Below, piece by piece: positions 1 through 64,000 of a stretch of 64,000 bases of DNA. The stretch spans positions 851,263-915,262 of the forward strand of contig KE159628.1 in assembly GCA_000403335.2 (NCBI GenBank), read 5' to 3'. The notes below the pieces were generated by a model that searched no databases, was not told the DNA's origin, and worked only from the letters and a program-made list of their open reading frames with translations. How positions within the stretch are numbered: position 1 is the first letter of the stretch; each line of letters opens with the position of its first letter. The stretch comes from Lachnospiraceae bacterium MD335 (GTDB lineage: Bacteria; Bacillota; Clostridia; Lachnospirales; Lachnospiraceae). The translations under genes were made by a program, and so were the position numbers.

Positions 1-2513
1 CGACAACAAACGCCGCAGGAAGCGTTACCGGAAAAGTAACGATAACAAGCGGAACAGAATCTGCCGAAACAGCAATTGACAAGACAATCACAAAGTTACC
101 AACCACGCCTGCTGACAAAGTGGAAACCGTCAGAGCCGCAGTGCAGGATGCATTAAAGAAAGCCGTAGAGGAGGCGCTCGAGGGAACAAAAGTAACAAAC
201 GACAACGCGCAGGATATTGCGAACCAAATTGCAGAAGAAATCATTCCCGCCGCTGTTGCCAAGGCATTGGAGGAAACAGGCGTCAGCCCGAAAGACATTG
301 CAATCGGTGAAGTGGACATCAAAGTCAGTCCGTCTGACGCGGACAGCGAGGGAAGCATTGATGTCGTGATACCCATTACAAGCACAGAGGACTCTGCGCA
401 GACAGGCAATGCACAAATCCAAGTGCCTATTGAGAAAACAGGCGGGGAGCAGGATCCTGATATGGATGCCGAACAGGCGGAAAACACCATAAAAGATACC
501 CTCGGCAAGCTGGAAATTACGAACGACACGACAACGGACGACATTCATGGCGCGATACAGGAGGCGCTTGGAGACGACGCAGTCATCGGGGACATCGAAG
601 TGGTTGAAAAAACGGAGGCAACAGAGGAGAACCCAGGCAGTCTGAGTTTAAAGATAAACGTAACCATAAACGGGAAAACAATCATTATCAACATCGTCGT
701 TCCGATTAAAAAAACAGGCAGCAGAACCGGTGTATACGTCCGCTTTACGGATTATGATAAACTGGACGAAAATGACCAGCCCTGCTACAAATATACCGGA
801 ACCGCAATCAAACCGGCAGTCGAGGTTTACCACAACGAGACTCTTCTGGCGTTAGGAACCGACTACACGATAAGCTACAAAAACAACACCAAGGTCAGCA
901 GCGCGGCAGCATTGACCGTGAAAGGCAAAGGAAACTTTACGGGAACCTCCAACATGGTCAACTTTACAATCATCAACGCAGACATTGCCGCGGATACGAA
1001 ACACCCGACAAAGATGACCGTTGTGGCAAATACAAAGGTTGCACCTGTTATTTTAAATGGCACAAAGAAACTCACGGCAAAAGATTATATGCTGACCGGA
1101 GAAGGACTCGACGGCAAAGGAAAATATACAGACGTTACAGCCGACGGTGTGTTTAACACTCTGACCGTAAAGGGCATCGGCAGCTATGAAGGCAGCAGTT
1201 TTGACATTCAAGTGAAAGTAATCGACAAGAGCGCAGCGAAAAAGTTTACAGTCACCATTGACAAGGATTTCCAGCCCGTTTATGACGCAAAAGCCATCAA
1301 TCTGACGTCCTTGTTCCAAAGTGCGGACAATCAAAACGGTGTGATTGCGGTAACGGATTCAGCCGACCCGTCAAAGCTGTTAAGGGAAGGAGAAGACTTC
1401 ACCACCGTATGTATAAGCAGCCTTACAAACGCGGGAACCGTACAATTCATGCTGACAGGTATGGGCGAATATACGGGAACGGTAAACAAAACATTCAAAA
1501 TTAATCCGTTAAAGGTTAGCGACAGCAGCAAATTTGCAGTGACCTTTGACGAAAATAAAGTGTACGAATACAAAGCTTCCGGGACAACTGTTGACAATCC
1601 TTCGGTAAAATATCTCGGAGAAACCGATGCACAAACGGACGACTGTATCCTTAGACAAGGCGTCGACTATAAAGTTTCTTACAGCAGCAACAAAACAGTC
1701 AGCGACGCAAAAGATGCAGAACTCAAAATAACCTTTCTTGGAAACTACAAAGGCAGCACGGCAGTCACAAAGACTTTTAAAATCAAAGCCGCAAAGCTGT
1801 CGGCACAAAACACGGAAGTCACTGTTCCCGACAAGGTATATGCCAAGGCGGATAAGGCATACAAATCCGCACCGATTGTATCCGTTGACGGCGTGACAAT
1901 CAAAGCGTCCAACTACGACGTATCGTACAGATGGGCGACAGCGTCAAAAGCAGCAAACGACGCAGACTATGTTTCCGACGATAAGGTAAAAATTACGATA
2001 GCCGAGGGTGACAGCTATGCCAAGGTCAAAGTCACAATCACACCTAAGGGCAGCTATACGCTCGCCGAAGGCGCAGTTATTGAGGGAGAATATTATGTCA
2101 GAAAAGCCGAAGGCGCAGCCGACCTCTCCAAAGCAAAGATAACGTTCCACGACAAGACAGGAAACAAGCTCAAGAATTTGGAGTACAACGGCGCAGCATT
2201 TTACACGCCCGAAGGAAACAATCCCGACGCCCAAAATGCGCCGGACGACGAAAACGCAGTCTATGTGAGAGTGAGCGTAAAAAATAAGCTGATAGACCCG
2301 TCGCTCTACGACGTGATATGGACAAACGCCACTGCCAAAGGCAAGGCGACAGTCGTAATCCGCGGCAAAGGGAGCGCAGCCTCACACGGCAATGACATTG
2401 CGGTCGGCAGCAAAAACCAGTCAATCAGCATCAAAGCAATGGCATTCAAGGGCAGGAGCCTGAAAACTTATATGGAAAAAGCAGTGGAAAATCTGAAGAA
2501 AATACTGTTTTAG
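1..2513 (+). CDS. Repeat-rich secreted surface protein, C-terminal part (5' end outside window)
   Basis: The frame is open from base 3, so the gene begins before the window; the GTG at 120 is internal, not a start. The visible part begins with copies of a roughly 100-residue unit that joins a helical stretch (VTND...DI...A.) to a beta stretch ending near I.KT; two copies are nearly whole (about 120-470 and 470-715), and the end of a third lies at the left edge. From about 720 onward come tandem Ig/MBG-like repeats with the signature SYKNN followed by KGKGNFTGT-type strands. The tail (KTYMEKAVENLKKILF) is a basic helix with no LPXTG motif or transmembrane segment. The same C-terminal repeats occur in two other proteins of this window. 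The protein is inferred to be extracellular and structural or adhesive; any catalytic domain would lie upstream of the window. Confidence 0.85.
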   Translation, partial: TTNAAGSVTGKVTITSGTESAETAIDKTITKLPTTPADKVETVRAAVQDALKKAVEEALEGTKVTNDNAQDIANQIAEEIIPAAVAKALEETGVSPKDIAIGEVDIKVSPSDADSEGSIDVVIPITSTEDSAQTGNAQIQVPIEKTGGEQDPDMDAEQAENTIKDTLGKLEITNDTTTDDIHGAIQEALGDDAVIGDIEVVEKTEATEENPGSLSLKINVTINGKTIIINIVVPIKKTGSRTGVYVRFTDYDKLDENDQPCYKYTGTAIKPAVEVYHNETLLALGTDYTISYKNNTKVSSAAALTVKGKGNFTGTSNMVNFTIINADIAADTKHPTKMTVVANTKVAPVILNGTKKLTAKDYMLTGEGLDGKGKYTDVTADGVFNTLTVKGIGSYEGSSFDIQVKVIDKSAAKKFTVTIDKDFQPVYDAKAINLTSLFQSADNQNGVIAVTDSADPSKLLREGEDFTTVCISSLTNAGTVQFMLTGMGEYTGTVNKTFKINPLKVSDSSKFAVTFDENKVYEYKASGTTVDNPSVKYLGETDAQTDDCILRQGVDYKVSYSSNKTVSDAKDAELKITFLGNYKGSTAVTKTFKIKAAKLSAQNTEVTVPDKVYAKADKAYKSAPIVSVDGVTIKASNYDVSYRWATASKAANDADYVSDDKVKITIAEGDSYAKVKVTITPKGSYTLAEGAVIEGEYYVRKAEGAADLSKAKITFHDKTGNKLKNLEYNGAAFYTPEGNNPDAQNAPDDENAVYVRVSVKNKLIDPSLYDVIWTNATAKGKATVVIRGKGSAASHGNDIAVGSKNQSISIKAMAFKGRSLKTYMEKAVENLKKILF

Positions 2514-2557
2514 ATTTGATAGGGGATATTTTCATAAAATAAATTAAAAAAGTAAAG

Positions 2558-2607
2558 ATGTGGAGCAATAAGGCTTTCGTTAGGAAGCCTCTTGACTCCA
2601 CATTTTT
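2558..2607. terminator. Intrinsic terminator between convergent genes
   Basis: The stem ATGTGGAG / CTCCACAT (2558-2565 with 2596-2603) encloses a second stem AGGCTT/AAGCCT and is followed by TTTT on the + strand. The minus strand also reads a T-rich run after it, so it may terminate both the surface-protein gene and the facing AraC gene. Confidence 0.8.
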
Positions 2608-2613
2608 ATGTTT

Positions 2614-3456
2614 TCAGCAAAGACCCCCGTTCGCCTTTCGGAACTGTGTCGGTGAAAGACCGGTACAACGTTTAAAACAATCGCTGAAATAAGCATTGCT
2701 CGAAAATCCGGATTCCATCGTAATCTGCGTCATACTCAGCTTGGAGTTAATCAGGAGCTTTTGCGCGCACTGTACTTTTTCGCTTAAAACAAAATCGGAA
2801 AAAGAAGTATGAAGCTGATTGATAAAAATTTTTGACAGGTAAGACGGTGAAACGTGAACGCAGTCGGCAGTTTCTTTTAGGGAGGGATTTTCGTGAAGAT
2901 GCGTTTTGATGTATTTTATGGCATCAGAAAGGCATTCGTGCTTTTTCTCCAAAATCTGTATCGGCATTCCGCCGAGCTTGCGTTCCCGCAGACATGTGAT
3001 TATCAGCCGATGCAGCAGCCCCTTTAAAATCAGCTCGGAATATTTGTTATAATGGTTCCACTCGCTCTCCATGTCGTTCAGGATTGTTATAATTTTTGCC
3101 TGTGTTGATTTCTCACAATGAATCACGCATTCTCCGCAAAGGTCCTCATAGGTTTCCGCACCGAAAAGTGTCAGAAGATCGTCAATCATCGGGTCGGTAA
3201 ATTTTAATAGGACTGCTTCATACACTTCGCTGGATGGGCATGCTGCGCGTGTGTATACATTGCGCGGAATAAAATTGACATCGCCCGCCTGCAGAACTGC
3301 TGTATATCCCGGAGAATAGACAATCCGTTCGCCGGCTAATATGTACGATAGACCATAAAAGTCCGTATAGGCTTCCGCGGAAGTCATTTCAGAATTGGAT
3401 GTACGGCGCAGACGTGCGTAATTAAAATTGTATCCGGGTTTTAATGGAAGCGGCAT
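2614..3456 (-). CDS. AraC-family transcriptional regulator
   Basis: A 280-residue regulator. Residues 1 to about 150 look like the cupin-type sensor half (for example YILAGERIVYSPGYTAVLQA, a beta-rich stretch). Residues about 180-277 are the double helix-turn-helix of the AraC family, with a first helix-turn-helix (SLKETADCVHVSPSYLSKIF) and a second ending SGFSSNAYFSDCFKRCTGLSPTQFR. The ATG start has a strong ribosome site (GGAGGAGAT) at the right distance. It is transcribed away from the sugar-type ABC importer at 3863-9162. By the usual arrangement of such loci it probably senses a sugar and controls that operon. The ligand cannot be read from the sequence. Confidence 0.92.
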   Translation of the reverse strand: MPLPLKPGYNFNYARLRRTSNSEMTSAEAYTDFYGLSYILAGERIVYSPGYTAVLQAGDVNFIPRNVYTRAACPSSEVYEAVLLKFTDPMIDDLLTLFGAETYEDLCGECVIHCEKSTQAKIITILNDMESEWNHYNKYSELILKGLLHRLIITCLRERKLGGMPIQILEKKHECLSDAIKYIKTHLHENPSLKETADCVHVSPSYLSKIFINQLHTSFSDFVLSEKVQCAQKLLINSKLSMTQITMESGFSSNAYFSDCFKRCTGLSPTQFRKANGGLC

Positions 3457-3620
3457 TGTAATCTCCTCCTTCGCTGCTTTTTTCTTTTTGCATTAACGCT
3501 TTGTATTATTCGGATAGTGTGAGTGTAACACGGTAAAAATCCGATTGACAATCACCAAATTATTGAATTGTGCATTCAAAAATCAACCTTTTGTAGAAAA
3601 TGAATATGTGCAGATTGCTG

Positions 3621-3649
3621 TTGACATGCGGTACGCATATGTTTATCGG
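3621..3649 (+). promoter_or_regulatory. Possible promoter of the ABC importer operon
   Basis: A perfect TTGACA at 3621-3626 is followed after 17 bases by TATCGG, a poor -10. It lies in the 406-base gap between the AraC gene and the first lipoprotein gene, leaving a 5' leader of about 200 bases that contains the hairpins at 3778-3827. The weak -10 would suit an activator-dependent promoter, which is inference only. Confidence 0.3.
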
Positions 3650-3777
3650 TATTTAACAGTTAAAACAATATCACACTTATAAAAAAAGATAAATGTCTGA
3701 AATCTAAAAAAACGCAAGAAATGAATTTCTATACAGAAGAAATGTATTTTGTATCGGTGATAAAATAAATAAAAGCA

Positions 3778-3827
3778 AATCGCCGCATTAAAGCGGCGAT
3801 TAAGAGAAATGCATCGCATTTCTCTTA
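3778..3827. repeat. Two adjacent palindromes in the leader of the importer operon
   Basis: Stem 1 pairs AATCGCCGC (3778-3786) with GCGGCGATT (3793-3801). Stem 2 pairs TAAGAGAAATGC (3801-3812) with GCATTTCTCTTA (3816-3827). Both are perfect. Neither is followed by a T run, so they are not simple terminators. They end about 25 bases before the ribosome site of the first binding-protein gene. They could stabilise the mRNA or be a REP-like dispersed palindrome; stem 1 resembles the GCCGCTAAAGCGGC hairpin at 11679-11692. Confidence 0.65.
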
Positions 3828-3862
3828 AAGTTATGAATTAATTCAATTTAGGGAGGTACGTT

Positions 3863-5485
3863 ATGAAAAGGAAATTAATAGCAATCCTTTTGGCAGGCGC
3901 GATGCTCACGTCGCTTACAGCGTGCGGGGCAGCGGATGGGGAAAATACGACGCCTGCGGCAGACAGCAATAACACGGAAACAGGGAATGCGGCAGCCACG
4001 GAAACGGGAACGGGAGAAAAGGCGGACTACCATGATATTCTCGGCGATACAGGTCTCAATATTGTGGTAAACGGCACGCTGACGACAACGCTTGACAATG
4101 GACAGGCAGAGTTTAAGGAGCAGTGGGAAGAGGCAGTCGGCATTCCTTTAACGATTCAGCAGATGGATCACTCAGCCTATCAGGACGCGGTCGGACGCCT
4201 TTTTGCGAGCGGGGACTATCCGGATGCAATGATTATGTCGGCGAGCATGTTTAAACAGTATGCGCCGACTGGTATTTTGTGGGATATGGCGGACGCGTAT
4301 GACAATGCGGATTTCCAAAACAGAATGATCCTTCCGGACATCAACAAGAACTTAAAGGATTCTGAGGGACGCTTATACGGATTTGCGCCTTCCTACGGAA
4401 ACGGCTGCGTTACCTACGTAAAGCAGGCGTGGCTTGATGCGGTAGGAATCGATATTAACGACATCAAAACATATGATGATTACTATGCAATGCTCAAGGC
4501 ATTCCATGACGGAGATCCTGACGGCAATGGTAAGAACGGTGACACATATGGCGTTGTAGCGCCCGGATTTATCGGAACGGACGCGCCTTATGTCAATTAT
4601 CTTCCGGAGTTTTGGCAGGATGCATACCCTTCGCTCCTTCAGGGCGATGACGGCGTATGGTATGACGGATTTCAGACAGAGGAGACAAAGGCGGCGCTTG
4701 CAAGACTGCGCCAGGGATATGTGGACGGCTGCATCGATCCTGAGTCGCTGACGGCACAGACTAAGACTGCGCGTGAGAAATGGTTCTCAAACAATCAGAC
4801 CGGTTCGTCGGGTGTGTTTGTTTATTGGGCAGGTTCATGGTATCAGACGCTTACGGACAACTTTATCAAAAACGACGTTGATCCGGATATAGTACAGCTT
4901 CCGCCGATTGAAGAAGTTGGCGCATACATTAACAAAGAAGCTCCGGTTTGGGTTATCATTGATTCCGGCGACCCGGCACGAAATCAGGCAGTGTTTGACG
5001 CGCTTCTTGAGACGATGATGGATGGCGACGTGGTGCAGACGCTTTGGACATATGGCGCGGAAGATGTTCACTGGTCAACGCACGCGGAGGAATTTGTGAC
5101 AAATCCGGGAACAGAAAACGAGAAATCATATTCTTATGAAGAGGGAGAATTTCACTTAAAACCGTCTCCAAACGATCCGAACAGTGTTTGGAAAAAGAAC
5201 TATATTGATCCTGCGCTTACCATATGCGAGCTGACAAACGGCTATTCGTCTCAGACGGATCTTGCGGCGGAAGGCAACAGATTCTTTACGGAAAATTCCG
5301 TAGACGCTCCGGTATCTCCGGTATCGGAAACCTTTACAAATGAAACAGGTACCATTTTCGATGCAAAGCTTGCCGTAATTACCAAGGTCGTTGTGGAAGG
5401 CGGCGACATTGACGAGGCGATGCAGGGATATGTGGATACGGTCGGTTCGATTGTAGACCAGTGTTTGGCAGAATTAAACCAGTAA
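3863..5485 (+). CDS. Carbohydrate ABC transporter substrate-binding lipoprotein (copy 1)
   Basis: A 540-residue extracellular solute-binding protein of the family-1 (sugar) type. The signal peptide ends in lipobox LTAC, so it is lipid-anchored outside the membrane. A short Thr/Asn/Glu-rich linker follows, then the mature domain with motifs such as LFASGDYPDAMIM, YGNGCVTYVKQAWLDAVG and NDIKTYDDYYAML. The length and partners match the LplA/YtcQ type, which binds oligosaccharides and works with two LplB/LplC-like permeases. The ribosome site AGGGAGG precedes ATG. It is the first gene of a + strand operon and 25 bases upstream of a close paralog. No ATPase gene is present; such importers usually use a shared MsmK-type ATPase encoded elsewhere. 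The substrate is unknown. Confidence 0.9.
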   Translation: MKRKLIAILLAGAMLTSLTACGAADGENTTPAADSNNTETGNAAATETGTGEKADYHDILGDTGLNIVVNGTLTTTLDNGQAEFKEQWEEAVGIPLTIQQMDHSAYQDAVGRLFASGDYPDAMIMSASMFKQYAPTGILWDMADAYDNADFQNRMILPDINKNLKDSEGRLYGFAPSYGNGCVTYVKQAWLDAVGIDINDIKTYDDYYAMLKAFHDGDPDGNGKNGDTYGVVAPGFIGTDAPYVNYLPEFWQDAYPSLLQGDDGVWYDGFQTEETKAALARLRQGYVDGCIDPESLTAQTKTAREKWFSNNQTGSSGVFVYWAGSWYQTLTDNFIKNDVDPDIVQLPPIEEVGAYINKEAPVWVIIDSGDPARNQAVFDALLETMMDGDVVQTLWTYGAEDVHWSTHAEEFVTNPGTENEKSYSYEEGEFHLKPSPNDPNSVWKKNYIDPALTICELTNGYSSQTDLAAEGNRFFTENSVDAPVSPVSETFTNETGTIFDAKLAVITKVVVEGGDIDEAMQGYVDTVGSIVDQCLAELNQ

Positions 5486-5510
5486 CAAAATCAATAATTG
5501 GAGGAAACAG

Positions 5511-7166
5511 ATGAAAAGAAAATTAATTGCAATCCTTTTGGCGGGCGCAATGCTTACATCGTTTACGGCGTGCGGGGCAAAGAGCGGAGACGAAACAACA
5601 CCTGCGGCAGACAGCAGCAATACGGGTGGTTCCCAGGGCGGCGACACAGCGCAGACTCCGGCGCAGGATACGGCTGCAGGAGATGCCGCGGCAGATACAG
5701 GCAGCGGTTATCAGCTTGAAAAAATCGTCATGGTAGTTGACGGCACAATGGCGGCAGATCTTGAAAACGGAATGCAGGACGTGGAAAAACAGTGGGAAGA
5801 GGCAGTCGGTATTGACCTTGAAATCCAGCCAATTGACCATTCCGGCTATGTGGATGCGGTCGGACGTCTTTTTGCAAGCGGTGACTATCCGGATGTGATG
5901 ATTATGTCGGCGGATATGTTTTCACAGTATATGCCGACAGGACTGCTTTGGGACATGACAGAGGCGTACGACAACGCTGACTTTCAGGAGAGAATGATTT
6001 TACCGTCAATTAACGAGTCTTTAAAGCAAAAGGGAGGCGGAAGGCTTTACGGATTTTCGCCGACGTATGGAAACGGATGCGTGACCTATGTCAAGAAGGC
6101 ATGGCTTGACGCACTTGACATCAATCTTGACGACATCAAGACCTACGACGATTATTATAACATGATGCTGCGGTTCCACAATGAGGACCCGGACGGGAAC
6201 GGTGTGAACGGTGATACATATGGCGTGGTAGCGGCAGGCTTTGTCGGATTTGAGGCGCCGTACATCAATTACCTTCCGGAGTTTTGGCAGGACGCATATC
6301 CCGCAATTCTTCAGGGCGATGACGGCGTGTGGTATGACGGTTTCCAAACAGAGGAAACAAAAGCTGCGCTTTTGCGTCTACAGCAGGCATATGCGGATGG
6401 TGTAATTGATCCGGAGTCGCTTACCGCTTCAACAAAGATTGCGCGTGAGAAGTTTTATTCCAATGATCAGACTGGTTCTTCTGCTTCCTTTACCTACTGG
6501 GCGGGACGCTGGTACCAAACACTGACGGACAGCTTTGTCAAGAACGGTGTTGATGCCGAGCTTGTACAGCTTCCCCCGATTGCCGAGGTTGGCGCATACA
6601 TTAACCGTGAAGCTCCTGTGTGGGTTATCATTGACGACGGCGACGGTGACAATGCCCGTGAGCAGGCAATCTTTGATACGTTTTTCGAAACGATGATGGA
6701 CGGCGACGTGGTACAGACACTTTGGACATTTGGCGCGGAGGATGTGCATTGGTCGCTTAAGGCGGAAGAGTTTACGACAAATGCGGACGATCCGGAGAAA
6801 CGCAAGGATTACAGCTATGAAGAGGGAACATTCCATTTACGTCCTTCTTTGACGGACCCGAATGCGCTTTGGTCAAAAAATTTGTTTGATCCCAATCTTG
6901 TAGTCTGTGAGCTGACGAACGGCTTCGGCGATCCGAGCTCTTTGATGACGGCAGGCAATAAATTCTTTACGGAGAACAGTAAGGACGCACCGCCGTCACC
7001 TGTTTCCGATACCTTTACAAATGAATCCGGCACCATTCATGACGCGAAGCTTGCCGTGATTACAAAGGTCGTTGTAGAGGGCGGAAATGTAGATGAGGCA
7101 ATGCAGACGTATGTAGATACGGTTGGTTCGACGATTGACCAGTGTTTGGCGGAGTTGAATCAGTAA
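5511..7166 (+). CDS. Carbohydrate ABC transporter substrate-binding lipoprotein (copy 2)
   Basis: A 551-residue paralog of the protein just upstream, with an almost identical signal peptide (lipobox FTAC) and highly similar mature sequence throughout (shared LPEFWQDAYP, QGDDGVWYDGFQTEETKAAL, NREAPVWVIIDDGD versus NKEAPVWVIIDSGD). Differences concentrate in the linker and in scattered residues, as expected of a tandem duplication followed by divergence. The ribosome site is TTGGAGGAAACAG. The two binding proteins probably feed the same permease pair downstream with related sugars; this is inferred from order and similarity. Confidence 0.9.
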   Translation: MKRKLIAILLAGAMLTSFTACGAKSGDETTPAADSSNTGGSQGGDTAQTPAQDTAAGDAAADTGSGYQLEKIVMVVDGTMAADLENGMQDVEKQWEEAVGIDLEIQPIDHSGYVDAVGRLFASGDYPDVMIMSADMFSQYMPTGLLWDMTEAYDNADFQERMILPSINESLKQKGGGRLYGFSPTYGNGCVTYVKKAWLDALDINLDDIKTYDDYYNMMLRFHNEDPDGNGVNGDTYGVVAAGFVGFEAPYINYLPEFWQDAYPAILQGDDGVWYDGFQTEETKAALLRLQQAYADGVIDPESLTASTKIAREKFYSNDQTGSSASFTYWAGRWYQTLTDSFVKNGVDAELVQLPPIAEVGAYINREAPVWVIIDDGDGDNAREQAIFDTFFETMMDGDVVQTLWTFGAEDVHWSLKAEEFTTNADDPEKRKDYSYEEGTFHLRPSLTDPNALWSKNLFDPNLVVCELTNGFGDPSSLMTAGNKFFTENSKDAPPSPVSDTFTNESGTIHDAKLAVITKVVVEGGNVDEAMQTYVDTVGSTIDQCLAELNQ

Positions 7167-7187
7167 TTTTTAAGACGCCATAAAATT

Positions 7188-7234
7188 CAGGCGCTGCTGC
7201 TATGTGCGGTGTGTCGTGCATGGCAGGGCGCCTG
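7188..7234 (+). other. Inverted repeat between binding-protein and permease genes
   Basis: CAGGCGC (7188-7194) pairs with GCGCCTG (7228-7234) around a 33-base loop. There is no T run after it. In importer operons a hairpin here often protects the upstream binding-protein mRNA or lowers permease expression. That role is inferred from position only. Confidence 0.4.
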
Positions 7235-7308
7235 CTTTATGCACATGGATAGGGGAAGAAATGTTCCCTCCTCCGATTTTATTAAAGGAAAGAAAGGATG
7301 AGAACGGT

Positions 7309-8262
7309 ATGGCAAAAAAACAAGTTGTAATGACCTCGGGCGGCGTGGAAGTCCGTCATAAGCCTTTGGGACTGCGGATTTGGAACAACAGGGGATATTA
7401 TGTCATGTTCCTGCCTGTAGTAATTTTCATGTTGATAATGAACTATTGGCCGATGCTTGGCGTGCGCTATGCATTTTATGATTATAAGCCGGTAGGAGCG
7501 AAGGTTTTTGTGGGTTTTGATCATTTTGTAAAGATGTTCGGGACACCGGCATTTTGGACCGCATTCAAAAATACGCTGGAATTGAGTATTATAAAACTGA
7601 TTATCACAAATGTTTCCGCAGTTGTGGTATCTATTTTCTTAAATGAAATGAAAAATCTGTTTGCAAAGAAAACACTGCAGACAATTATTTACCTGCCGCA
7701 CTTTATGTCATGGGCAGTCGTTGCATCGATTTTCAGCTTGTTCCTTTCACCATCATCAACCGGTATGGTAAACGGCATTTTGTTCAACGGTGATACGACA
7801 AAGTATATCTATTTCCTTGCAAGCAAAACCTGGTGGCGTCCGATTTTCTACATTATTAATATTTGGAAGGAAACCGGATGGGGAACGATTATCTTCCTTG
7901 CAACGCTGTCAGGTATTAATCCCGAGCTGTATGAGGCGGCGGACATTGACGGTGCGACGCGTATGCAGAAAATCCGTTTCGTAACACTGCCTGCGCTTGC
8001 CAACACAATCATTACGGTATTGATTTTGAATCTCGCAAAGGTTATGAACATGTTCGAGTCCGTATTCGTACTTTACAACAATGCGGTATATGATGTATCC
8101 GACGTTATCTCTACCTATATTTACCGTCAGACATTTGCAATTGCATTGCCGAACTATGGCTATTCAACAGCGGTAGGTCTTTTTAAGTCCGCGGTAGGCT
8201 GCGTCCTTGTTATCGTATGTAACTGGGCGAGCAAGAAGACGCGCGGGCGCGGCATTATATAG
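7309..8262 (+). CDS. Sugar ABC transporter permease, LplB-like
   Basis: A 317-residue integral membrane permease of the carbohydrate-uptake (CUT1) type with about six hydrophobic segments, the first near GYYVMFLPVVIFMLIMNYWP. The cytoplasmic EAA loop that contacts the ATPase is clear: YEAADIDGATRMQKIRFVTL. I chose the ATG at 7309 (MAKKQVVM) because it follows an AAAGG-type site; the frame is open further upstream to 7204, but that extension is Cys/Pro-rich, lacks a ribosome site and crosses the inverted repeat. The longer LplB-like member pairs with the LplC-like permease at 8293. Confidence 0.9.
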   Translation: MAKKQVVMTSGGVEVRHKPLGLRIWNNRGYYVMFLPVVIFMLIMNYWPMLGVRYAFYDYKPVGAKVFVGFDHFVKMFGTPAFWTAFKNTLELSIIKLIITNVSAVVVSIFLNEMKNLFAKKTLQTIIYLPHFMSWAVVASIFSLFLSPSSTGMVNGILFNGDTTKYIYFLASKTWWRPIFYIINIWKETGWGTIIFLATLSGINPELYEAADIDGATRMQKIRFVTLPALANTIITVLILNLAKVMNMFESVFVLYNNAVYDVSDVISTYIYRQTFAIALPNYGYSTAVGLFKSAVGCVLVIVCNWASKKTRGRGII

Positions 8263-8292
8263 AGAGGCTTTTAATAAGAATGGAGGATTAAG

Positions 8293-9162
8293 ATGGCAAA
8301 GGAAAAAGAAATCAAAACAAAAAAGCCAAGTGAGCGGACTTCGCTGTTTGACATTATCAATTACATTGTGTTTATCATTATCGGCTTAATTATCATTGTA
8401 CCGATTTGGAAGGTTGTGGTTGACTCTCTCAATAAGGTTGGCGTATATCAGTTCCAGCTTTGGCCAAGCCAGTTCACATTGGACGGCTACCGTACCATTA
8501 TTCAGACAAATGCGCTGTACAGACCGTTTATTAATTCCGTGATTACAACAGTATTAGGTACGTTCCTTGGACTGGTACTTTCGACACTGGGCGGCTATGT
8601 GCTGGTGCAGTTTGACATGCCGGGACGCGAGTTTTTTGCATATTTCCTGATGTTTACCATGATTTTCTCGGGCGGTATGATTCCCGAGTATTTGGTCATG
8701 AAACGGCTTGGTCTGGTGAATAATATGTGGATACTTGTCTTGAAACATGGCATGAATGTGTATAACTTAGTTCTGATGCGCAACTTTTTTGAAGGCATTC
8801 CCGCGTCACTGTTTGAGGCGGCGCGAATTGACGGGTGTTCGCCGATGCGCATATTCTTTACGATTGTGCTCCCGCTTTCCAAAGCGGCGCTTGCATCGAT
8901 TGGATTGATGTTTTCCGTGGCGGTTTGGAATGACTATTCAACGGTTAAAATTTATATTACGGACCCGAATCAGACAAACTTCCAGTATAAGCTTCGAAAC
9001 ATGATTATGGACGGCGATACCCCGAACACGTCGTATGAGGTATCGCAGAATACGCTGTTTAACGCGGGGATTATTTCGGCGATTTTGCCGTTTATGATAT
9101 TGTATCCGTTTTTGCAGAAGTATTTTGTGAAGGGTGTTAATATTGGAGCGGTTAAGGAATAG
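8293..9162 (+). CDS. Sugar ABC transporter permease, LplC/YtcP-like
   Basis: A 289-residue second permease subunit of the CUT1 family. The first membrane segment is near YIVFIIIGLIIIVPIWKVVV, and five more follow. The EAA loop reads FEAARIDGCSPMRIFFTIVL. The C-terminus YFVKGVNIGAVKE matches the YtcP/LplC class. The ribosome site TGGAGGA precedes ATG and the gene is 30 bases after its partner. With copies 1 and 2 of the binding protein it completes the membrane part of the importer; only the ATPase is missing locally. Confidence 0.92.
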   Translation: MAKEKEIKTKKPSERTSLFDIINYIVFIIIGLIIIVPIWKVVVDSLNKVGVYQFQLWPSQFTLDGYRTIIQTNALYRPFINSVITTVLGTFLGLVLSTLGGYVLVQFDMPGREFFAYFLMFTMIFSGGMIPEYLVMKRLGLVNNMWILVLKHGMNVYNLVLMRNFFEGIPASLFEAARIDGCSPMRIFFTIVLPLSKAALASIGLMFSVAVWNDYSTVKIYITDPNQTNFQYKLRNMIMDGDTPNTSYEVSQNTLFNAGIISAILPFMILYPFLQKYFVKGVNIGAVKE

Positions 9163-9171
9163 AGAGTAAAA

Positions 9172-9211
9172 AAACGACGCAAAGCATTGTTCGGTGTACT
9201 TTGCGTCGTTT
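9172..9211. terminator. Bidirectional intrinsic terminator
   Basis: A perfect 13-base stem pairs AAACGACGCAAAG (9172-9184) with CTTTGCGTCGTTT (9199-9211). On the minus strand it is followed by a run of seven T, so it is a strong terminator for the minus gene at 9235-10104. On the plus strand the T run is short, but the stem probably also ends the importer operon. Confidence 0.85.
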
Positions 9212-9234
9212 GATGACTATGCCGTTCGTATTGA

Positions 9235-10104
9235 TTAGGCTTCAATGCCCGCATCAGCGAGCATTTTTTTAAGTTTGGCGATTTCGGCAGCACTGTCGGC
9301 AAGTTTAGCGGCGTTGTCGGCAAGTTTAGCAGCATTGTCGGCAAGTTTGGCGTCCTTGTCAGCCAACTGTGCGCTCTGCTCCGCTATGCGGATTTTAAAT
9401 TCGACGATTTCAGGAGCCAAAAGTTCCTTTAATTCTTCACACATATGATCACCCTCCTGTATCAATTTCTTAAACAGTTCAATATTTGCCTGCGATGTAA
9501 CATTCATGACGGAATTTGCGTTTCTTTTGTCCTCATAATCCTTGAGCTCCGAATAATTATAAAGGAGTTTATGCGCACGCTCCCGGCTCATAGTCCGTGT
9601 CAGGGACGTAACCCACACGTGGATTTCCTCATTTAACTCTTTCGTCACAAGAATCTGCATCGGAAACAGCATTCCGTCAATCCGGTAAATACCGTTTGTC
9701 TTTTCGGTTACGGTGTATTTCTCACCAAGTTGTTTCAAAAGCTTTACCGGTTTCTGCTCCCTGACAAGGGAAACCGTAATGTCCGTGTCAATGATTTCTT
9801 CAATATTTCCCGCCTCTGCCTTATACAGGCACGCATAGGATAATGCTTTGTAAAATGTGCCCATATTTACATCATCATTCGGCGATTTGTATTCAAAAAT
9901 ATTGTTGCCCAAAAAGAAATCACCAATCTCATTTTTGATAATAACATGCGGTTTTTTCTTGATTACCAAAAAATCAATTTTAAGCGGCATCTTACTTAAA
10001 TTATGCTCACGCTCGTAAATAAGGTCCTTCTTATTCTCCCGCAATTCCAACTCCATAGCGGAGCAAAAAGCGGGGTGCCACTGTATTGTATTGTCAATTT
10101 CCAA
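9235..10104 (-). CDS. PD-(D/E)XK-like nuclease-fold protein with C-terminal coiled-coil repeats
   Basis: A 289-residue protein. The start (DNTIQWHPAFCSAMELELRE) and the core KIDFLVIKKK ... NIFEYKSP fit a PD-(D/E)XK nuclease-like fold, with Asp in KIDFLVI and the E-x-K of EYK as presumed catalytic residues. Proteins of this pattern are common and multicopy in Lachnospiraceae and are sometimes mislabelled as 3-isopropylmalate dehydrogenase; nothing here supports that name. Residues from about 245 are seven-residue repeats (AKLADNA) predicted to form a coiled coil, encoded by 21-base DNA repeats. It is flanked by a strong terminator and stands alone. The function is unknown; a relation to transposase-associated Rpn/YhgA-like nucleases is only a possibility. 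Confidence 0.7.
   Translation of the reverse strand: MEIDNTIQWHPAFCSAMELELRENKKDLIYEREHNLSKMPLKIDFLVIKKKPHVIIKNEIGDFFLGNNIFEYKSPNDDVNMGTFYKALSYACLYKAEAGNIEEIIDTDITVSLVREQKPVKLLKQLGEKYTVTEKTNGIYRIDGMLFPMQILVTKELNEEIHVWVTSLTRTMSRERAHKLLYNYSELKDYEDKRNANSVMNVTSQANIELFKKLIQEGDHMCEELKELLAPEIVEFKIRIAEQSAQLADKDAKLADNAAKLADNAAKLADSAAEIAKLKKMLADAGIEA
9271..9363 (-). repeat. In-frame 21-base tandem repeats
   Basis: Three 21-base units (9301-9321, 9322-9342, 9343-9363), each beginning AAGTTT on the plus strand, plus a related 30-base unit at 9271-9300. They encode AKLADNA-type heptads at the C-terminus of the minus-strand gene. The length is a multiple of three, so copy-number change would keep the frame. 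Confidence 0.8.
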
Positions 10105-10363
10105 TCCGTATTATTCCCCTTTTCTTTTGTTCTTTTAGTATACCATATGAAAACCAGGCACGCAATCAAATCATGGGCACGGGAATAACAGGTAAAACCA
10201 ACAGATTATATAAAACATATCAAAAAATAAATTTCCCGTATCGTAAATGTTGTTAAAATTTGAAATACATGATAAACTGAAATTGGCAATAAACACCGAT
10301 AAAATAGAAACAAGTTGTTAAATTTTTGTCTATTTTTATTTTTGATTAATAGGAGGAAATACT

Positions 10364-11590
10364 ATGCATGGTAATGTAATCGTAGGTCAGTCCGGAGGTC
10401 CGACATCGGTCATCAACTCAAGCCTTGTGGGCGTATTCAAAACAGCCAAGGACCGCGGTGCAGGAAAAGTTTACGGTATGCTGCACGGCGTAAAGGGACT
10501 GCTCGACAGGCAGTATGTGGACTTGTCGGAGCACATCAAGTCGGACTTGGACATTGATTTGCTAAAGCGCACCCCTTCGTCATTCCTCGGCTCCTGCCGT
10601 TTTAAGCTTCCCGAAATTAAAGACGGAAAGGAAGTTTATGACAAGATTTTTGAGATACTGGAAGAACTGGACATTGAGGCATTCTTCTATATCGGCGGAA
10701 ACGATTCGATGGATACGATTAAGAAACTGTCTGACTACGCGATTTTGATTAGCAGCGACATTAAGTTCATTGGGGTGCCCAAAACCATCGATAACGACCT
10801 TGCATGTACCGACCACACGCCGGGCTATGGCAGTGCGGCAAAGTATATCGCAGCGGTTACAAAGGAAATCATCCGCGACGGACTTGTTTACGACTATCCG
10901 GTAATTTCAATTATTGAGGTTATGGGGCGCAATGCCGGCTGGCTTACGGCTGCGACGGCGCTTGCCGCAGGCGAAGACTGCGAGGGCGTAGATTTGATTT
11001 ATCTTCCAGAGGTTGCGTTTGACATAGACAAGTTTATGAATAAAGTAAAAGAATTGAGTCAAAACGGACGTTCTGTCGTGATTGCCGTTTCGGAAGGTAT
11101 CAAGACAGCGGACGGAAAATATGTGTTTGAGCTTGCCGATCATGTGGAGTTCGTGGACGCGTTCGGTCACAAACAGCTTCAGGGTACCGCGAAGTTCCTT
11201 GCGGACAGAATTGCCGCGGAAATGAAGGTAAAAACACGTGCAATCGAGTTAAGCTCGCTGCAAAGATGCGCTGCGCACATGACGTCGCGTGTTGATATTA
11301 CGGAGGCATTCCAGGTTGGCGGCGCCGCAGTAAAGGCTGCATTCGAGGGTGACACAGGCAAGGTTGTCGTGCTTGACCGCGTTTCGGAGGACCCTTATAT
11401 CTGCACGACAAGCACGCAGGATGTACATAAGATTGCCAATATCGAGAAGAAAGTGCCGCTTGAGTGGATTACGCAGGACGGTACCTTTGTATCGGATGAG
11501 CTTGTGCACTATATCACACCGCTCATTCAGGCGGAGCTTTCGCCGATGATGGTAGACGGAAGACCGAGACATTTGAGACTGATGAGATAG
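10364..11590 (+). CDS. 6-phosphofructokinase, pyrophosphate-type signature
   Basis: A 408-residue cytoplasmic glycolytic enzyme that phosphorylates fructose 6-phosphate to the 1,6-bisphosphate. The N-terminus GNVIVGQSGGPTSVIN is the phosphate-donor loop. At residues 111-115 the sequence is GGNDS and at 139-145 PKTIDND, the catalytic Asp-bearing loop. In the PFK family, Asp after the GG-D/N pair together with Lys in PKTIDND marks pyrophosphate-using enzymes, whereas ATP enzymes have Gly at both places; D114 and K140 therefore suggest the donor is PPi. The length, longer than the 320 residues of the ATP-type, agrees. The ribosome site AGGAGG is well placed, and a strong terminator follows. Monocistronic. 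Confidence 0.9.
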   Translation: MHGNVIVGQSGGPTSVINSSLVGVFKTAKDRGAGKVYGMLHGVKGLLDRQYVDLSEHIKSDLDIDLLKRTPSSFLGSCRFKLPEIKDGKEVYDKIFEILEELDIEAFFYIGGNDSMDTIKKLSDYAILISSDIKFIGVPKTIDNDLACTDHTPGYGSAAKYIAAVTKEIIRDGLVYDYPVISIIEVMGRNAGWLTAATALAAGEDCEGVDLIYLPEVAFDIDKFMNKVKELSQNGRSVVIAVSEGIKTADGKYVFELADHVEFVDAFGHKQLQGTAKFLADRIAAEMKVKTRAIELSSLQRCAAHMTSRVDITEAFQVGGAAVKAAFEGDTGKVVVLDRVSEDPYICTTSTQDVHKIANIEKKVPLEWITQDGTFVSDELVHYITPLIQAELSPMMVDGRPRHLRLMR

Positions 11591-11601
11591 ATAAAATAAA
11601 A

Positions 11602-11651
11602 AGAATGCCGGGTATCTGTTGTTAGACAATAGATACCCGGCATTCTTTTTT
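11602..11651 (+). terminator. Strong intrinsic terminator of the phosphofructokinase gene
   Basis: A perfect 16-base stem pairs AGAATGCCGGGTATCT (11602-11617) with its complement at 11631-11646, followed by a T run to 11651. The opposite strand also ends in an A/T-rich run, so it may stop folD transcription as well. Confidence 0.93.
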
Positions 11652-11658
11652 ATGCTCA

Positions 11659-11738
11659 GCCCCATGCAAAGGAAGTATGCCGCTAAAGCGGCGCATGGGG
11701 CGCGCGGCGAGTAGTGGAGAAGGTCATTCCCCTACTCG
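11659..11738. repeat. Nested palindromes downstream of folD
   Basis: GCCCCATGC (11659-11667) pairs with GCATGGGGC (11693-11701) and encloses a second hairpin, GCCGCT-AA-AGCGGC (11679-11692). A third stem pairs CGAGTAG (11708-11714) with CTACTCG (11732-11738). There is no T run directly after any of these. The GC-rich inner hairpin resembles the one at 3778-3801, so a dispersed REP-like element is possible. Confidence 0.6.
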
Positions 11739-11747
11739 ATTCTGTTG

Positions 11748-12584
11748 TTATTCCACAGAGCTGACGCAGTTATACATCAGCATTGCAATCGTCATCGGTC
11801 CGACGCCGCCGGGAACGGGCGTAATGGCGCTCGTGTGCGGAGCAACCTTTTCAAAATCAACATCGCCGCAGAGCTTGTTATTCTCATCTCTGTGAATGCC
11901 GACGTCAATGACAACAGCGCCTTCCTTTATATAGCTTTCATCGACAAACTTCGGCTTTCCGATTGCCACCACCAAAATATCCGCCTGCTTTGTGATTTCC
12001 TTAATATCCTGCGTGCGCGAATGGCATACGGTAACTGTGCCGTTTTCCCGCAGAAGCAAAAGGGACATCGGTTTTCCGACAATGTTGCTCCTGCCGATGA
12101 CAACACAGTGCTTTCCGGCAATTTCTACGCCTGAGCGTTTTAAAAGCTGGATAATGCCAAGCGGTGTGCAGGATACATACCCCTTGCTGCCGACACACAG
12201 CGCACCGACATTCTTTTCGTTAAAACCATCCACATCCTTTTCGGGCGCGATAGTTTGGATAACCATTTCCTCATCAATCTGTTTCGGAAGCGGGAGCTGT
12301 ACAAGAATACCGTTTACCTTGTCATCGGCGTTTAGTTTCTTTACGAGGTCTAAAAGCTCATCCTGCGTCGTTTCCTCGGGCAGTTCATAGGCGAGCGATT
12401 CAATGCCGATATAGGCGCACGCCTTCTTCTTGTTGCCGACGTATACGCTTGACGCAGGGTCGCTGCCCACCTGTATCACGGCAAGGCAGATGCTTTTCCC
12501 CTGCGCTTTGAGGGCAGTTACCTTGTCCCTTAATTCGTCCTTGATTTCCTGTGAGATTTTTTTTCCGTCAATCAGTTGGTACAT
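11748..12584 (-). CDS. folD: Bifunctional methylenetetrahydrofolate dehydrogenase / cyclohydrolase
   Basis: A 278-residue cytoplasmic enzyme of one-carbon metabolism that interconverts 5,10-methylene-, methenyl- and 10-formyl-tetrahydrofolate with NADP. Visible family motifs are the active-site region SVYVGNKKKACAYIGI, GILVQLPLPKQ, the nucleotide-binding GRSNIVGKPMSLLLL and the C-terminal PVPGGVGPMTIAMLM. The length is normal for FolD. The ribosome site AAGGAGAAT precedes the ATG. It starts 17 bases after the stop of the LRR membrane-protein gene on the same strand, so the two are probably co-transcribed, although no functional link is apparent. Confidence 0.97.
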   Translation of the reverse strand: MYQLIDGKKISQEIKDELRDKVTALKAQGKSICLAVIQVGSDPASSVYVGNKKKACAYIGIESLAYELPEETTQDELLDLVKKLNADDKVNGILVQLPLPKQIDEEMVIQTIAPEKDVDGFNEKNVGALCVGSKGYVSCTPLGIIQLLKRSGVEIAGKHCVVIGRSNIVGKPMSLLLLRENGTVTVCHSRTQDIKEITKQADILVVAIGKPKFVDESYIKEGAVVIDVGIHRDENNKLCGDVDFEKVAPHTSAITPVPGGVGPMTIAMLMYNCVSSVE

Positions 12585-12601
12585 GCTGCAATTCTCCTTT
12601 T

Positions 12602-14641
12602 CTATTTAATCATGATGGCATCCAATCCCGCCGTATCGGAAATCGGGTTGGATTCACAAACAACCGCCTGCAGCTTCTCAAGCTCCTTGAGCGGTGCAAG
12701 CGAGGTCACATAGTTGTCCGTGATGTTAAGAAGCTTTAAGTTTTTCATTTGCGCCGCAAATTCCACGCTGTTTATGGTTAAATCCTCAAGCATGAGTTCT
12801 TCCATGCCGTGCAGGTTTGCAAGTGCGCTTTGAAGCGCTTCGACATCAATATCCTCGCGGTCCGACCACTGGTCCGTGCTGTACTTGTAAATTTGGGAGT
12901 TGTTCATGTCGAGCAGGCGCAGACGTTCATTTGCCGCAATACTGTCCGGATCTATCATAAACGACGTATATTCAAGATGCAATTCCTCAAGGTTTGGCAT
13001 GTTGATAATCGGATGAATGCCGCTCCAAAGATAGCTGGAATAGAAATCCAGGTATTCAAGTCCCTCAGCCTCTGAAATCTGCTGTATCATTTCCGGTGAA
13101 ACAGAACTGTTTATCACGGATAAAGAGCGCAGGTTCGGCAGAGACAAAAGTGCATTGGTGCTGCCAAAATCGCCGTATCCGCCGTCATCAATCGTCAGTT
13201 CTTCCACATTTGTCATGTATTTCAGATTGCCAAAGCTCTCGAAATTTCCGAGATAAAGCTTTGTGACGTTGCTAAGCGCCGACAAATCCGGCATATCGGA
13301 GTCGTCAAAGTCAAAGCTTGTCATTAAACCAAACTCCCTAAGCCCTGTTAAATCTTTCACAAACTCGTAATCCGCCGTCTCATAATTTTTCAGCAGGTAT
13401 AGCTTCTCAAGTCCCGTACATGCCGCAAGCGGATTAAAATCGAGAACCTTGCTGCCAACAATGGTAAGCTCCTTTAGGTTGTCGAACTTTGTCAGAAAGC
13501 TTACGTCCCGCAGCGAGTTTGACTCGATGGAGAGTGATTCGAGCTGCGTTGCCTGATACAATGCGGACAAGTCATCAATATAGTCTCCATCCTCAATGGT
13601 TAAATGTTTCAGGTTCGGAAGGTCCAAAATGCCGGAAACATCCGAGAGCATGCCGCAGTCGATATAAAGACGTTCAACATTAGTAAACGCACTCAGATCC
13701 GAAATGGAAAATTTGACATCATACAGACCAAGCTCCGTAAGCTGAGACGGGTTAACCGCGTTTTCAATATCGCTGATATATCCGTCGTAATAGAGCGTGT
13801 GCAGTTTGTCAAGACCGTCCAAATTTAAATTGCCGTAGAAGGCTTCCTCTAAGTAAAGCTCTTCAAGATTTACAAAGCAGGTCAAATCTTCGCTCATATC
13901 ACACTTTTGTGAGGCAGGGTAAACCGTTCCGCCCGTGCCGTCCGACAACACATAATCCACCGCCATATAATCGTAGCCTGCCTCATATATACGAAGCGAA
14001 ACGAGCTGTTCGGAGTCATCTGCGGTAAGCGCACTGCTGTCTTTTTCAAAAATAAAACACATCATCTGTGCGAAAAATTCCGACTGCGGAACCGTTATGG
14101 CAGCCGTTTCCTGTATGGGCTGCGTGTCATCATATGCATTGTCGTCCGCGGTATAACCGCCGGCTCTTCTGTTATCCGTATCCTCTTTTGAGGCGGTATG
14201 ATAGCGGTTGGCGGATGCCGTGAAAAAACGCATGACAAGGGGAATTAAAATTGTCAAAAACACAATCAGAAGCGCGGCGCATATAATCAGTATTTTGCTG
14301 TTTGATTTGGGACGTTCGTCCCCGTAGCGCTCCCGCCTTTGTGCGGTGATTTCAGCAAAGCTTGGAGTGGAAGCATTGTACTGCTGCTGGTTTAAATATT
14401 GTTCATAAGGTCTTAAATTCTGCGCGGACGCAGCTCCCGAAGCGGTACTGCCCTGTCCGGTGTTGGAAGACTGGTACCGGGCACGGGAGCTTTCGCCTGT
14501 GTCTGCGGTTGTACCTGTGGATGTGGTCGTATAGGAAGACCTGCCAAAGGATTCGTTGTAGCCGCAGTCAGGACAGGTAAGCACTCCGTTTACCTTACCC
14601 ATTTTTGCGCTGCAAAGAGGGCATTTTTTTTGAAATGGCAT
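12602..14641 (-). CDS. Membrane protein with N-terminal zinc ribbon and extracellular leucine-rich repeats
   Basis: A 679-residue protein. Residues 7-26 form a zinc ribbon (CPLC ... CPDC). A Ser/Thr/Gln-rich linker leads to one transmembrane helix at about 115-138 (ILIICAALLIVFLTILIPLV). The rest, from about residue 220, is a series of leucine-rich repeats of the internalin-like/SDS22 kind (for example LYIDCGMLSDVSGILDLPNL, LSNVTKLYLGNFESFGNLKY). The topology predicted is zinc ribbon in the cytoplasm and LRR arc outside. There is no N-terminal signal peptide and no wall-sorting motif. It lies directly upstream of folD. The family pairs a housekeeping-like ribbon with a protein-binding surface; its partner and function are unknown. 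Confidence 0.85.
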   Translation of the reverse strand: MPFQKKCPLCSAKMGKVNGVLTCPDCGYNESFGRSSYTTTSTGTTADTGESSRARYQSSNTGQGSTASGAASAQNLRPYEQYLNQQQYNASTPSFAEITAQRRERYGDERPKSNSKILIICAALLIVFLTILIPLVMRFFTASANRYHTASKEDTDNRRAGGYTADDNAYDDTQPIQETAAITVPQSEFFAQMMCFIFEKDSSALTADDSEQLVSLRIYEAGYDYMAVDYVLSDGTGGTVYPASQKCDMSEDLTCFVNLEELYLEEAFYGNLNLDGLDKLHTLYYDGYISDIENAVNPSQLTELGLYDVKFSISDLSAFTNVERLYIDCGMLSDVSGILDLPNLKHLTIEDGDYIDDLSALYQATQLESLSIESNSLRDVSFLTKFDNLKELTIVGSKVLDFNPLAACTGLEKLYLLKNYETADYEFVKDLTGLREFGLMTSFDFDDSDMPDLSALSNVTKLYLGNFESFGNLKYMTNVEELTIDDGGYGDFGSTNALLSLPNLRSLSVINSSVSPEMIQQISEAEGLEYLDFYSSYLWSGIHPIINMPNLEELHLEYTSFMIDPDSIAANERLRLLDMNNSQIYKYSTDQWSDREDIDVEALQSALANLHGMEELMLEDLTINSVEFAAQMKNLKLLNITDNYVTSLAPLKELEKLQAVVCESNPISDTAGLDAIMIK

Positions 14642-14743
14642 AGGTATATCGTTCCTTTCGTAATAATTTCCGGTCGTTCTTTTTCAGTATAGCATACATT
14701 GGATGGGTTTGCATTAAATAATGAAAGAAATACACCTTGCACA

Positions 14744-14772
14744 TTGCCAATACCCCCTGATTATGCTATGAT
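14744..14772 (+). promoter_or_regulatory. Likely promoter of the diguanylate cyclase / binding-protein pair
   Basis: TTGCCA (14744-14749) and TATGAT (14767-14772) are separated by exactly 17 bases, about 50 bases upstream of the GGDEF gene. Both boxes differ from consensus at one or two positions. No c-di-GMP riboswitch fold was recognised in the leader. Confidence 0.55.
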
Positions 14773-14821
14773 AAGATAAATAAAAGTTTCACAATCTCGA
14801 TGACAGGGGGATAAGCATTTA

Positions 14822-16069
14822 ATGGAAACAAATGGAAGTATCCGAAAAAAGCTTCTTCCGATAGTTATATTTCCGATTATTTTATTGAGCTGTCTGATTA
14901 CGGTGACCGGTGTGACATTGTTTTACGGTTTTTATACGCAGAGTATTCGAAATGAACTGGTATCGACCACGGATACGCTGCTGGACTGCCTGAATTTTGC
15001 GATAAGCGGAGATTATCGCTACGAAAATGAGATGCTGCTCAAGGGAGATTTAAATATCACGGATTCCACAATGCTTTTGCGGATTAAGGAACAGTCACAG
15101 ATTGATACGACTTTCTTTTGGGATGATTTGCGTATCATGACGACGATAGAGGACGAATACGGTGTTTCTGCCGTAGGCACAAAGGCGGGCAATGAGGTGA
15201 AGAACGTCGTATTAAAGCAGGGACAGCGGTATTTTTCAAAGAATTTGACAATAAACGGCGACATGTACATTGGATATTATGTCCCGCTTAAAAATACCAG
15301 CGGTGAGGTTGTAGGCATGATTTTTGCCGGAAAACAGAAGGATTTGGTATATGAGAAAATAACAGAAGTTATTATATGGTTTGCTGTATTTTCCGTTATT
15401 ATGATTGTTGTTTCTATTGTTATTACACTAAAATTCTCGTCGAGTATGATAGCGGATATTAACAGCATCAATCGTTTCCTGAAAGCGATTTCGGAAGGAA
15501 ATCTGAGGTCGACGCTCGGAAACCGCGTTGTGAACCGCAATGACGAAATCGGTTCCATCGGACTTTGTGCGCTGAAAATGCGGGATAATCTTCAGAAGCT
15601 GATTGAACGGGATGCGCTGACAGAGCTATACAACAGAAGAAGCGGTCATAATATGCTTTCAGCAATCTCACAGAGGAATGAGCTGTACTGTGTTGTTATG
15701 TGTGATATTGATTTTTTTAAGAAAGTCAATGATACTTATGGGCATGATGCGGGAGACTACGTACTTCAGCAAGTATCCAGGTTAATTAAGAATAATGTTT
15801 CGGACTACGGTTTTGCAAGCCGTTGGGGCGGAGAGGAATTTTTACTGGTGTATAAGCTTGGATATGAGGATACGGTTGCGAAAACCCGGCTGCTGCGTGA
15901 AAGTATTTTAGCGCATGATTTTACATACGAAGGTACGAAAATGATTATAACAATGACGTTCGGCGTTGCAGACGGAACGGAGTACATCCGGTATGAAAAT
16001 GTGATTAAGAAAGCGGACGAAAAGCTTTATGTAGGTAAAAACAATGGAAGAAATCAAGTCGTTGCATAG
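14822..16069 (+). CDS. Membrane diguanylate cyclase with extracellular Cache-type sensor
   Basis: A 415-residue enzyme making cyclic di-GMP from GTP. A first transmembrane helix at about 15-40 is followed by an extracellular Cache-like sensor (about 45-170, containing IGYYVPLKNTSGEVVGMIFA), a second helix at about 178-203 and a HAMP-like linker. The GGDEF domain occupies about 260-412, with NDTYGHDAGDYVL and the active-site GGEEF at 336-340. The product-inhibition RxxD site is absent: the positions nine and six residues before GGEEF are Ser and Gly. The enzyme should therefore be active and not feedback-inhibited at this site. The ribosome site is a G-rich AGGGGG. The next gene, a binding lipoprotein, begins 12 bases after the stop, suggesting that lipoprotein may present a ligand to this sensor. 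Confidence 0.9.
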   Translation: METNGSIRKKLLPIVIFPIILLSCLITVTGVTLFYGFYTQSIRNELVSTTDTLLDCLNFAISGDYRYENEMLLKGDLNITDSTMLLRIKEQSQIDTTFFWDDLRIMTTIEDEYGVSAVGTKAGNEVKNVVLKQGQRYFSKNLTINGDMYIGYYVPLKNTSGEVVGMIFAGKQKDLVYEKITEVIIWFAVFSVIMIVVSIVITLKFSSSMIADINSINRFLKAISEGNLRSTLGNRVVNRNDEIGSIGLCALKMRDNLQKLIERDALTELYNRRSGHNMLSAISQRNELYCVVMCDIDFFKKVNDTYGHDAGDYVLQQVSRLIKNNVSDYGFASRWGGEEFLLVYKLGYEDTVAKTRLLRESILAHDFTYEGTKMIITMTFGVADGTEYIRYENVIKKADEKLYVGKNNGRNQVVA

Positions 16070-16081
16070 CGGGAGGTATTT

Positions 16082-16876
16082 ATGAAGAACGCTTTCAGAA
16101 AATCAATTTTCATGGCTGCAATCGTCTGCTTGATTATGATAATGTCAGGCTGTGGGGAAGAAGCAGTCGCCAATACAGTCAATTCGCTTGATGACCTGAG
16201 CGGAAAGAAGATCGGCGTACAGCGCAAAACGACGGGGGACATTTATGCCAGTGACATTGAAGATGCCGAAGTTGTACGTTTTAATAGAGGGATCGATGCG
16301 GTGACAGCATTAAAAAAGGGCGTTATTGATGCGGTGATTATCGACGATGAGCCCGCGAAGGTGTTTGTGGAGGAAGTCAGCGGTCTAACGCTTTTGGATG
16401 AGCCTTTTGCGGAGGAGGAATACGGAATTGCGGTCAGTAAGGATAATCCGGAGCTTTTAAAAGACATTAATGCTGCGTTGGAAAAGCTTGAAAAGGACGG
16501 AACGCTGGATCACATTAGGGATGCCTGGATTATGGGAGAGGCAAAGGTTACTGCCTATGAGGGACAGGACAAGGATTCGTATGCGGACGGCGTTTTGAAA
16601 ATGATTACGAACGCGGAGTTTCCGCCGTATGAAAATATTACGGAGGACGGGCAGATTGTGGGAATTGATATTGACATTATGAAAGCAGTCTGCGACGAAC
16701 TGGATATGAAGCTTGAAGTGGAAAATACGGCGTTTGATTCAGTGATTGTGTCCGTGGAGAGAGGCATGTCGTCCGCGGCGGCTTCCGGCATCACGATTAC
16801 GCCGGAGCGGTTGGAGCATGTGGATTTTTCCAATCCGTATACGACGGCAAAACAGGTGGTTATTGTGCGCGAATAA
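16082..16876 (+). CDS. Circularly permuted amino-acid-type (SBP_bac_3) binding lipoprotein
   Basis: A 264-residue lipoprotein: signal peptide with lipobox MSGC (Cys24). The mature part holds both halves of a family-3 solute-binding protein but in reversed order. Residues about 35-150 match what is normally the second half (SLDDLSGKKIGVQ, TTGDIYASDIE, AVIIDDEPAK, DEPFAEEEYGIAV, then EKDGTLDHIRDAW). Residues about 172-264 match the normal first half (LKMITNAEFPPYE, GQIVGIDIDIMKAVCDEL, TPERLEHVDFSNPYTTAKQVVIVR) and the gene stops there. A linker of about 20 residues joins the old C-terminus to the old N-terminus. All the usual ligand-pocket elements remain, so this looks like a working permutant and not a fragment. 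No permease or ATPase is adjacent. It is likely co-transcribed with the Cache-GGDEF protein upstream. Confidence 0.85.
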   Translation: MKNAFRKSIFMAAIVCLIMIMSGCGEEAVANTVNSLDDLSGKKIGVQRKTTGDIYASDIEDAEVVRFNRGIDAVTALKKGVIDAVIIDDEPAKVFVEEVSGLTLLDEPFAEEEYGIAVSKDNPELLKDINAALEKLEKDGTLDHIRDAWIMGEAKVTAYEGQDKDSYADGVLKMITNAEFPPYENITEDGQIVGIDIDIMKAVCDELDMKLEVENTAFDSVIVSVERGMSSAAASGITITPERLEHVDFSNPYTTAKQVVIVRE

Positions 16877-16892
16877 ATTGGGTATGTGGTTA

Positions 16893-16927
16893 TAAGCCGT
16901 TTGGCGCTGTGGCGCCGGCGGCTTTTT
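16893..16927 (+). terminator. Terminator (possible attenuator) before the protease gene
   Basis: A GC-rich hairpin (AAGCCG...GGCGC, loop TGT, GGCGCC...CGGCTT) with a few G-T pairs is followed by TTTTT at 16923-16927. It ends only about 20 bases before the start codon of the protease gene, so it both closes the upstream operon and sits where it could limit read-through into the next gene. Confidence 0.75.
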
Positions 16928-16946
16928 GAAAAGGAACGGGTTTGTA

Positions 16947-19900
16947 ATGATGATGGGATGGATAAAAAGACGTGCGGCATTGCTGCTGTCGGCGGTGCTT
17001 TTGCTGTCACAGTGTTTAGGGACAACGCTGTATGCGGCGGAATTGAATAGCGGAACAGAGAATACGACCGAAACTGTGCCGAAGGATGCGAACGAATATT
17101 CGAAAGTAAATATGACGGATTTTGGGACGGAACCCGCAACGGAAAACAGTACAGAGGTTTTGCCGGAGAATGAAACAGTGACGGAATCCGAAACGGAACC
17201 AGAAACCATAACGGAACCGAATTCTGAAGCAGAATCGGAAACGGAACCGGAATCCAAAACAGAGTCAGAATCGACAATAGAAACCGAAACGGAATCGGCA
17301 ACAGAATCTCAAACAGAATCCCAAACGGAAATGATGACGGAAGGTCAGCCGGAGCCCAAGAGTGAAACCGTGCCAAAGGAAGAACTGGAATACCCGTGTC
17401 CTGCGGCGCTGGAACCGGAAAACATTCCGCATGACGAAAATCAGGACGCTTTCACCGACAGGCTTGTCAATGGGAAACGGTTAAGAAGTACACTCCCTGC
17501 AAGCTATGACGCGCGTACACAGGGATATTTACCCGCAGTTAGAAATCAGGGAAGCTGGGGAGCGTGCTGGAGCTTTTCCTTAACAGGAGCAATGGAAGTA
17601 TCGGCAGTAAAAGATATGGGAATAACACCGGAGACAATTGATTTGTCAGAGCATCATCTCGCATATTTCGGATACAATACGGGCTATGACGCGCTTGACA
17701 ATGCAAATGGGGATACTATGACCTGCAGTCCCGCAAGCTATTATCTGACGAACGGCGGAAATGATATAAGGGGCGTTGTCCGTCTGATGAACTGGAACGG
17801 CGGTGCAGGTGAGCAGGATTACCCGTATCCGGCGGGCAGCCTTCCCGCCGCGCCAAAGAGGGAAGCGGCGCAGGACGCAAAGGTTTATCTTGAAAACGCG
17901 TACCGCTATAACTTTGCGGGAGAAGAAAACAAGGCAGAGGCAATCAATGTGGTCAAAAAGATGATTGCGGATTACGGTGCGGTATCGTGGTCTTATTATC
18001 AGGATGCCAAATACGCAAATGAGGCAACCGGCGCATACTACAACAATGTTGGAGGCTCCGGCACGGCAAAAACGAACCATGCGATTATGGCGGTCGGATG
18101 GGATGACAGTTATTCGAGGGAAAATTTCCGCTCCGACAATCAGCCTGAAAACGACGGGGCATGGATTATCAGAAACAGTTGGGGTATAAACAGCGGAGAT
18201 AACGGTTACTACTATATGTCCTATGAGGATAAGTCACTAGGTTCAGGCAATCCGGTGTATGCCGTAACCGTCTGCGATTCCGCGAAATATGACAACAATT
18301 ATTTTTATGGAAACACGGCATATTCTTCTGCAACAATTGCAGTGCGGCGTGCGGCACAGGTATACAAAATCAAGAGCGAAGCCGCAGTGCGCGAAAAACT
18401 GACAGCAGTGTCATTTTTAATCGGAACCTCGGATGTGGATTATGAGCTGCAGATTTATAAAAATCCTGATGAAGTAAATGGAATTGTGGAAAATCCCACA
18501 AGCGGGACGCCTATGTTGGACGAACCGCAAAAAGGGAAAACAAACTATGCGGGATTTCATACAATTGCGCTTGATACGCCCGTTACGCTCGATGCGGATG
18601 ACAGCGTGTCCGTTGTTCTGACCTTTCCGAATACGAGACCTGCCATGTACTTTGACAGGAGCTACACATCCGATAACGGACAGCAAAAAGGGGAGCACAT
18701 TCTTCAAAAAGGACAGAGCTTTTACAGCGATGGGCTGACTTCGTGGCAGGATAATGCTGCAAAAAACAGAACGTTTCGCATAAATGCGCTTACAGTGGAC
18801 TGCGATGATATAATAAAAATTCCCCAAATAAAGAGCGCAGAGGTTACGGAAGCGCAAGGATTTGACCAGCTTCCGCAAATTCATATACAATGGTCGAAAT
18901 GTTCGGACGCAGACGGCTACAGACTGTACCGTTCGGCGGATAATAAAGAGTATGCGTTGATTTATACGGCAGACCGCACTGTCAGGGAATACACGGATAC
19001 CCTTGCGGAGCGGACTGCGGCACAATATTATTACAAAGTGGAAGCGCTTTACGGTGACACGGCAGAGACATCACAGACCGTAAGTAAAAGTGTAAAGGGC
19101 GTTATCAGAGCGCCGGCGCTGACGCTTTCCGATTATGACGGATACAAAGCAGTTCTGACGTGGAACGCTGTCAGTCAGGCGGAAAGGTATGAGCTTTGGA
19201 AATGCGCCGATGGCGAGAGTGCGGACAGTAAGGAGGAGCATATTGCGGATTTTGCGGCTGGGGACGCGTATATATGTCCAATTTGGACATACACGATTGA
19301 CACAGACGGCTGGGCGCTTGGAACGTATGCGTATAAGGTGCGTGCCGTGTACCGCGGTGAATATACGGATTGGGGTTCGGTTCGCATCAATCGGAATTTG
19401 GTATGGAAGCAGAACAGCTATGACAGGGCGCGTTTTGAGTGGCTTCCTGTACAGAATGCCGTTTCCTATAAACTGTTCCACAAAGTAAACGGAAAAACAT
19501 TTTCTGCAACAGTACAAAACACGAGCGCGCTGATGTCCATGAAAAGCACATCCTATCTTCCCTGCGACGAGCATCAATATTATGTAAATGCATATGATGC
19601 GGCAAACAATGTGCTTGAGACATCATCGACAATCGTGTTTCGTATGACACCGGATGCGGTAAGCATTGACAGCCTGGAATATGATTATGCAAATACGGTT
19701 ACGATTACATGGAGCGGTGGATTCGGCGCCGAAAACATGGCGGTATACCGGAGCGAAAGTCCGTCGGAGCAGGGCGTGCTGATTGCGGAACCAAAGGCAG
19801 CAGAATTTATGTTTGCCGATGCGGTACACAAAGGAAAGGAATATTGGTATACACTTGTCCCGAATGTAAATGCAACGGACGGCGAAACGGTTACGGGGAT

Positions 19901-22148
19901 GCCGGTACAATCTGATAAAATTATAACATTTCCCGAGGCAGTGACGCTTGAAACGGCGCAGTATAATGGCGAAGACGGTATCAGCCTTGTGTGGAAACCA
20001 GCCAGGGGTGCGGAAGGTTATCTGATAGAACGAAGCGATAATCAGAAAGACTTTGCTGCGGCGGGCACGATAGCAGGCGGCAAGAATACGGCTTATACGG
20101 ACAGGTCGGTGAAGGCGGGAAACCGCTACCGTTACCGTGTGAAGTCCTATTACACGGCAGAGGACGCAAGCCAGTCTTTTGCAGCGGCACAAAATTCGTT
20201 GGAAGCAAGCATTTTGCCAAAACCTGTGTCAATTTCAAAAATTGCGGAGTTAAAGCGGGAGAGTTCGGACAGCGGGCAGGACAGGGCGCGCGTTGCACTC
20301 TCATGGAATGCAGTGGAGGGGGCGCAGTCGTATGCGGTATACAGAAGCGAGCTGTCCGACGGAAAAGAAGAACAATATGTATGTATTGCGCAGACGGTCA
20401 CGGATACCCAATACATTGACACCGGTGCACTTTCGGATACATCGTACGGTTATAAAGTAACCGTTGAGATGAACGGTATTGTTTCCGGGCTTGTAAATAC
20501 GGCGGCGGCGCTGATTACGACAAAGCCCGTTTTGACGGCGCTTACAATGTCTGAAGAAACCGTGGAGATTGCAAGGAATACGGAATATGCATTTGCAATT
20601 ACGGCGGTACCGGCACACTATCCGTATCGTCAGGAGCTTGTATGGTCCGCAGCCGACGAAAACGCAGCTGCGTTGGAAGTGATACAAAAAAATGACACGC
20701 TTGTCATAAATGGAACCGACGGCAAGGAAGTGCTGCACCTTTCGGACAATAAAATCCATGCGGCGGGCGAGTCCCAAACCGTGCGGATTACACTGACTGC
20801 CGCAATCGACGGGGTGTCAGTGTCTTGTGCCATTTTTGTCTACAGCGACAATTTTTGGGTAAACGGCGTGAAAGATCTTACCTACACGGGAGCTGCACTG
20901 ACGCAGGAGCTTGCAGTATATGACGGAAAGCGGCTTTTGGCGGAGGGTACGGATTACACGGTTTCCTATAAAAACAACGTGAAGGTCTCAACGGATGAAA
21001 CAAATCCGGCAAAAAAGCCTGCCGTAATCGTAAAAGGAAAGGGCAGCTATTTTGGTACGCAGACGGTTTATTTTGAGATTCTTCCCGAGCCGGCTTCGGA
21101 CGCCGGAAAACGCTCCATACTAAAAACAAAGGTGAAAAACATCGGTACAATCGCGTATGAGGGGGCGGCTTTGGAGCCGAAGCCTGTCATTACGGACGGC
21201 AGAAAGACACTTACCGAAGGCGTAGACTACACACTTTCTTATCAAAACAATGACGGTGCGGGCAAGGCAGAGGTTCTTATAACCGGAATCAATGCCTATA
21301 AGGGGACCCGGAAAGTCAGCTTTGCGATTACCTGCAATTTGTCCAAAATCCAGCCTGAGCTGGTGCGCGTCACGTTTGATACGCCGGAAGTTCCGTATAC
21401 AAAAGGCGGTGCAAAACCCAGGCCCAAGGTATACTGCGGCGGCAGGCTGCTCATGGAAGGAACGGATTATAAGCTTTCCTATAAGAATAATAAAGCCATT
21501 GCGTCTGCATCGGACAAAAAAGCGCCTATGGTTATTGTTACGGGAAAAGGCAGCTACAAGGGAAAATGCAGCGCCGCGTTTGCCATTGTAAAACAGAACA
21601 TCGGAAACCTGACACTGACGGCAAAGGATAAACGCTGTACCGATAAGGCGGGAAAATTTACGACAAGCTTTGTCATCACCGACACGGACGGAAAAAAACT
21701 GTCGGCGGGAAAAGATTATGACAAGAATTCCGTTCAATATACTTATGCCGAAACCGGAAAGCCTGTCGGAAAAACGGACATTGTGCCGGAAGGGACGACG
21801 CTTCGCATTACCGTAAACGCTGCGCAGACAGGGTCATATACCGGAAGCATAAGCGGTGAATACCGTATAACGGCGTACGATATTGCAAAAGCAAAGGTTA
21901 CGGTCACGGCACAGACTTATACAGGAAGCGAGATTGAACCAAATTCGCAAACTGGTGTTCGCGTTATGTTTAAGGGTTATGAAAATGAGCTGACTGAGGG
22001 TACGGATTATGAAATTACGAGATATGACAATCATATACGGACAGGAACGGCAAAGCTGTATATTAAGGGAATCGGTGATTTCGGCGGAACAAAGACCGTG
22101 AAGTTTCAGATTAAATCAAAAGCCTTTAAATGGTGGTGGCAGGATTGA
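16947..22148 (+). CDS. Secreted papain-like cysteine protease with fibronectin and Ig-like repeats
   Basis: A 1733-residue surface protein from the ATG at 16947, which follows AAAAGGAA; a TTG seven codons earlier is possible but lies inside the terminator tail. A signal peptide (LLLSAVLLLSQCLGTTLYAA) is followed by a Glu/Thr/Ser-rich spacer to about 150. The peptidase C1A domain (about 165-420) has RNQGSWGACWSFS with catalytic Cys207, the His of TNHAIMAVGWDD (His378) and IRNSWG with Asn410. A lectin-like beta domain follows, then about five fibronectin-III repeats (about 625-1195), a Big-2-like domain, and tandem MBG/Ig-like repeats (about 1310-1733; SYKNN, KGKGSYFGT). The tail is KWWWQD, with no LPXTG. 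It likely cleaves host, dietary or bacterial proteins at the cell surface; the target is unknown. Confidence 0.9.
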   Translation: MMMGWIKRRAALLLSAVLLLSQCLGTTLYAAELNSGTENTTETVPKDANEYSKVNMTDFGTEPATENSTEVLPENETVTESETEPETITEPNSEAESETEPESKTESESTIETETESATESQTESQTEMMTEGQPEPKSETVPKEELEYPCPAALEPENIPHDENQDAFTDRLVNGKRLRSTLPASYDARTQGYLPAVRNQGSWGACWSFSLTGAMEVSAVKDMGITPETIDLSEHHLAYFGYNTGYDALDNANGDTMTCSPASYYLTNGGNDIRGVVRLMNWNGGAGEQDYPYPAGSLPAAPKREAAQDAKVYLENAYRYNFAGEENKAEAINVVKKMIADYGAVSWSYYQDAKYANEATGAYYNNVGGSGTAKTNHAIMAVGWDDSYSRENFRSDNQPENDGAWIIRNSWGINSGDNGYYYMSYEDKSLGSGNPVYAVTVCDSAKYDNNYFYGNTAYSSATIAVRRAAQVYKIKSEAAVREKLTAVSFLIGTSDVDYELQIYKNPDEVNGIVENPTSGTPMLDEPQKGKTNYAGFHTIALDTPVTLDADDSVSVVLTFPNTRPAMYFDRSYTSDNGQQKGEHILQKGQSFYSDGLTSWQDNAAKNRTFRINALTVDCDDIIKIPQIKSAEVTEAQGFDQLPQIHIQWSKCSDADGYRLYRSADNKEYALIYTADRTVREYTDTLAERTAAQYYYKVEALYGDTAETSQTVSKSVKGVIRAPALTLSDYDGYKAVLTWNAVSQAERYELWKCADGESADSKEEHIADFAAGDAYICPIWTYTIDTDGWALGTYAYKVRAVYRGEYTDWGSVRINRNLVWKQNSYDRARFEWLPVQNAVSYKLFHKVNGKTFSATVQNTSALMSMKSTSYLPCDEHQYYVNAYDAANNVLETSSTIVFRMTPDAVSIDSLEYDYANTVTITWSGGFGAENMAVYRSESPSEQGVLIAEPKAAEFMFADAVHKGKEYWYTLVPNVNATDGETVTGMPVQSDKIITFPEAVTLETAQYNGEDGISLVWKPARGAEGYLIERSDNQKDFAAAGTIAGGKNTAYTDRSVKAGNRYRYRVKSYYTAEDASQSFAAAQNSLEASILPKPVSISKIAELKRESSDSGQDRARVALSWNAVEGAQSYAVYRSELSDGKEEQYVCIAQTVTDTQYIDTGALSDTSYGYKVTVEMNGIVSGLVNTAAALITTKPVLTALTMSEETVEIARNTEYAFAITAVPAHYPYRQELVWSAADENAAALEVIQKNDTLVINGTDGKEVLHLSDNKIHAAGESQTVRITLTAAIDGVSVSCAIFVYSDNFWVNGVKDLTYTGAALTQELAVYDGKRLLAEGTDYTVSYKNNVKVSTDETNPAKKPAVIVKGKGSYFGTQTVYFEILPEPASDAGKRSILKTKVKNIGTIAYEGAALEPKPVITDGRKTLTEGVDYTLSYQNNDGAGKAEVLITGINAYKGTRKVSFAITCNLSKIQPELVRVTFDTPEVPYTKGGAKPRPKVYCGGRLLMEGTDYKLSYKNNKAIASASDKKAPMVIVTGKGSYKGKCSAAFAIVKQNIGNLTLTAKDKRCTDKAGKFTTSFVITDTDGKKLSAGKDYDKNSVQYTYAETGKPVGKTDIVPEGTTLRITVNAAQTGSYTGSISGEYRITAYDIAKAKVTVTAQTYTGSEIEPNSQTGVRVMFKGYENELTEGTDYEITRYDNHIRTGTAKLYIKGIGDFGGTKTVKFQIKSKAFKWWWQD

Positions 22149-22167
22149 AAGGAGCGAGGTTATATAA

Positions 22168-22671
22168 ATGGAGTTTGTTGGAACAAATGAAGATGAAAAA
22201 TATATGAAGGATGCCTATAGACAGGCAAAAAAAGCATACGCGTTGGGCGAGGTTCCGATTGGCTGTGTGATTGTGCACGAAGGAAAGGCTATCGGCAGAG
22301 GATATAACCGCAGGAATACGGACAAAAGTACGCTCGCGCACGCGGAAATTACGGCGATTAAGCGCGCAAGCAAGGTGATTGGCGACTGGCGGCTTGAGGA
22401 ATGTACGATGTACGTAACCCTGGAACCGTGTCAGATGTGCGCCGGGGCGATTGTGCAGGCGCGCATTCCGCGCGTGGTCATGGCGTGCATGAACCCAAAG
22501 GCAGGATGCGGGGGTTCCGTTTTAAATATTCTTGACATGCCGCAGTTCAATCACCAGGTAGAAACCGTGCGCGGTGTTATGGAGGAGGAGTGTTCCGCGC
22601 TTCTCAAAACCTTTTTCAAGGAGCTGCGCATTCGGAATAAGTTGGAAAAAGAGGTTACGGAAAAAATATAA
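22168..22671 (+). CDS. tadA: tRNA-specific adenosine deaminase
   Basis: A 167-residue enzyme converting the wobble adenosine of tRNA-Arg(ACG) to inosine. The zinc site is explicit: LAHAEITAI (His and catalytic Glu) and LEPCQMCAGAI (two Cys). The N-terminal YMKDAYRQAKKAYALGEVPIGCVIV is typical. The ATG at 22168 has AAGGAGCGAG upstream; a second Met 12 codons later lacks a good site. It follows the protease gene by 19 bases, but a separate promoter is likely for this essential gene. The usual neighbour in many Firmicutes, the SRP RNA gene, was not seen after it. Confidence 0.96.
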   Translation: MEFVGTNEDEKYMKDAYRQAKKAYALGEVPIGCVIVHEGKAIGRGYNRRNTDKSTLAHAEITAIKRASKVIGDWRLEECTMYVTLEPCQMCAGAIVQARIPRVVMACMNPKAGCGGSVLNILDMPQFNHQVETVRGVMEEECSALLKTFFKELRIRNKLEKEVTEKI

Positions 22672-22753
22672 TTTGCCTCTTTATTATGTAACTAAGATAT
22701 GTTAAACTATAGCTATTATTGAGTATGATAAATATAAAAAAGGAGACAAGTAC

Positions 22754-23692
22754 ATGGATGAAATTGCGGTGCTGATACCGTGCTATAATGAAAGTAAGAC
22801 AATTGAAAAAGTGGTAAAGGATTTTCGGGCGGCTTTGCCAAACGCCGCAATATACGTATACGATAACAATTCCAAGGACGGCACGGACGAGATTGCTAAA
22901 AAGGCAGGCGCCGTGGTGCGTTACGAATTTCAGCAGGGAAAGGGAAACGTCATCCGGCGGATGTTTCGTGAGATTGACGCGAAGTGCTATATTATGACGG
23001 ACGGTGACGATACGTATCCTGCGGAAGAGGCGCCGAAGCTTTGCGAGGCGGTGCTTGAGCGCAATGCCGACATGGTCGTGGGGGACAGGCTTTCATCGTC
23101 TTATTTTGAGGAAAATAAGCGTCCCTTTCATAACTTCGGAAATTCGCTGGTGCGCGGTGCGATTAACAGCATGTTTAAAAGCGATATTCGTGACATCATG
23201 ACAGGCTACCGCGCGTTCAGTTATCAGTTCGTAAAGTCGTTTCCCGTACTTTCAAAGGGATTTGAAATTGAGACGGAAATGAGTATTCATGCCATCGATA
23301 AAAATATGCGTGTGGAGAATGTAATTATCCAGTACCGTGACAGACCGGAAGGCAGTGTTTCAAAGCTGAACACGTATTCGGATGGCATCAAAGTGCTTCT
23401 GACGATTATGAAGCTTTATAAGAATTACAAACCGATGCGCTTTTTTGCATGGATTGCGGCAATTCTTACGGTAATTTCCACGGCGTTTCTTGCGCCTGTT
23501 TTGGGAGAATATTTTTCGACAGGATATGTGGAACGGTTTCCGACCCTGATTGTCTGCTGCTTTGTCTATCTTGCGGCGATGCAGGCATTCTTTGCTGGTC
23601 TGACGCTTTCCACCATTAACCAAAAAAACAAACAGGATTATGAGATGAACCTTATTTATCTTGACACGGAATACAAGAGTAAACAAAAATGA
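22754..23692 (+). CDS. GT2-family glycosyltransferase with two C-terminal membrane helices
   Basis: A 312-residue membrane-associated glycosyltransferase. The GT-A fold is seen in AVLIPCYNESKTIEKVV, VYDNNSKDGTDEIA and the metal-binding region MTDGDDTYP, with DIMTGYRAFS and FEIETEMSIHA further on, as in dolichol-phosphate-mannose-synthase-like and DPM1/GtrB-like enzymes. Two hydrophobic helices are at about 232-255 and 270-292. The probable reaction is transfer of a sugar from a nucleotide donor to undecaprenyl phosphate for wall or glycan decoration; the sugar is unknown. The AAGGAGAC site precedes ATG. The stop overlaps the start of the exonuclease gene by four bases, so they are translationally coupled. 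Confidence 0.9.
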   Translation: MDEIAVLIPCYNESKTIEKVVKDFRAALPNAAIYVYDNNSKDGTDEIAKKAGAVVRYEFQQGKGNVIRRMFREIDAKCYIMTDGDDTYPAEEAPKLCEAVLERNADMVVGDRLSSSYFEENKRPFHNFGNSLVRGAINSMFKSDIRDIMTGYRAFSYQFVKSFPVLSKGFEIETEMSIHAIDKNMRVENVIIQYRDRPEGSVSKLNTYSDGIKVLLTIMKLYKNYKPMRFFAWIAAILTVISTAFLAPVLGEYFSTGYVERFPTLIVCCFVYLAAMQAFFAGLTLSTINQKNKQDYEMNLIYLDTEYKSKQK

Positions 23693-24480
23693 GTATACAA
23701 ATACCAATGAACTATGTTGTTTTCGACATAGAAACAACCGGATTAAATCCAAAATACGAAAAGATTATTGAGATTGGGGCTGCGCGCGTGCAAAACGGGG
23801 AAGTGGCTGATACGTTTTCGACCTTTGTCAATCCGGGCAGAAGCCTGCCAAAGCGGATTACACAGCTTACGGGTATTTATGACACGGATGTCATAAACGC
23901 GCCCTATATTGAGGACGTGTTTGATGCGTTTACTGCGTTTGTGGGCGATGATATATTATTGGGGCACAATCTGATTTTTGATTATTCCTTTGTGAAAAAA
24001 GCGGCAGTTAATCAAAAAAAGAAGTTTGAACGAAAGGGCATTGATACGCTTAGGATTGCAAGGCGCTTTCTCTCCGATTTGGAGAGCAGGAATTTAAGCT
24101 TTCTGTGCGATTATTATCAAATTCATTTGGAAGCGCACAGGGCGCTGAACGATGCGCTTGCCACCCACGCGCTGTATCAGAGGCTCGTTGCTTCCTTTGC
24201 AGACAAGGAGGCAGAACTGTTTTTGCCAAGAGAGCTTGTGTACAATGTAAAAAAGGAAGGTCCCATTACGCCCAGGCAGTATGAGCTGCTGCTAAAGCTT
24301 GCAAAGCAGTACCGGCTTGAGACGTATGCGGGTGAGGCGGACAGCATTGTCCTAAAGCCTGTTGCAAAAGTAACTGCGGACAGCGTAGATTTAAAAAGGC
24401 TGACAAAAAACGAGGCAAGCCGTCTTATTGATAAGCTTCTCTCAACCTTTGGACGATCGAATCTTTCATCATCGAATTGA
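23689..24480 (+). CDS. DnaQ/PolC-like 3'-5' exonuclease
   Basis: A 263-residue protein. The first 170 residues are a DEDDh exonuclease: VVFDIETTGLNP (Asp, Glu), LLGHNLIFDYSF (Asp) and HRALNDALATHALY (His, Asp). The remaining 90 residues have no domain I recognise. It resembles the stand-alone proofreading-type nucleases of Firmicutes, likely acting in DNA repair or RNA/DNA end trimming. The gene overlaps the GT2 gene at its start (ATGA) and overlaps a convergent minus-strand gene by 56 bases at its 3' end. Confidence 0.9.
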   Translation: MSIQIPMNYVVFDIETTGLNPKYEKIIEIGAARVQNGEVADTFSTFVNPGRSLPKRITQLTGIYDTDVINAPYIEDVFDAFTAFVGDDILLGHNLIFDYSFVKKAAVNQKKKFERKGIDTLRIARRFLSDLESRNLSFLCDYYQIHLEAHRALNDALATHALYQRLVASFADKEAELFLPRELVYNVKKEGPITPRQYELLLKLAKQYRLETYAGEADSIVLKPVAKVTADSVDLKRLTKNEASRLIDKLLSTFGRSNLSSSN

Positions 24481-25033
24481 TTTTTTGTGCGTGTGAAATC
24501 AGGGCGCCTATTTTTTCCGGTGTACCTGCCTCTTGATATATGTCGGCAAGCAGGTAGTACGATTTGCTTACGTCGGTACCGGTTGAAACCGCAAATTCCA
24601 ATGTAGCGGCGGCGAGTGCGTCTTCGTTGTTCTCGTGCAGCAGCTCTGCGAGTTTTTGCAAAAGCGTCACAAGATTTGTGTAATGTAAATCAAAGTCGCT
24701 TAATATAGTAATATTAGCGGTACCATATGCGAGCTTTAAGTCCGTGTTGGTGTAGCCTGTAAGGTTGACGATTTGGTATTCGGACAAGTCGTTTAATTCG
24801 CGGATACAGGCATTTAACGCCTCTGTCGTTACGGCAGGCTTCATATTCAAAAGCTCGTTGGGGATGGTAATATAGTCAAGACCGTCAAGGGATTTGCGTC
24901 TTACGAAATTAGCGCGCTTTTCCCGGTCCCAAAATTCCCGGTCCCGCGCTTCTTCAATACGGCTGGCGCGTTTACGTGCGAAAAAAAATACAATGGAGAA
25001 CAGCAAAAAGCTTGTAATGATTATAAAATTCAT
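24425..25033 (-). CDS. Hypothetical single-pass membrane protein
   Basis: A 202-residue protein from the ATG at 25033, which follows an AAAGGA site; the frame extends upstream to 25105 but without a ribosome site. One N-terminal helix (FIIITSFLLFSIVFFFA) followed by Arg/Lys/Glu-rich sequence predicts an N-out, C-in anchor with a cytoplasmic helical domain. The C-terminal part is alpha-helical and TPR-like (LLHENNEDALAAATLEFAV, SKSYYLLADIYQEAGTPEKI). I do not recognise the family. Its 3' end overlaps the exonuclease gene by 56 bases on the other strand, and it is divergent from the small peptide gene at 25069. Confidence 0.75.
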   Translation of the reverse strand: MNFIIITSFLLFSIVFFFARKRASRIEEARDREFWDREKRANFVRRKSLDGLDYITIPNELLNMKPAVTTEALNACIRELNDLSEYQIVNLTGYTNTDLKLAYGTANITILSDFDLHYTNLVTLLQKLAELLHENNEDALAAATLEFAVSTGTDVSKSYYLLADIYQEAGTPEKIGALISHAQKINSMMKDSIVQRLREAYQ

Positions 25034-25068
25034 ATATAATATCCTTTCAGAAAAGGGGTGAGCAGCAC

Positions 25069-25179
25069 ATGATGAACATGAATAATAAAAAAACTCAACG
25101 TACAATCGCGGCTGTCATTGCAGTTATTTTAGTGCTCTGTATGGTAATACCCTTAGTCGCAAGCGTTGTCGGCTATTAG
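25069..25179 (+). CDS. Small single-pass membrane peptide
   Basis: A 36-residue ORF, MMNMNNKKTQRT followed by a continuous hydrophobic helix (IAAVIAVILVLCMVIPLVA) and a short tail ending VGY. A G-rich site (AAGGGGTG) lies about nine bases before the ATG. It sits divergently 35 bases from the start of the minus-strand membrane protein. The short length, basic N-terminus and single helix fit the many small membrane proteins of Firmicutes; the function is unknown. Translation is inferred from the ribosome site only. Confidence 0.6.
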   Translation: MMNMNNKKTQRTIAAVIAVILVLCMVIPLVASVVGY

Positions 25180-25249
25180 AATACCATTTGATTATAATAC
25201 ATAAGTTATGTAAATTGCAAGTCATTACTGTAATCGTAATGAACTGTGA

Positions 25250-25386
25250 GTAACAGTTCAGCCTTCGGCTTCCTGTTACAAGCATCAAGCCATGCAAAAC
25301 CACTTCGTGGTGGCTTGATGCGTCTCTTCCACTACGCTGTTTCACGGACTTTGCAGCAAGTGCAAAGTCCTAGGCTGAACTGTTAC
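25250..25386. repeat. Cloverleaf-like palindromic element
   Basis: Perfect 14-base terminal inverted repeats (GTAACAGTTCAGCC at 25250-25263; complement at 25373-25386) enclose further perfect stems: AGCCTTCGGCT (25260-25270), an 11-base stem at 25282-25292/25311-25321 with inner ACCAC/GTGGT, and a 10-base stem at 25346-25355/25361-25370. The element is 137 bases long, lacks an ORF and sits upstream of the VanW gene. It could be a MITE, a REP-like cruciform or a structured RNA. Confidence 0.75.
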
Positions 25387-25444
25387 AATTGTTACGGCAA
25401 CAATTCATTATTTTAGCAGTCTTTAACAAGGAAAGACTGCGAAC

Positions 25445-27031
25445 ATGGGAAAGGCATGGTTAGTCATTATGAAAAAATATTTTAAAATTCTGTGGACGCT
25501 TGCGCTGGTTCTTGCGCTTGCGGGCAGCTTTGGAGATGCTGCGGCACAGGCAAGAGAGGAGAACGATACCATACTTGGCGGTGTTTACATAGGCGAAGTT
25601 GACCTTTCAGGTATGACGGCGGATGAAGCGGCGCAGGCAGTCAACCAATTCGTGGACGGCTTAAAGAGTAAAAATGTTACCTTCGGCGCGGCAGGCGGAC
25701 GTTATGTGGCGGTAACGGCGGGCGAGCTGGGACTGAAATGGGAAAACACGGATGTTGTGTCGGAAGCTGCGGCAGTTGGGAAAAAAGGAAACTTTATCAA
25801 ACGCTACATGGCAATTCAGGATTTGAAAAAGGGCAGTAAGGTTTATGACCTTGAGCTGTCACTTGACGAGAATATGGTGCGCGCGGTTCTTGAGGAGCAG
25901 TGCACCGAATACAATATTCCTGCTAAGAACGCAACTATGACGCGTGTCAATGATGCCTTTGAAATTGAGGAGGGGCAGGCAGGCGAGGCGGTTAACATCG
26001 AAGCGTCGCTGCAAAAGGTATCGGAATATATCACAAACGAGTGGAACTATCAAGATGCGGCAATTGATTTGGTTGTTGACGTAACCGAGCCGAAAGGAAC
26101 CGCCGAGGAGCTTTCCAAGCTCACCGATGTATTGGGAACCTTTACGACAAGCTACTCAACAAGCAGCGCGGCACGGTGCAAAAATATTGAAAACGGCTGT
26201 AACCTGATTAATTCCACAATTCTGTATCCGGGCGACGAGTTTTCGACTTACGAGTCGATAAAGCCGTTTACGGAGGCAAACGGTTATTTTCCGGCAGGCT
26301 CTTATTTGAACGGTAAAGTCGTGGAGAGTTTAGGCGGCGGTATTTGCCAGGTTTCGACAACGCTCTACAATACGGTTCTTTTATCAGAGCTTGAGGTGAC
26401 GGAACGGCATAACCATTCCATGATTGTGACTTATGTAAAGCCTTCTATGGATGCGGCAATCGCGGAATCGGCAGGCAAGGATTTTAAGTTCGTAAACAAT
26501 TACAGCAATCCAATTTATATTGAAGGGCATACGGAAAATAAGCAGATTACATTTACGATATATGGTGTGGAGGAGCGTTCATCCGACCGTGAGGTGCTCT
26601 ATGAGAGCGAAACACTGTCGGTAACGCGTCCCGACCATGAGGTGATTACCGCTGCGCCCGGTCAGGGAATTGGGTATATTCATGTGGAATCGGCACATAT
26701 CGGATATACGGCACAGTTATGGAAGGTCGTTGTGGAAAACGGTGCGGAGGTCAGCCGTGATGTCATTAATAAGAGCGCATATAAGGTTTCGCCGAGAACG
26801 GCAACCGTGGGAATCAACACCGATAATCCGGCGCATGCGGCAAGGATTCAGGCGGCGATTGACTCGGGAAGCATTGATGCGTGCAAGGCAGAGGCGGCGG
26901 CTATTCAGGCGGAGGTTGCGGCGGCAGCGCAGCAGCAGGCGGATTTGGAGGCATATTATCAGGCGCTTCAACAGCAGCAGCTTGAAGCACAGCAGCAGGC
27001 GCAGCAGCAACAGCAGGCACAGCAGCCATAA
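25445..27031 (+). CDS. Secreted VanW-family / YoaR-like wall protein
   Basis: A 528-residue protein. A second in-frame ATG at 25469 gives MKKYFKILWTLALVLALAGS, the likely signal peptide; the ATG at 25445 has the better ribosome site (AAGGAAAG), so I keep it. Residues about 50-220 are YoaR-like (PG_binding_4; GGVYIGEVDLSGMTADEAAQ). The VanW domain follows (LGTFTTSYS, NLINSTILYPGDEFS, ESLGGGICQVSTTLYN, RHNHSMIVTYV), then a G5-like beta region. The C-terminus is a Gln/Ala-rich tail of CAG-type codons. It is expected to be extracytoplasmic and bound to peptidoglycan. VanW itself has no proven biochemical activity. It heads a + strand run ending with trmL. Confidence 0.88.
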   Translation: MGKAWLVIMKKYFKILWTLALVLALAGSFGDAAAQAREENDTILGGVYIGEVDLSGMTADEAAQAVNQFVDGLKSKNVTFGAAGGRYVAVTAGELGLKWENTDVVSEAAAVGKKGNFIKRYMAIQDLKKGSKVYDLELSLDENMVRAVLEEQCTEYNIPAKNATMTRVNDAFEIEEGQAGEAVNIEASLQKVSEYITNEWNYQDAAIDLVVDVTEPKGTAEELSKLTDVLGTFTTSYSTSSAARCKNIENGCNLINSTILYPGDEFSTYESIKPFTEANGYFPAGSYLNGKVVESLGGGICQVSTTLYNTVLLSELEVTERHNHSMIVTYVKPSMDAAIAESAGKDFKFVNNYSNPIYIEGHTENKQITFTIYGVEERSSDREVLYESETLSVTRPDHEVITAAPGQGIGYIHVESAHIGYTAQLWKVVVENGAEVSRDVINKSAYKVSPRTATVGINTDNPAHAARIQAAIDSGSIDACKAEAAAIQAEVAAAAQQQADLEAYYQALQQQQLEAQQQAQQQQQAQQP

Positions 27032-27056
27032 ATGCATTACATTAAGGGGATTTTAA

Positions 27057-28094
27057 ATGAATTACGGAAAACTGAGCGAGGACGTATATGAGCGTTCGGT
27101 CGTGAAAGTGATAAAGACAAATTCAACAAATAACCGAAAATTTTACGATGGCGCAGGGATAGGGGATTTCTGCGCCATTTTTCCATATGGGGATGTCGAT
27201 TGTAAAACCGCTGACGGTACAAATGCGCAGTCATTTGCTTTCGTGCAGGCAACGGCGGGCGGAAAAAATGCCGTTGCAAGAGCGTATGAGGCTGCGCTTA
27301 ACTGCGCTGCGGCAAAAGGTGCGTTCGGTGATACAAATGGCAGCGCGTACGCGGGCGTTACGCTTTTTGTTCCGGAACGGCTCCGTGAGATTAAGGTGCG
27401 CGAGATGCTTGCGGAGACGGCGCAGCGTGCCGATGAACTGCGGATACCGGTCAGGAACGTGACGGTTCAGGTTTTGCCGTGGATTGGCGTTGAAACGGCA
27501 AACTGCGTTATTCATATGGCGCATTCCGGCAAGGCAGGCATGAAGGGTGCGGCGGCGGGAGACGACATTGTGATGACGAAGTGGCTTGGTTTGGAGGGTA
27601 CGGCGGTGCTTGCAAGAAGCAGTCCCGACAGGCTGAAAGCGCGCTATCCGGCGGATATTGTACAGGATGCGGCGGACTTTTTAAAATATATTTCCGTGAT
27701 ACCGGAGGCAGCCTGCGCCGTGAAGTCCGGCGCAAGCTATATGCAGGCGGCAAGAGAGGGAGGCATCTATGGGGGACTTTGGGAGCTGGCTGCAAATAAC
27801 AGTGTCGGACTGGTCGCAGACTTAGGTCACATACCTGTAAGGCAGGAAACCATCGAGGTATGCGAGTATTTTGATTTGAATCCCTACACGCTTATGGCTG
27901 GAGGAAGCCTGCTCGTTACGTGCAAAAACGGCGGTGCGTTGGTTCAGGAGCTTGCGCGGCGCGGTATCTTTGCGGCGGTGATTGGGAAAATCACGGAGGG
28001 AAAAGACCGGATTATCCGTCATGAGGACGAAAGCAGGTTTTTGGAGCCGGTGCGCGGGGATGAATTATATCAATATTATAAAAGGAGATTATAA
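27057..28094 (+). CDS. AIR-synthase-related protein (HypE/PurM-like fold)
   Basis: A 345-residue cytoplasmic protein. The C-terminal half resembles the AIR synthase C-terminal domain shared by PurM, PurL, SelD and HypE (IYGGLWELAANNSVGLVADLGHIPV, LMAGGSLLVTCKNGGALVQEL). The first part lacks a clear match to the ATP-binding domain of those enzymes. Clostridial proteins of this kind are often labelled hydrogenase maturation factor, but no hydrogenase genes are nearby. The enzymatic role is unknown. It starts 25 bases after the VanW gene and its end contains the ribosome site of the Lrp gene, so the three are probably one operon. Confidence 0.75.
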   Translation: MNYGKLSEDVYERSVVKVIKTNSTNNRKFYDGAGIGDFCAIFPYGDVDCKTADGTNAQSFAFVQATAGGKNAVARAYEAALNCAAAKGAFGDTNGSAYAGVTLFVPERLREIKVREMLAETAQRADELRIPVRNVTVQVLPWIGVETANCVIHMAHSGKAGMKGAAAGDDIVMTKWLGLEGTAVLARSSPDRLKARYPADIVQDAADFLKYISVIPEAACAVKSGASYMQAAREGGIYGGLWELAANNSVGLVADLGHIPVRQETIEVCEYFDLNPYTLMAGGSLLVTCKNGGALVQELARRGIFAAVIGKITEGKDRIIRHEDESRFLEPVRGDELYQYYKRRL

Positions 28095-28095
28095 A

Positions 28096-28578
28096 ATGAG
28101 AGAACAGATTTTATCAATTATAGAAAAGAACAGCAGGATTGATTTGCGGGAACTTGCAATTATTCTTGGTGTCGACGAAACAACCATTATCAATGAGATG
28201 CAGAAAATGGAGCAGGAGGGTGTAATCTGCGGATACCATACGCTGATTGACTGGGAAAAGACGGACGTGGAAAAAGTGAACGCACTCATTGAGGTACGTG
28301 TCACGCCGCAGCGCGGAAACGGGTTTGACAGCGTGGCGGAGCGTATTTACAAATACCCGGAGGTTCATGCAGTCTATCTGATTTCGGGCGGTTATGACCT
28401 GCTGGTGTCGATAGAAGGGAAAACGCTCAAGGAGGTATCGCGTTTTGTGTCGGAAAAGCTTTCTACACTGGAAGCCGTTATCAGCACGGCGACGCACTTT
28501 ATTTTAAAGAAATATAAAGACCACGGCACAATTCTCGGAACGAAAGAAACGGATGAAAGGATGCAGATAACACCATGA
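28096..28578 (+). CDS. Lrp/AsnC-family transcriptional regulator
   Basis: A 160-residue DNA-binding protein. The N-terminal winged helix is at residues about 1-60 (NSRIDLRELAIILGVDETTI), followed by the RAM ligand-binding domain (VRVTPQRGNGFDSVAERIY, VYLISGGYDLLVSIEGKTL). I chose the ATG at 28096, which follows AAAGGAG inside the last codons of the AIR-synthase-like gene; the longer upstream frame lacks family similarity. The stop overlaps the start of the aminotransferase gene by four bases. The pairing suggests amino-acid-responsive control of the aminotransferase. Confidence 0.93.
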   Translation: MREQILSIIEKNSRIDLRELAIILGVDETTIINEMQKMEQEGVICGYHTLIDWEKTDVEKVNALIEVRVTPQRGNGFDSVAERIYKYPEVHAVYLISGGYDLLVSIEGKTLKEVSRFVSEKLSTLEAVISTATHFILKKYKDHGTILGTKETDERMQITP

Positions 28579-29756
28579 GAAATCCATTATCAAGTACCAT
28601 CACACAAATAAAGCCTTCGGGTATCCGTAAGTTTTTTGATATTGTAAGCGAAATGAACGACCCTGACGTGATTTCACTCGGTGTCGGTGAGCCGGATTTT
28701 GAAACGCCGTGGCATATCCGTGACGAAGGAATCTATTCGCTTGAAAAAGGGCGCACATTTTACACTTCAAACGCGGGACTTGCGGAGCTTCGGGAGGAGA
28801 TTGGCAGATTTTTAAAACGAAGATATGATTTAAGCTATGACGCGAGAGAAGAAATTCTTGTGACGGTCGGCGGTTCGGAGGCGATTGACATTGCGCTGCG
28901 CGCGATGGTTGATCCGGGCGATGAAGTGCTTATTCCGCAGCCAAGCTATGTTTCCTATGAGCCGTGTGCCGTGCTTGCGGGCGCAAAGCCTGTGATTATT
29001 GAACTGAAGAATGAGAATCAGTTCAGACTAACTGCACAGGAGCTTGAGGACGCGATTACCGACAAGACGAAGATTTTGATTTTGCCGTTCCCAAACAATC
29101 CTACGGGTGCGATTATGGAACGCAAGGATTTGGAGGCAATTGCCGAGGTGATTAAAAAGCACGATTTGTTTGTGCTTTCCGACGAGATTTACTCGGAGCT
29201 TTGCTATACGGAGAAACATGTGTCGATTGCAAATATTGACGGCATGTGGGAGCGCACGGTTTTGATTAACGGTTTTTCCAAGTCGCATGCGATGACGGGC
29301 TGGCGGCTCGGTTATGCGTGTGCGCCGGCACATATCATCGAACAGATGTACAAGATACACCAGTTCTGTATTATGTGTGCGCCGACAACTTCGCAGTATG
29401 CGGCGATTGACGCGATGCGAAACGGCGATGAGGACGTGCAGAAGATGCGGGAGTCCTATAATCAGAGAAGACGGTTTTTGGTACATGCGTTTCAGGAGAT
29501 GGGGCTTTCGTGCTTTGAGCCGTTTGGGGCGTTTTACATATTCCCGTGCATCAAAGAATTTGGCATGACGAGCGATGAGTTTGCAATGAAATTCTTAGAT
29601 GCGGAGAAGGTGGCGGTTGTGCCGGGCACGGCGTTTGGCGACTGCGGCGAGGGATTTTTGCGTATTTCGTATGCGTATTCGCTGGAGAAGCTCAAAGTTG
29701 CGATTGGGCGGTTGGAGCGGTTTGTCAAGAAACTCCGTGAGGAGAAAAAAGGATGA
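28575..29756 (+). CDS. PLP-dependent class I/II aminotransferase
   Basis: A 393-residue cytoplasmic aminotransferase of fold type I. Motifs seen: SLGVGEPDFETPWHIRDEGI, YTSNAGLAELREEIG, ILPFPNNPTGAIM (PLP-contacting Asn), VLSDEIYSELCY (Asp and Tyr for the cofactor) and FSKSHAMTGWRLGY with the PLP lysine at Lys236. The C-terminal Arg in EGFLRISYA would hold the substrate carboxylate. It belongs to the aspartate/aromatic (AspC/PatA-like) group; the exact amino acid cannot be read from sequence. It overlaps the Lrp gene by four bases upstream and trmL by four bases downstream. Confidence 0.93.
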   Translation: MRNPLSSTITQIKPSGIRKFFDIVSEMNDPDVISLGVGEPDFETPWHIRDEGIYSLEKGRTFYTSNAGLAELREEIGRFLKRRYDLSYDAREEILVTVGGSEAIDIALRAMVDPGDEVLIPQPSYVSYEPCAVLAGAKPVIIELKNENQFRLTAQELEDAITDKTKILILPFPNNPTGAIMERKDLEAIAEVIKKHDLFVLSDEIYSELCYTEKHVSIANIDGMWERTVLINGFSKSHAMTGWRLGYACAPAHIIEQMYKIHQFCIMCAPTTSQYAAIDAMRNGDEDVQKMRESYNQRRRFLVHAFQEMGLSCFEPFGAFYIFPCIKEFGMTSDEFAMKFLDAEKVAVVPGTAFGDCGEGFLRISYAYSLEKLKVAIGRLERFVKKLREEKKG

Positions 29757-30262
29757 TGAACATTGTACTGCATCAACCTGAAATACCTGCAAATACAGGA
29801 AATATCGGACGAACCTGCGTTGCGACAGGAACCGTGCTGCATCTGATAGAACCGCTTGGGTTTCGGCTGACGGGCAAGGAGCTGCGCCGCGCGGGGATGG
29901 ATTACTGGGAGCATTTGGATGTGCGCAGGTATATGAATTTTGAGGAATTTTTAGAAAAAAATTTTACGGACAATCCCGATGCGAAGCTTTGGATGGCGAC
30001 GACGAAGGCGAAGAAAGTCTATACCGAAGCGTTTTTTGGCGAAAATGATTTTATCATGTTTGGCAGGGAGAGCGCGGGGATACCGGAGGAAATCCTCGTG
30101 GATTACGAGGATACCTGTATTCGGATACCGATGCGGGATAAGATTCGCAGCCTGAATTTATCAAACAGCGTGAGCATTGTTTTATATGAGGCGCTCAGAC
30201 AGCAGGGATTTGAACATATGCAACTGGAAGGAGCGCTGCATCATAGAGAGTGGAGGACGTAA
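29753..30262 (+). CDS. trmL: tRNA (cytidine(34)-2'-O)-methyltransferase
   Basis: A 169-residue SPOUT-class enzyme that methylates the wobble ribose of tRNA-Leu. The compact length and the motifs PANTGNIGRTCVATG, MFGRESAGIPEEI and IPMRDKIRSLNLSNSVSIVL are diagnostic of TrmL. Two adjacent ATG codons are possible starts; the first overlaps the stop of the aminotransferase gene (ATGA), implying translational coupling. It is the last gene of the operon and a terminator follows. Confidence 0.95.
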   Translation: MMNIVLHQPEIPANTGNIGRTCVATGTVLHLIEPLGFRLTGKELRRAGMDYWEHLDVRRYMNFEEFLEKNFTDNPDAKLWMATTKAKKVYTEAFFGENDFIMFGRESAGIPEEILVDYEDTCIRIPMRDKIRSLNLSNSVSIVLYEALRQQGFEHMQLEGALHHREWRT

Positions 30263-30270
30263 AGCAAAAG

Positions 30271-30297
30271 GAGGGGCGCGCATTCGCCCCTCTTTCA
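30271..30297 (+). terminator. Intrinsic terminator after trmL
   Basis: An eight-base GC-rich stem pairs GAGGGGCG (30271-30278) with CGCCCCTC (30285-30292) and is followed by TTTC. A poly-T run occurs a little further on (30301-30306), just before the convergent chemotaxis gene. Confidence 0.8.
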
Positions 30298-30304
30298 ATA
30301 TTTT

Positions 30305-31849
30305 TTAGTCCTCTTTATTAAGAAGCAGAGTCATTTTATTAACCATATCATTTATGGTATTTGCATGTGCAGTGACCTCTGCGGTATCGCTGGCATTACT
30401 TTCCGCCATTGCATTTATCGCACTGAACTGTTCATTCTCGTTTCGGATGCTTTCGGCAATATCCTGATTAATTAATACGGTGTTCTTAATAACCTCTGAC
30501 TGCTCTCTGTGTGCATCTCCCATAGCTTTTATCGCAGCTACGGACACATTCAGCAAATCAGTCATATCTTTCATTCCGTCAAAAACGTTTGCAAAATATT
30601 CGTTTTGCTTTCTTAATTTTGCGGAATTTTCTTCTACCTGCGCAGTAATATCAACGACATTCTGCTGTACACGCTCAATAACCGTTTGGACGTCTTTTAA
30701 AGATTCCTGCGTGTTATTAGCAAGATTACCGACTTCTGTAGCAACTACGGCAAAGCCTTTTCCTGCTTCCCCGGCTCGTGCGGCTTCAATTGCGGCATTC
30801 AATGCCAACAAATTAGTAGATGACGAAATCTCATTAATAAGGTTTAAAGTAACCCCTATTTCCTGAACGGCTTCCGTTAACTTTTCCGTTATGCTTGTTG
30901 TGGCATTCATGGATCGGGATACTTCAGTATTGATTAGAGATAAATCATTCAGCAATTTCTCATTTTGTTTTGATTTATCCAAAAGGTTTTTGGAAGTATC
31001 CTCCACCTTTTCGACATTTTCAGCAACAACGTTTTCCCAATTATTCAGTTCGCTGAGATTATCCATACTTTCATCCGTCTTTGCGCTTAACAGATTATTT
31101 CCGGCAGCTAATTGCTCGCTTGTTGCTGCAAGCTCTTGCGCAGAAGCGCTTTCGTTTCCGGAAATTTCAGAGAGCGCCAGCCCTGCCGTATGTAATTTGC
31201 CGGACAGCTCCCGAACGGTGGCAAGAACGCTGGTGACATGTTCATTATTCTTTTCCAACTCATCTTTTTTTGCATTTACTAAGAAATGTGCAACAAAAAA
31301 TACAAAAATAATTAATCCGGATAAGGATAATACTAATGCAACCAAACACATAATAATATCCGCCAGGAATAATTCATCTTTTACGGGAAGAAGATCCGTG
31401 CCTTTTATTAACCAGCCTATAAATAAAGAAATCATACATGCCAAACCGCTTCCCAGCAACAGCTTAATATCTAAAAAGAATGCAATTAAAATAAGGAAAA
31501 AGAATAAAAATCCCCAAAAAGTTCTTGACGGGAGCATATATAACAGATAATTCCATTGAATAACTAAAATTGTCGCGGAAAAGAGTTTACCGACTTTTAA
31601 TTTGCCTTCTTTTAAATATCCATCCTTATCAAATGATGTTTTTATGATAAAAACTGCCATGATAAAAAACGTTACATCCATGATACCCAAACCGATTGTT
31701 GCAAGCCATGACACGGCAGGATACAGTCCAAACATTTTTTCCGTGTTAAACATGACCGTAGCACACATACAGGCGCTTACTAATATAATAAGCCCCCATT
31801 TAAAGACGGTAGATAAGTAAACTTCAACAGCTGTTTTTTTCCTGTTCAT
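30305..31849 (-). CDS. Methyl-accepting chemotaxis protein with multi-helix membrane sensor
   Basis: A 514-residue chemoreceptor. The first 195 residues hold about six hydrophobic helices (for example [17 protein letters not shown] and [17 protein letters not shown]) with only short loops, so there is no periplasmic-style ligand domain. The cytoplasmic signalling domain follows, with the CheA/CheW-contact hairpin [20 protein letters not shown] and [18 protein letters not shown]. No C-terminal CheR-tether pentapeptide is seen. The absence of an external sensor suggests it detects a membrane property or an intramembrane ligand, which is inferred. The ribosome site AGGAGG precedes the ATG. It is a lone gene, convergent to trmL. 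Confidence 0.93.
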
Positions 31850-32123
31850 AAGATCTAACCTCCTAAAATGTAAATAGTTGAAAAATTCAGAAATTTACTA
31901 AAAAAGCCTTTTATCATAATAATATCAGATAAAAAGCCTGTTTTATGGCTATTAAGTTAAAGAGAGAACACAGTAACTGCAACTGTCAATTCTTTTCTTT
32001 TATCAATTTATACACTGCTACTGTTAGCAATATACCATTTTTAGACAATTTTGTCAATTTTTATATTTATATCAGATTATAAACTGCTTATAAACCGAGA
32101 TGCCCAAAGTGCGGAGATTTTAC

Positions 32124-32152
32124 TTGACCGTGCTCGTGCACGATGCTATAGT
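32124..32152 (+). promoter_or_regulatory. Promoter of xylB with an internal palindrome
   Basis: TTGACC (32124-32129) and TATAGT (32147-32152) are 17 bases apart, each one base from consensus, about 60 bases before the start codon. The spacer contains the 8-base palindrome CGTGCACG (32135-32142), a possible operator for a sugar-responsive repressor. The rest of the 363-base gap from 31850 to 32212 is AT-rich, and I see nothing else in it apart from a small hairpin (AAAAGCC/GGCT) near 31935. Confidence 0.6.
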
Positions 32153-32212
32153 TATATTATAAATAATGGTTCGGAAGGATAAAATTTCAATCAGTGAAAG
32201 GATGGGTGCGGT

Positions 32213-33688
32213 ATGTATTACATAGGTGTGGATCTTGGAACCTCGGCAGTAAAACTTCTTTTGATGGAGGGGAACGGAAAGATTGTGAATGTTGTGTCAA
32301 AGGAGTATCCCCTATATTTCCCGAATCCGGGGTGGAGCGAGCAGAAGCCGGAGGACTGGTGGAGTGCGGTGAAAGAGGGATTGAAGCTCTTGACACGCGA
32401 GTTTGATAAGACCAAAATTGCGGGTATCAGCTTCGGCGGTCAGATGCATGGGCTTGTCATTTTGGATAAGGATGACAATGTGATTCGTCCGGCAATCCTT
32501 TGGAACGATGGCAGAACGCAGGCGGAAACGGATTATCTGAACAATGAAATCGGCAAAGATAAGCTTTCCAAATACACGGCAAATATCGCATTCACAGGCT
32601 TTACCGCACCGAAGATTTTGTGGGTAAAAAATAACGAGCCTGAGAATTTTGCAAAAATAGAAAAGATTATGCTGCCCAAGGATTATATCGCGTATATGCT
32701 GTCCGGCAGCTTCTGCACCGATGTTTCAGATGCGTCTGGGATGCTTTTGTTTGATGTGGAACACAAGCGCTGGTCGAAGGAAATGGTTGAAATCTGCGGT
32801 ATCAAAGAGTCGCAGCTTGCAAAGATTTATGAGAGCTATGAGGTTGTCGGAACGTTAAAGTCTGATGTTGCAAAGGAGCTTGGTTTTCCGGAGATCGTTA
32901 AGGTTGCGGCGGGTGCAGGCGACAACGCGGCGGCGGCAATCGGGACCGGAACAGTCGGCGATGCAAGATGCAACATTTCCCTTGGAACAAGCGGTACGAT
33001 TTTTATTTCCAGCAAGAGCTTTGGCGTGGACAAGAACAATGCCCTTCACTCGTTTGCGCACGCGGACGGCAGTTATCATCTGATGGGCTGTATGCTGAGC
33101 GCGGCTTCATGCAATAAGTGGTGGATGGAAGAGATTTTACAGACGACGGATTTTGCAAAGGAGCAGGAGCCGATTACAGATGAAAAGCTTGGAAATAATC
33201 ATGTGTATTTTCTCCCGTATCTCATGGGAGAGCGTTCTCCGCACAATGACGCGAATGCGAGAGGAACGTTTATCGGTATGACGATGGACTCTTCAAGAGC
33301 GGATATGTATCAGGCAGTTTTGGAGGGCGTTGCGTTTGCAATCCGCGATTCGTTCGAGGTGGCAAAGAGTCTCGGAATTGATATTCAGGCGTCAAAAATC
33401 TGTGGCGGCGGTGCGAAGAGCCCCCTTTGGAAAAAGATTTTTGCGAATGTTTTAAATATCCGCCTTGATATTATTGAGAGCGAAGAGGGACCGGGATACG
33501 GCGGAGCAATTCTTGCGGCTGTGGCATGCGGTGAGTATGCGTCGGTTCAGGAAGCGGCGGATAAGCTTGTGAAGGTGGTAGATATGGTAGAGCCTGACGC
33601 AGAGATTGCGAAGCGGTATGAGGAGCGGTATCAGAAGTTCAGAAAAGTGTATCCGGCGGTGAAAGGTATTTTTGCGGATATTCAGTAA
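32213..33688 (+). CDS. xylB: Xylulokinase
   Basis: A 491-residue FGGY-family sugar kinase that phosphorylates D-xylulose for entry to the pentose phosphate pathway. Features: the N-terminal phosphate loop GVDLGTSAVKLLL, GWSEQKPEDWW, the substrate-contact GGQMHGLV, AILWNDGRTQAE, ISLGTSGTIFIS in the ATP domain, and the adenine-binding ICGGGAKSPLWKKI. The length and MHG/RT motifs fit xylulokinase better than glycerol or gluconate kinase. The ribosome site AAAGGATG precedes ATG. No xylose isomerase or transporter is next to it. It has its own promoter and terminator. Confidence 0.93.
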   Translation: MYYIGVDLGTSAVKLLLMEGNGKIVNVVSKEYPLYFPNPGWSEQKPEDWWSAVKEGLKLLTREFDKTKIAGISFGGQMHGLVILDKDDNVIRPAILWNDGRTQAETDYLNNEIGKDKLSKYTANIAFTGFTAPKILWVKNNEPENFAKIEKIMLPKDYIAYMLSGSFCTDVSDASGMLLFDVEHKRWSKEMVEICGIKESQLAKIYESYEVVGTLKSDVAKELGFPEIVKVAAGAGDNAAAAIGTGTVGDARCNISLGTSGTIFISSKSFGVDKNNALHSFAHADGSYHLMGCMLSAASCNKWWMEEILQTTDFAKEQEPITDEKLGNNHVYFLPYLMGERSPHNDANARGTFIGMTMDSSRADMYQAVLEGVAFAIRDSFEVAKSLGIDIQASKICGGGAKSPLWKKIFANVLNIRLDIIESEEGPGYGGAILAAVACGEYASVQEAADKLVKVVDMVEPDAEIAKRYEERYQKFRKVYPAVKGIFADIQ

Positions 33689-33694
33689 GAAGTC

Positions 33695-33746
33695 GTTTTC
33701 CCTTGTTATTTGTCTTATGGCATTTTTGACAAGGGAAAACTTTTTT
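33695..33746 (+). terminator. Intrinsic terminator after xylB
   Basis: A 12-base perfect stem pairs GTTTTCCCTTGT (33695-33706) with ACAAGGGAAAAC (33729-33740) and is followed by TTTTTT (33741-33746). Confidence 0.92.
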
Positions 33747-33909
33747 GTGTGCATTTTTCTATGGGCAGTGGGTCAAACGCCGATTTTTACATGGATTTTG
33801 AGGAGACCGGTTTTGCTCTTGCGCCCTGTATTGACGCGATTGTGGGCATATGGTAATATGATACAGATGTTGCTGATTTTGCGGCAAGATTTATATGGAG
33901 GGCAGGCGT

Positions 33910-36081
33910 ATGGATTATTCAAGTAAGCTTTTTAAACAGACTGACGAAGTCGCTCCGGTCAATAGAGATTGTGAGCAGCATAATGAGATGAAGAGCGTTC
34001 AGAATTTGGAGACTGTCATCAATGAGGGTCTTCGCGTCGCCCTGCAGGAGGAGACACCCGACCGCACGCTGGAGGTGCTGCTGGAGCACTTGGGAAAAGC
34101 GCTGAACGGAGAGAGGACTTATATATTTGAACAGAACGAATCCGGCTGTGATGACAATACGTATGAGTGGGTTGCCGATGGGGTAGAGCCGGAAAAGGAT
34201 AACCTTCAAAATGTTCCCCCTGAGGTATGTGCGGCTTGGTATCAGAATTTTAGTATCGGCGGACATATTGTTATTGAGGATTTGGAAGATATTCGGGAGA
34301 CGGATCCCCTTCAATATGAGAATTTGAAAAATCAGAATATACATTCTTTAGTGGTTGTTCCCCTTTATAACGGTGAAAAGATTATCGGCTTTTACGGCGT
34401 GGACAATCCGCCGGTGAAATTATTGGAATACGCATCGAATATGCTTCAAACCGCGGCTTATTTTATCGTATCTTCCCTGAAACAGCGTAATTTGTTCCGT
34501 GAGCTTCAAAGGCAGGCAAGGCAGAGCCTGGAGGATATTTTGGAGGGCGCCAGGACCGGAATTTGGACAATCGAGCTGGAAGAAGGGTGTCAGCCAAGGA
34601 TGTATGCGGACCGGACGATGCGGATTCTTTTAGGTGTAACGGATAAGATTGAACCGGAAGAGTGCTATCGGCACTGGTTTGGAAATGTTGAGCCGGACTA
34701 TGTGGAAATGGTGCAGGAGGCAGTAAAAGAGATACTGGAAACCGGACGTTCCGAGGTGATTTATCCGTGGCATCATCCCGAATTGGGAAAAATTTATGTC
34801 CGCTGCGGCGGTGTTCCTGACAAAACATTCACAAAACCGGGTGTCAGTCTGAACGGATACCACCAGGACATTACGGAGATTATGGTGACAAGAAAAAAAC
34901 AGGAACAGGCGATTATGGAACTGTTGGAGAAGGTGAGATGGGCGAACTCGGCAAAGAGCGAATTTCTTTCCCATATGTCGCACGATCTTCGTACGCCAAT
35001 CAACGGAATTTTGGGAATGCTGGAAATAATGGAAAAAATTCAGGATGATCCCGAGCAGCAAAAAGCGTGCCGGAAGAAAATCCGTGTCTCAACGCAGCAC
35101 TTGCTGTCTTTGGTGAACGACGTTCTTCAGGTCAGTAAACTTGAGACAGGAAGACTGGTTGAGGTGGAGGAGCCGTTTGATATTCATGAAACCTTGGAAG
35201 ACTGCATTACAATTATGTCGGTTCAGGCGCAGGAGCGGGGGATTAGGCTTGAGCTGAAGGAGAGTGACCTGCAGCATGGCAGATTGATTGGGAATCCGCT
35301 GCACTTGAGGAAAATCCTGATGAATGTCATTGATAATGCCATTAAATACAATCGCCCTCACGGTTCCGTGTTTGTTCAGGCAAAAGAAATTGGCTGTCAA
35401 AACGGGACTGCGAATTTTCTGTTTGTGATTGAGGATACGGGAATCGGAATGGGTGAGGAATTCAGAAATCACATATTTGAGCCGTTTACCCAGGAGCAGC
35501 AAGACGCAAGAACGCATTATAACGGCGTTGGTCTTGGCATGTCCATCATGAAAAAGCTGACAGATCAAATGAAGGGAACTGTTGAGATAGAGAGCCAGCC
35601 CGGCAAGGGCAGCGTGGTGCGCATTACGCTGCCGATTCGGGTTGACGGGACGTGGCGTGCGCAGCCTGTGGATGTGGAGCGTGATTTGCGAAGTAATATT
35701 GCCGGAATGCGTGTTCTTTTGGTGGAAGACAATGAGATTAACTGTGAAATCGTAGAGTTTATGCTGAAAGATGCGGGTGCAGAGGTTGTAACTGCAAATG
35801 ACGGAAAAGCCGCTGTGGATGTGTTTGTGCAATCGGCTCCGGGAACGTTTGACTGCGTGCTTATGGATTTGATGATGCCGGTTATGAGCGGATATGAGGC
35901 GACCCGTGTGATTCGCGGTTTGGAACGATCGGATGCAAAATCCGTGCCTATCATAGCGCTGTCGGCAAATGCATTTGAGGAGGACGTCACAATGGCAAGG
36001 GACGCCGGAATGAATGAGCATTTGGCAAAGCCGGTGGATATGGATAAGATGTTTAAGGTCATAAGCCGTTTGAGGCGTTGA
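33910..36081 (+). CDS. Soluble hybrid sensor histidine kinase / response regulator
   Basis: A 723-residue signalling protein from the ATG at 33910, preceded by GGAGGG. A GAF-like domain lies at about 40-190 (RTYIFEQNESGCDD, IIGFYGVDNPPVKLLEYASN), then a PAS-like segment (about 205-325). The HisKA dimerisation helix has SHMSHDLRTPINGILGMLE with His358. The HATPase domain shows NVIDNAIKYN, DTGIGM and GVGLGMSIMKKL. A receiver domain at the C-terminus has VLLVEDNEINCEI, the phospho-acceptor Asp653 in VLMDLMMPVM, and the Lys in LAKPVDM. There is no membrane segment, so it senses something inside the cell. There is no separate output regulator nearby; phosphate is likely passed on to a distant partner. 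It lies downstream of the xylB terminator. Confidence 0.93.
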   Translation: MDYSSKLFKQTDEVAPVNRDCEQHNEMKSVQNLETVINEGLRVALQEETPDRTLEVLLEHLGKALNGERTYIFEQNESGCDDNTYEWVADGVEPEKDNLQNVPPEVCAAWYQNFSIGGHIVIEDLEDIRETDPLQYENLKNQNIHSLVVVPLYNGEKIIGFYGVDNPPVKLLEYASNMLQTAAYFIVSSLKQRNLFRELQRQARQSLEDILEGARTGIWTIELEEGCQPRMYADRTMRILLGVTDKIEPEECYRHWFGNVEPDYVEMVQEAVKEILETGRSEVIYPWHHPELGKIYVRCGGVPDKTFTKPGVSLNGYHQDITEIMVTRKKQEQAIMELLEKVRWANSAKSEFLSHMSHDLRTPINGILGMLEIMEKIQDDPEQQKACRKKIRVSTQHLLSLVNDVLQVSKLETGRLVEVEEPFDIHETLEDCITIMSVQAQERGIRLELKESDLQHGRLIGNPLHLRKILMNVIDNAIKYNRPHGSVFVQAKEIGCQNGTANFLFVIEDTGIGMGEEFRNHIFEPFTQEQQDARTHYNGVGLGMSIMKKLTDQMKGTVEIESQPGKGSVVRITLPIRVDGTWRAQPVDVERDLRSNIAGMRVLLVEDNEINCEIVEFMLKDAGAEVVTANDGKAAVDVFVQSAPGTFDCVLMDLMMPVMSGYEATRVIRGLERSDAKSVPIIALSANAFEEDVTMARDAGMNEHLAKPVDMDKMFKVISRLRR

Positions 36082-36089
36082 CAGTGTAG

Positions 36090-36303
36090 ACCAAAAAGGA
36101 GAATGCAAACGGCTATGACAAAAAGAGAGCAGTATCGGTAAAGGAAGAGTTTATCAGTGACTTTGAAAAAAGTTACGAGTATAAAAAGGAGGTTGAAAAA
36201 CAGTTTCCCATCATGTTACATTTTTTGTTGTCGTTTGGACATAATCATGCTATAATTGTGCCAAAGAAAGAGGTGAAGCATTATGCCAATTATTATGCCT
36301 ATT
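36090..36303 (+). pseudogene. Possible coding relic downstream of the hybrid kinase
   Basis: A frame open from 36090 to the TAA at about 36301 reads KKENANGYDKKRAVSVKEEF, then ISDFEKSYEYKKEVEKQFPI and on. It looks protein-like (charged, helical) in its first 40 codons but has no start codon or ribosome site and begins right after a stop. It overlaps the promoter region and start of the antitoxin gene. I take it as a decayed fragment of an unknown gene; chance is possible. Confidence 0.3.
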
Positions 36304-36570
36304 AAGGATTTACGCAATACAACCGAGATTTCTAATATTGCACACAAGGAACAGGAGCCTATTTTTATTACTAAGAACGGATATAGCGATTTGGTTGTAA
36401 TGAGTAGTGAATTATATGATAAATTTGCAAAAATGAACCGCATTGACCAAGCCATATTTGAGTCCGAGCAGGAAATTGCTAACGGAGCAGAAGCAGTTGA
36501 CGCAGAGATAGTTTTTGCAGAATTGGAGAAAAAGCCTGGACACATTTCCACAGTCCCATCAAGAGCGTAA
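36283..36570 (+). CDS. Phd/YefM-type antitoxin with altered C-terminus
   Basis: A 95-residue antitoxin-like protein of a type II system. MPIIMPIKDLRNTTEISNIA and QEPIFITKNGYSDLVVMSSE form the Phd/YefM DNA-binding fold that would repress its own promoter, and the helical tail would bind the toxin. The ribosome site AAAGAGG precedes ATG. The last residues (PGHISTVPSRA) are not typical: the same bases in the next frame encode the middle of a RelE/ParE-like toxin. This suggests a deletion joined the end of the antitoxin gene to the interior of the toxin gene, giving the antitoxin a foreign tail. The DNA-binding half looks intact, so it may still act as a repressor. Confidence 0.8.
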   Translation: MPIIMPIKDLRNTTEISNIAHKEQEPIFITKNGYSDLVVMSSELYDKFAKMNRIDQAIFESEQEIANGAEAVDAEIVFAELEKKPGHISTVPSRA

Positions 36571-36700
36571 TGAGGGCAGATATGCCGGAAAAGGCTACCG
36601 TCAGTTACTGATTGATAATTATATCGCCATTTTCCGCATTGATGAACCATGTAAAACAGTCTATGTAGTAACAATCCAGTATCAAGGACGAAATCTATAA
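36533..36700 (+). pseudogene. Truncated RelE/ParE-family toxin remnant
   Basis: From 36533 a frame reads SLDTFPQSHQERNEGRYAGK and continues GYRQLLIDNYIAIFRIDEPC to the stop at 36700. This matches the middle and C-terminal half of clostridial RelE/ParE-type toxins, including the terminal VTIQYQGRNL. The first 40 to 45 residues expected of the family are absent, and there is no start codon with a ribosome site. The fold could not form, so the toxin is taken to be inactive. Confidence 0.7.
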
Positions 36701-36753
36701 AACAAGCGCCAAATGACACTATAAATCATTTGGTACTTGTTTTGACTTAAGAA

Positions 36754-37020
36754 TTATCTACCATAATTCCAACGAATCCTCTGCATTCCCCCACATCTGC
36801 ATATTTCCTTCAAGATATAATAAATCCATCGACGTGTCGATGGATTGCATATATCAAGCGGCTCGTCTATCGTCAGAGCATTTAAGGCGCATTCCGAACA
36901 AGGGGTAGTTTTCAATCTTTCTTCCGCTTTATTACAGTCAATCCTCATAAAGTAGACTGCGTGGGTGTATACGTCAATGCTGTTATGGTGGATATTGTAT
37001 GTTGCATAAATCATATTCAT
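36754..37020 (-). CDS. DUF6061-like small protein
   Basis: An 88-residue protein beginning MNMIYATYNIHHNSIDVYTH, then MRIDCNKAEERL and ALTIDEPLDICN. The pattern (YA.YN...NSID, then a conserved IDC) resembles small uncharacterised proteins of Lachnospiraceae grouped as DUF6061, often carried near mobile or accessory DNA. An AGAGGGA site lies about ten bases before the ATG. Five Cys are present but not in a clear zinc pattern. The function is unknown. It faces the toxin remnant and is divergent from the galactanase gene. Confidence 0.55.
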   Translation of the reverse strand: MNMIYATYNIHHNSIDVYTHAVYFMRIDCNKAEERLKTTPCSECALNALTIDEPLDICNPSTRRWIYYILKEICRCGGMQRIRWNYGR

Positions 37021-37156
37021 TATTTATCTGTCCCTCTTTTCATTATTTTTTGAAAGCATTTCAACAGTTCACAATTCCCGTATGTTTTGTGTTATCATGT
37101 TTTATATGATTTTGTTTGGGAAAATGTCCGCATATAAAGTGAAAATCGTCAAAAAA

Positions 37157-37285
37157 TGTGCAGTTTCACGCAAGATAAAATAAAGTGGTGGAAACTTTAT
37201 TATAAAAAATCTATAATAGATACACATTAAATTTAAAAAATTGTGCAATTTAGCACAAAAAAATGAACCTTATGCGGGAAGGTTC
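37157..37285 (+). promoter_or_regulatory. Promoter region of the galactanase gene with palindromic motifs
   Basis: A TATAAT box at 37212-37217 has TGGAAA 17 bases upstream (37189-37194). Upstream lies TGTGCAGTTTCACG (37157-37170) and downstream of the -10 the perfect inverted repeat TTGTGC-N6-GCACAA (37241-37258). A short hairpin GAACCTT/AAGGTTC (37265-37285) comes just before the ribosome site. A similar TGTG...CACA palindrome is found upstream of the next surface-protein cluster at 46283. The gap 37021-37312 holds nothing else I can identify. Confidence 0.5.
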
Positions 37286-37303
37286 AAACGAGGAAAGGAG
37301 TAG

Positions 37304-46015
<8,712 letters not shown>

Positions 46016-46031
46016 TTTAATAATTCGAAAA

Positions 46032-46079
46032 AGGGCTATTGTAAAAGCAGATTATCATGCGGGGCAATAGCTCTTTTTT
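46032..46079 (+). terminator. Intrinsic terminator after the galactanase gene
   Basis: AGGGCTATTG (46032-46041) pairs with CAATAGCTCT (46065-46074) through one G-T pair, followed by TTTTTT. Confidence 0.88.
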
Positions 46080-46282
46080 ATACACACGGATGCGGAAAGG
46101 AACTATGCAAAATAGAGATTTTTTGTTACTGCATGCATGCAAAAATAATTAAAGTATGCATTTTTTGCAGTTCATTTTACATTTTACTAATAATAAATCA
46201 ATAAATAATAGAAAAATTCACTTATTTTATGGCATATTTTTCCATAAAATTTGTAGAAAATGTAAAATATCAATATATAACG

Positions 46283-46311
46283 TGTGAAATTGCACATATT
46301 TATTATATAAT
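46283..46311 (+). promoter_or_regulatory. Promoter with TGTG-AAATTG-CACA palindrome
   Basis: TATAAT is at 46306-46311; the palindrome TGTGAAATTGCACA (46283-46296) covers the expected -35 position, so a bound protein would control the promoter directly. The inverse of this palindrome, TGTGCAATTTCACA, matches TGTGCAGTTTCACG upstream of the galactanase gene in 13 of 14 columns counting one G/A change and differing again only at the last base. The rest of the gap from 46080 to 46393 is very AT-rich, and I see no gene in it. Confidence 0.5.
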
Positions 46312-46393
46312 GAGTGCGGTATAAAACAGGCAGTGAAAAGGCATAAGAATAACGCTGCAATACAAATTCCGGAATGAAAAGAAGAGGAGGGTT

Positions 46394-46822
46394 ATGAAAA
46401 AGAAAAAAACAGCACAGGGTGTCGCGATACTTTTCATTATGGCATTACTTGCCGGCTGCGGGACATCGAAGGAGGCTGCGGAACTCAACACATATCTTGC
46501 GCAGAACCATCCTGCACCCGAAAAAAAAAGCAGTCCTGCACCGGAGGAACTTGCAGCGGCTTTGGAAGATGCGGGATTTACGGTGGAACGGCACGAGGAG
46601 GTCAAAGAGCTTGGTATTACAGCGCAGCGGGTTAAGGCAGTAAAGGATGAAGCGTATTTTGATGTATGCTACAGTGTGACAGACGAGCAGGATGTACAGG
46701 ACATCATGGAATACTATATTGAACAGTACGACAGGTGCAGCATCATCGTAAATGATGAAGGCGCTGTATTTTGTTACAGCAGTGAAGCTGTTGCGCAGCA
46801 GGCGGGATTTCTCGCCGAGTGA
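46394..46822 (+). CDS. Small hypothetical lipoprotein
   Basis: A 142-residue lipoprotein. The signal peptide ends in lipobox LAGC (Cys22), followed by a short Pro/Ser/Lys-rich linker and a domain of about 90 residues (LAAALEDAGFTVERHEEVKE, then VKDEAYFDVCYSVTDEQDV and YYIEQYDRCSIIVNDEGAVF). I do not recognise the family; it has the alpha/beta look of a small protein-binding domain. The ribosome site GAGGAGGG is strong. It lies about 70 bases upstream of the start chosen for the 3003-residue surface protein, with no terminator between, so it may help export, fold or anchor that protein. Confidence 0.8.
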   Translation: MKKKKTAQGVAILFIMALLAGCGTSKEAAELNTYLAQNHPAPEKKSSPAPEELAAALEDAGFTVERHEEVKELGITAQRVKAVKDEAYFDVCYSVTDEQDVQDIMEYYIEQYDRCSIIVNDEGAVFCYSSEAVAQQAGFLAE

Positions 46823-46890
46823 CCTGTTGCGGAAAAACAGAAAACGACAGGTAAAATATGAACGAATGTGTTCAGGAAATGGAGGAAGGA

Positions 46891-49800
46891 ATGAAACCGG
46901 ACAAGTTAAAAAAGTTTTTTAAAGCAAAACGTATCATTGCGCTTGCACTTGCGGCGGCGATGGTGATTACGTCTGTGCCCCAAACGGCATTGGCGGCGGA
47001 AGCAGACATGATTGAAACGGAAGCGGCGGAGACGGAAACAGCCGCGGAGGCTGACACACAGCAGGAGGATGAACAGCCTGCACAGAGCAGCGCGCTTTCG
47101 GAGAATGCAGAGCAGGAAGCGGAAGAATCCAAGACGCCGGAAGCGACAGAAACGCAAGTGACAGAAACAACGCAGGCAAAGACAACAGAAGCACAGGAAG
47201 CGGACGCAAAGGAAGCCGAAAATCAGGCGGAAGGGGACGGGACGCAGACAGAAAGCGCCTATACGCTTGAAATCGTTGGGCTGGATGCGGAGATGAAGAC
47301 GGCATCCTATACAGGAAACCAAATGTTTATGGAGCGCTATGAGGATACTCCGTCGTTTGAGATTTTGGACAGGATTCAGCTCAAGGAAAACGGTAACTTT
47401 ATAGGATACATTACGCAGTATAGAGATGAATTCACATATAAGTGGCAGAAGGACGGCGCCGCGGAGGCGGACCCCGAAGCCGCTCCAATAAATGCAGGTA
47501 AATACCAGCTGGTAATTGCGGCGGCAGCGGACGGAACGTTTGCCGGTATGAAGCCGTTGACAATCACAGGTTTTGAGATTAAAGCGGCGGAAGTAACGGT
47601 TGAGATTCCTTCACTGGAAGTAAAACCGGGTACGGCGCCGGATAAAGTCATTGACAGCTTAACCGTGCTGAATGTTATAACAGGAGCCGATACGGACTTT
47701 GTATATGATTCCGAAAGTAATGAAAATAAGCTGAAGGTAACCGTGGATGAAGTGATTGATCCTTATACCGGAAGCAAAACCGCCGATACATATCTGAAAA
47801 AGAACGGCGATTATGCGGCGAAAATTACCGTAAGCTTTTCGGATGCAAAAGACGCGGACGGCAATGCTTTGGTAACGGAAGAGGAAAAGAGCAACTACAA
47901 GCTGCCTCAAACCGTTACGGAAAAGATAACCGTTGCCGATTTAAAAGCGACAAGAACAACGCTTGAAAACATTACCGGAGCGACTGAGGCAAAGCGCAGC
48001 GATAACGGGGCGGCAGTAAAGATTATCACTAAAACCTATGGAGACGAGATAAGCGTTCCCGCATATACCGTAAAAGTGGAGGAGAGTGAGCCTGTACTTG
48101 ATAAGGACGGTAAGGAGCAGTTTATTGCCGTTACACCCAAAGAAGGAGAAGTAACAGGTAAATGGCATTCTGCCGAATTCCGATCATGGACGGAAACGAA
48201 AAAAGTTCCGGAAAAGAATGAGGATGGTACGGATAAGAAGGACGAAAACGGCGAGACGGTATATAAAACCGAAACCGAAACACTCTGCAGCCTGACGGTA
48301 GGAGGCGCGCTCGAAGGCGACAGTCTGCCCAAGGAAGCGGGAACGTATGTTTATCGCGTGACATATTCCGGCGATAAAGAGCAGTACGCATCCTCTTATG
48401 CGGATATTGTGATGGAAATCACTGAGGTTGAGGTGACGGTTAAGCCGGCATTATCCGATGCGAATGCAGTATTCTACGCAGGCGAGACCGTGAAGGATGT
48501 GCTTACGAAAATCACCTGGAGCCTGGACAAAGAAGGAGTGGATGGCATTTGGGGTACGTCATACGATAATGACGAGAGAACCCAGCCATACGAGCCTGTT
48601 TTTGGCGTGTACAGAATCGAAAAGGAAGAAGCCGTATTGTTAAAGGATACAGCGAAGCTTGCGGCGGCGGAAGGCGTGACGTATGAGGTGCGCTTTACCG
48701 GCAAAAAGGCAGTGCGTTCTTCAAACGGCTTTTCAAACGAGTCTGACCAAAAAGAAATTAACGATGACACGGTAGATTCATATAACAGTAATTATAAAAC
48801 AAAGACGGACGCAGATACGCTTGCCGCAAACAAGCTGACGCTGACGCTTAAGCCATCGGATGCGAAAATCGATACAACGCCGATTACAAGCGATTCGGCG
48901 CTTGCGGCGGCAGGACTGAAAAAGTCGGAGTATACGATTGACGGCAATACAATCTACACAAAAGTTTACAAGGAAGGCGGAGCGATATACGACAGCCGCG
49001 CCGCTTACAAGACCATCGTTTTGGATGACGAAAACCTTACTTATAAGTGGTATAAATGGTATAACCGGAATGAGGAAAACGATGCATATTATGATGTTAA
49101 AAAAGCGTATGCGGCGGTATTTAACGGCGAGCTGAGCTTTAAGAGCAACTGGAATTCACTGCCGGTGAACAGCAGTGATTTCAATTCCGTAAAGAACAGC
49201 CTGAGTGAGGCGGGTATCTACAAGCTTGAGATTACGTATGACGACGGTGCGTCCTATGCGCAGGAAAGTATTTACTATGCAATCGAGCGTCAGCAGCTGC
49301 GTTTTATTCCGACAAACGTGCCGGCGGCAAACTACGGTATGGATACGTGGAATTATGCACACGACAATGAGTCGCAGTTTGCGCCCAAGCTGCAGATGCG
49401 CCAGGACAATACAGGCGACTGGATTGACATGGACTGGACGCAGGACAGATCGGACGGCGATTATTATCTTGATTCTGATTATTCCTGGTATGTGGAAGCA
49501 AAAGCGCCGGCGGCAAAAGAAGGCGAAGAGCCCGAATGGGAAGGCTGGCAGGAGACATCTTCTTTTGACTACAGGACAGGAGAAGAAGGTCAGACGCCGG
49601 AGCAGAACACGTACAGACTGGCATATGAACTGGATGGCGTTGTAATCAGACACGGCGCAGGCAACTACACGTTTGAGGAGTGCTCCGTAGTTGATAAAAA
49701 GCAGGACAACAGCGCGCCGGAGAGCAAGCCTGTAAAGATAATTGTCACGGAGAATCTTTCGGCGGCGGAAATTGCGGTAAATAAAGCAGGCGAAAAGATG

Positions 49801-52800
49801 CTGACATTAAAGCTGCCCGAAAAGGAAATCAAAGCGGAAAAAATATACGACAATACGCCGGTAACGGTAGACCTTTCCGGCATAAAGTATGTGGACAGCG
49901 ACAATAAAGAAGTAACGCCGCAGTTTGTATGGAAGTGGACAAACGAGGAATTGGAACGCTATGATGTCGTAGTATCTCCTGAGGAGGCTGTTAATGCCGG
50001 TACTTACACTATCTATGCAAAATTTGACGGCAATGCGGATTATGCGCCCGCGCAGCCTGAGGAAGCAGCGGCAGCGGTTATCGAAAAAGCAGAGCTTACG
50101 GTAACGGTAAAACCGTTCACGGAAGAAGTGACGGCAGGAATGTCGGGCTATGAAATCGGAAAGGCGTACAGAGAGCTGACAAAGGCAGGAGACATTTTGA
50201 CTGTTACAGGCTTCCCTGAGAAGGAGACGCAGGAAGTTATTGATGCGTTTACGAAATGGCAGGCAATCAGCAGAGACGAGAATGGAGTAAATTATTGCTA
50301 TCCGGCATGGGTGTATGCAGACAGGGATGGCGATGATGTTTGGTATAACTATTATCTTCCGAGTCTTTGCATTTACAAAGACGGCGTTATCGTGGATGAC
50401 GGCGGGGATGATTACAGATTACAGAGCGGTGAGAGCTATACGGTGAATATCAGTTCCGAATCGGAAGCTCAAGGTCAGTACTTTGGCAACTATAAGATTA
50501 AAGCAGGCGCGCCTGTAGAGATAACGGCAGTTTACGCAAGCTCAAAGGTGTCATTGGCATCCGTGAAAACCGTTGATACGGTAACAAAGGGTGAGACGGC
50601 GGAGAAGTTTGCGCACGAGGTCATGCTTTTGGGCGGCGTTCCCTATACGAGTGCGAGTGTTACGGAAAACGGCGTTTCCAAGACCGTTTACGGACACTGG
50701 GCGACAGTGAGAATTACGGCGCCGAAGGAATATGACGGATATATTCCGGATACGGCAGTCTATGAAAACGCACTGAGAAACGCGGGAGCAGTTTCCGTTT
50801 CCGAATCGGACGGAACAATCAGCGCAAAATTTAATCTTTCCAAGGACACGGAAGCCGGTCTTGAGCCAAATCCGGTAACCTTCTCAATTGTATGGAAAGA
50901 AGACTTTGTTGAAAAATTCACAATCACGCCAAAACAGGAAAACCTTGCGGCGGATTTAAGAAATGCAGTCGCACCCAAGTCCGTTGCATTCAATGCGCCG
51001 AAAACCAAGATGGTAGTCGGCGAGGTGCAGGACCTTGACGTAAAAATAACAAAGGTGCAGAATGAGGATCTTGTATATCTTGATTACAGAATTACGGAGG
51101 GCGATGACGTCCTTGCAATCAGCAGCCAGGGCAGAGTGACCGCTTTAAAAGAGGGTAACGCGTCTGTTGAAGTATATCCTGTAAGGATTGAGAACAACGA
51201 AAAGAAGGAAATAACGGGCGCAAAGACCGCAACGGTAAAGATTGCAGTGTCCAAGGTTGCGGCGCCGAAGGTTGGTAAGGTATTTCCTGCCGACGTATCG
51301 GCGGATGTACAGTATCCGTATGTGAAGAACAACGGAAAGTACTATGATTACGGTTACCGCCGTGAGGTTTATGTAATAGAAGGCAGCAAGAAAACTGCTG
51401 AGGAATTTGAAACGGCAATCAGGACATTTGAGGAGACGGGCGATTATAAGACAGCAGGTCTTGCGGCAAATCCTGTATATATTTCAAGCGATACCGAAAA
51501 TCATATTGCTTTTCAGCTGACATCAGGGGGAAGGACGGAATATGAATATAACTACAATATTTCAGGACTTGCAAGCGGCAAGAATGTAACAATGCAGGTT
51601 AAGGTAACCGGATTAGCGCCTAAGACCGCGTATTCCGTTTACGTCAGAAACGTCAGCGCAAGCCGTACGGTTTTGGACAAAAACGGGGAAAAAAGGACTG
51701 TGGAACTGTCGTCAAACGGCATACCCAAGGACTTTACAACGACGCTTGGACAGGTGAAGAGGCTTGTAGCTGCGGCGGAAGGCGAGGCAGGAGCTGCAAA
51801 GCTGTATGACAGTGAAACGGACGAAACGGTGAACGTATCATACTATGAGTATGACCTTACAGCCGGCGGCGCACAGCTTTCCGTAACCGGACTCTTCTCT
51901 GCAATTGCGGACGAAGTGGATAAGGCGGAGACTCCCGATTTGTCGCAGGGTTACGCAATACCGTTTGCCGGTGCGGACAAGGCGGCGTTAAAGACAAAGC
52001 TCCTTGAGCCGAAGCTGGACTACCGTATGCTTCAGGTTGTGCAGGAAGAGGACGGACGATGGAGTTACGTAAGACGCGAACACTATTATGAAGAGGATGA
52101 TTATTGGTACGATACACTTGTCGGTGCGCAGTATACGAAAGCGGATAAGAAGGGCAAACTGAAGTTCGCACAGCCTGAGGCGTTTGCCGTTACGGCATAT
52201 GACACGGTAACAGGTACGGAGTCGGCTCCGATTATTATCCGGATTAAGGCGGATGCGGACAGCGCGGCAGGCGCTAAGGTAACCCTGCAGGTAGGTCAGA
52301 AGACACCGATTGTAAACCTTGTGGCATATAAGGCAGGAAAGAACGCACTTCATTCTGACAATCCGTACTTCGCACATACGGCGTCAGCGGAAGGAAACGA
52401 CTACCTCAGCGTAGGCAAAGACGGAACCGTCACGCCTGTGAAATTTGATAAGGCGGCATCAAAACAGACCGTAACCGTGACGGCAGGCGAAGGTCCCGCA
52501 GTCAGCGGCGCAGCGGCAGTTACGATAAAGGATCTTGACCCGGTTAAGAACCTAAAGTTTAACAATTTAATTGACAACAGCTTTACGCTCGATTTCGCGC
52601 CGAGCATTTATGCGGAAGGATACATCGTTGACATTAAGAACTCCGCGGGAGGACTTGTACAGCGCAAGTATATTTCACAGCGCGATGAGGACCTTGAATA
52701 CAATGACGGATATATTTGGTATTACAGCACAAAGAAAAAAGCGTACACATGGCAGCCTGAGTATATGGATCGCTTCCGCGTAACCGGTCTTACGGCAAAG

Positions 52801-55800
52801 AGTAAGTACAACGTAACGGTAACGGCGGTGTACGGCGACGCAAAGTCAAAGTCGGTGTCAAAGGCGGTTACGATGACAAAAATACCCGCATGGGATGAAG
52901 GGCTTGTTGTAAATGGCGTTATAGGCGGTATGCCAGTGAAAGTATTTGCAAACGGCAGTCTTGATTATAACGCAGAGGACTATGCATTTGTATCGGGCAA
53001 CCGCTATACGCTTGTGGCGGACGCAAACCAGGGCGCACAGTATGCAGTAACCGACAAGCTCACATGGAGCAGCTCTGACGGCAAGGTGGCGAAGGTAAGC
53101 GCGGTAGGCGGCACGTATTCTGCAAGCTTAAAGGCGACCAAGGCAGGAACGACGATTATCGAGGTGAAATCAGGCATCCTGAAGCAGACAATCGCAAGAT
53201 GGAAAATTACCGTGCGGTCAGTCGGCGACGCATACAACAATGCGTATTTCTATGATGAGAACGAGGATCTGCGCGGCGACGGCACAAATCCGTATGACAC
53301 CGAGACAAAGCTTGTGCTGAACGTACCGGCGGCGGTAGAGCTTCCGGCAGGTGCGCGGCAGAGCTACAGCTTCACTGCGGAAGAGGCAGGAAGCTACAGG
53401 ATTGTTTCGTCCGGTAAAGGATTTTCGGTAGAGGCAGCCTTAAACAACTTAAAGAAAGGTCAGAAAAAAACAGTTTGGGTAACGGCTGGCAGCACGAATC
53501 CGGCATCCGGCACGATAACAGTCGAGAAGCTGCCGGGAGCAGACTTTGCGGACAGAACACCGCTTAAGCTGAATGAAAAATTAACCCTGGCAGGTAACAG
53601 CTGGGCTGTATTTACGGCGGAGAAGGACGGAATTTACAGATTTAACAGCGAGAATTCTCGGATAATGCTCTACGTTGACAAAGACGGAAAAACCGTATCA
53701 ATCGATAAGTCAGGATCGAATATCGACTACGCGATGAAAGCGCAGGATACCGTGTATGTAAAGAACAGCGGCAGCTATAATACTGCGCTTACTGCTTCCA
53801 CAGTCAGCGTTTTATCGCTCAAGACAGGAGAGCAGTATTCCGGCGAGGGCTATAAGACCTATTGGTATGCTTTTACGGCGGCGGAAGACGGCGACTATCG
53901 CTTTAAAGCGCTCAACAACAGTAATATTGACTTTAGCGTATATAAAGATTTTGACGCGGTAAATAAAGGAACAACGCTTGGAACCACCTGCACAATGAAG
54001 GCAGGAGATACCGTATATGTGCAGGTATATGTCAGCCAGTACAGTGAGGCGGAATTTGAGGTAAAAAAAGTAGTTCCGGTTGTAATTACGGACGATAAAA
54101 CGCAGTATGACAACAGCGCGGAAGCAAATATGACGACACGCTACAGCCTGACGCCAAGTGTGGATGCGATTTATACGTTTACATTGGACAGTTCTGTTAA
54201 GCGTATGGATATTTATTTGGATGGCAGTGAAGCGGCGCCGCTGAATTATACAGAATGGAACCGCACAATATCTTATTTGTTTAAGGCAGGTACAGCGTAT
54301 TCAATAAAAGTGGATAATAATCGAAGCAATGACTTGTCATTAACGGTGGAGAAGAAGGCGATTTCCGCACTGACAGCAGGCGGGGACGCAGCAGCATTTA
54401 CAATGTCGAATGTAAGTTTGCCCGGGGAGAGCACGCGGAAATATGGCTGGATTACTTTTACCGCACCGCAGGATGCAGCGGCGTTTTATAAATTTACGTT
54501 GGACGGGTTAACTTCATCTTCCACATATGTTTACGTGATGGAAGAGCCGTTGCTGGAGAATTATCCGGATGCGGATCAATATATTAAGCGGGTCACGAAT
54601 GCCGGCAGCAGCAATAACGCAATAACGCTCTTCTTACAGGCAGGACAGAAGGTGTGGTTCAGGATTGGCAATAATAGTTACAGTGACTATTCCAATGTGA
54701 CGGTGGCGGCTGAGAAGACAGAATCTACGATAACGCCGTTTACAACGGAAGAGGTTTCGGTAGCTGCAGGTAAGGAGTCGTGGTACAGCTATGCGGTGGA
54801 AAGTGACGGAAAGTATGTTTTTGGAGTTGCTTCAACGAGTTCCAATGTCAATATACGGTGTTATGATGATATAAATCAGCAGCAGAATTCCTTTACGGAA
54901 CGTTGGCTGAAAGCAGGCAGCGTTGTGTATATCCGATTGAGAAACAACGGCTCTTCAGACGCGGCAGCGAAATTAAGCGCGGCTAAGATTGAGCCGACGG
55001 CATGGACGGATGCATCCGTTTCACAGGCGATTCCTGGAAATTATGAAGAAAAATGGTTTGCATTCACGGCGCCGGAGGAGACGGAGTATACATTTACTTG
55101 TAATACTGTAGATGGTAACTCATCTCCATATGTTTATTTGTATACGGAAGAGCAGTTCCAATCAACAAACGGCAGCGGATGTTTAATGGCTGGGGATTCG
55201 GTGACATATCCGTTTGACAAAGGAGAGACAGTATATTTAAAGACGAGCGCTTATAGTGAATCGACACTTGCGGCGGAGAAGGCAGAATTATTGGAACTGC
55301 AGGACGGAGAGAATACGATTACATTTACAGACAGTCAAGCTACGGTGAAGTTCACTGCTCCGGAATCCAGAATATACACGTTTGAATCGAATCTAAGCTC
55401 TGGAACAATACACTTCTATGCGGATAAAAAAGCATATGCGGAAAACAGCGACTCACAGTCCGATTACGACGGTACGGGAATTTGCTATCCGATGGTAAAA
55501 GGCGCGACAGCGTATTTGATTATAGATTACGATGGCGAAGAATTTCCGTATACGATTACCGTTGGTAAGGATGTCGCAATGGACGAGGTAAAAATAGGTG
55601 AAAATCCTTTGAAGCTGACAGCATACGACGACAAATGGATTTACTATACACCGACGGAGCATAATACAAATGAGGTATATATTTCGTATACATCAAAAGA
55701 CAACGGCATTTACAGTATTTCATATGGGTATAACTATTACTTTACAAGTAATAGTTGGCAGGAGAATTTGAATACCAATACAATGTACAGTAATAGTAGT

Positions 55801-55902
55801 GGAGACTCAATATGGTATTCCGAAAATAAGCTTGTGCTGATAAAACTTACTCCGGAAAACAGCGGAGAAATCACGCTGAAACTTTCAAAAGAGTACAACT
55901 AA
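46891..55902 (+). CDS. Giant secreted surface protein with Ig-like, fibronectin and tandem PPC-like domains
   Basis: A 3003-residue protein. I chose the ATG at 46891, directly after GGAGGAAGG; an upstream in-frame ATG at 46858 has a poor site. A signal peptide (IIALALAAAMVITSVPQTALAA) is followed by a Glu/Thr/Gln-rich spacer to about 125. The central part holds several Ig/MBG-like beta domains, Big-2-like domains (near 1363, AISSQGRVTALKEGNASVEV; and WSSSDGKVAKVSAVGG) and two fibronectin-III domains. From about 2146 to the end are about nine tandem domains of roughly 95-115 residues with the core W/Y..FTA..DG.Y.F, resembling bacterial pre-peptidase C-terminal (PPC) domains. There is no catalytic motif, LPXTG or transmembrane tail. 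It is inferred to be an adhesin or carbohydrate-binding scaffold. Confidence 0.85.
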   Translation: MKPDKLKKFFKAKRIIALALAAAMVITSVPQTALAAEADMIETEAAETETAAEADTQQEDEQPAQSSALSENAEQEAEESKTPEATETQVTETTQAKTTEAQEADAKEAENQAEGDGTQTESAYTLEIVGLDAEMKTASYTGNQMFMERYEDTPSFEILDRIQLKENGNFIGYITQYRDEFTYKWQKDGAAEADPEAAPINAGKYQLVIAAAADGTFAGMKPLTITGFEIKAAEVTVEIPSLEVKPGTAPDKVIDSLTVLNVITGADTDFVYDSESNENKLKVTVDEVIDPYTGSKTADTYLKKNGDYAAKITVSFSDAKDADGNALVTEEEKSNYKLPQTVTEKITVADLKATRTTLENITGATEAKRSDNGAAVKIITKTYGDEISVPAYTVKVEESEPVLDKDGKEQFIAVTPKEGEVTGKWHSAEFRSWTETKKVPEKNEDGTDKKDENGETVYKTETETLCSLTVGGALEGDSLPKEAGTYVYRVTYSGDKEQYASSYADIVMEITEVEVTVKPALSDANAVFYAGETVKDVLTKITWSLDKEGVDGIWGTSYDNDERTQPYEPVFGVYRIEKEEAVLLKDTAKLAAAEGVTYEVRFTGKKAVRSSNGFSNESDQKEINDDTVDSYNSNYKTKTDADTLAANKLTLTLKPSDAKIDTTPITSDSALAAAGLKKSEYTIDGNTIYTKVYKEGGAIYDSRAAYKTIVLDDENLTYKWYKWYNRNEENDAYYDVKKAYAAVFNGELSFKSNWNSLPVNSSDFNSVKNSLSEAGIYKLEITYDDGASYAQESIYYAIERQQLRFIPTNVPAANYGMDTWNYAHDNESQFAPKLQMRQDNTGDWIDMDWTQDRSDGDYYLDSDYSWYVEAKAPAAKEGEEPEWEGWQETSSFDYRTGEEGQTPEQNTYRLAYELDGVVIRHGAGNYTFEECSVVDKKQDNSAPESKPVKIIVTENLSAAEIAVNKAGEKMLTLKLPEKEIKAEKIYDNTPVTVDLSGIKYVDSDNKEVTPQFVWKWTNEELERYDVVVSPEEAVNAGTYTIYAKFDGNADYAPAQPEEAAAAVIEKAELTVTVKPFTEEVTAGMSGYEIGKAYRELTKAGDILTVTGFPEKETQEVIDAFTKWQAISRDENGVNYCYPAWVYADRDGDDVWYNYYLPSLCIYKDGVIVDDGGDDYRLQSGESYTVNISSESEAQGQYFGNYKIKAGAPVEITAVYASSKVSLASVKTVDTVTKGETAEKFAHEVMLLGGVPYTSASVTENGVSKTVYGHWATVRITAPKEYDGYIPDTAVYENALRNAGAVSVSESDGTISAKFNLSKDTEAGLEPNPVTFSIVWKEDFVEKFTITPKQENLAADLRNAVAPKSVAFNAPKTKMVVGEVQDLDVKITKVQNEDLVYLDYRITEGDDVLAISSQGRVTALKEGNASVEVYPVRIENNEKKEITGAKTATVKIAVSKVAAPKVGKVFPADVSADVQYPYVKNNGKYYDYGYRREVYVIEGSKKTAEEFETAIRTFEETGDYKTAGLAANPVYISSDTENHIAFQLTSGGRTEYEYNYNISGLASGKNVTMQVKVTGLAPKTAYSVYVRNVSASRTVLDKNGEKRTVELSSNGIPKDFTTTLGQVKRLVAAAEGEAGAAKLYDSETDETVNVSYYEYDLTAGGAQLSVTGLFSAIADEVDKAETPDLSQGYAIPFAGADKAALKTKLLEPKLDYRMLQVVQEEDGRWSYVRREHYYEEDDYWYDTLVGAQYTKADKKGKLKFAQPEAFAVTAYDTVTGTESAPIIIRIKADADSAAGAKVTLQVGQKTPIVNLVAYKAGKNALHSDNPYFAHTASAEGNDYLSVGKDGTVTPVKFDKAASKQTVTVTAGEGPAVSGAAAVTIKDLDPVKNLKFNNLIDNSFTLDFAPSIYAEGYIVDIKNSAGGLVQRKYISQRDEDLEYNDGYIWYYSTKKKAYTWQPEYMDRFRVTGLTAKSKYNVTVTAVYGDAKSKSVSKAVTMTKIPAWDEGLVVNGVIGGMPVKVFANGSLDYNAEDYAFVSGNRYTLVADANQGAQYAVTDKLTWSSSDGKVAKVSAVGGTYSASLKATKAGTTIIEVKSGILKQTIARWKITVRSVGDAYNNAYFYDENEDLRGDGTNPYDTETKLVLNVPAAVELPAGARQSYSFTAEEAGSYRIVSSGKGFSVEAALNNLKKGQKKTVWVTAGSTNPASGTITVEKLPGADFADRTPLKLNEKLTLAGNSWAVFTAEKDGIYRFNSENSRIMLYVDKDGKTVSIDKSGSNIDYAMKAQDTVYVKNSGSYNTALTASTVSVLSLKTGEQYSGEGYKTYWYAFTAAEDGDYRFKALNNSNIDFSVYKDFDAVNKGTTLGTTCTMKAGDTVYVQVYVSQYSEAEFEVKKVVPVVITDDKTQYDNSAEANMTTRYSLTPSVDAIYTFTLDSSVKRMDIYLDGSEAAPLNYTEWNRTISYLFKAGTAYSIKVDNNRSNDLSLTVEKKAISALTAGGDAAAFTMSNVSLPGESTRKYGWITFTAPQDAAAFYKFTLDGLTSSSTYVYVMEEPLLENYPDADQYIKRVTNAGSSNNAITLFLQAGQKVWFRIGNNSYSDYSNVTVAAEKTESTITPFTTEEVSVAAGKESWYSYAVESDGKYVFGVASTSSNVNIRCYDDINQQQNSFTERWLKAGSVVYIRLRNNGSSDAAAKLSAAKIEPTAWTDASVSQAIPGNYEEKWFAFTAPEETEYTFTCNTVDGNSSPYVYLYTEEQFQSTNGSGCLMAGDSVTYPFDKGETVYLKTSAYSESTLAAEKAELLELQDGENTITFTDSQATVKFTAPESRIYTFESNLSSGTIHFYADKKAYAENSDSQSDYDGTGICYPMVKGATAYLIIDYDGEEFPYTITVGKDVAMDEVKIGENPLKLTAYDDKWIYYTPTEHNTNEVYISYTSKDNGIYSISYGYNYYFTSNSWQENLNTNTMYSNSSGDSIWYSENKLVLIKLTPENSGEITLKLSKEYN

Positions 55903-55923
55903 TTTTCACAGCAGCATAAAACG

Positions 55924-55959
55924 GTCAGGGAGTCACTGCAGACGCAGCGGCTCCCTGAC
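55924..55959 (+). terminator. Hairpin after the giant surface-protein gene
   Basis: GTCAGGGAG (55924-55932) pairs perfectly with CTCCCTGAC (55951-55959), with a smaller CTGC/GCAG stem inside. The following bases (TGATTCTGACT) are only moderately T-rich, so termination may be weak. Confidence 0.55.
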
Positions 55960-56088
55960 TGATTCTGACTCATAAAAATTCCAAAACAGATAAACATTTA
56001 AAGCCGTTTTGCCGATATATTTATATAGGATAAAAGAAGCAAATGGAATCGCGGGTAAAATATTCAAAGGAATGAGAAGGAGGTTTTT

Positions 56089-57300
56089 ATGCAAATCAGA
56101 ATGTCTACGGAAAACAGCTTCAATATAGTAGTCGGCAGAGCGTCCCAGGCGAAACAACAGTCTGCGCAGATGTTAGGCGGCGTTTTTGACGGTCCGCAGT
56201 GTAAGGTTACGATTTCAAAAGAGGGCAGAAAGCTCAGTGAGCAGTCGGACAGACAGCCGGCAAGGAGTGCACAGAGCCTGAAGGCGGAGAAAATGATGCT
56301 GCGGCAGTGCAAGGAGACGGAACAGGCGGATGAGACGCAGGATGAATATATGGCTCTGCTTGAGGAAATAAATAACAGTATCAAATCTATGAACAATTCT
56401 TATCAGGCGGGCGCGGATAAGGAAACGATTGAGAAAAAACAGCAGGTTATGCGCACCATGCGCGAGCAAAAGCAAAAGCAGATTGAGGAGAATCAAAGAA
56501 AGGCAAAAGAAGCACAGCAGATGGCGATGCAGTCGTCCGAGATTCAGGATGAGGTTGATAAGAATAACCGCGATTTGCTCGTTATGTTAAAGAGCATCGA
56601 GGAATCCGAAAAGTCGGAGGAAGAGAACGAACACAAGGGCGGCAATGCAGAGGAGAGCGGCAGCAATGGTGCGCAGTCAGAGAACGGCGTGAGTGACAAG
56701 ATTCACAACTCAGCCGCACAGTTTACCGCATCTTCGGCAAAGCGCGAGATGGATGTAGTCGGTATGATTCATGCGCTGAATGAGGAAGGGCATGCGTATC
56801 TTGATAAAGCGGATGAGATTGTGCAAAACGCGCTTGAAGAGGCGGAAGATTTAAAAGCGTTTTTGGCGGATGGAAATGCTACGGATGCCGAAAAAGAAGA
56901 AGCGGTATCCCGCTATCGTGGGAAGGTAATGGCAGGATACAGCGATTTGAGCGCTTACAGACGGCGCGGACTGCAGATGATTCGGGATTCGAAGGAGTGC
57001 CGGATTGAGCATATTAAGTATAACCCGCTTCAGGGAATGGAGGAAACGAAGGACAGCATGATGCAGTCGGCAGTCGATGCCGCGTTTAATGAGGCAACGC
57101 AGGGCAAGCTTGACGAGACTTCACAGGAGCTTGAGGATGCGGTAGAGGAGTTGGTTGACGAGCGCAATGATATGGACCATGTAGAAGAGCCAAAAGAGGA
57201 GCAGAAAGAGGAGGAACAAAAAGAGATCGGAGAATTGCTTGAGACAAAAGAGCAGTCAGAGGATGCTGAAGAGAATCCAAAGGCAGTTTATCAGGCATAA
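56089..57300 (+). CDS. Hypothetical coiled-coil protein
   Basis: A 403-residue protein with no signal peptide or membrane segment. The first 55 residues (NSFNIVVGRASQAKQQSAQM; CKVTISKEGRKLSEQ) may be a small folded head. Residues about 60-185 are strongly helical and charged, with Met/Gln/Lys-rich heptads (KETIEKKQQVMRTMREQKQK). A linker rich in Glu/Ser/Asn/Gly follows, then a second helical region (about 220-340) and a highly acidic tail (PKEEQKEEEQKEIGELL). I do not recognise a family. The ribosome site AGGAGG is strong. The next gene encodes another coiled-coil protein 57 bases downstream; they probably act together in the cytoplasm. Confidence 0.7.
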   Translation: MQIRMSTENSFNIVVGRASQAKQQSAQMLGGVFDGPQCKVTISKEGRKLSEQSDRQPARSAQSLKAEKMMLRQCKETEQADETQDEYMALLEEINNSIKSMNNSYQAGADKETIEKKQQVMRTMREQKQKQIEENQRKAKEAQQMAMQSSEIQDEVDKNNRDLLVMLKSIEESEKSEEENEHKGGNAEESGSNGAQSENGVSDKIHNSAAQFTASSAKREMDVVGMIHALNEEGHAYLDKADEIVQNALEEAEDLKAFLADGNATDAEKEEAVSRYRGKVMAGYSDLSAYRRRGLQMIRDSKECRIEHIKYNPLQGMEETKDSMMQSAVDAAFNEATQGKLDETSQELEDAVEELVDERNDMDHVEEPKEEQKEEEQKEIGELLETKEQSEDAEENPKAVYQA

Positions 57301-57357
57301 ATCATTCAGAAAGTGTATCACAAGGATAGTGGGAGCGTTTCAAAAGGATGTGATCAT

Positions 57358-57945
57358 ATGAAAGTAGGAGAGGCACAGAAATTATACCGTGCACAGAGAG
57401 CAGCGATTATTGACCGGCGCAGAAAGCTTGTAAAGAAAAAGGAGGAGCTTGATAAGAAAATCAAGACGACTTTCGATTCAGAAAAGAGGGAAGTCTATAC
57501 GAATGAAGCGGCGACCCTGGAACTTTCCATCGGTGCGCTGAACGAGAAATTTGATGAAAATCAGGAAGTGCTTGACAGACTGACGCAGCAGTATGCGTCT
57601 GTCTTTAATGCGGAGGCTTCCAGGCAGCAGAAGGATGCGATGGAAGATGCGGCGGTGGAAATGGGAAAGATCATGGAGGTTGCAAGGCGTATTGGAAAAG
57701 GTGCGCGTGTGCCGGCAAACGACGAAAAAAAAGTGATGGATTACAGCATGGAGCTGTATATGGCGGCAAAAAATCTTGCGATGCTCAATAAGATGAATAA
57801 GAAAAAGAAAGAAGAGTATGATTCTCTTTGGGGCGATGAGGAAGAAAAGAAAGAATACGATCCTGAGGGCAAGGCGGAGAATGCGGAGACATCTGTCGAG
57901 GCGCCGGAGGATTTGGGGACGCTTGGCACACTTCCCATTGTCTAA
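57358..57945 (+). CDS. Hypothetical coiled-coil protein, partner of the upstream gene
   Basis: A 195-residue protein from the ATG at 57358, which follows AAAGGATG; the upstream extension to 57313 lacks a site. Residues 1-105 are charged helix (MKVGEAQKLYRAQRAAIIDR, RRKLVKKKEELDKKIKT). Residues about 105-160 form another helical pair with MAAKNLAMLNKMNKKKKEEY. The tail is acidic and ends in DLGTLGTLPIV. No known domain was recognised. Its position between another coiled-coil gene and thioredoxin suggests a three-gene operon, but no redox motif (CxxC) is present in it. Confidence 0.7.
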   Translation: MKVGEAQKLYRAQRAAIIDRRRKLVKKKEELDKKIKTTFDSEKREVYTNEAATLELSIGALNEKFDENQEVLDRLTQQYASVFNAEASRQQKDAMEDAAVEMGKIMEVARRIGKGARVPANDEKKVMDYSMELYMAAKNLAMLNKMNKKKKEEYDSLWGDEEEKKEYDPEGKAENAETSVEAPEDLGTLGTLPIV

Positions 57946-57996
57946 AACATACAAAAGTGTGGACAAACAGTTGTATCAAACAGAATGGAGGAAAAC

Positions 57997-58311
57997 ATGG
58001 TTAAGAAAATTGAAAAGAATGACATGAATGAAGCGTTGGGAAGCAGTCTTGCGTTGGTAGACTTTTCCGCGACATGGTGCGGTCCGTGTAAGATGCTTGC
58101 GCCGGTGCTTGAGGAGATTTCGGAGGAGTTCGCGGGAAAACTTGACTTTTTTAACGCGGATGTTGACGCCAATGACGAGCTTGCGTTGAAGTATGGCATT
58201 CAAAATATTCCTGCGCTTGTCATGTTTAAAAATGGTGAAATTGCAGACAGAATTGTAGGATTTCAGTCAAAAGAGAAGCTCAAGGCGTTTATAGGCGCAC
58301 ATATGGCGTAA
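57997..58311 (+). CDS. trxA: Thioredoxin
   Basis: A 104-residue cytoplasmic disulfide reductant. The active site is WCGPC at residues 27-31, preceded by VDFSAT, with the cis-Pro in NIPALVMFKNGE. The length matches classical thioredoxin. I chose the ATG at 57997, five bases after GGAGG; the ATG at 57985 lies on the ribosome site itself. It works with thioredoxin reductase, which is not in the window. A terminator follows directly. Confidence 0.95.
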   Translation: MVKKIEKNDMNEALGSSLALVDFSATWCGPCKMLAPVLEEISEEFAGKLDFFNADVDANDELALKYGIQNIPALVMFKNGEIADRIVGFQSKEKLKAFIGAHMA

Positions 58312-58323
58312 AAAATGAGCAAT

Positions 58324-58358
58324 TCCCCCAAGTCAGGAATGATTTGGGGGATTTTTTT
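58324..58358 (+). terminator. Intrinsic terminator of trxA
   Basis: TCCCCCAA (58324-58331) pairs with TTGGGGGA (58344-58351), followed by TTTTTTT (58352-58358). The stem lies partly inside the 3' end of the convergent CarD-like gene, so those bases serve both as a terminator and as codons. Confidence 0.9.
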
Positions 58359-58632
58359 GGAGCACATAAAGAACTTCATTCCTTGCGATTTGACTGCATT
58401 GGTCAAACAAATCGCTGTCCTTGATTTCCCGCGCTTCTTCTTCGGTTATCAGGGCACGCAGCCTGACGGTATGGTTTTCTACGGGAATGTAGGCTTTTTT
58501 TGTTTTATCAAAAGCGGAGCGCAGCAGATAATAACTGTAAGTATCTTTTCGATTGTCTGCAAGCTTTACAATATCTTCGACGATACATACGCCGATGGTT
58601 TCGCTGTATATGACATCTTTCTTTTGAAACAA
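58333..58632 (-). CDS. CarD-like (RID-domain) transcription regulator, TTG start
   Basis: A 99-residue protein starting with TTG, supported by GGAGGG about six bases upstream and by family similarity from the first residues. FQKKDVIYSETIGVCIVEDI and YSYYLLRSAFDKTKKAYIPV match the RNA-polymerase-interacting domain of CarD/CdnL/TRCF proteins. The helical DNA-binding half of full-length CarD (about 160 residues) is mostly missing, so this is a short form with the RID and one or two helices (LITEEEAREIKDSDLF). It may modulate transcription initiation. Its last codons overlap the trxA terminator. Confidence 0.85.
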   Translation of the reverse strand: MFQKKDVIYSETIGVCIVEDIVKLADNRKDTYSYYLLRSAFDKTKKAYIPVENHTVRLRALITEEEAREIKDSDLFDQCSQIARNEVLYVLQKNPPNHS

Positions 58633-58736
58633 GGCTATCCCTCCGTGTAGTAATTGACGTTGTTTGTTGCGTTTTCTCCAGTTTCATTTTTCTGCCTAAA
58701 TGTTATTTCCGCGACAAATGGTAATTTATACGTCTA

Positions 58737-59282
58737 TCATAATTCCAATCTCATATAAATAACTTCCTGAAATCCTGCGAATCGAGAATGAAAGCCTTTA
58801 GGGTTTCTGCCATATTCAACAAACCCGGCTTTGTTATATATGGATAATGCTCTTTCATTGTCGGCAACTACATTCAGTTCAAGCTGGATATATCCCGCAG
58901 CCTTTGCGCATTCAATACATGCTGTAGTTAATGCCTGTCCAATCCCCAGCCCCCAATAATCTTTAGCGACACTGATACCAAGTTCGGCACGATGACGTAG
59001 CTTATAGTTTTTCCCCACTGCTTCAATCCCGGCGGTTCCCACAACTACATTATCGACTACGGCAACTATTTCAATTTCATTTTCACTTTCATATTTCTCT
59101 TTTAGGAATTGGCTTTCCTGCATAACATCAAAGCAATTCTCGTCCGGATAGGTAAGTAAATAATCGGTTTCTTCATGTGTCAGATTAAAATTATCAAATA
59201 CAGCTTGTCCATCACATTCTGTTCCATTTCTCAAACAGCATTCCATACCATTTTTTAACATTATCATTTTATTATATTTCAT
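58737..59282 (-). CDS. GNAT-family N-acetyltransferase
   Basis: A 181-residue cytoplasmic acetyltransferase. The acetyl-CoA loop is seen in AELGISVAKDYWGLGIGQAL (motif A: GLGIGQA) and motif B in ELNVVADNERALSIYNKAGF. The C-terminal FQEVIYMRLEL completes the GNAT fold. The substrate is unknown; members of this subgroup act on amines, antibiotics or proteins. The weak ribosome site AGGTAT lies about nine bases before the ATG. The start is about 20 bases from the large palindromic element at 59302-59469, which therefore occupies its promoter region. Confidence 0.9.
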   Translation of the reverse strand: MKYNKMIMLKNGMECCLRNGTECDGQAVFDNFNLTHEETDYLLTYPDENCFDVMQESQFLKEKYESENEIEIVAVVDNVVVGTAGIEAVGKNYKLRHRAELGISVAKDYWGLGIGQALTTACIECAKAAGYIQLELNVVADNERALSIYNKAGFVEYGRNPKGFHSRFAGFQEVIYMRLEL

Positions 59283-59301
59283 AGCGGATACCTCACAAGT
59301 T

Positions 59302-59469
59302 CTAGTGTACTGACTCGTTCATATTCAGGCAAACATCCTTGCCTATTTCCCTGATAGCACTACTTCCCAAGCCTCGCCGTAGCCACCGCTACGCCTGCGT
59401 TTGTAAAGCAGCACTCTCAGGAAAATATTCTGCGGAGTTTTACCAGATATGAAGCGGTCAGTACACTAG
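59302..59469. repeat. MITE-like 168-base palindromic element
   Basis: Terminal inverted repeats CTAGTGTACTGAC (59302-59314) and GTCAGTACACTAG (59457-59469) are perfect; after a three-base mismatch the stem continues with TTCATAT / ATATGAA. Further inside, CCTGA/TCAGG and CGTAG/CTACG pair. No ORF is present. The structure suggests a miniature element or a cruciform-forming repeat inserted upstream of the GNAT gene. Confidence 0.7.
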
Positions 59470-59495
59470 TCTGTTGAATTGTTCAACGTCATTAT

Positions 59496-59575
59496 CTTAC
59501 CATAATTACTTCGCAATTATGGTAAGTTTATGCCCATTCGGGCGAGTATAATGTCTATCGACATAATACCACAAA
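59496..59575. repeat. Run of short palindromes
   Basis: CTTACCATAATT (59496-59507) pairs with AATTATGGTAAG (59515-59526) without mismatch; it is followed by GCCC-ATTC-GGGC and TATGTCGATAGACAT-type palindromes on either strand. Just before it, GTTGAATTGTTCAAC is another. Together with the element at 59302 this gives about 280 bases made almost wholly of palindromes. Confidence 0.6.
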
Positions 59576-60229
59576 CGCACACACAATTCCATTAAATTTT
59601 ACCTAATTTCCCGTTGCCTTATTACTACTTTAGGCAGAAACGAAATAGAGGCAGAGTGGTCAGAAAATTCAGAAAATACTGTACGAAATAACTGAAAGAA
59701 ACTGTGCAAAACGACAGTATTGAGAAAAATCCTAAAAACCTCTTGAAATATCCTAAAAATAGTGTTATTCTACAATCACAAAGAGAGCAGAGAAAAGCAT
59801 AAAAGATACCATTAATCTTTCAGCTTTATCCTATATATTTTCGGAAACCGTAAACAATAGCGATAAAGGGTATGCTTAAGAAAGGAGATGAGTCCATTGG
59901 ATGGCACACAAACCTTAATCTGATGAAAATGAAAATCCTTAACGAATATGAGAATGAGAGAATGTGTATTTAAGAGGATTGTACACATAGGAGAAGATTA
60001 AGAGTATGTTTCAGACAGAGTAATCGGATTAAAGGAAAACAAAGAGGACGCAAAAACCGGAAGAAAAAAGAGTACCATAAAAAATTCGGCAAATAAAAAA
60101 AGGTGGTACAAAGAAGAAGAGAAAAGAAAATGCCGAGAAAGAGGAAAAAATTGGATATTGAAATGAATTAGGGCGGCCGGTATATCACTGAAAAAGGATA
60201 TAGCGGTCGCTCTTAATGTGTAAGTAGGA
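59576..60229. other. Gene-poor, purine-rich intergenic stretch
   Basis: No convincing gene is seen. From about 59890 to 60170 the plus strand is A/G-rich and one frame (about 60008-60167) is open for some 54 codons, reading Lys/Arg/Glu-rich sequence (KENKEDAKTGRKKSTIKNSA), but it lacks a start codon and ribosome site. A G-rich site AAAGGAG at 59881 is followed only by very short ORFs. It may be a decayed gene or a long leader. Confidence 0.5.
60170..60212 (+). other. Long hairpin upstream of the response regulator gene
   Basis: AGGGCGGCCGGTATATC pairs with GATATAGCGGTCGCTCT using a few G-T pairs, around a loop of about nine bases. There is no T run, so it may be an mRNA leader structure or processing site; it ends about 45 bases before the chosen start codon. 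Confidence 0.5.
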
Positions 60230-60256
60230 ATGGATCGTGGGGAGAACAGGTTGAAA

Positions 60257-60928
60257 ATGTACAGAATTTTAATCGTGGAAGATGATGAAATGATAGCAGG
60301 CAGCGTAAAACGTCATTTGGAGCGTTGGGATTATGAGGTTGTCTGTGTAAATGATTTTGCAAATATTATGCCGGAGTATGCAAGTGCCGCGCCGCAGCTT
60401 GTGCTGATGGACATAAAGCTGCCGTTTTATAACGGATACCATTGGTGCAGTGAAATCCGGAAGGTTTCCAAAGTGCCGATAATTTTTTTGTCCTCGGCGG
60501 CGGACAATATGAATATTGTCATGGCGGTGAACATGGGCGGTGACGATTTTATTGCGAAGCCGTTTGACTTGGATGTTCTGACAGTGAAGATACAGGCGAT
60601 GCTGCGCAGAAGTTATGATTTTGTGAGCCAAAGCATTGTTTTGGAGCATAGGGGAGCGATGCTGAATCTGACGGAGGCAACGTTTCTGTACGCAGGCGGT
60701 AAGCTGGAGCTTACGAGAAACGAGCTGCGGATTTTGCAGGTGCTTATGGAAAATAAAGAAAAGGTGGTTTCGCGGGATACCCTGATGACAAAGCTTTGGG
60801 AGAGTGACAGTTATGTGGATGAGAATACGCTGTCGGTGAATGTAAACCGTCTGCGCAAAAGACTTGAGAGTTTGGGACTTGCGGACTTTATACAGACAAA
60901 GAAAGGAATCGGGTACAGGGTTGGATAA
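60257..60928 (+). CDS. OmpR-family response regulator, BceR-like
   Basis: A 223-residue DNA-binding regulator. I chose the ATG at 60257 (MYRILIVEDDEMI) as it matches the family start; upstream in-frame ATG at 60230 is less likely. The receiver domain has the acidic pair EDD, phospho-acceptor Asp52 in LMDIKLPFYNG, and Lys in FIAKPFDL. The C-terminal winged helix (about 128-223) includes ELTRNELRILQVLMENKEKV and VNRLRKRLESLG. Gene order (regulator, kinase, ATPase, FtsX-type permease) is that of BceRS-BceAB modules, which detect cell-wall-active antimicrobial peptides. It probably binds the TTACA-N4-TGTAA palindrome at 61999-62018. Confidence 0.92.
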   Translation: MYRILIVEDDEMIAGSVKRHLERWDYEVVCVNDFANIMPEYASAAPQLVLMDIKLPFYNGYHWCSEIRKVSKVPIIFLSSAADNMNIVMAVNMGGDDFIAKPFDLDVLTVKIQAMLRRSYDFVSQSIVLEHRGAMLNLTEATFLYAGGKLELTRNELRILQVLMENKEKVVSRDTLMTKLWESDSYVDENTLSVNVNRLRKRLESLGLADFIQTKKGIGYRVG

Positions 60929-61976
60929 GAAAGGGATTAAGTATTTGAAACGGTATATCGGGGAGCGCATTGGCTGGCTTGCGGTGATTTTATGTATTGC
61001 GGCGATGATGGCGGGGACAATGTTTTTTAACGGAGTGCCTGCATCGGAGATTGGCTATGGTTTGGCTTTGTGTGCATTCGTGACGGCAGTGGTGGTGTTT
61101 ACGGGATATGGAAGACATTGGGAGAGCCTTTGTAAGCTGGAGCAGATGCGGGAGAATATTACGGTGCTGTCAAATGAAATGAAAGCGCCGGAGTATTTGT
61201 ATGAGGAGCAGTATCAGGACTGTATCAGGGCTCTTGCGCAGGAGAAGGACAGGCTGCGCAACGAGATGCGCAACCGGCAGCAGGATAGGTCGGCGTATTA
61301 TTCAATGTGGGTACATCAGATTAAGACGCCGATTGCGGCGTTAAAGCTGTTGATTGACGAGGATTTGGAGACTTGCTTTGAGACAGCGGATGAGACGGAA
61401 GAAAATGACACGCGTGTCAGAAAAGAACAGCAGAAGCAGCAGGAGCTTTTTCGGATTGAACAGTATGCGGATATGGCGTTGCAGTATACGCGCCTTGGCG
61501 CGGAGTCAAACGATTTTGTACTTGAGCGCGTGGTTTTGGATGAGGTTATTAAGCGTTCTGCCCGTAAATATGCAAAGCAGTTTATTCATAAAAAGCTGCG
61601 GTTATGTTATGAGCCGCAGGAGATTGCGGCAGTGACGGACAGGAAGTGGCTGGGGTTTGTTTTGGACCAGCTCTTGTCAAATGCGGTGAAATATACAAGG
61701 GAGGGCAGTGTTACGGTTCGGGTGTTTTGTGCAGTTGAGGACGCGCAGAGTGTTCACATTATTATAGAAGATACGGGGATTGGCATTCGTGCGGAGGATT
61801 TGCCGCGCGTCTGTGAAATGGGTTATACGGGTTACAACGGGCATGCGGACCGGTATTCGACAGGGATTGGGCTCTATCTGTGCAAGGCGATACTGGATAA
61901 ACTTGGGCACAGGCTTTCGGTGGCGTCAGAAGAGGGCACGGGGACCCAGGTGGAGATTGTAATTGCTGGCGGTTGA
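60921..61976 (+). CDS. Intramembrane-sensing histidine kinase, BceS-like
   Basis: A 351-residue kinase. The likely start is TTG at 60921, overlapping the regulator's stop by eight bases; no ATG is suitably placed, and the frame extends upstream inside the regulator gene. Two membrane helices at about 15-55 (WLAVILCIAAMMAGTMFF and YGLALCAFVTAVVVFTGYG) are separated by a very short loop, so there is no external sensor. The phospho-acceptor region MWVHQIKTPIAALKLL holds His132. The ATPase domain shows DQLLSNAVKYT, DTGIGI and STGIGLYLCKAIL. In BceS-type kinases the partner ABC transporter does the sensing, consistent with the next two genes. Confidence 0.9.
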   Translation: MDKKGIKYLKRYIGERIGWLAVILCIAAMMAGTMFFNGVPASEIGYGLALCAFVTAVVVFTGYGRHWESLCKLEQMRENITVLSNEMKAPEYLYEEQYQDCIRALAQEKDRLRNEMRNRQQDRSAYYSMWVHQIKTPIAALKLLIDEDLETCFETADETEENDTRVRKEQQKQQELFRIEQYADMALQYTRLGAESNDFVLERVVLDEVIKRSARKYAKQFIHKKLRLCYEPQEIAAVTDRKWLGFVLDQLLSNAVKYTREGSVTVRVFCAVEDAQSVHIIIEDTGIGIRAEDLPRVCEMGYTGYNGHADRYSTGIGLYLCKAILDKLGHRLSVASEEGTGTQVEIVIAGG

Positions 61977-61998
61977 CGGCTGCGGCGGAAATCATCCA

Positions 61999-62018
61999 AT
62001 CTTACATAAGTGTAAGAT
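61999..62018. promoter_or_regulatory. Candidate BceR-type operator
   Basis: A perfect inverted repeat ATCTTACA-TAAG-TGTAAGAT containing TTACA-N4-TGTAA. This matches the TNACA-N4-TGTAA site known for BceR-like regulators of Bacillus. It lies between the kinase gene and the ABC transporter genes, the expected place for a transporter promoter induced by the regulator. Confidence 0.7.
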
Positions 62019-62020
62019 AT

Positions 62021-62066
62021 AAAAGGAAAATGTAAGCTTAAAAAATGGCTTGCGTTTTCCTTTTTT
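62021..62066 (+). terminator. Intrinsic terminator between kinase and transporter genes
   Basis: AAGGAAAATGTAAGC (62023-62037) pairs with GCTTGCGTTTTCCTT (62048-62062) through two G-T pairs and is followed by TTTTTT. It separates regulator/kinase transcription from the transporter genes, which then need their own promoter. Confidence 0.85.
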
Positions 62067-62077
62067 GCTATTATATA
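62050..62077 (+). promoter_or_regulatory. Likely promoter of the Bce-like ABC genes
   Basis: TTGCGT (62050-62055) and TATATA (62072-62077) are 16 bases apart. The -35 box lies in the right arm of the terminator stem. The candidate operator is about 30 bases upstream, suited to activation by the response regulator. Confidence 0.5.
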
Positions 62078-62134
62078 GAAAAGAGCAGCAGCTGTGTTCA
62101 AGGTTAGAAAAAAGATATGAGAGAGGTAGAGAGG

Positions 62135-62905
62135 ATGTCAATTTTAGAGGTCAGAAATATTAGCAAAATTTATACAACGCGTTTTGGAAGTGCGAAAGTA
62201 CAGGCGCTTTCCGATATGAATTTTTCCGTTGAGGAGGGAGAGTATGCGGCGATTATGGGCGAGTCCGGTTCGGGGAAGACGACGCTGTTAAACATTTTGG
62301 CGTCGCTTGATAAGCCGACGGGCGGCGAAGTGCTGCTGAATGGTAAAAGTTTAACAATAATCCGGGAAAAAGAGCTGTCGGCGTTTCGGCGCGATAATCT
62401 TGGATTTGTCTTTCAGGATTTTAACCTGTTGGACAACTTCTCCTTAAAGGACAATATTCTGCTGCCGTTGGTACTTCAGAAAAAAGCAGTTTCAGAAATG
62501 GAGGAGCGTTTGGAGCCGATTGCAGAGCGGCTTGGAATTACGGAGCTGTTGGCAAAATACCCATACGAGGTTTCAGGCGGGCAAAAACAGCGGGCGGCGG
62601 TGGCACGGGCAATTATCACAAAACCGCAGTTGATTCTTGCAGACGAGCCGACAGGGGCGCTTGATTCGAAGGCGGCGGCAGGATTGTTAAAGGTGTTTCG
62701 TGAGATTAACGGTGACGGGCAGACAATTCTTATGGTGACGCACAGTATCAATGCGGCAAGCCATGCCAACCGTATTCTGTTTATAAAGGACGGCGAAGTA
62801 TTCCACCAGTTGTATCGCGGAAATTTAACAAACGAGCAGCTTTATGTAAAAATATCGGACACGCTTACGGTGCTGTCACAAAAAACTAGGGGTGATGTGG
62901 TATGA
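62135..62905 (+). CDS. ABC transporter ATP-binding protein, BceA-like
   Basis: A 256-residue ATPase of the MacB/LolD/BceA class. Start at ATG 62135 (MSILEVRNISKIYTTRFG), after a purine-rich GAGAGG site. Walker A GESGSGKTT, Q-loop FVFQDFNLLDNF, signature VSGGQKQR, Walker B LILADEPTGALD and the H-loop VTHS are all intact. The residues after the H-loop (FIKDGEVFHQLYRG) are typical of BceA. It powers the FtsX-type permease encoded next and is translationally coupled to it through a four-base overlap. The expected role is sensing and resisting wall-targeting peptides such as bacitracin-like compounds; the actual drug is unknown. Confidence 0.95.
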   Translation: MSILEVRNISKIYTTRFGSAKVQALSDMNFSVEEGEYAAIMGESGSGKTTLLNILASLDKPTGGEVLLNGKSLTIIREKELSAFRRDNLGFVFQDFNLLDNFSLKDNILLPLVLQKKAVSEMEERLEPIAERLGITELLAKYPYEVSGGQKQRAAVARAIITKPQLILADEPTGALDSKAAAGLLKVFREINGDGQTILMVTHSINAASHANRILFIKDGEVFHQLYRGNLTNEQLYVKISDTLTVLSQKTRGDVV

Positions 62906-64000
62906 ATACGTTATATTACAGACTTGCCATGACAAATCTGAAAAACAACAGGCAGTTTTACCTGCCATATATACTGGTGGGAGTGGTATCCGCAATGATG
63001 TTTTATATCATGCGTGCCATTCAGGGAAATAAAGGAATTGACGCAATGCGCGGTTATGGAACGCTGAAAATCGTGCTGTTTTTGGGTGTTATCATCGTCG
63101 GACTGTGTACCTGTATTTTTCTGTTTTACACAAACAGTTTTGTCATGAAACGGCGGAAGAAAGAGCTTGGGGTTTATAATATTCTCGGCATGGAGAAAAA
63201 ACACATTGCGAAGGTGATGGCGTGGGAAGCGGTGATTTTGTATGGAATTTCGGTCGGCGGCGGGCTGGTGTTTGGGATTTTGTTTCACAAGTTTGTTGCA
63301 ATGTTTCTCTATCATCTGACAGGGCTGGCAGAAAGCATTCCGTTTTCCGTTTCGGGATGGGGGTGTTTGCAGACAATAGAACTTTTCGGCATGTTATATC
63401 TTGTGATGCTTTGTTACAACTTTTTTCAGGTAAAACTTGCCGATCCGATTGCGCTGCTGCACGGAACGTATGCAGGGGAGCGTGAGCCGAAGGCAAACTG
63501 GCTGTTTTCCGGATTAGGTGTAGGGTGCATTGTGACGGGATACTATCTTGCGTTGACGGTTTATGGCGTGATTGAGGCAGTCAATATGTTTTTTGTGGCG
63601 GTTCTTTTAGTGATAGCCGGAACATATGCGCTTTTTATTTCGGTGAGCATTGTCATTTTAAAGCTTCTGAAAAAGAATAAGAAATATTATTATCAGACGG
63701 CACATTTTATCACGGTTTCAGGTATGATTTACCGTATGAAGCGCAATGCAACCGGGCTTGCGAATATCTGTATTCTCTCGACAATGGTCCTTGTGATGAT
63801 TTCGACGACGGTGTGTCTGTATGCGGGCACGGAGGCTTCTTTGCAGAACAATTTTCCGAGAGAGATTAATGCGACCCTTTATTTTGACAGTGTGCCGGAT
63901 GACGCGGCGCAGGAATATCTGCGGGAGCAGATTGCGTCTGTGGCAGAAGAACAGGGGAGAAAAATGACACATGTGTCATATTATACGGATGTGGTGGCTG
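62902..64000 (+). CDS. FtsX-type ABC permease, BceB-like (3' end outside window)
   Basis: The ATG at 62902 overlaps the stop of the ATPase gene (ATGA), and the frame stays open for 366 codons to the window edge; BceB proteins are about 620-670 residues, so about half is missing. The N-terminus LYYRLAMTNLKNNRQFYLPY leads into the first helix, followed by three helices to about residue 175, including VLFLGVIIVGLCTCIFLFYT and the FtsX motif MKRRKKELGVYNILGMEKKH. A further pair is near 190-245 and another helix (ANICILSTMVLVMISTTV) is near 290. The stretch after it begins the large extracellular domain that in BceB contacts the peptide-target complex and the kinase. Confidence 0.92.
   Translation, partial: MNTLYYRLAMTNLKNNRQFYLPYILVGVVSAMMFYIMRAIQGNKGIDAMRGYGTLKIVLFLGVIIVGLCTCIFLFYTNSFVMKRRKKELGVYNILGMEKKHIAKVMAWEAVILYGISVGGGLVFGILFHKFVAMFLYHLTGLAESIPFSVSGWGCLQTIELFGMLYLVMLCYNFFQVKLADPIALLHGTYAGEREPKANWLFSGLGVGCIVTGYYLALTVYGVIEAVNMFFVAVLLVIAGTYALFISVSIVILKLLKKNKKYYYQTAHFITVSGMIYRMKRNATGLANICILSTMVLVMISTTVCLYAGTEASLQNNFPREINATLYFDSVPDDAAQEYLREQIASVAEEQGRKMTHVSYYTDVVA

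Follow-up and report, generated by a model that had tools for sequence, protein, structure and literature searches.

A naturally circularly permuted binding lipoprotein has been described in Treponema pallidum: TpMglB-2 (Tp0684), assigned to 'Type Ic / Cluster Bc', for which a subclass 'c' was proposed (PMC4990184). According to the available text of that report, the protein has a type I fold, a glucose ligand and a fourth crossing, and related forms are found in Gram-positive gut bacteria (PMC4990184). Among the matches listed and the open-access literature, TpMglB-2 is the only case of natural permutation in an importer binding protein that we found in print, which is weak evidence of absence. 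OpuAC/ProX, considered as a possible known permuted family, was dropped as a candidate, the terms 'permut' and 'dislocat' being absent from the available text of PMC2861598. Control of a c-di-GMP enzyme by a solute-binding protein (SBP) is known from the NspS-MbaA system of V. cholerae and S. meliloti, in which the gene for NspS, a PotD-like protein resembling transport SBPs, lies beside the gene for MbaA, a membrane GGDEF protein that additionally contains an EAL domain (PMC9993111). In the ArtI-STM1987 system for arginine sensing, a Cache-type diguanylate cyclase with a dCache_1 domain requires the putative arginine SBP ArtI (review PMC8846402).

The window analyzed here, a stretch of DNA of 64 kb, contains a plus-strand ORF with an ATG start (16082-16876) that encodes a 264-aa lipoprotein, as stated in the preliminary description. 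The protein matches Pfam SBP_bac_3 (PF00497) with an E-value of 2.8e-34 (118.2 bits against a gathering score of 26.4), and it is, practically beyond doubt, a natural circular permutation of a family-3 (type II) solute-binding lipoprotein. The best Pfam stretch places profile positions 1-91 of 132 on residues 172-263; when the halves were scanned singly, residues 24-157 matched profile positions 97-130 and residues 166-264 matched positions 1-92. The NCBIfam models give the same picture: the best stretch of TIGR01096 aligns its positions 23-117 with residues 168-263, and the cystine-binding model aligns its positions 138-261 with residues 30-151. In PDB chain 4zv1 (AncQR, a solved ancestral binder), residues 108-231 correspond to window residues 32-150 and residues 8-103 to window residues 168-263. 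Aligned separately with family-3 proteins, each half thus matches its expected part of SBP_bac_3, in swapped order. The segment order is C1-C2-N, and the canonical linear order (the N-half, then the C-half) was not observed; therefore, we classify the protein as a permuted variant and not as a standard SBP_bac_3 member. The permutation proposed in the preliminary description stands, supported also by the conserved order in relatives described below; the lobe topology proposed with it is not supported, and the family breadth and the GGDEF partner were absent from that description. In family profiles the swap is hidden, because the two halves go under one name.

A profile of 22 permuted sequences matched 410 PDB sequences at E<=1e-5, and among the best 60 of these the best stretch spanned both halves only in 6h30, a tandem SBD1-SBD2 construct. 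In such GlnPQ-type constructs the C-half is followed by an N-half across the junction, as in the permuted chain, whereas the units themselves are canonical and complete. The PDB sequence matches listed for the window protein are family-3 proteins and their kin, which we take to represent the type II fold; the protein is thus not a member of Cluster Bc with its type I fold. It shares with TpMglB-2 the natural permutation in a binding lipoprotein, whereas the permuted SBP_bac_3 proteins differ in belonging to a type II amino-acid family, in having two predicted crossings and two different segment orders, and in their location mostly in amino-acid import operons. With GlnBP, ArtJ and AncQR of the SBP_bac_3 family, it shares homology in both halves and the core ligand residues; unlike these proteins of canonical half order, it appears to be cut in lobe 2 and, in the window, has no permease/ATPase partner. 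The ArtI model also matches the window protein, and its order is canonical. The lipobox cysteine C24 is kept in at least 90% of the 22 aligned sequences. Coordinates of the features are collected in Table 1.

Table 1. Features of the gene pair and predicted segments of the permuted binding protein
Feature	Coordinates	Strand	Basis
Membrane diguanylate cyclase of 415 aa (sCache_3_3-HAMP-GGDEF), encoded by the first of the two genes	14822..16069	+	Pfam; HAMP and membrane helices by inspection
12-nt intergenic gap with Shine-Dalgarno-like GGGAGG at 16071-16076	16070..16081	+	Sequence
Circularly permuted SBP_bac_3 lipoprotein (lobe 2 / lobe 1 C-segment / lobe 1 N-segment / lobe 2 strand)	16082..16876	+	Profile and PDB alignments, AlphaFold
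Signal peptide with lipobox, up to Cys24 (codon 16151-16153)	16082..16153	+	By inspection
Lobe 2, main segment (residues 33-109)	16178..16408	+	Alignments; probable lobe limits after GlnBP
Hinge crossing, canonical second (about residues 110-114)	16409..16423	+	Probable, after GlnBP limits; model strand 110-118
Lobe 1, canonical C-terminal segment (residues 115-150)	16424..16531	+	Alignments
Linker between old C and N termini (residues 151-167)	16532..16582	+	Row comparison
Lobe 1, canonical N-terminal segment (residues 168-252)	16583..16837	+	Pfam, PDB alignments
Hinge crossing, canonical first (residues 253-257)	16838..16852	+	Alignment with GlnBP 85-89
C-terminal strand QVVIVRE (residues 258-264), part of lobe 2	16853..16873	+	GlnBP small domain from 90; model strand 254-263

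An AlphaFold2 model of the window protein, built on the 22-row alignment, has a mean pLDDT of 93.5 and a pTM of 0.87. The top Foldseek match in the PDB was the GlnPQ SBD1-SBD2 tandem (E 3.7e-9), and the query-normalised TM-score did not exceed 0.50 in any of the best 50 rows, as expected when a sequential aligner meets a permuted chain. In GlnBP, the large domain comprises residues 5-84 and 186-224, the small domain residues 90-180, and the hinge residues 85-89 and 181 and 189 as printed in the available text (PMC13229503). Positions 159-251 of the permuted-family profile align with residues 3-95 of GlnBP (1ggg). Taken with the GlnBP domain limits, this alignment suggests that QVVIVRE at the C-terminus of the window protein is the counterpart of GlnBP 90-96, the opening strand of lobe 2. 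The break would thus fall within lobe 2, shortly after the hinge strand, with both crossings kept. The alignment does not support the earlier idea that both lobes became continuous and one crossing was cut: lobe 1 (about residues 115-252, including the linker at 151-167) is predicted to be continuous, and lobe 2 to consist of two pieces, 33-109 and 258-264. The lipid anchor would have moved from lobe 1 to lobe 2.

The swapped order is conserved. Of 98 related genomes (own included), 68 gave matches at E<=1e-10, often as half matches to proteins of canonical order; all 18 matches at E<=4.6e-52 (L001-L018) have the C-half before the N-half. Three weaker matches are near-full-length single-unit ORFs of 26-28% identity (L217, L218 and L219 in G058, G043 and G079; E 2.9e-14, 8.8e-13 and 1.5e-11, respectively); all three have the order C1-C2-N by inspection and segment matches (with weak C1 scores of 3, 3 and 12 bits), and are followed downstream by permease and ATPase matches. 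In L219, 'SESDL', the usual opener of the C-half, is located at the C-terminus, so that the cut lies about ten residues beyond that of the window protein, which hints at a separate permutation event. A scan for close relatives in one genome for each of 84,980 GTDB species yielded 24 loci, of which 21 are permuted, two are canonical (L059, L060) and one is a lytic-transglycosylase-like half match (L061). The two samples overlap: L002-L006 are the contigs of L039, L038, L040, L041 and L042, and the contigs of L047 and L048 recur in G738 and G646. A search for homologs of the same order, as suggested in the preliminary description, thus found it in 21 of 24 GTDB loci and in every strong match in related genomes; it also occurs in the complete chromosomes NZ_CP074197.1 and NZ_HF545616.1. 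Compared with four close relatives, NG86 dN/dS was 0.063-0.103 for the SBP gene (dS 0.99-1.68) and 0.057-0.105 for the adjacent GGDEF gene (dS over both genes 0.75-1.68).

In searches with permuted queries, whose counts do not give the share of canonical proteins, 34 of 393 genomes in the class draw (an even draw in which completeness of 90 or more was asked) had a match at E<=1e-50. Among the 30 of these loci that were examined, 24 have the order C1-C2-N (own included) and six have a second permuted order, C2-N-C1; the remaining four matches are a stretch typical of C2-N-C1 (G268) and three half-length matches running into stops. At the family level (299 genomes, about one per genus), 64 genomes matched at E<=1e-45, and 26 of the 27 new loci checked are C1-C2-N, the other being a canonical tandem array (G653). 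Two of these 26 permuted loci adjoin a GGDEF gene, and 24 adjoin permease and ATPase matches. Four of 398 genomes matched at the phylum level (own included), and G823, outside the class, is also C1-C2-N. The permuted protein is thus not isolated, and its relatives are mostly found in amino-acid import operons.

Association with importers was surveyed by tblastn, for which the queries were an ATPase, a permease domain and the GGDEF protein of the window; GGDEF-linked and importer-linked loci separated sharply. Permuted SBP genes are followed by a permease in all ten loci L049-L058 (an ATPase in nine, L051 ending at a contig edge), and both partners are present in 12/12 loci L076-L087 and in 23/23 loci L113-L135. 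In seven loci (L076-L082) the permease is fused in frame to the permuted SBP. Two adjacent permuted SBP genes precede one permease and ATPase in L199 (G572:C48).

In the C2-N-C1 proteins (L072-L075 and L136-L141), the chain runs from a point shortly before the second hinge to one behind a lobe-2 helix, and nine of these ten loci (not L136) have a permease match. It is the other hinge-side loop in lobe 2 that is cut in these proteins. The tandem array (L196, G653:C2, minus strand) is one ORF of 973 aa with the architecture (N-C1-C2)x3-permease, a GlnPQ-like array fused to a permease; its units are almost identical and canonical, and an ATPase gene is next to it. It is the kind of array expected as an intermediate of permutation by duplication. 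The canonical protein L059 (1658-2437) is nested in a permuted clade beside L057 (100/94), and the N-halves of the two are 88% identical and the C-halves 69%, a pattern suggestive of recombination or of reversion to canonical order. Canonical relatives are about 70% identical by halves.

On a 92-row tree, nine changes among the three orders were counted, of which well-supported branches force at least four for the C1-C2-N label and two for C2-N-C1; since the root was not inferred, these changes are not polarised into gains and losses. A single origin of C1-C2-N was rejected by the AU test on the 68-row tree (p 3.15e-05 for 34 rows alone; more weakly, p 0.0116, with L059), where long branches and a bootstrap that had not settled also limit any reading of gains against losses. 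A single clade for C2-N-C1 was not rejected (p 0.342), although the 92-row tree places its two groups separately. Five canonical proteins with long branches (L090, L091, L099, L101 and L111) and L112, which is the window again, were dropped before the latter tree was built; L061 is outside both trees, and the late loci L142-L219 are in neither. The chances seem even that the family-3 fold of Clostridia has been rotated repeatedly, with tandem SBP arrays as the route by which N-C1-C2, C1-C2-N and C2-N-C1 interconvert, at least one reversion to canonical order (L059) and slightly different cuts in separate lines (L219), placed in lobe 2 beyond a hinge strand, and that one line turned from import to c-di-GMP sensing.

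The window protein would belong to that line. The gene immediately upstream encodes a diguanylate cyclase with Pfam matches to sCache_3_3 (E 1.4e-27) and GGDEF (E 5.3e-33) and no EAL domain, and its GGEEF active site is intact in 12/12 orthologs. The same arrangement was found in the window and in 11/11 loci L038-L048, with 12-26 nt between the two genes in all 12, and the pairwise identities of cyclase and SBP are correlated (r=0.89, 66 pairs). No permease or ATPase partner was found beside the window SBP gene, and no HisM-type permease match was found near the SBP in 11/11 loci L038-L048 (within about 4 kb or to the contig end). The GGDEF-linked rows form a single clade (12 rows, 100/99) that joins ABC-linked permuted rows at 98/84 on the 92-row tree, and the 68-row tree has one context change among permuted rows. 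Among the 299 family genomes, 28 have a match to the GGDEF protein at E<=1e-70. A permuted SBP gene adjoins all three cyclases of at least 50% identity (the window's own and those of G646 and G738); for the other 25 matches (32-40% identity), out of 27 loci with related GGDEF proteins, no SBP segment was found in the flanks, which extended to at most 1.5 kb and were in some cases cut by contig ends. An SBP is thus not a general requirement of this kind of cyclase.

Other genes surround the pair. In the window, a large papain-like (C1) peptidase with a lectin-like domain and a Thr/Glu-rich N-terminal stretch is encoded downstream (16926-22148), with matches in L038-L042 and none in L043-L048. 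An LRR protein with N-terminal CxxC motifs (12602-14641, minus strand), divergent from the GGDEF gene, is likewise matched in L038-L042. Downstream of the pair in L044, L045 and L048 there are ABC ATPase-like genes of another type (33-34% identity) on the opposite strand. The record of L048 (JAMPFJ010000004.1) is titled as a Bacteroidales MAG, yet its contig matches one in G646 of the window's own family, and the title looks wrong or the bin mixed. No RNA families reached the gathering score within the 64-kb window.

The residues D88, F180, F218, R243 and T51 are kept in 12/12 GGDEF-linked rows, and T238 in 11; from the roles of their counterparts in LAO and GlnBP (carboxylate Arg, amino-group Asp, aromatics), we assume these six to be the usual amino-acid contacts. 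Gly49 is invariant in 45/45 ABC-linked permuted rows, whereas the GGDEF clade has Lys at this position in 11 rows and Glu in one; Gly236 is also replaced by Ala in six of the 12 rows of this clade. Position 89 is Asp in 12/12 GGDEF-linked rows versus mixed residues in ABC-linked rows, and positions 216 and 227 are further columns specific to the GGDEF clade. The earlier statement that all ligand-pocket motifs are kept therefore holds for the five invariant residues and fails at Gly49. This residue pattern fits ligand binding that was kept with altered specificity or docking.

We propose that the permuted SBP most likely senses a ligand outside the cytoplasm on behalf of the diguanylate cyclase whose gene lies just upstream, with a probability of roughly 60%. 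An amino acid-like ligand would be bound between the two lobes, and the closed holo form, held at the membrane by the lipid on lobe 2, would contact the sCache domain and alter the c-di-GMP output. The permutation may have arisen among importers of amino acids; probably an SBP was duplicated in tandem and in frame, after which the outer halves were lost (N-C-N-C to C-N), and the window's clade would later have swapped its transporter for a cyclase. NspS-MbaA and ArtI-STM1987 offer precedents, by analogy, for an SBP acting with a cyclase. As with NspS-MbaA, a binding-protein gene lies beside a membrane GGDEF gene, here in 12/12 loci; the window pair differs in combining an SBP_bac_3 protein with an sCache-HAMP-GGDEF protein that lacks EAL, and its sCache_3_3 domain also differs from the dCache_1 domain of STM1987. 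The sCache domain could itself sense a ligand, which counts against a sensor role of the SBP, as do the related cyclases without a neighbouring SBP segment, the other ABC ATPase-like genes downstream in L044, L045 and L048, and a possible weakening of binding by the change at Gly49.

It is unlikely, though worth serious consideration, that the protein is still a transport SBP, supplying an amino acid to an importer whose genes lie elsewhere in the genome. Most permuted relatives sit in import operons, and a search for HEQRo-type permeases gave matches over the cut-off in 5/8 genomes with the gene pair, as well as in 11/14 controls, so that the protein may feed a transporter in trans in those five genomes. 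Against this, the same search found no HEQRo-type permease over the cut-off in G000, the window genome (97.84% complete), G011 (98%) or G006 (76%), the first two being near complete; in addition, no HisM-type permease was found in G000 at E<=1e-15. In the window genome, the permuted SBP is thus without a visible polar amino-acid permease. The lack of a HisM-type match at 11/11 loci, and the pocket and other columns that differ between the GGDEF and ABC clades, also argue against transport. The only other SBP_bac_3 matches in the window genome (E<=0.001) are three multidomain signalling proteins with the architectures SBP-GGDEF-EAL, SBP-histidine kinase-receiver and SBP-PAS-GGDEF (loci L213:1261-4446, L214:3172-5982 and L215:3016-5289).

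That ligand binding was lost, leaving the protein to regulate the cyclase constitutively or to act as its structural partner, is distinctly improbable. The replacement of Gly49 at the ligand loop by Lys or Glu in all 12 rows could have weakened ligand binding, judging from the residue change, and the change of Gly236 to Ala in half of them points the same way; this is opposed by the five contact residues kept in 12/12 rows and by the strong purifying selection seen in dN/dS. Exchange of lobes between two molecules in a domain-swapped dimer, in place of self-closure, has a precedent in an engineered single lobe of ribose-binding protein that dimerises by segment swapping (PMC9815098). We consider it very unlikely here, given the high confidence of the single-chain AlphaFold model and the linker between the old termini: its length of 15-21 aa across 58 permuted rows (window counted twice) equals or exceeds that of the connectors of 13-14 aa between complete tandem units in L196. 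Joining of two partial genes by an assembly or frameshift artefact, for which no supporting point was found, has a negligible chance and was ruled out by the same order in many assemblies, complete chromosomes included, together with dN/dS well below 1.

Permutation is thus now found in the amino-acid family that models hinge motion, in two orders besides the canonical one. The natural pairs of permuted and canonical proteins, together with the tandem array, provide a way to test how chain order bears on folding, hinge dynamics and membrane docking. In the window's clade there is also a partner switch, from import permease to diguanylate cyclase, with a few clade-specific residues to probe.
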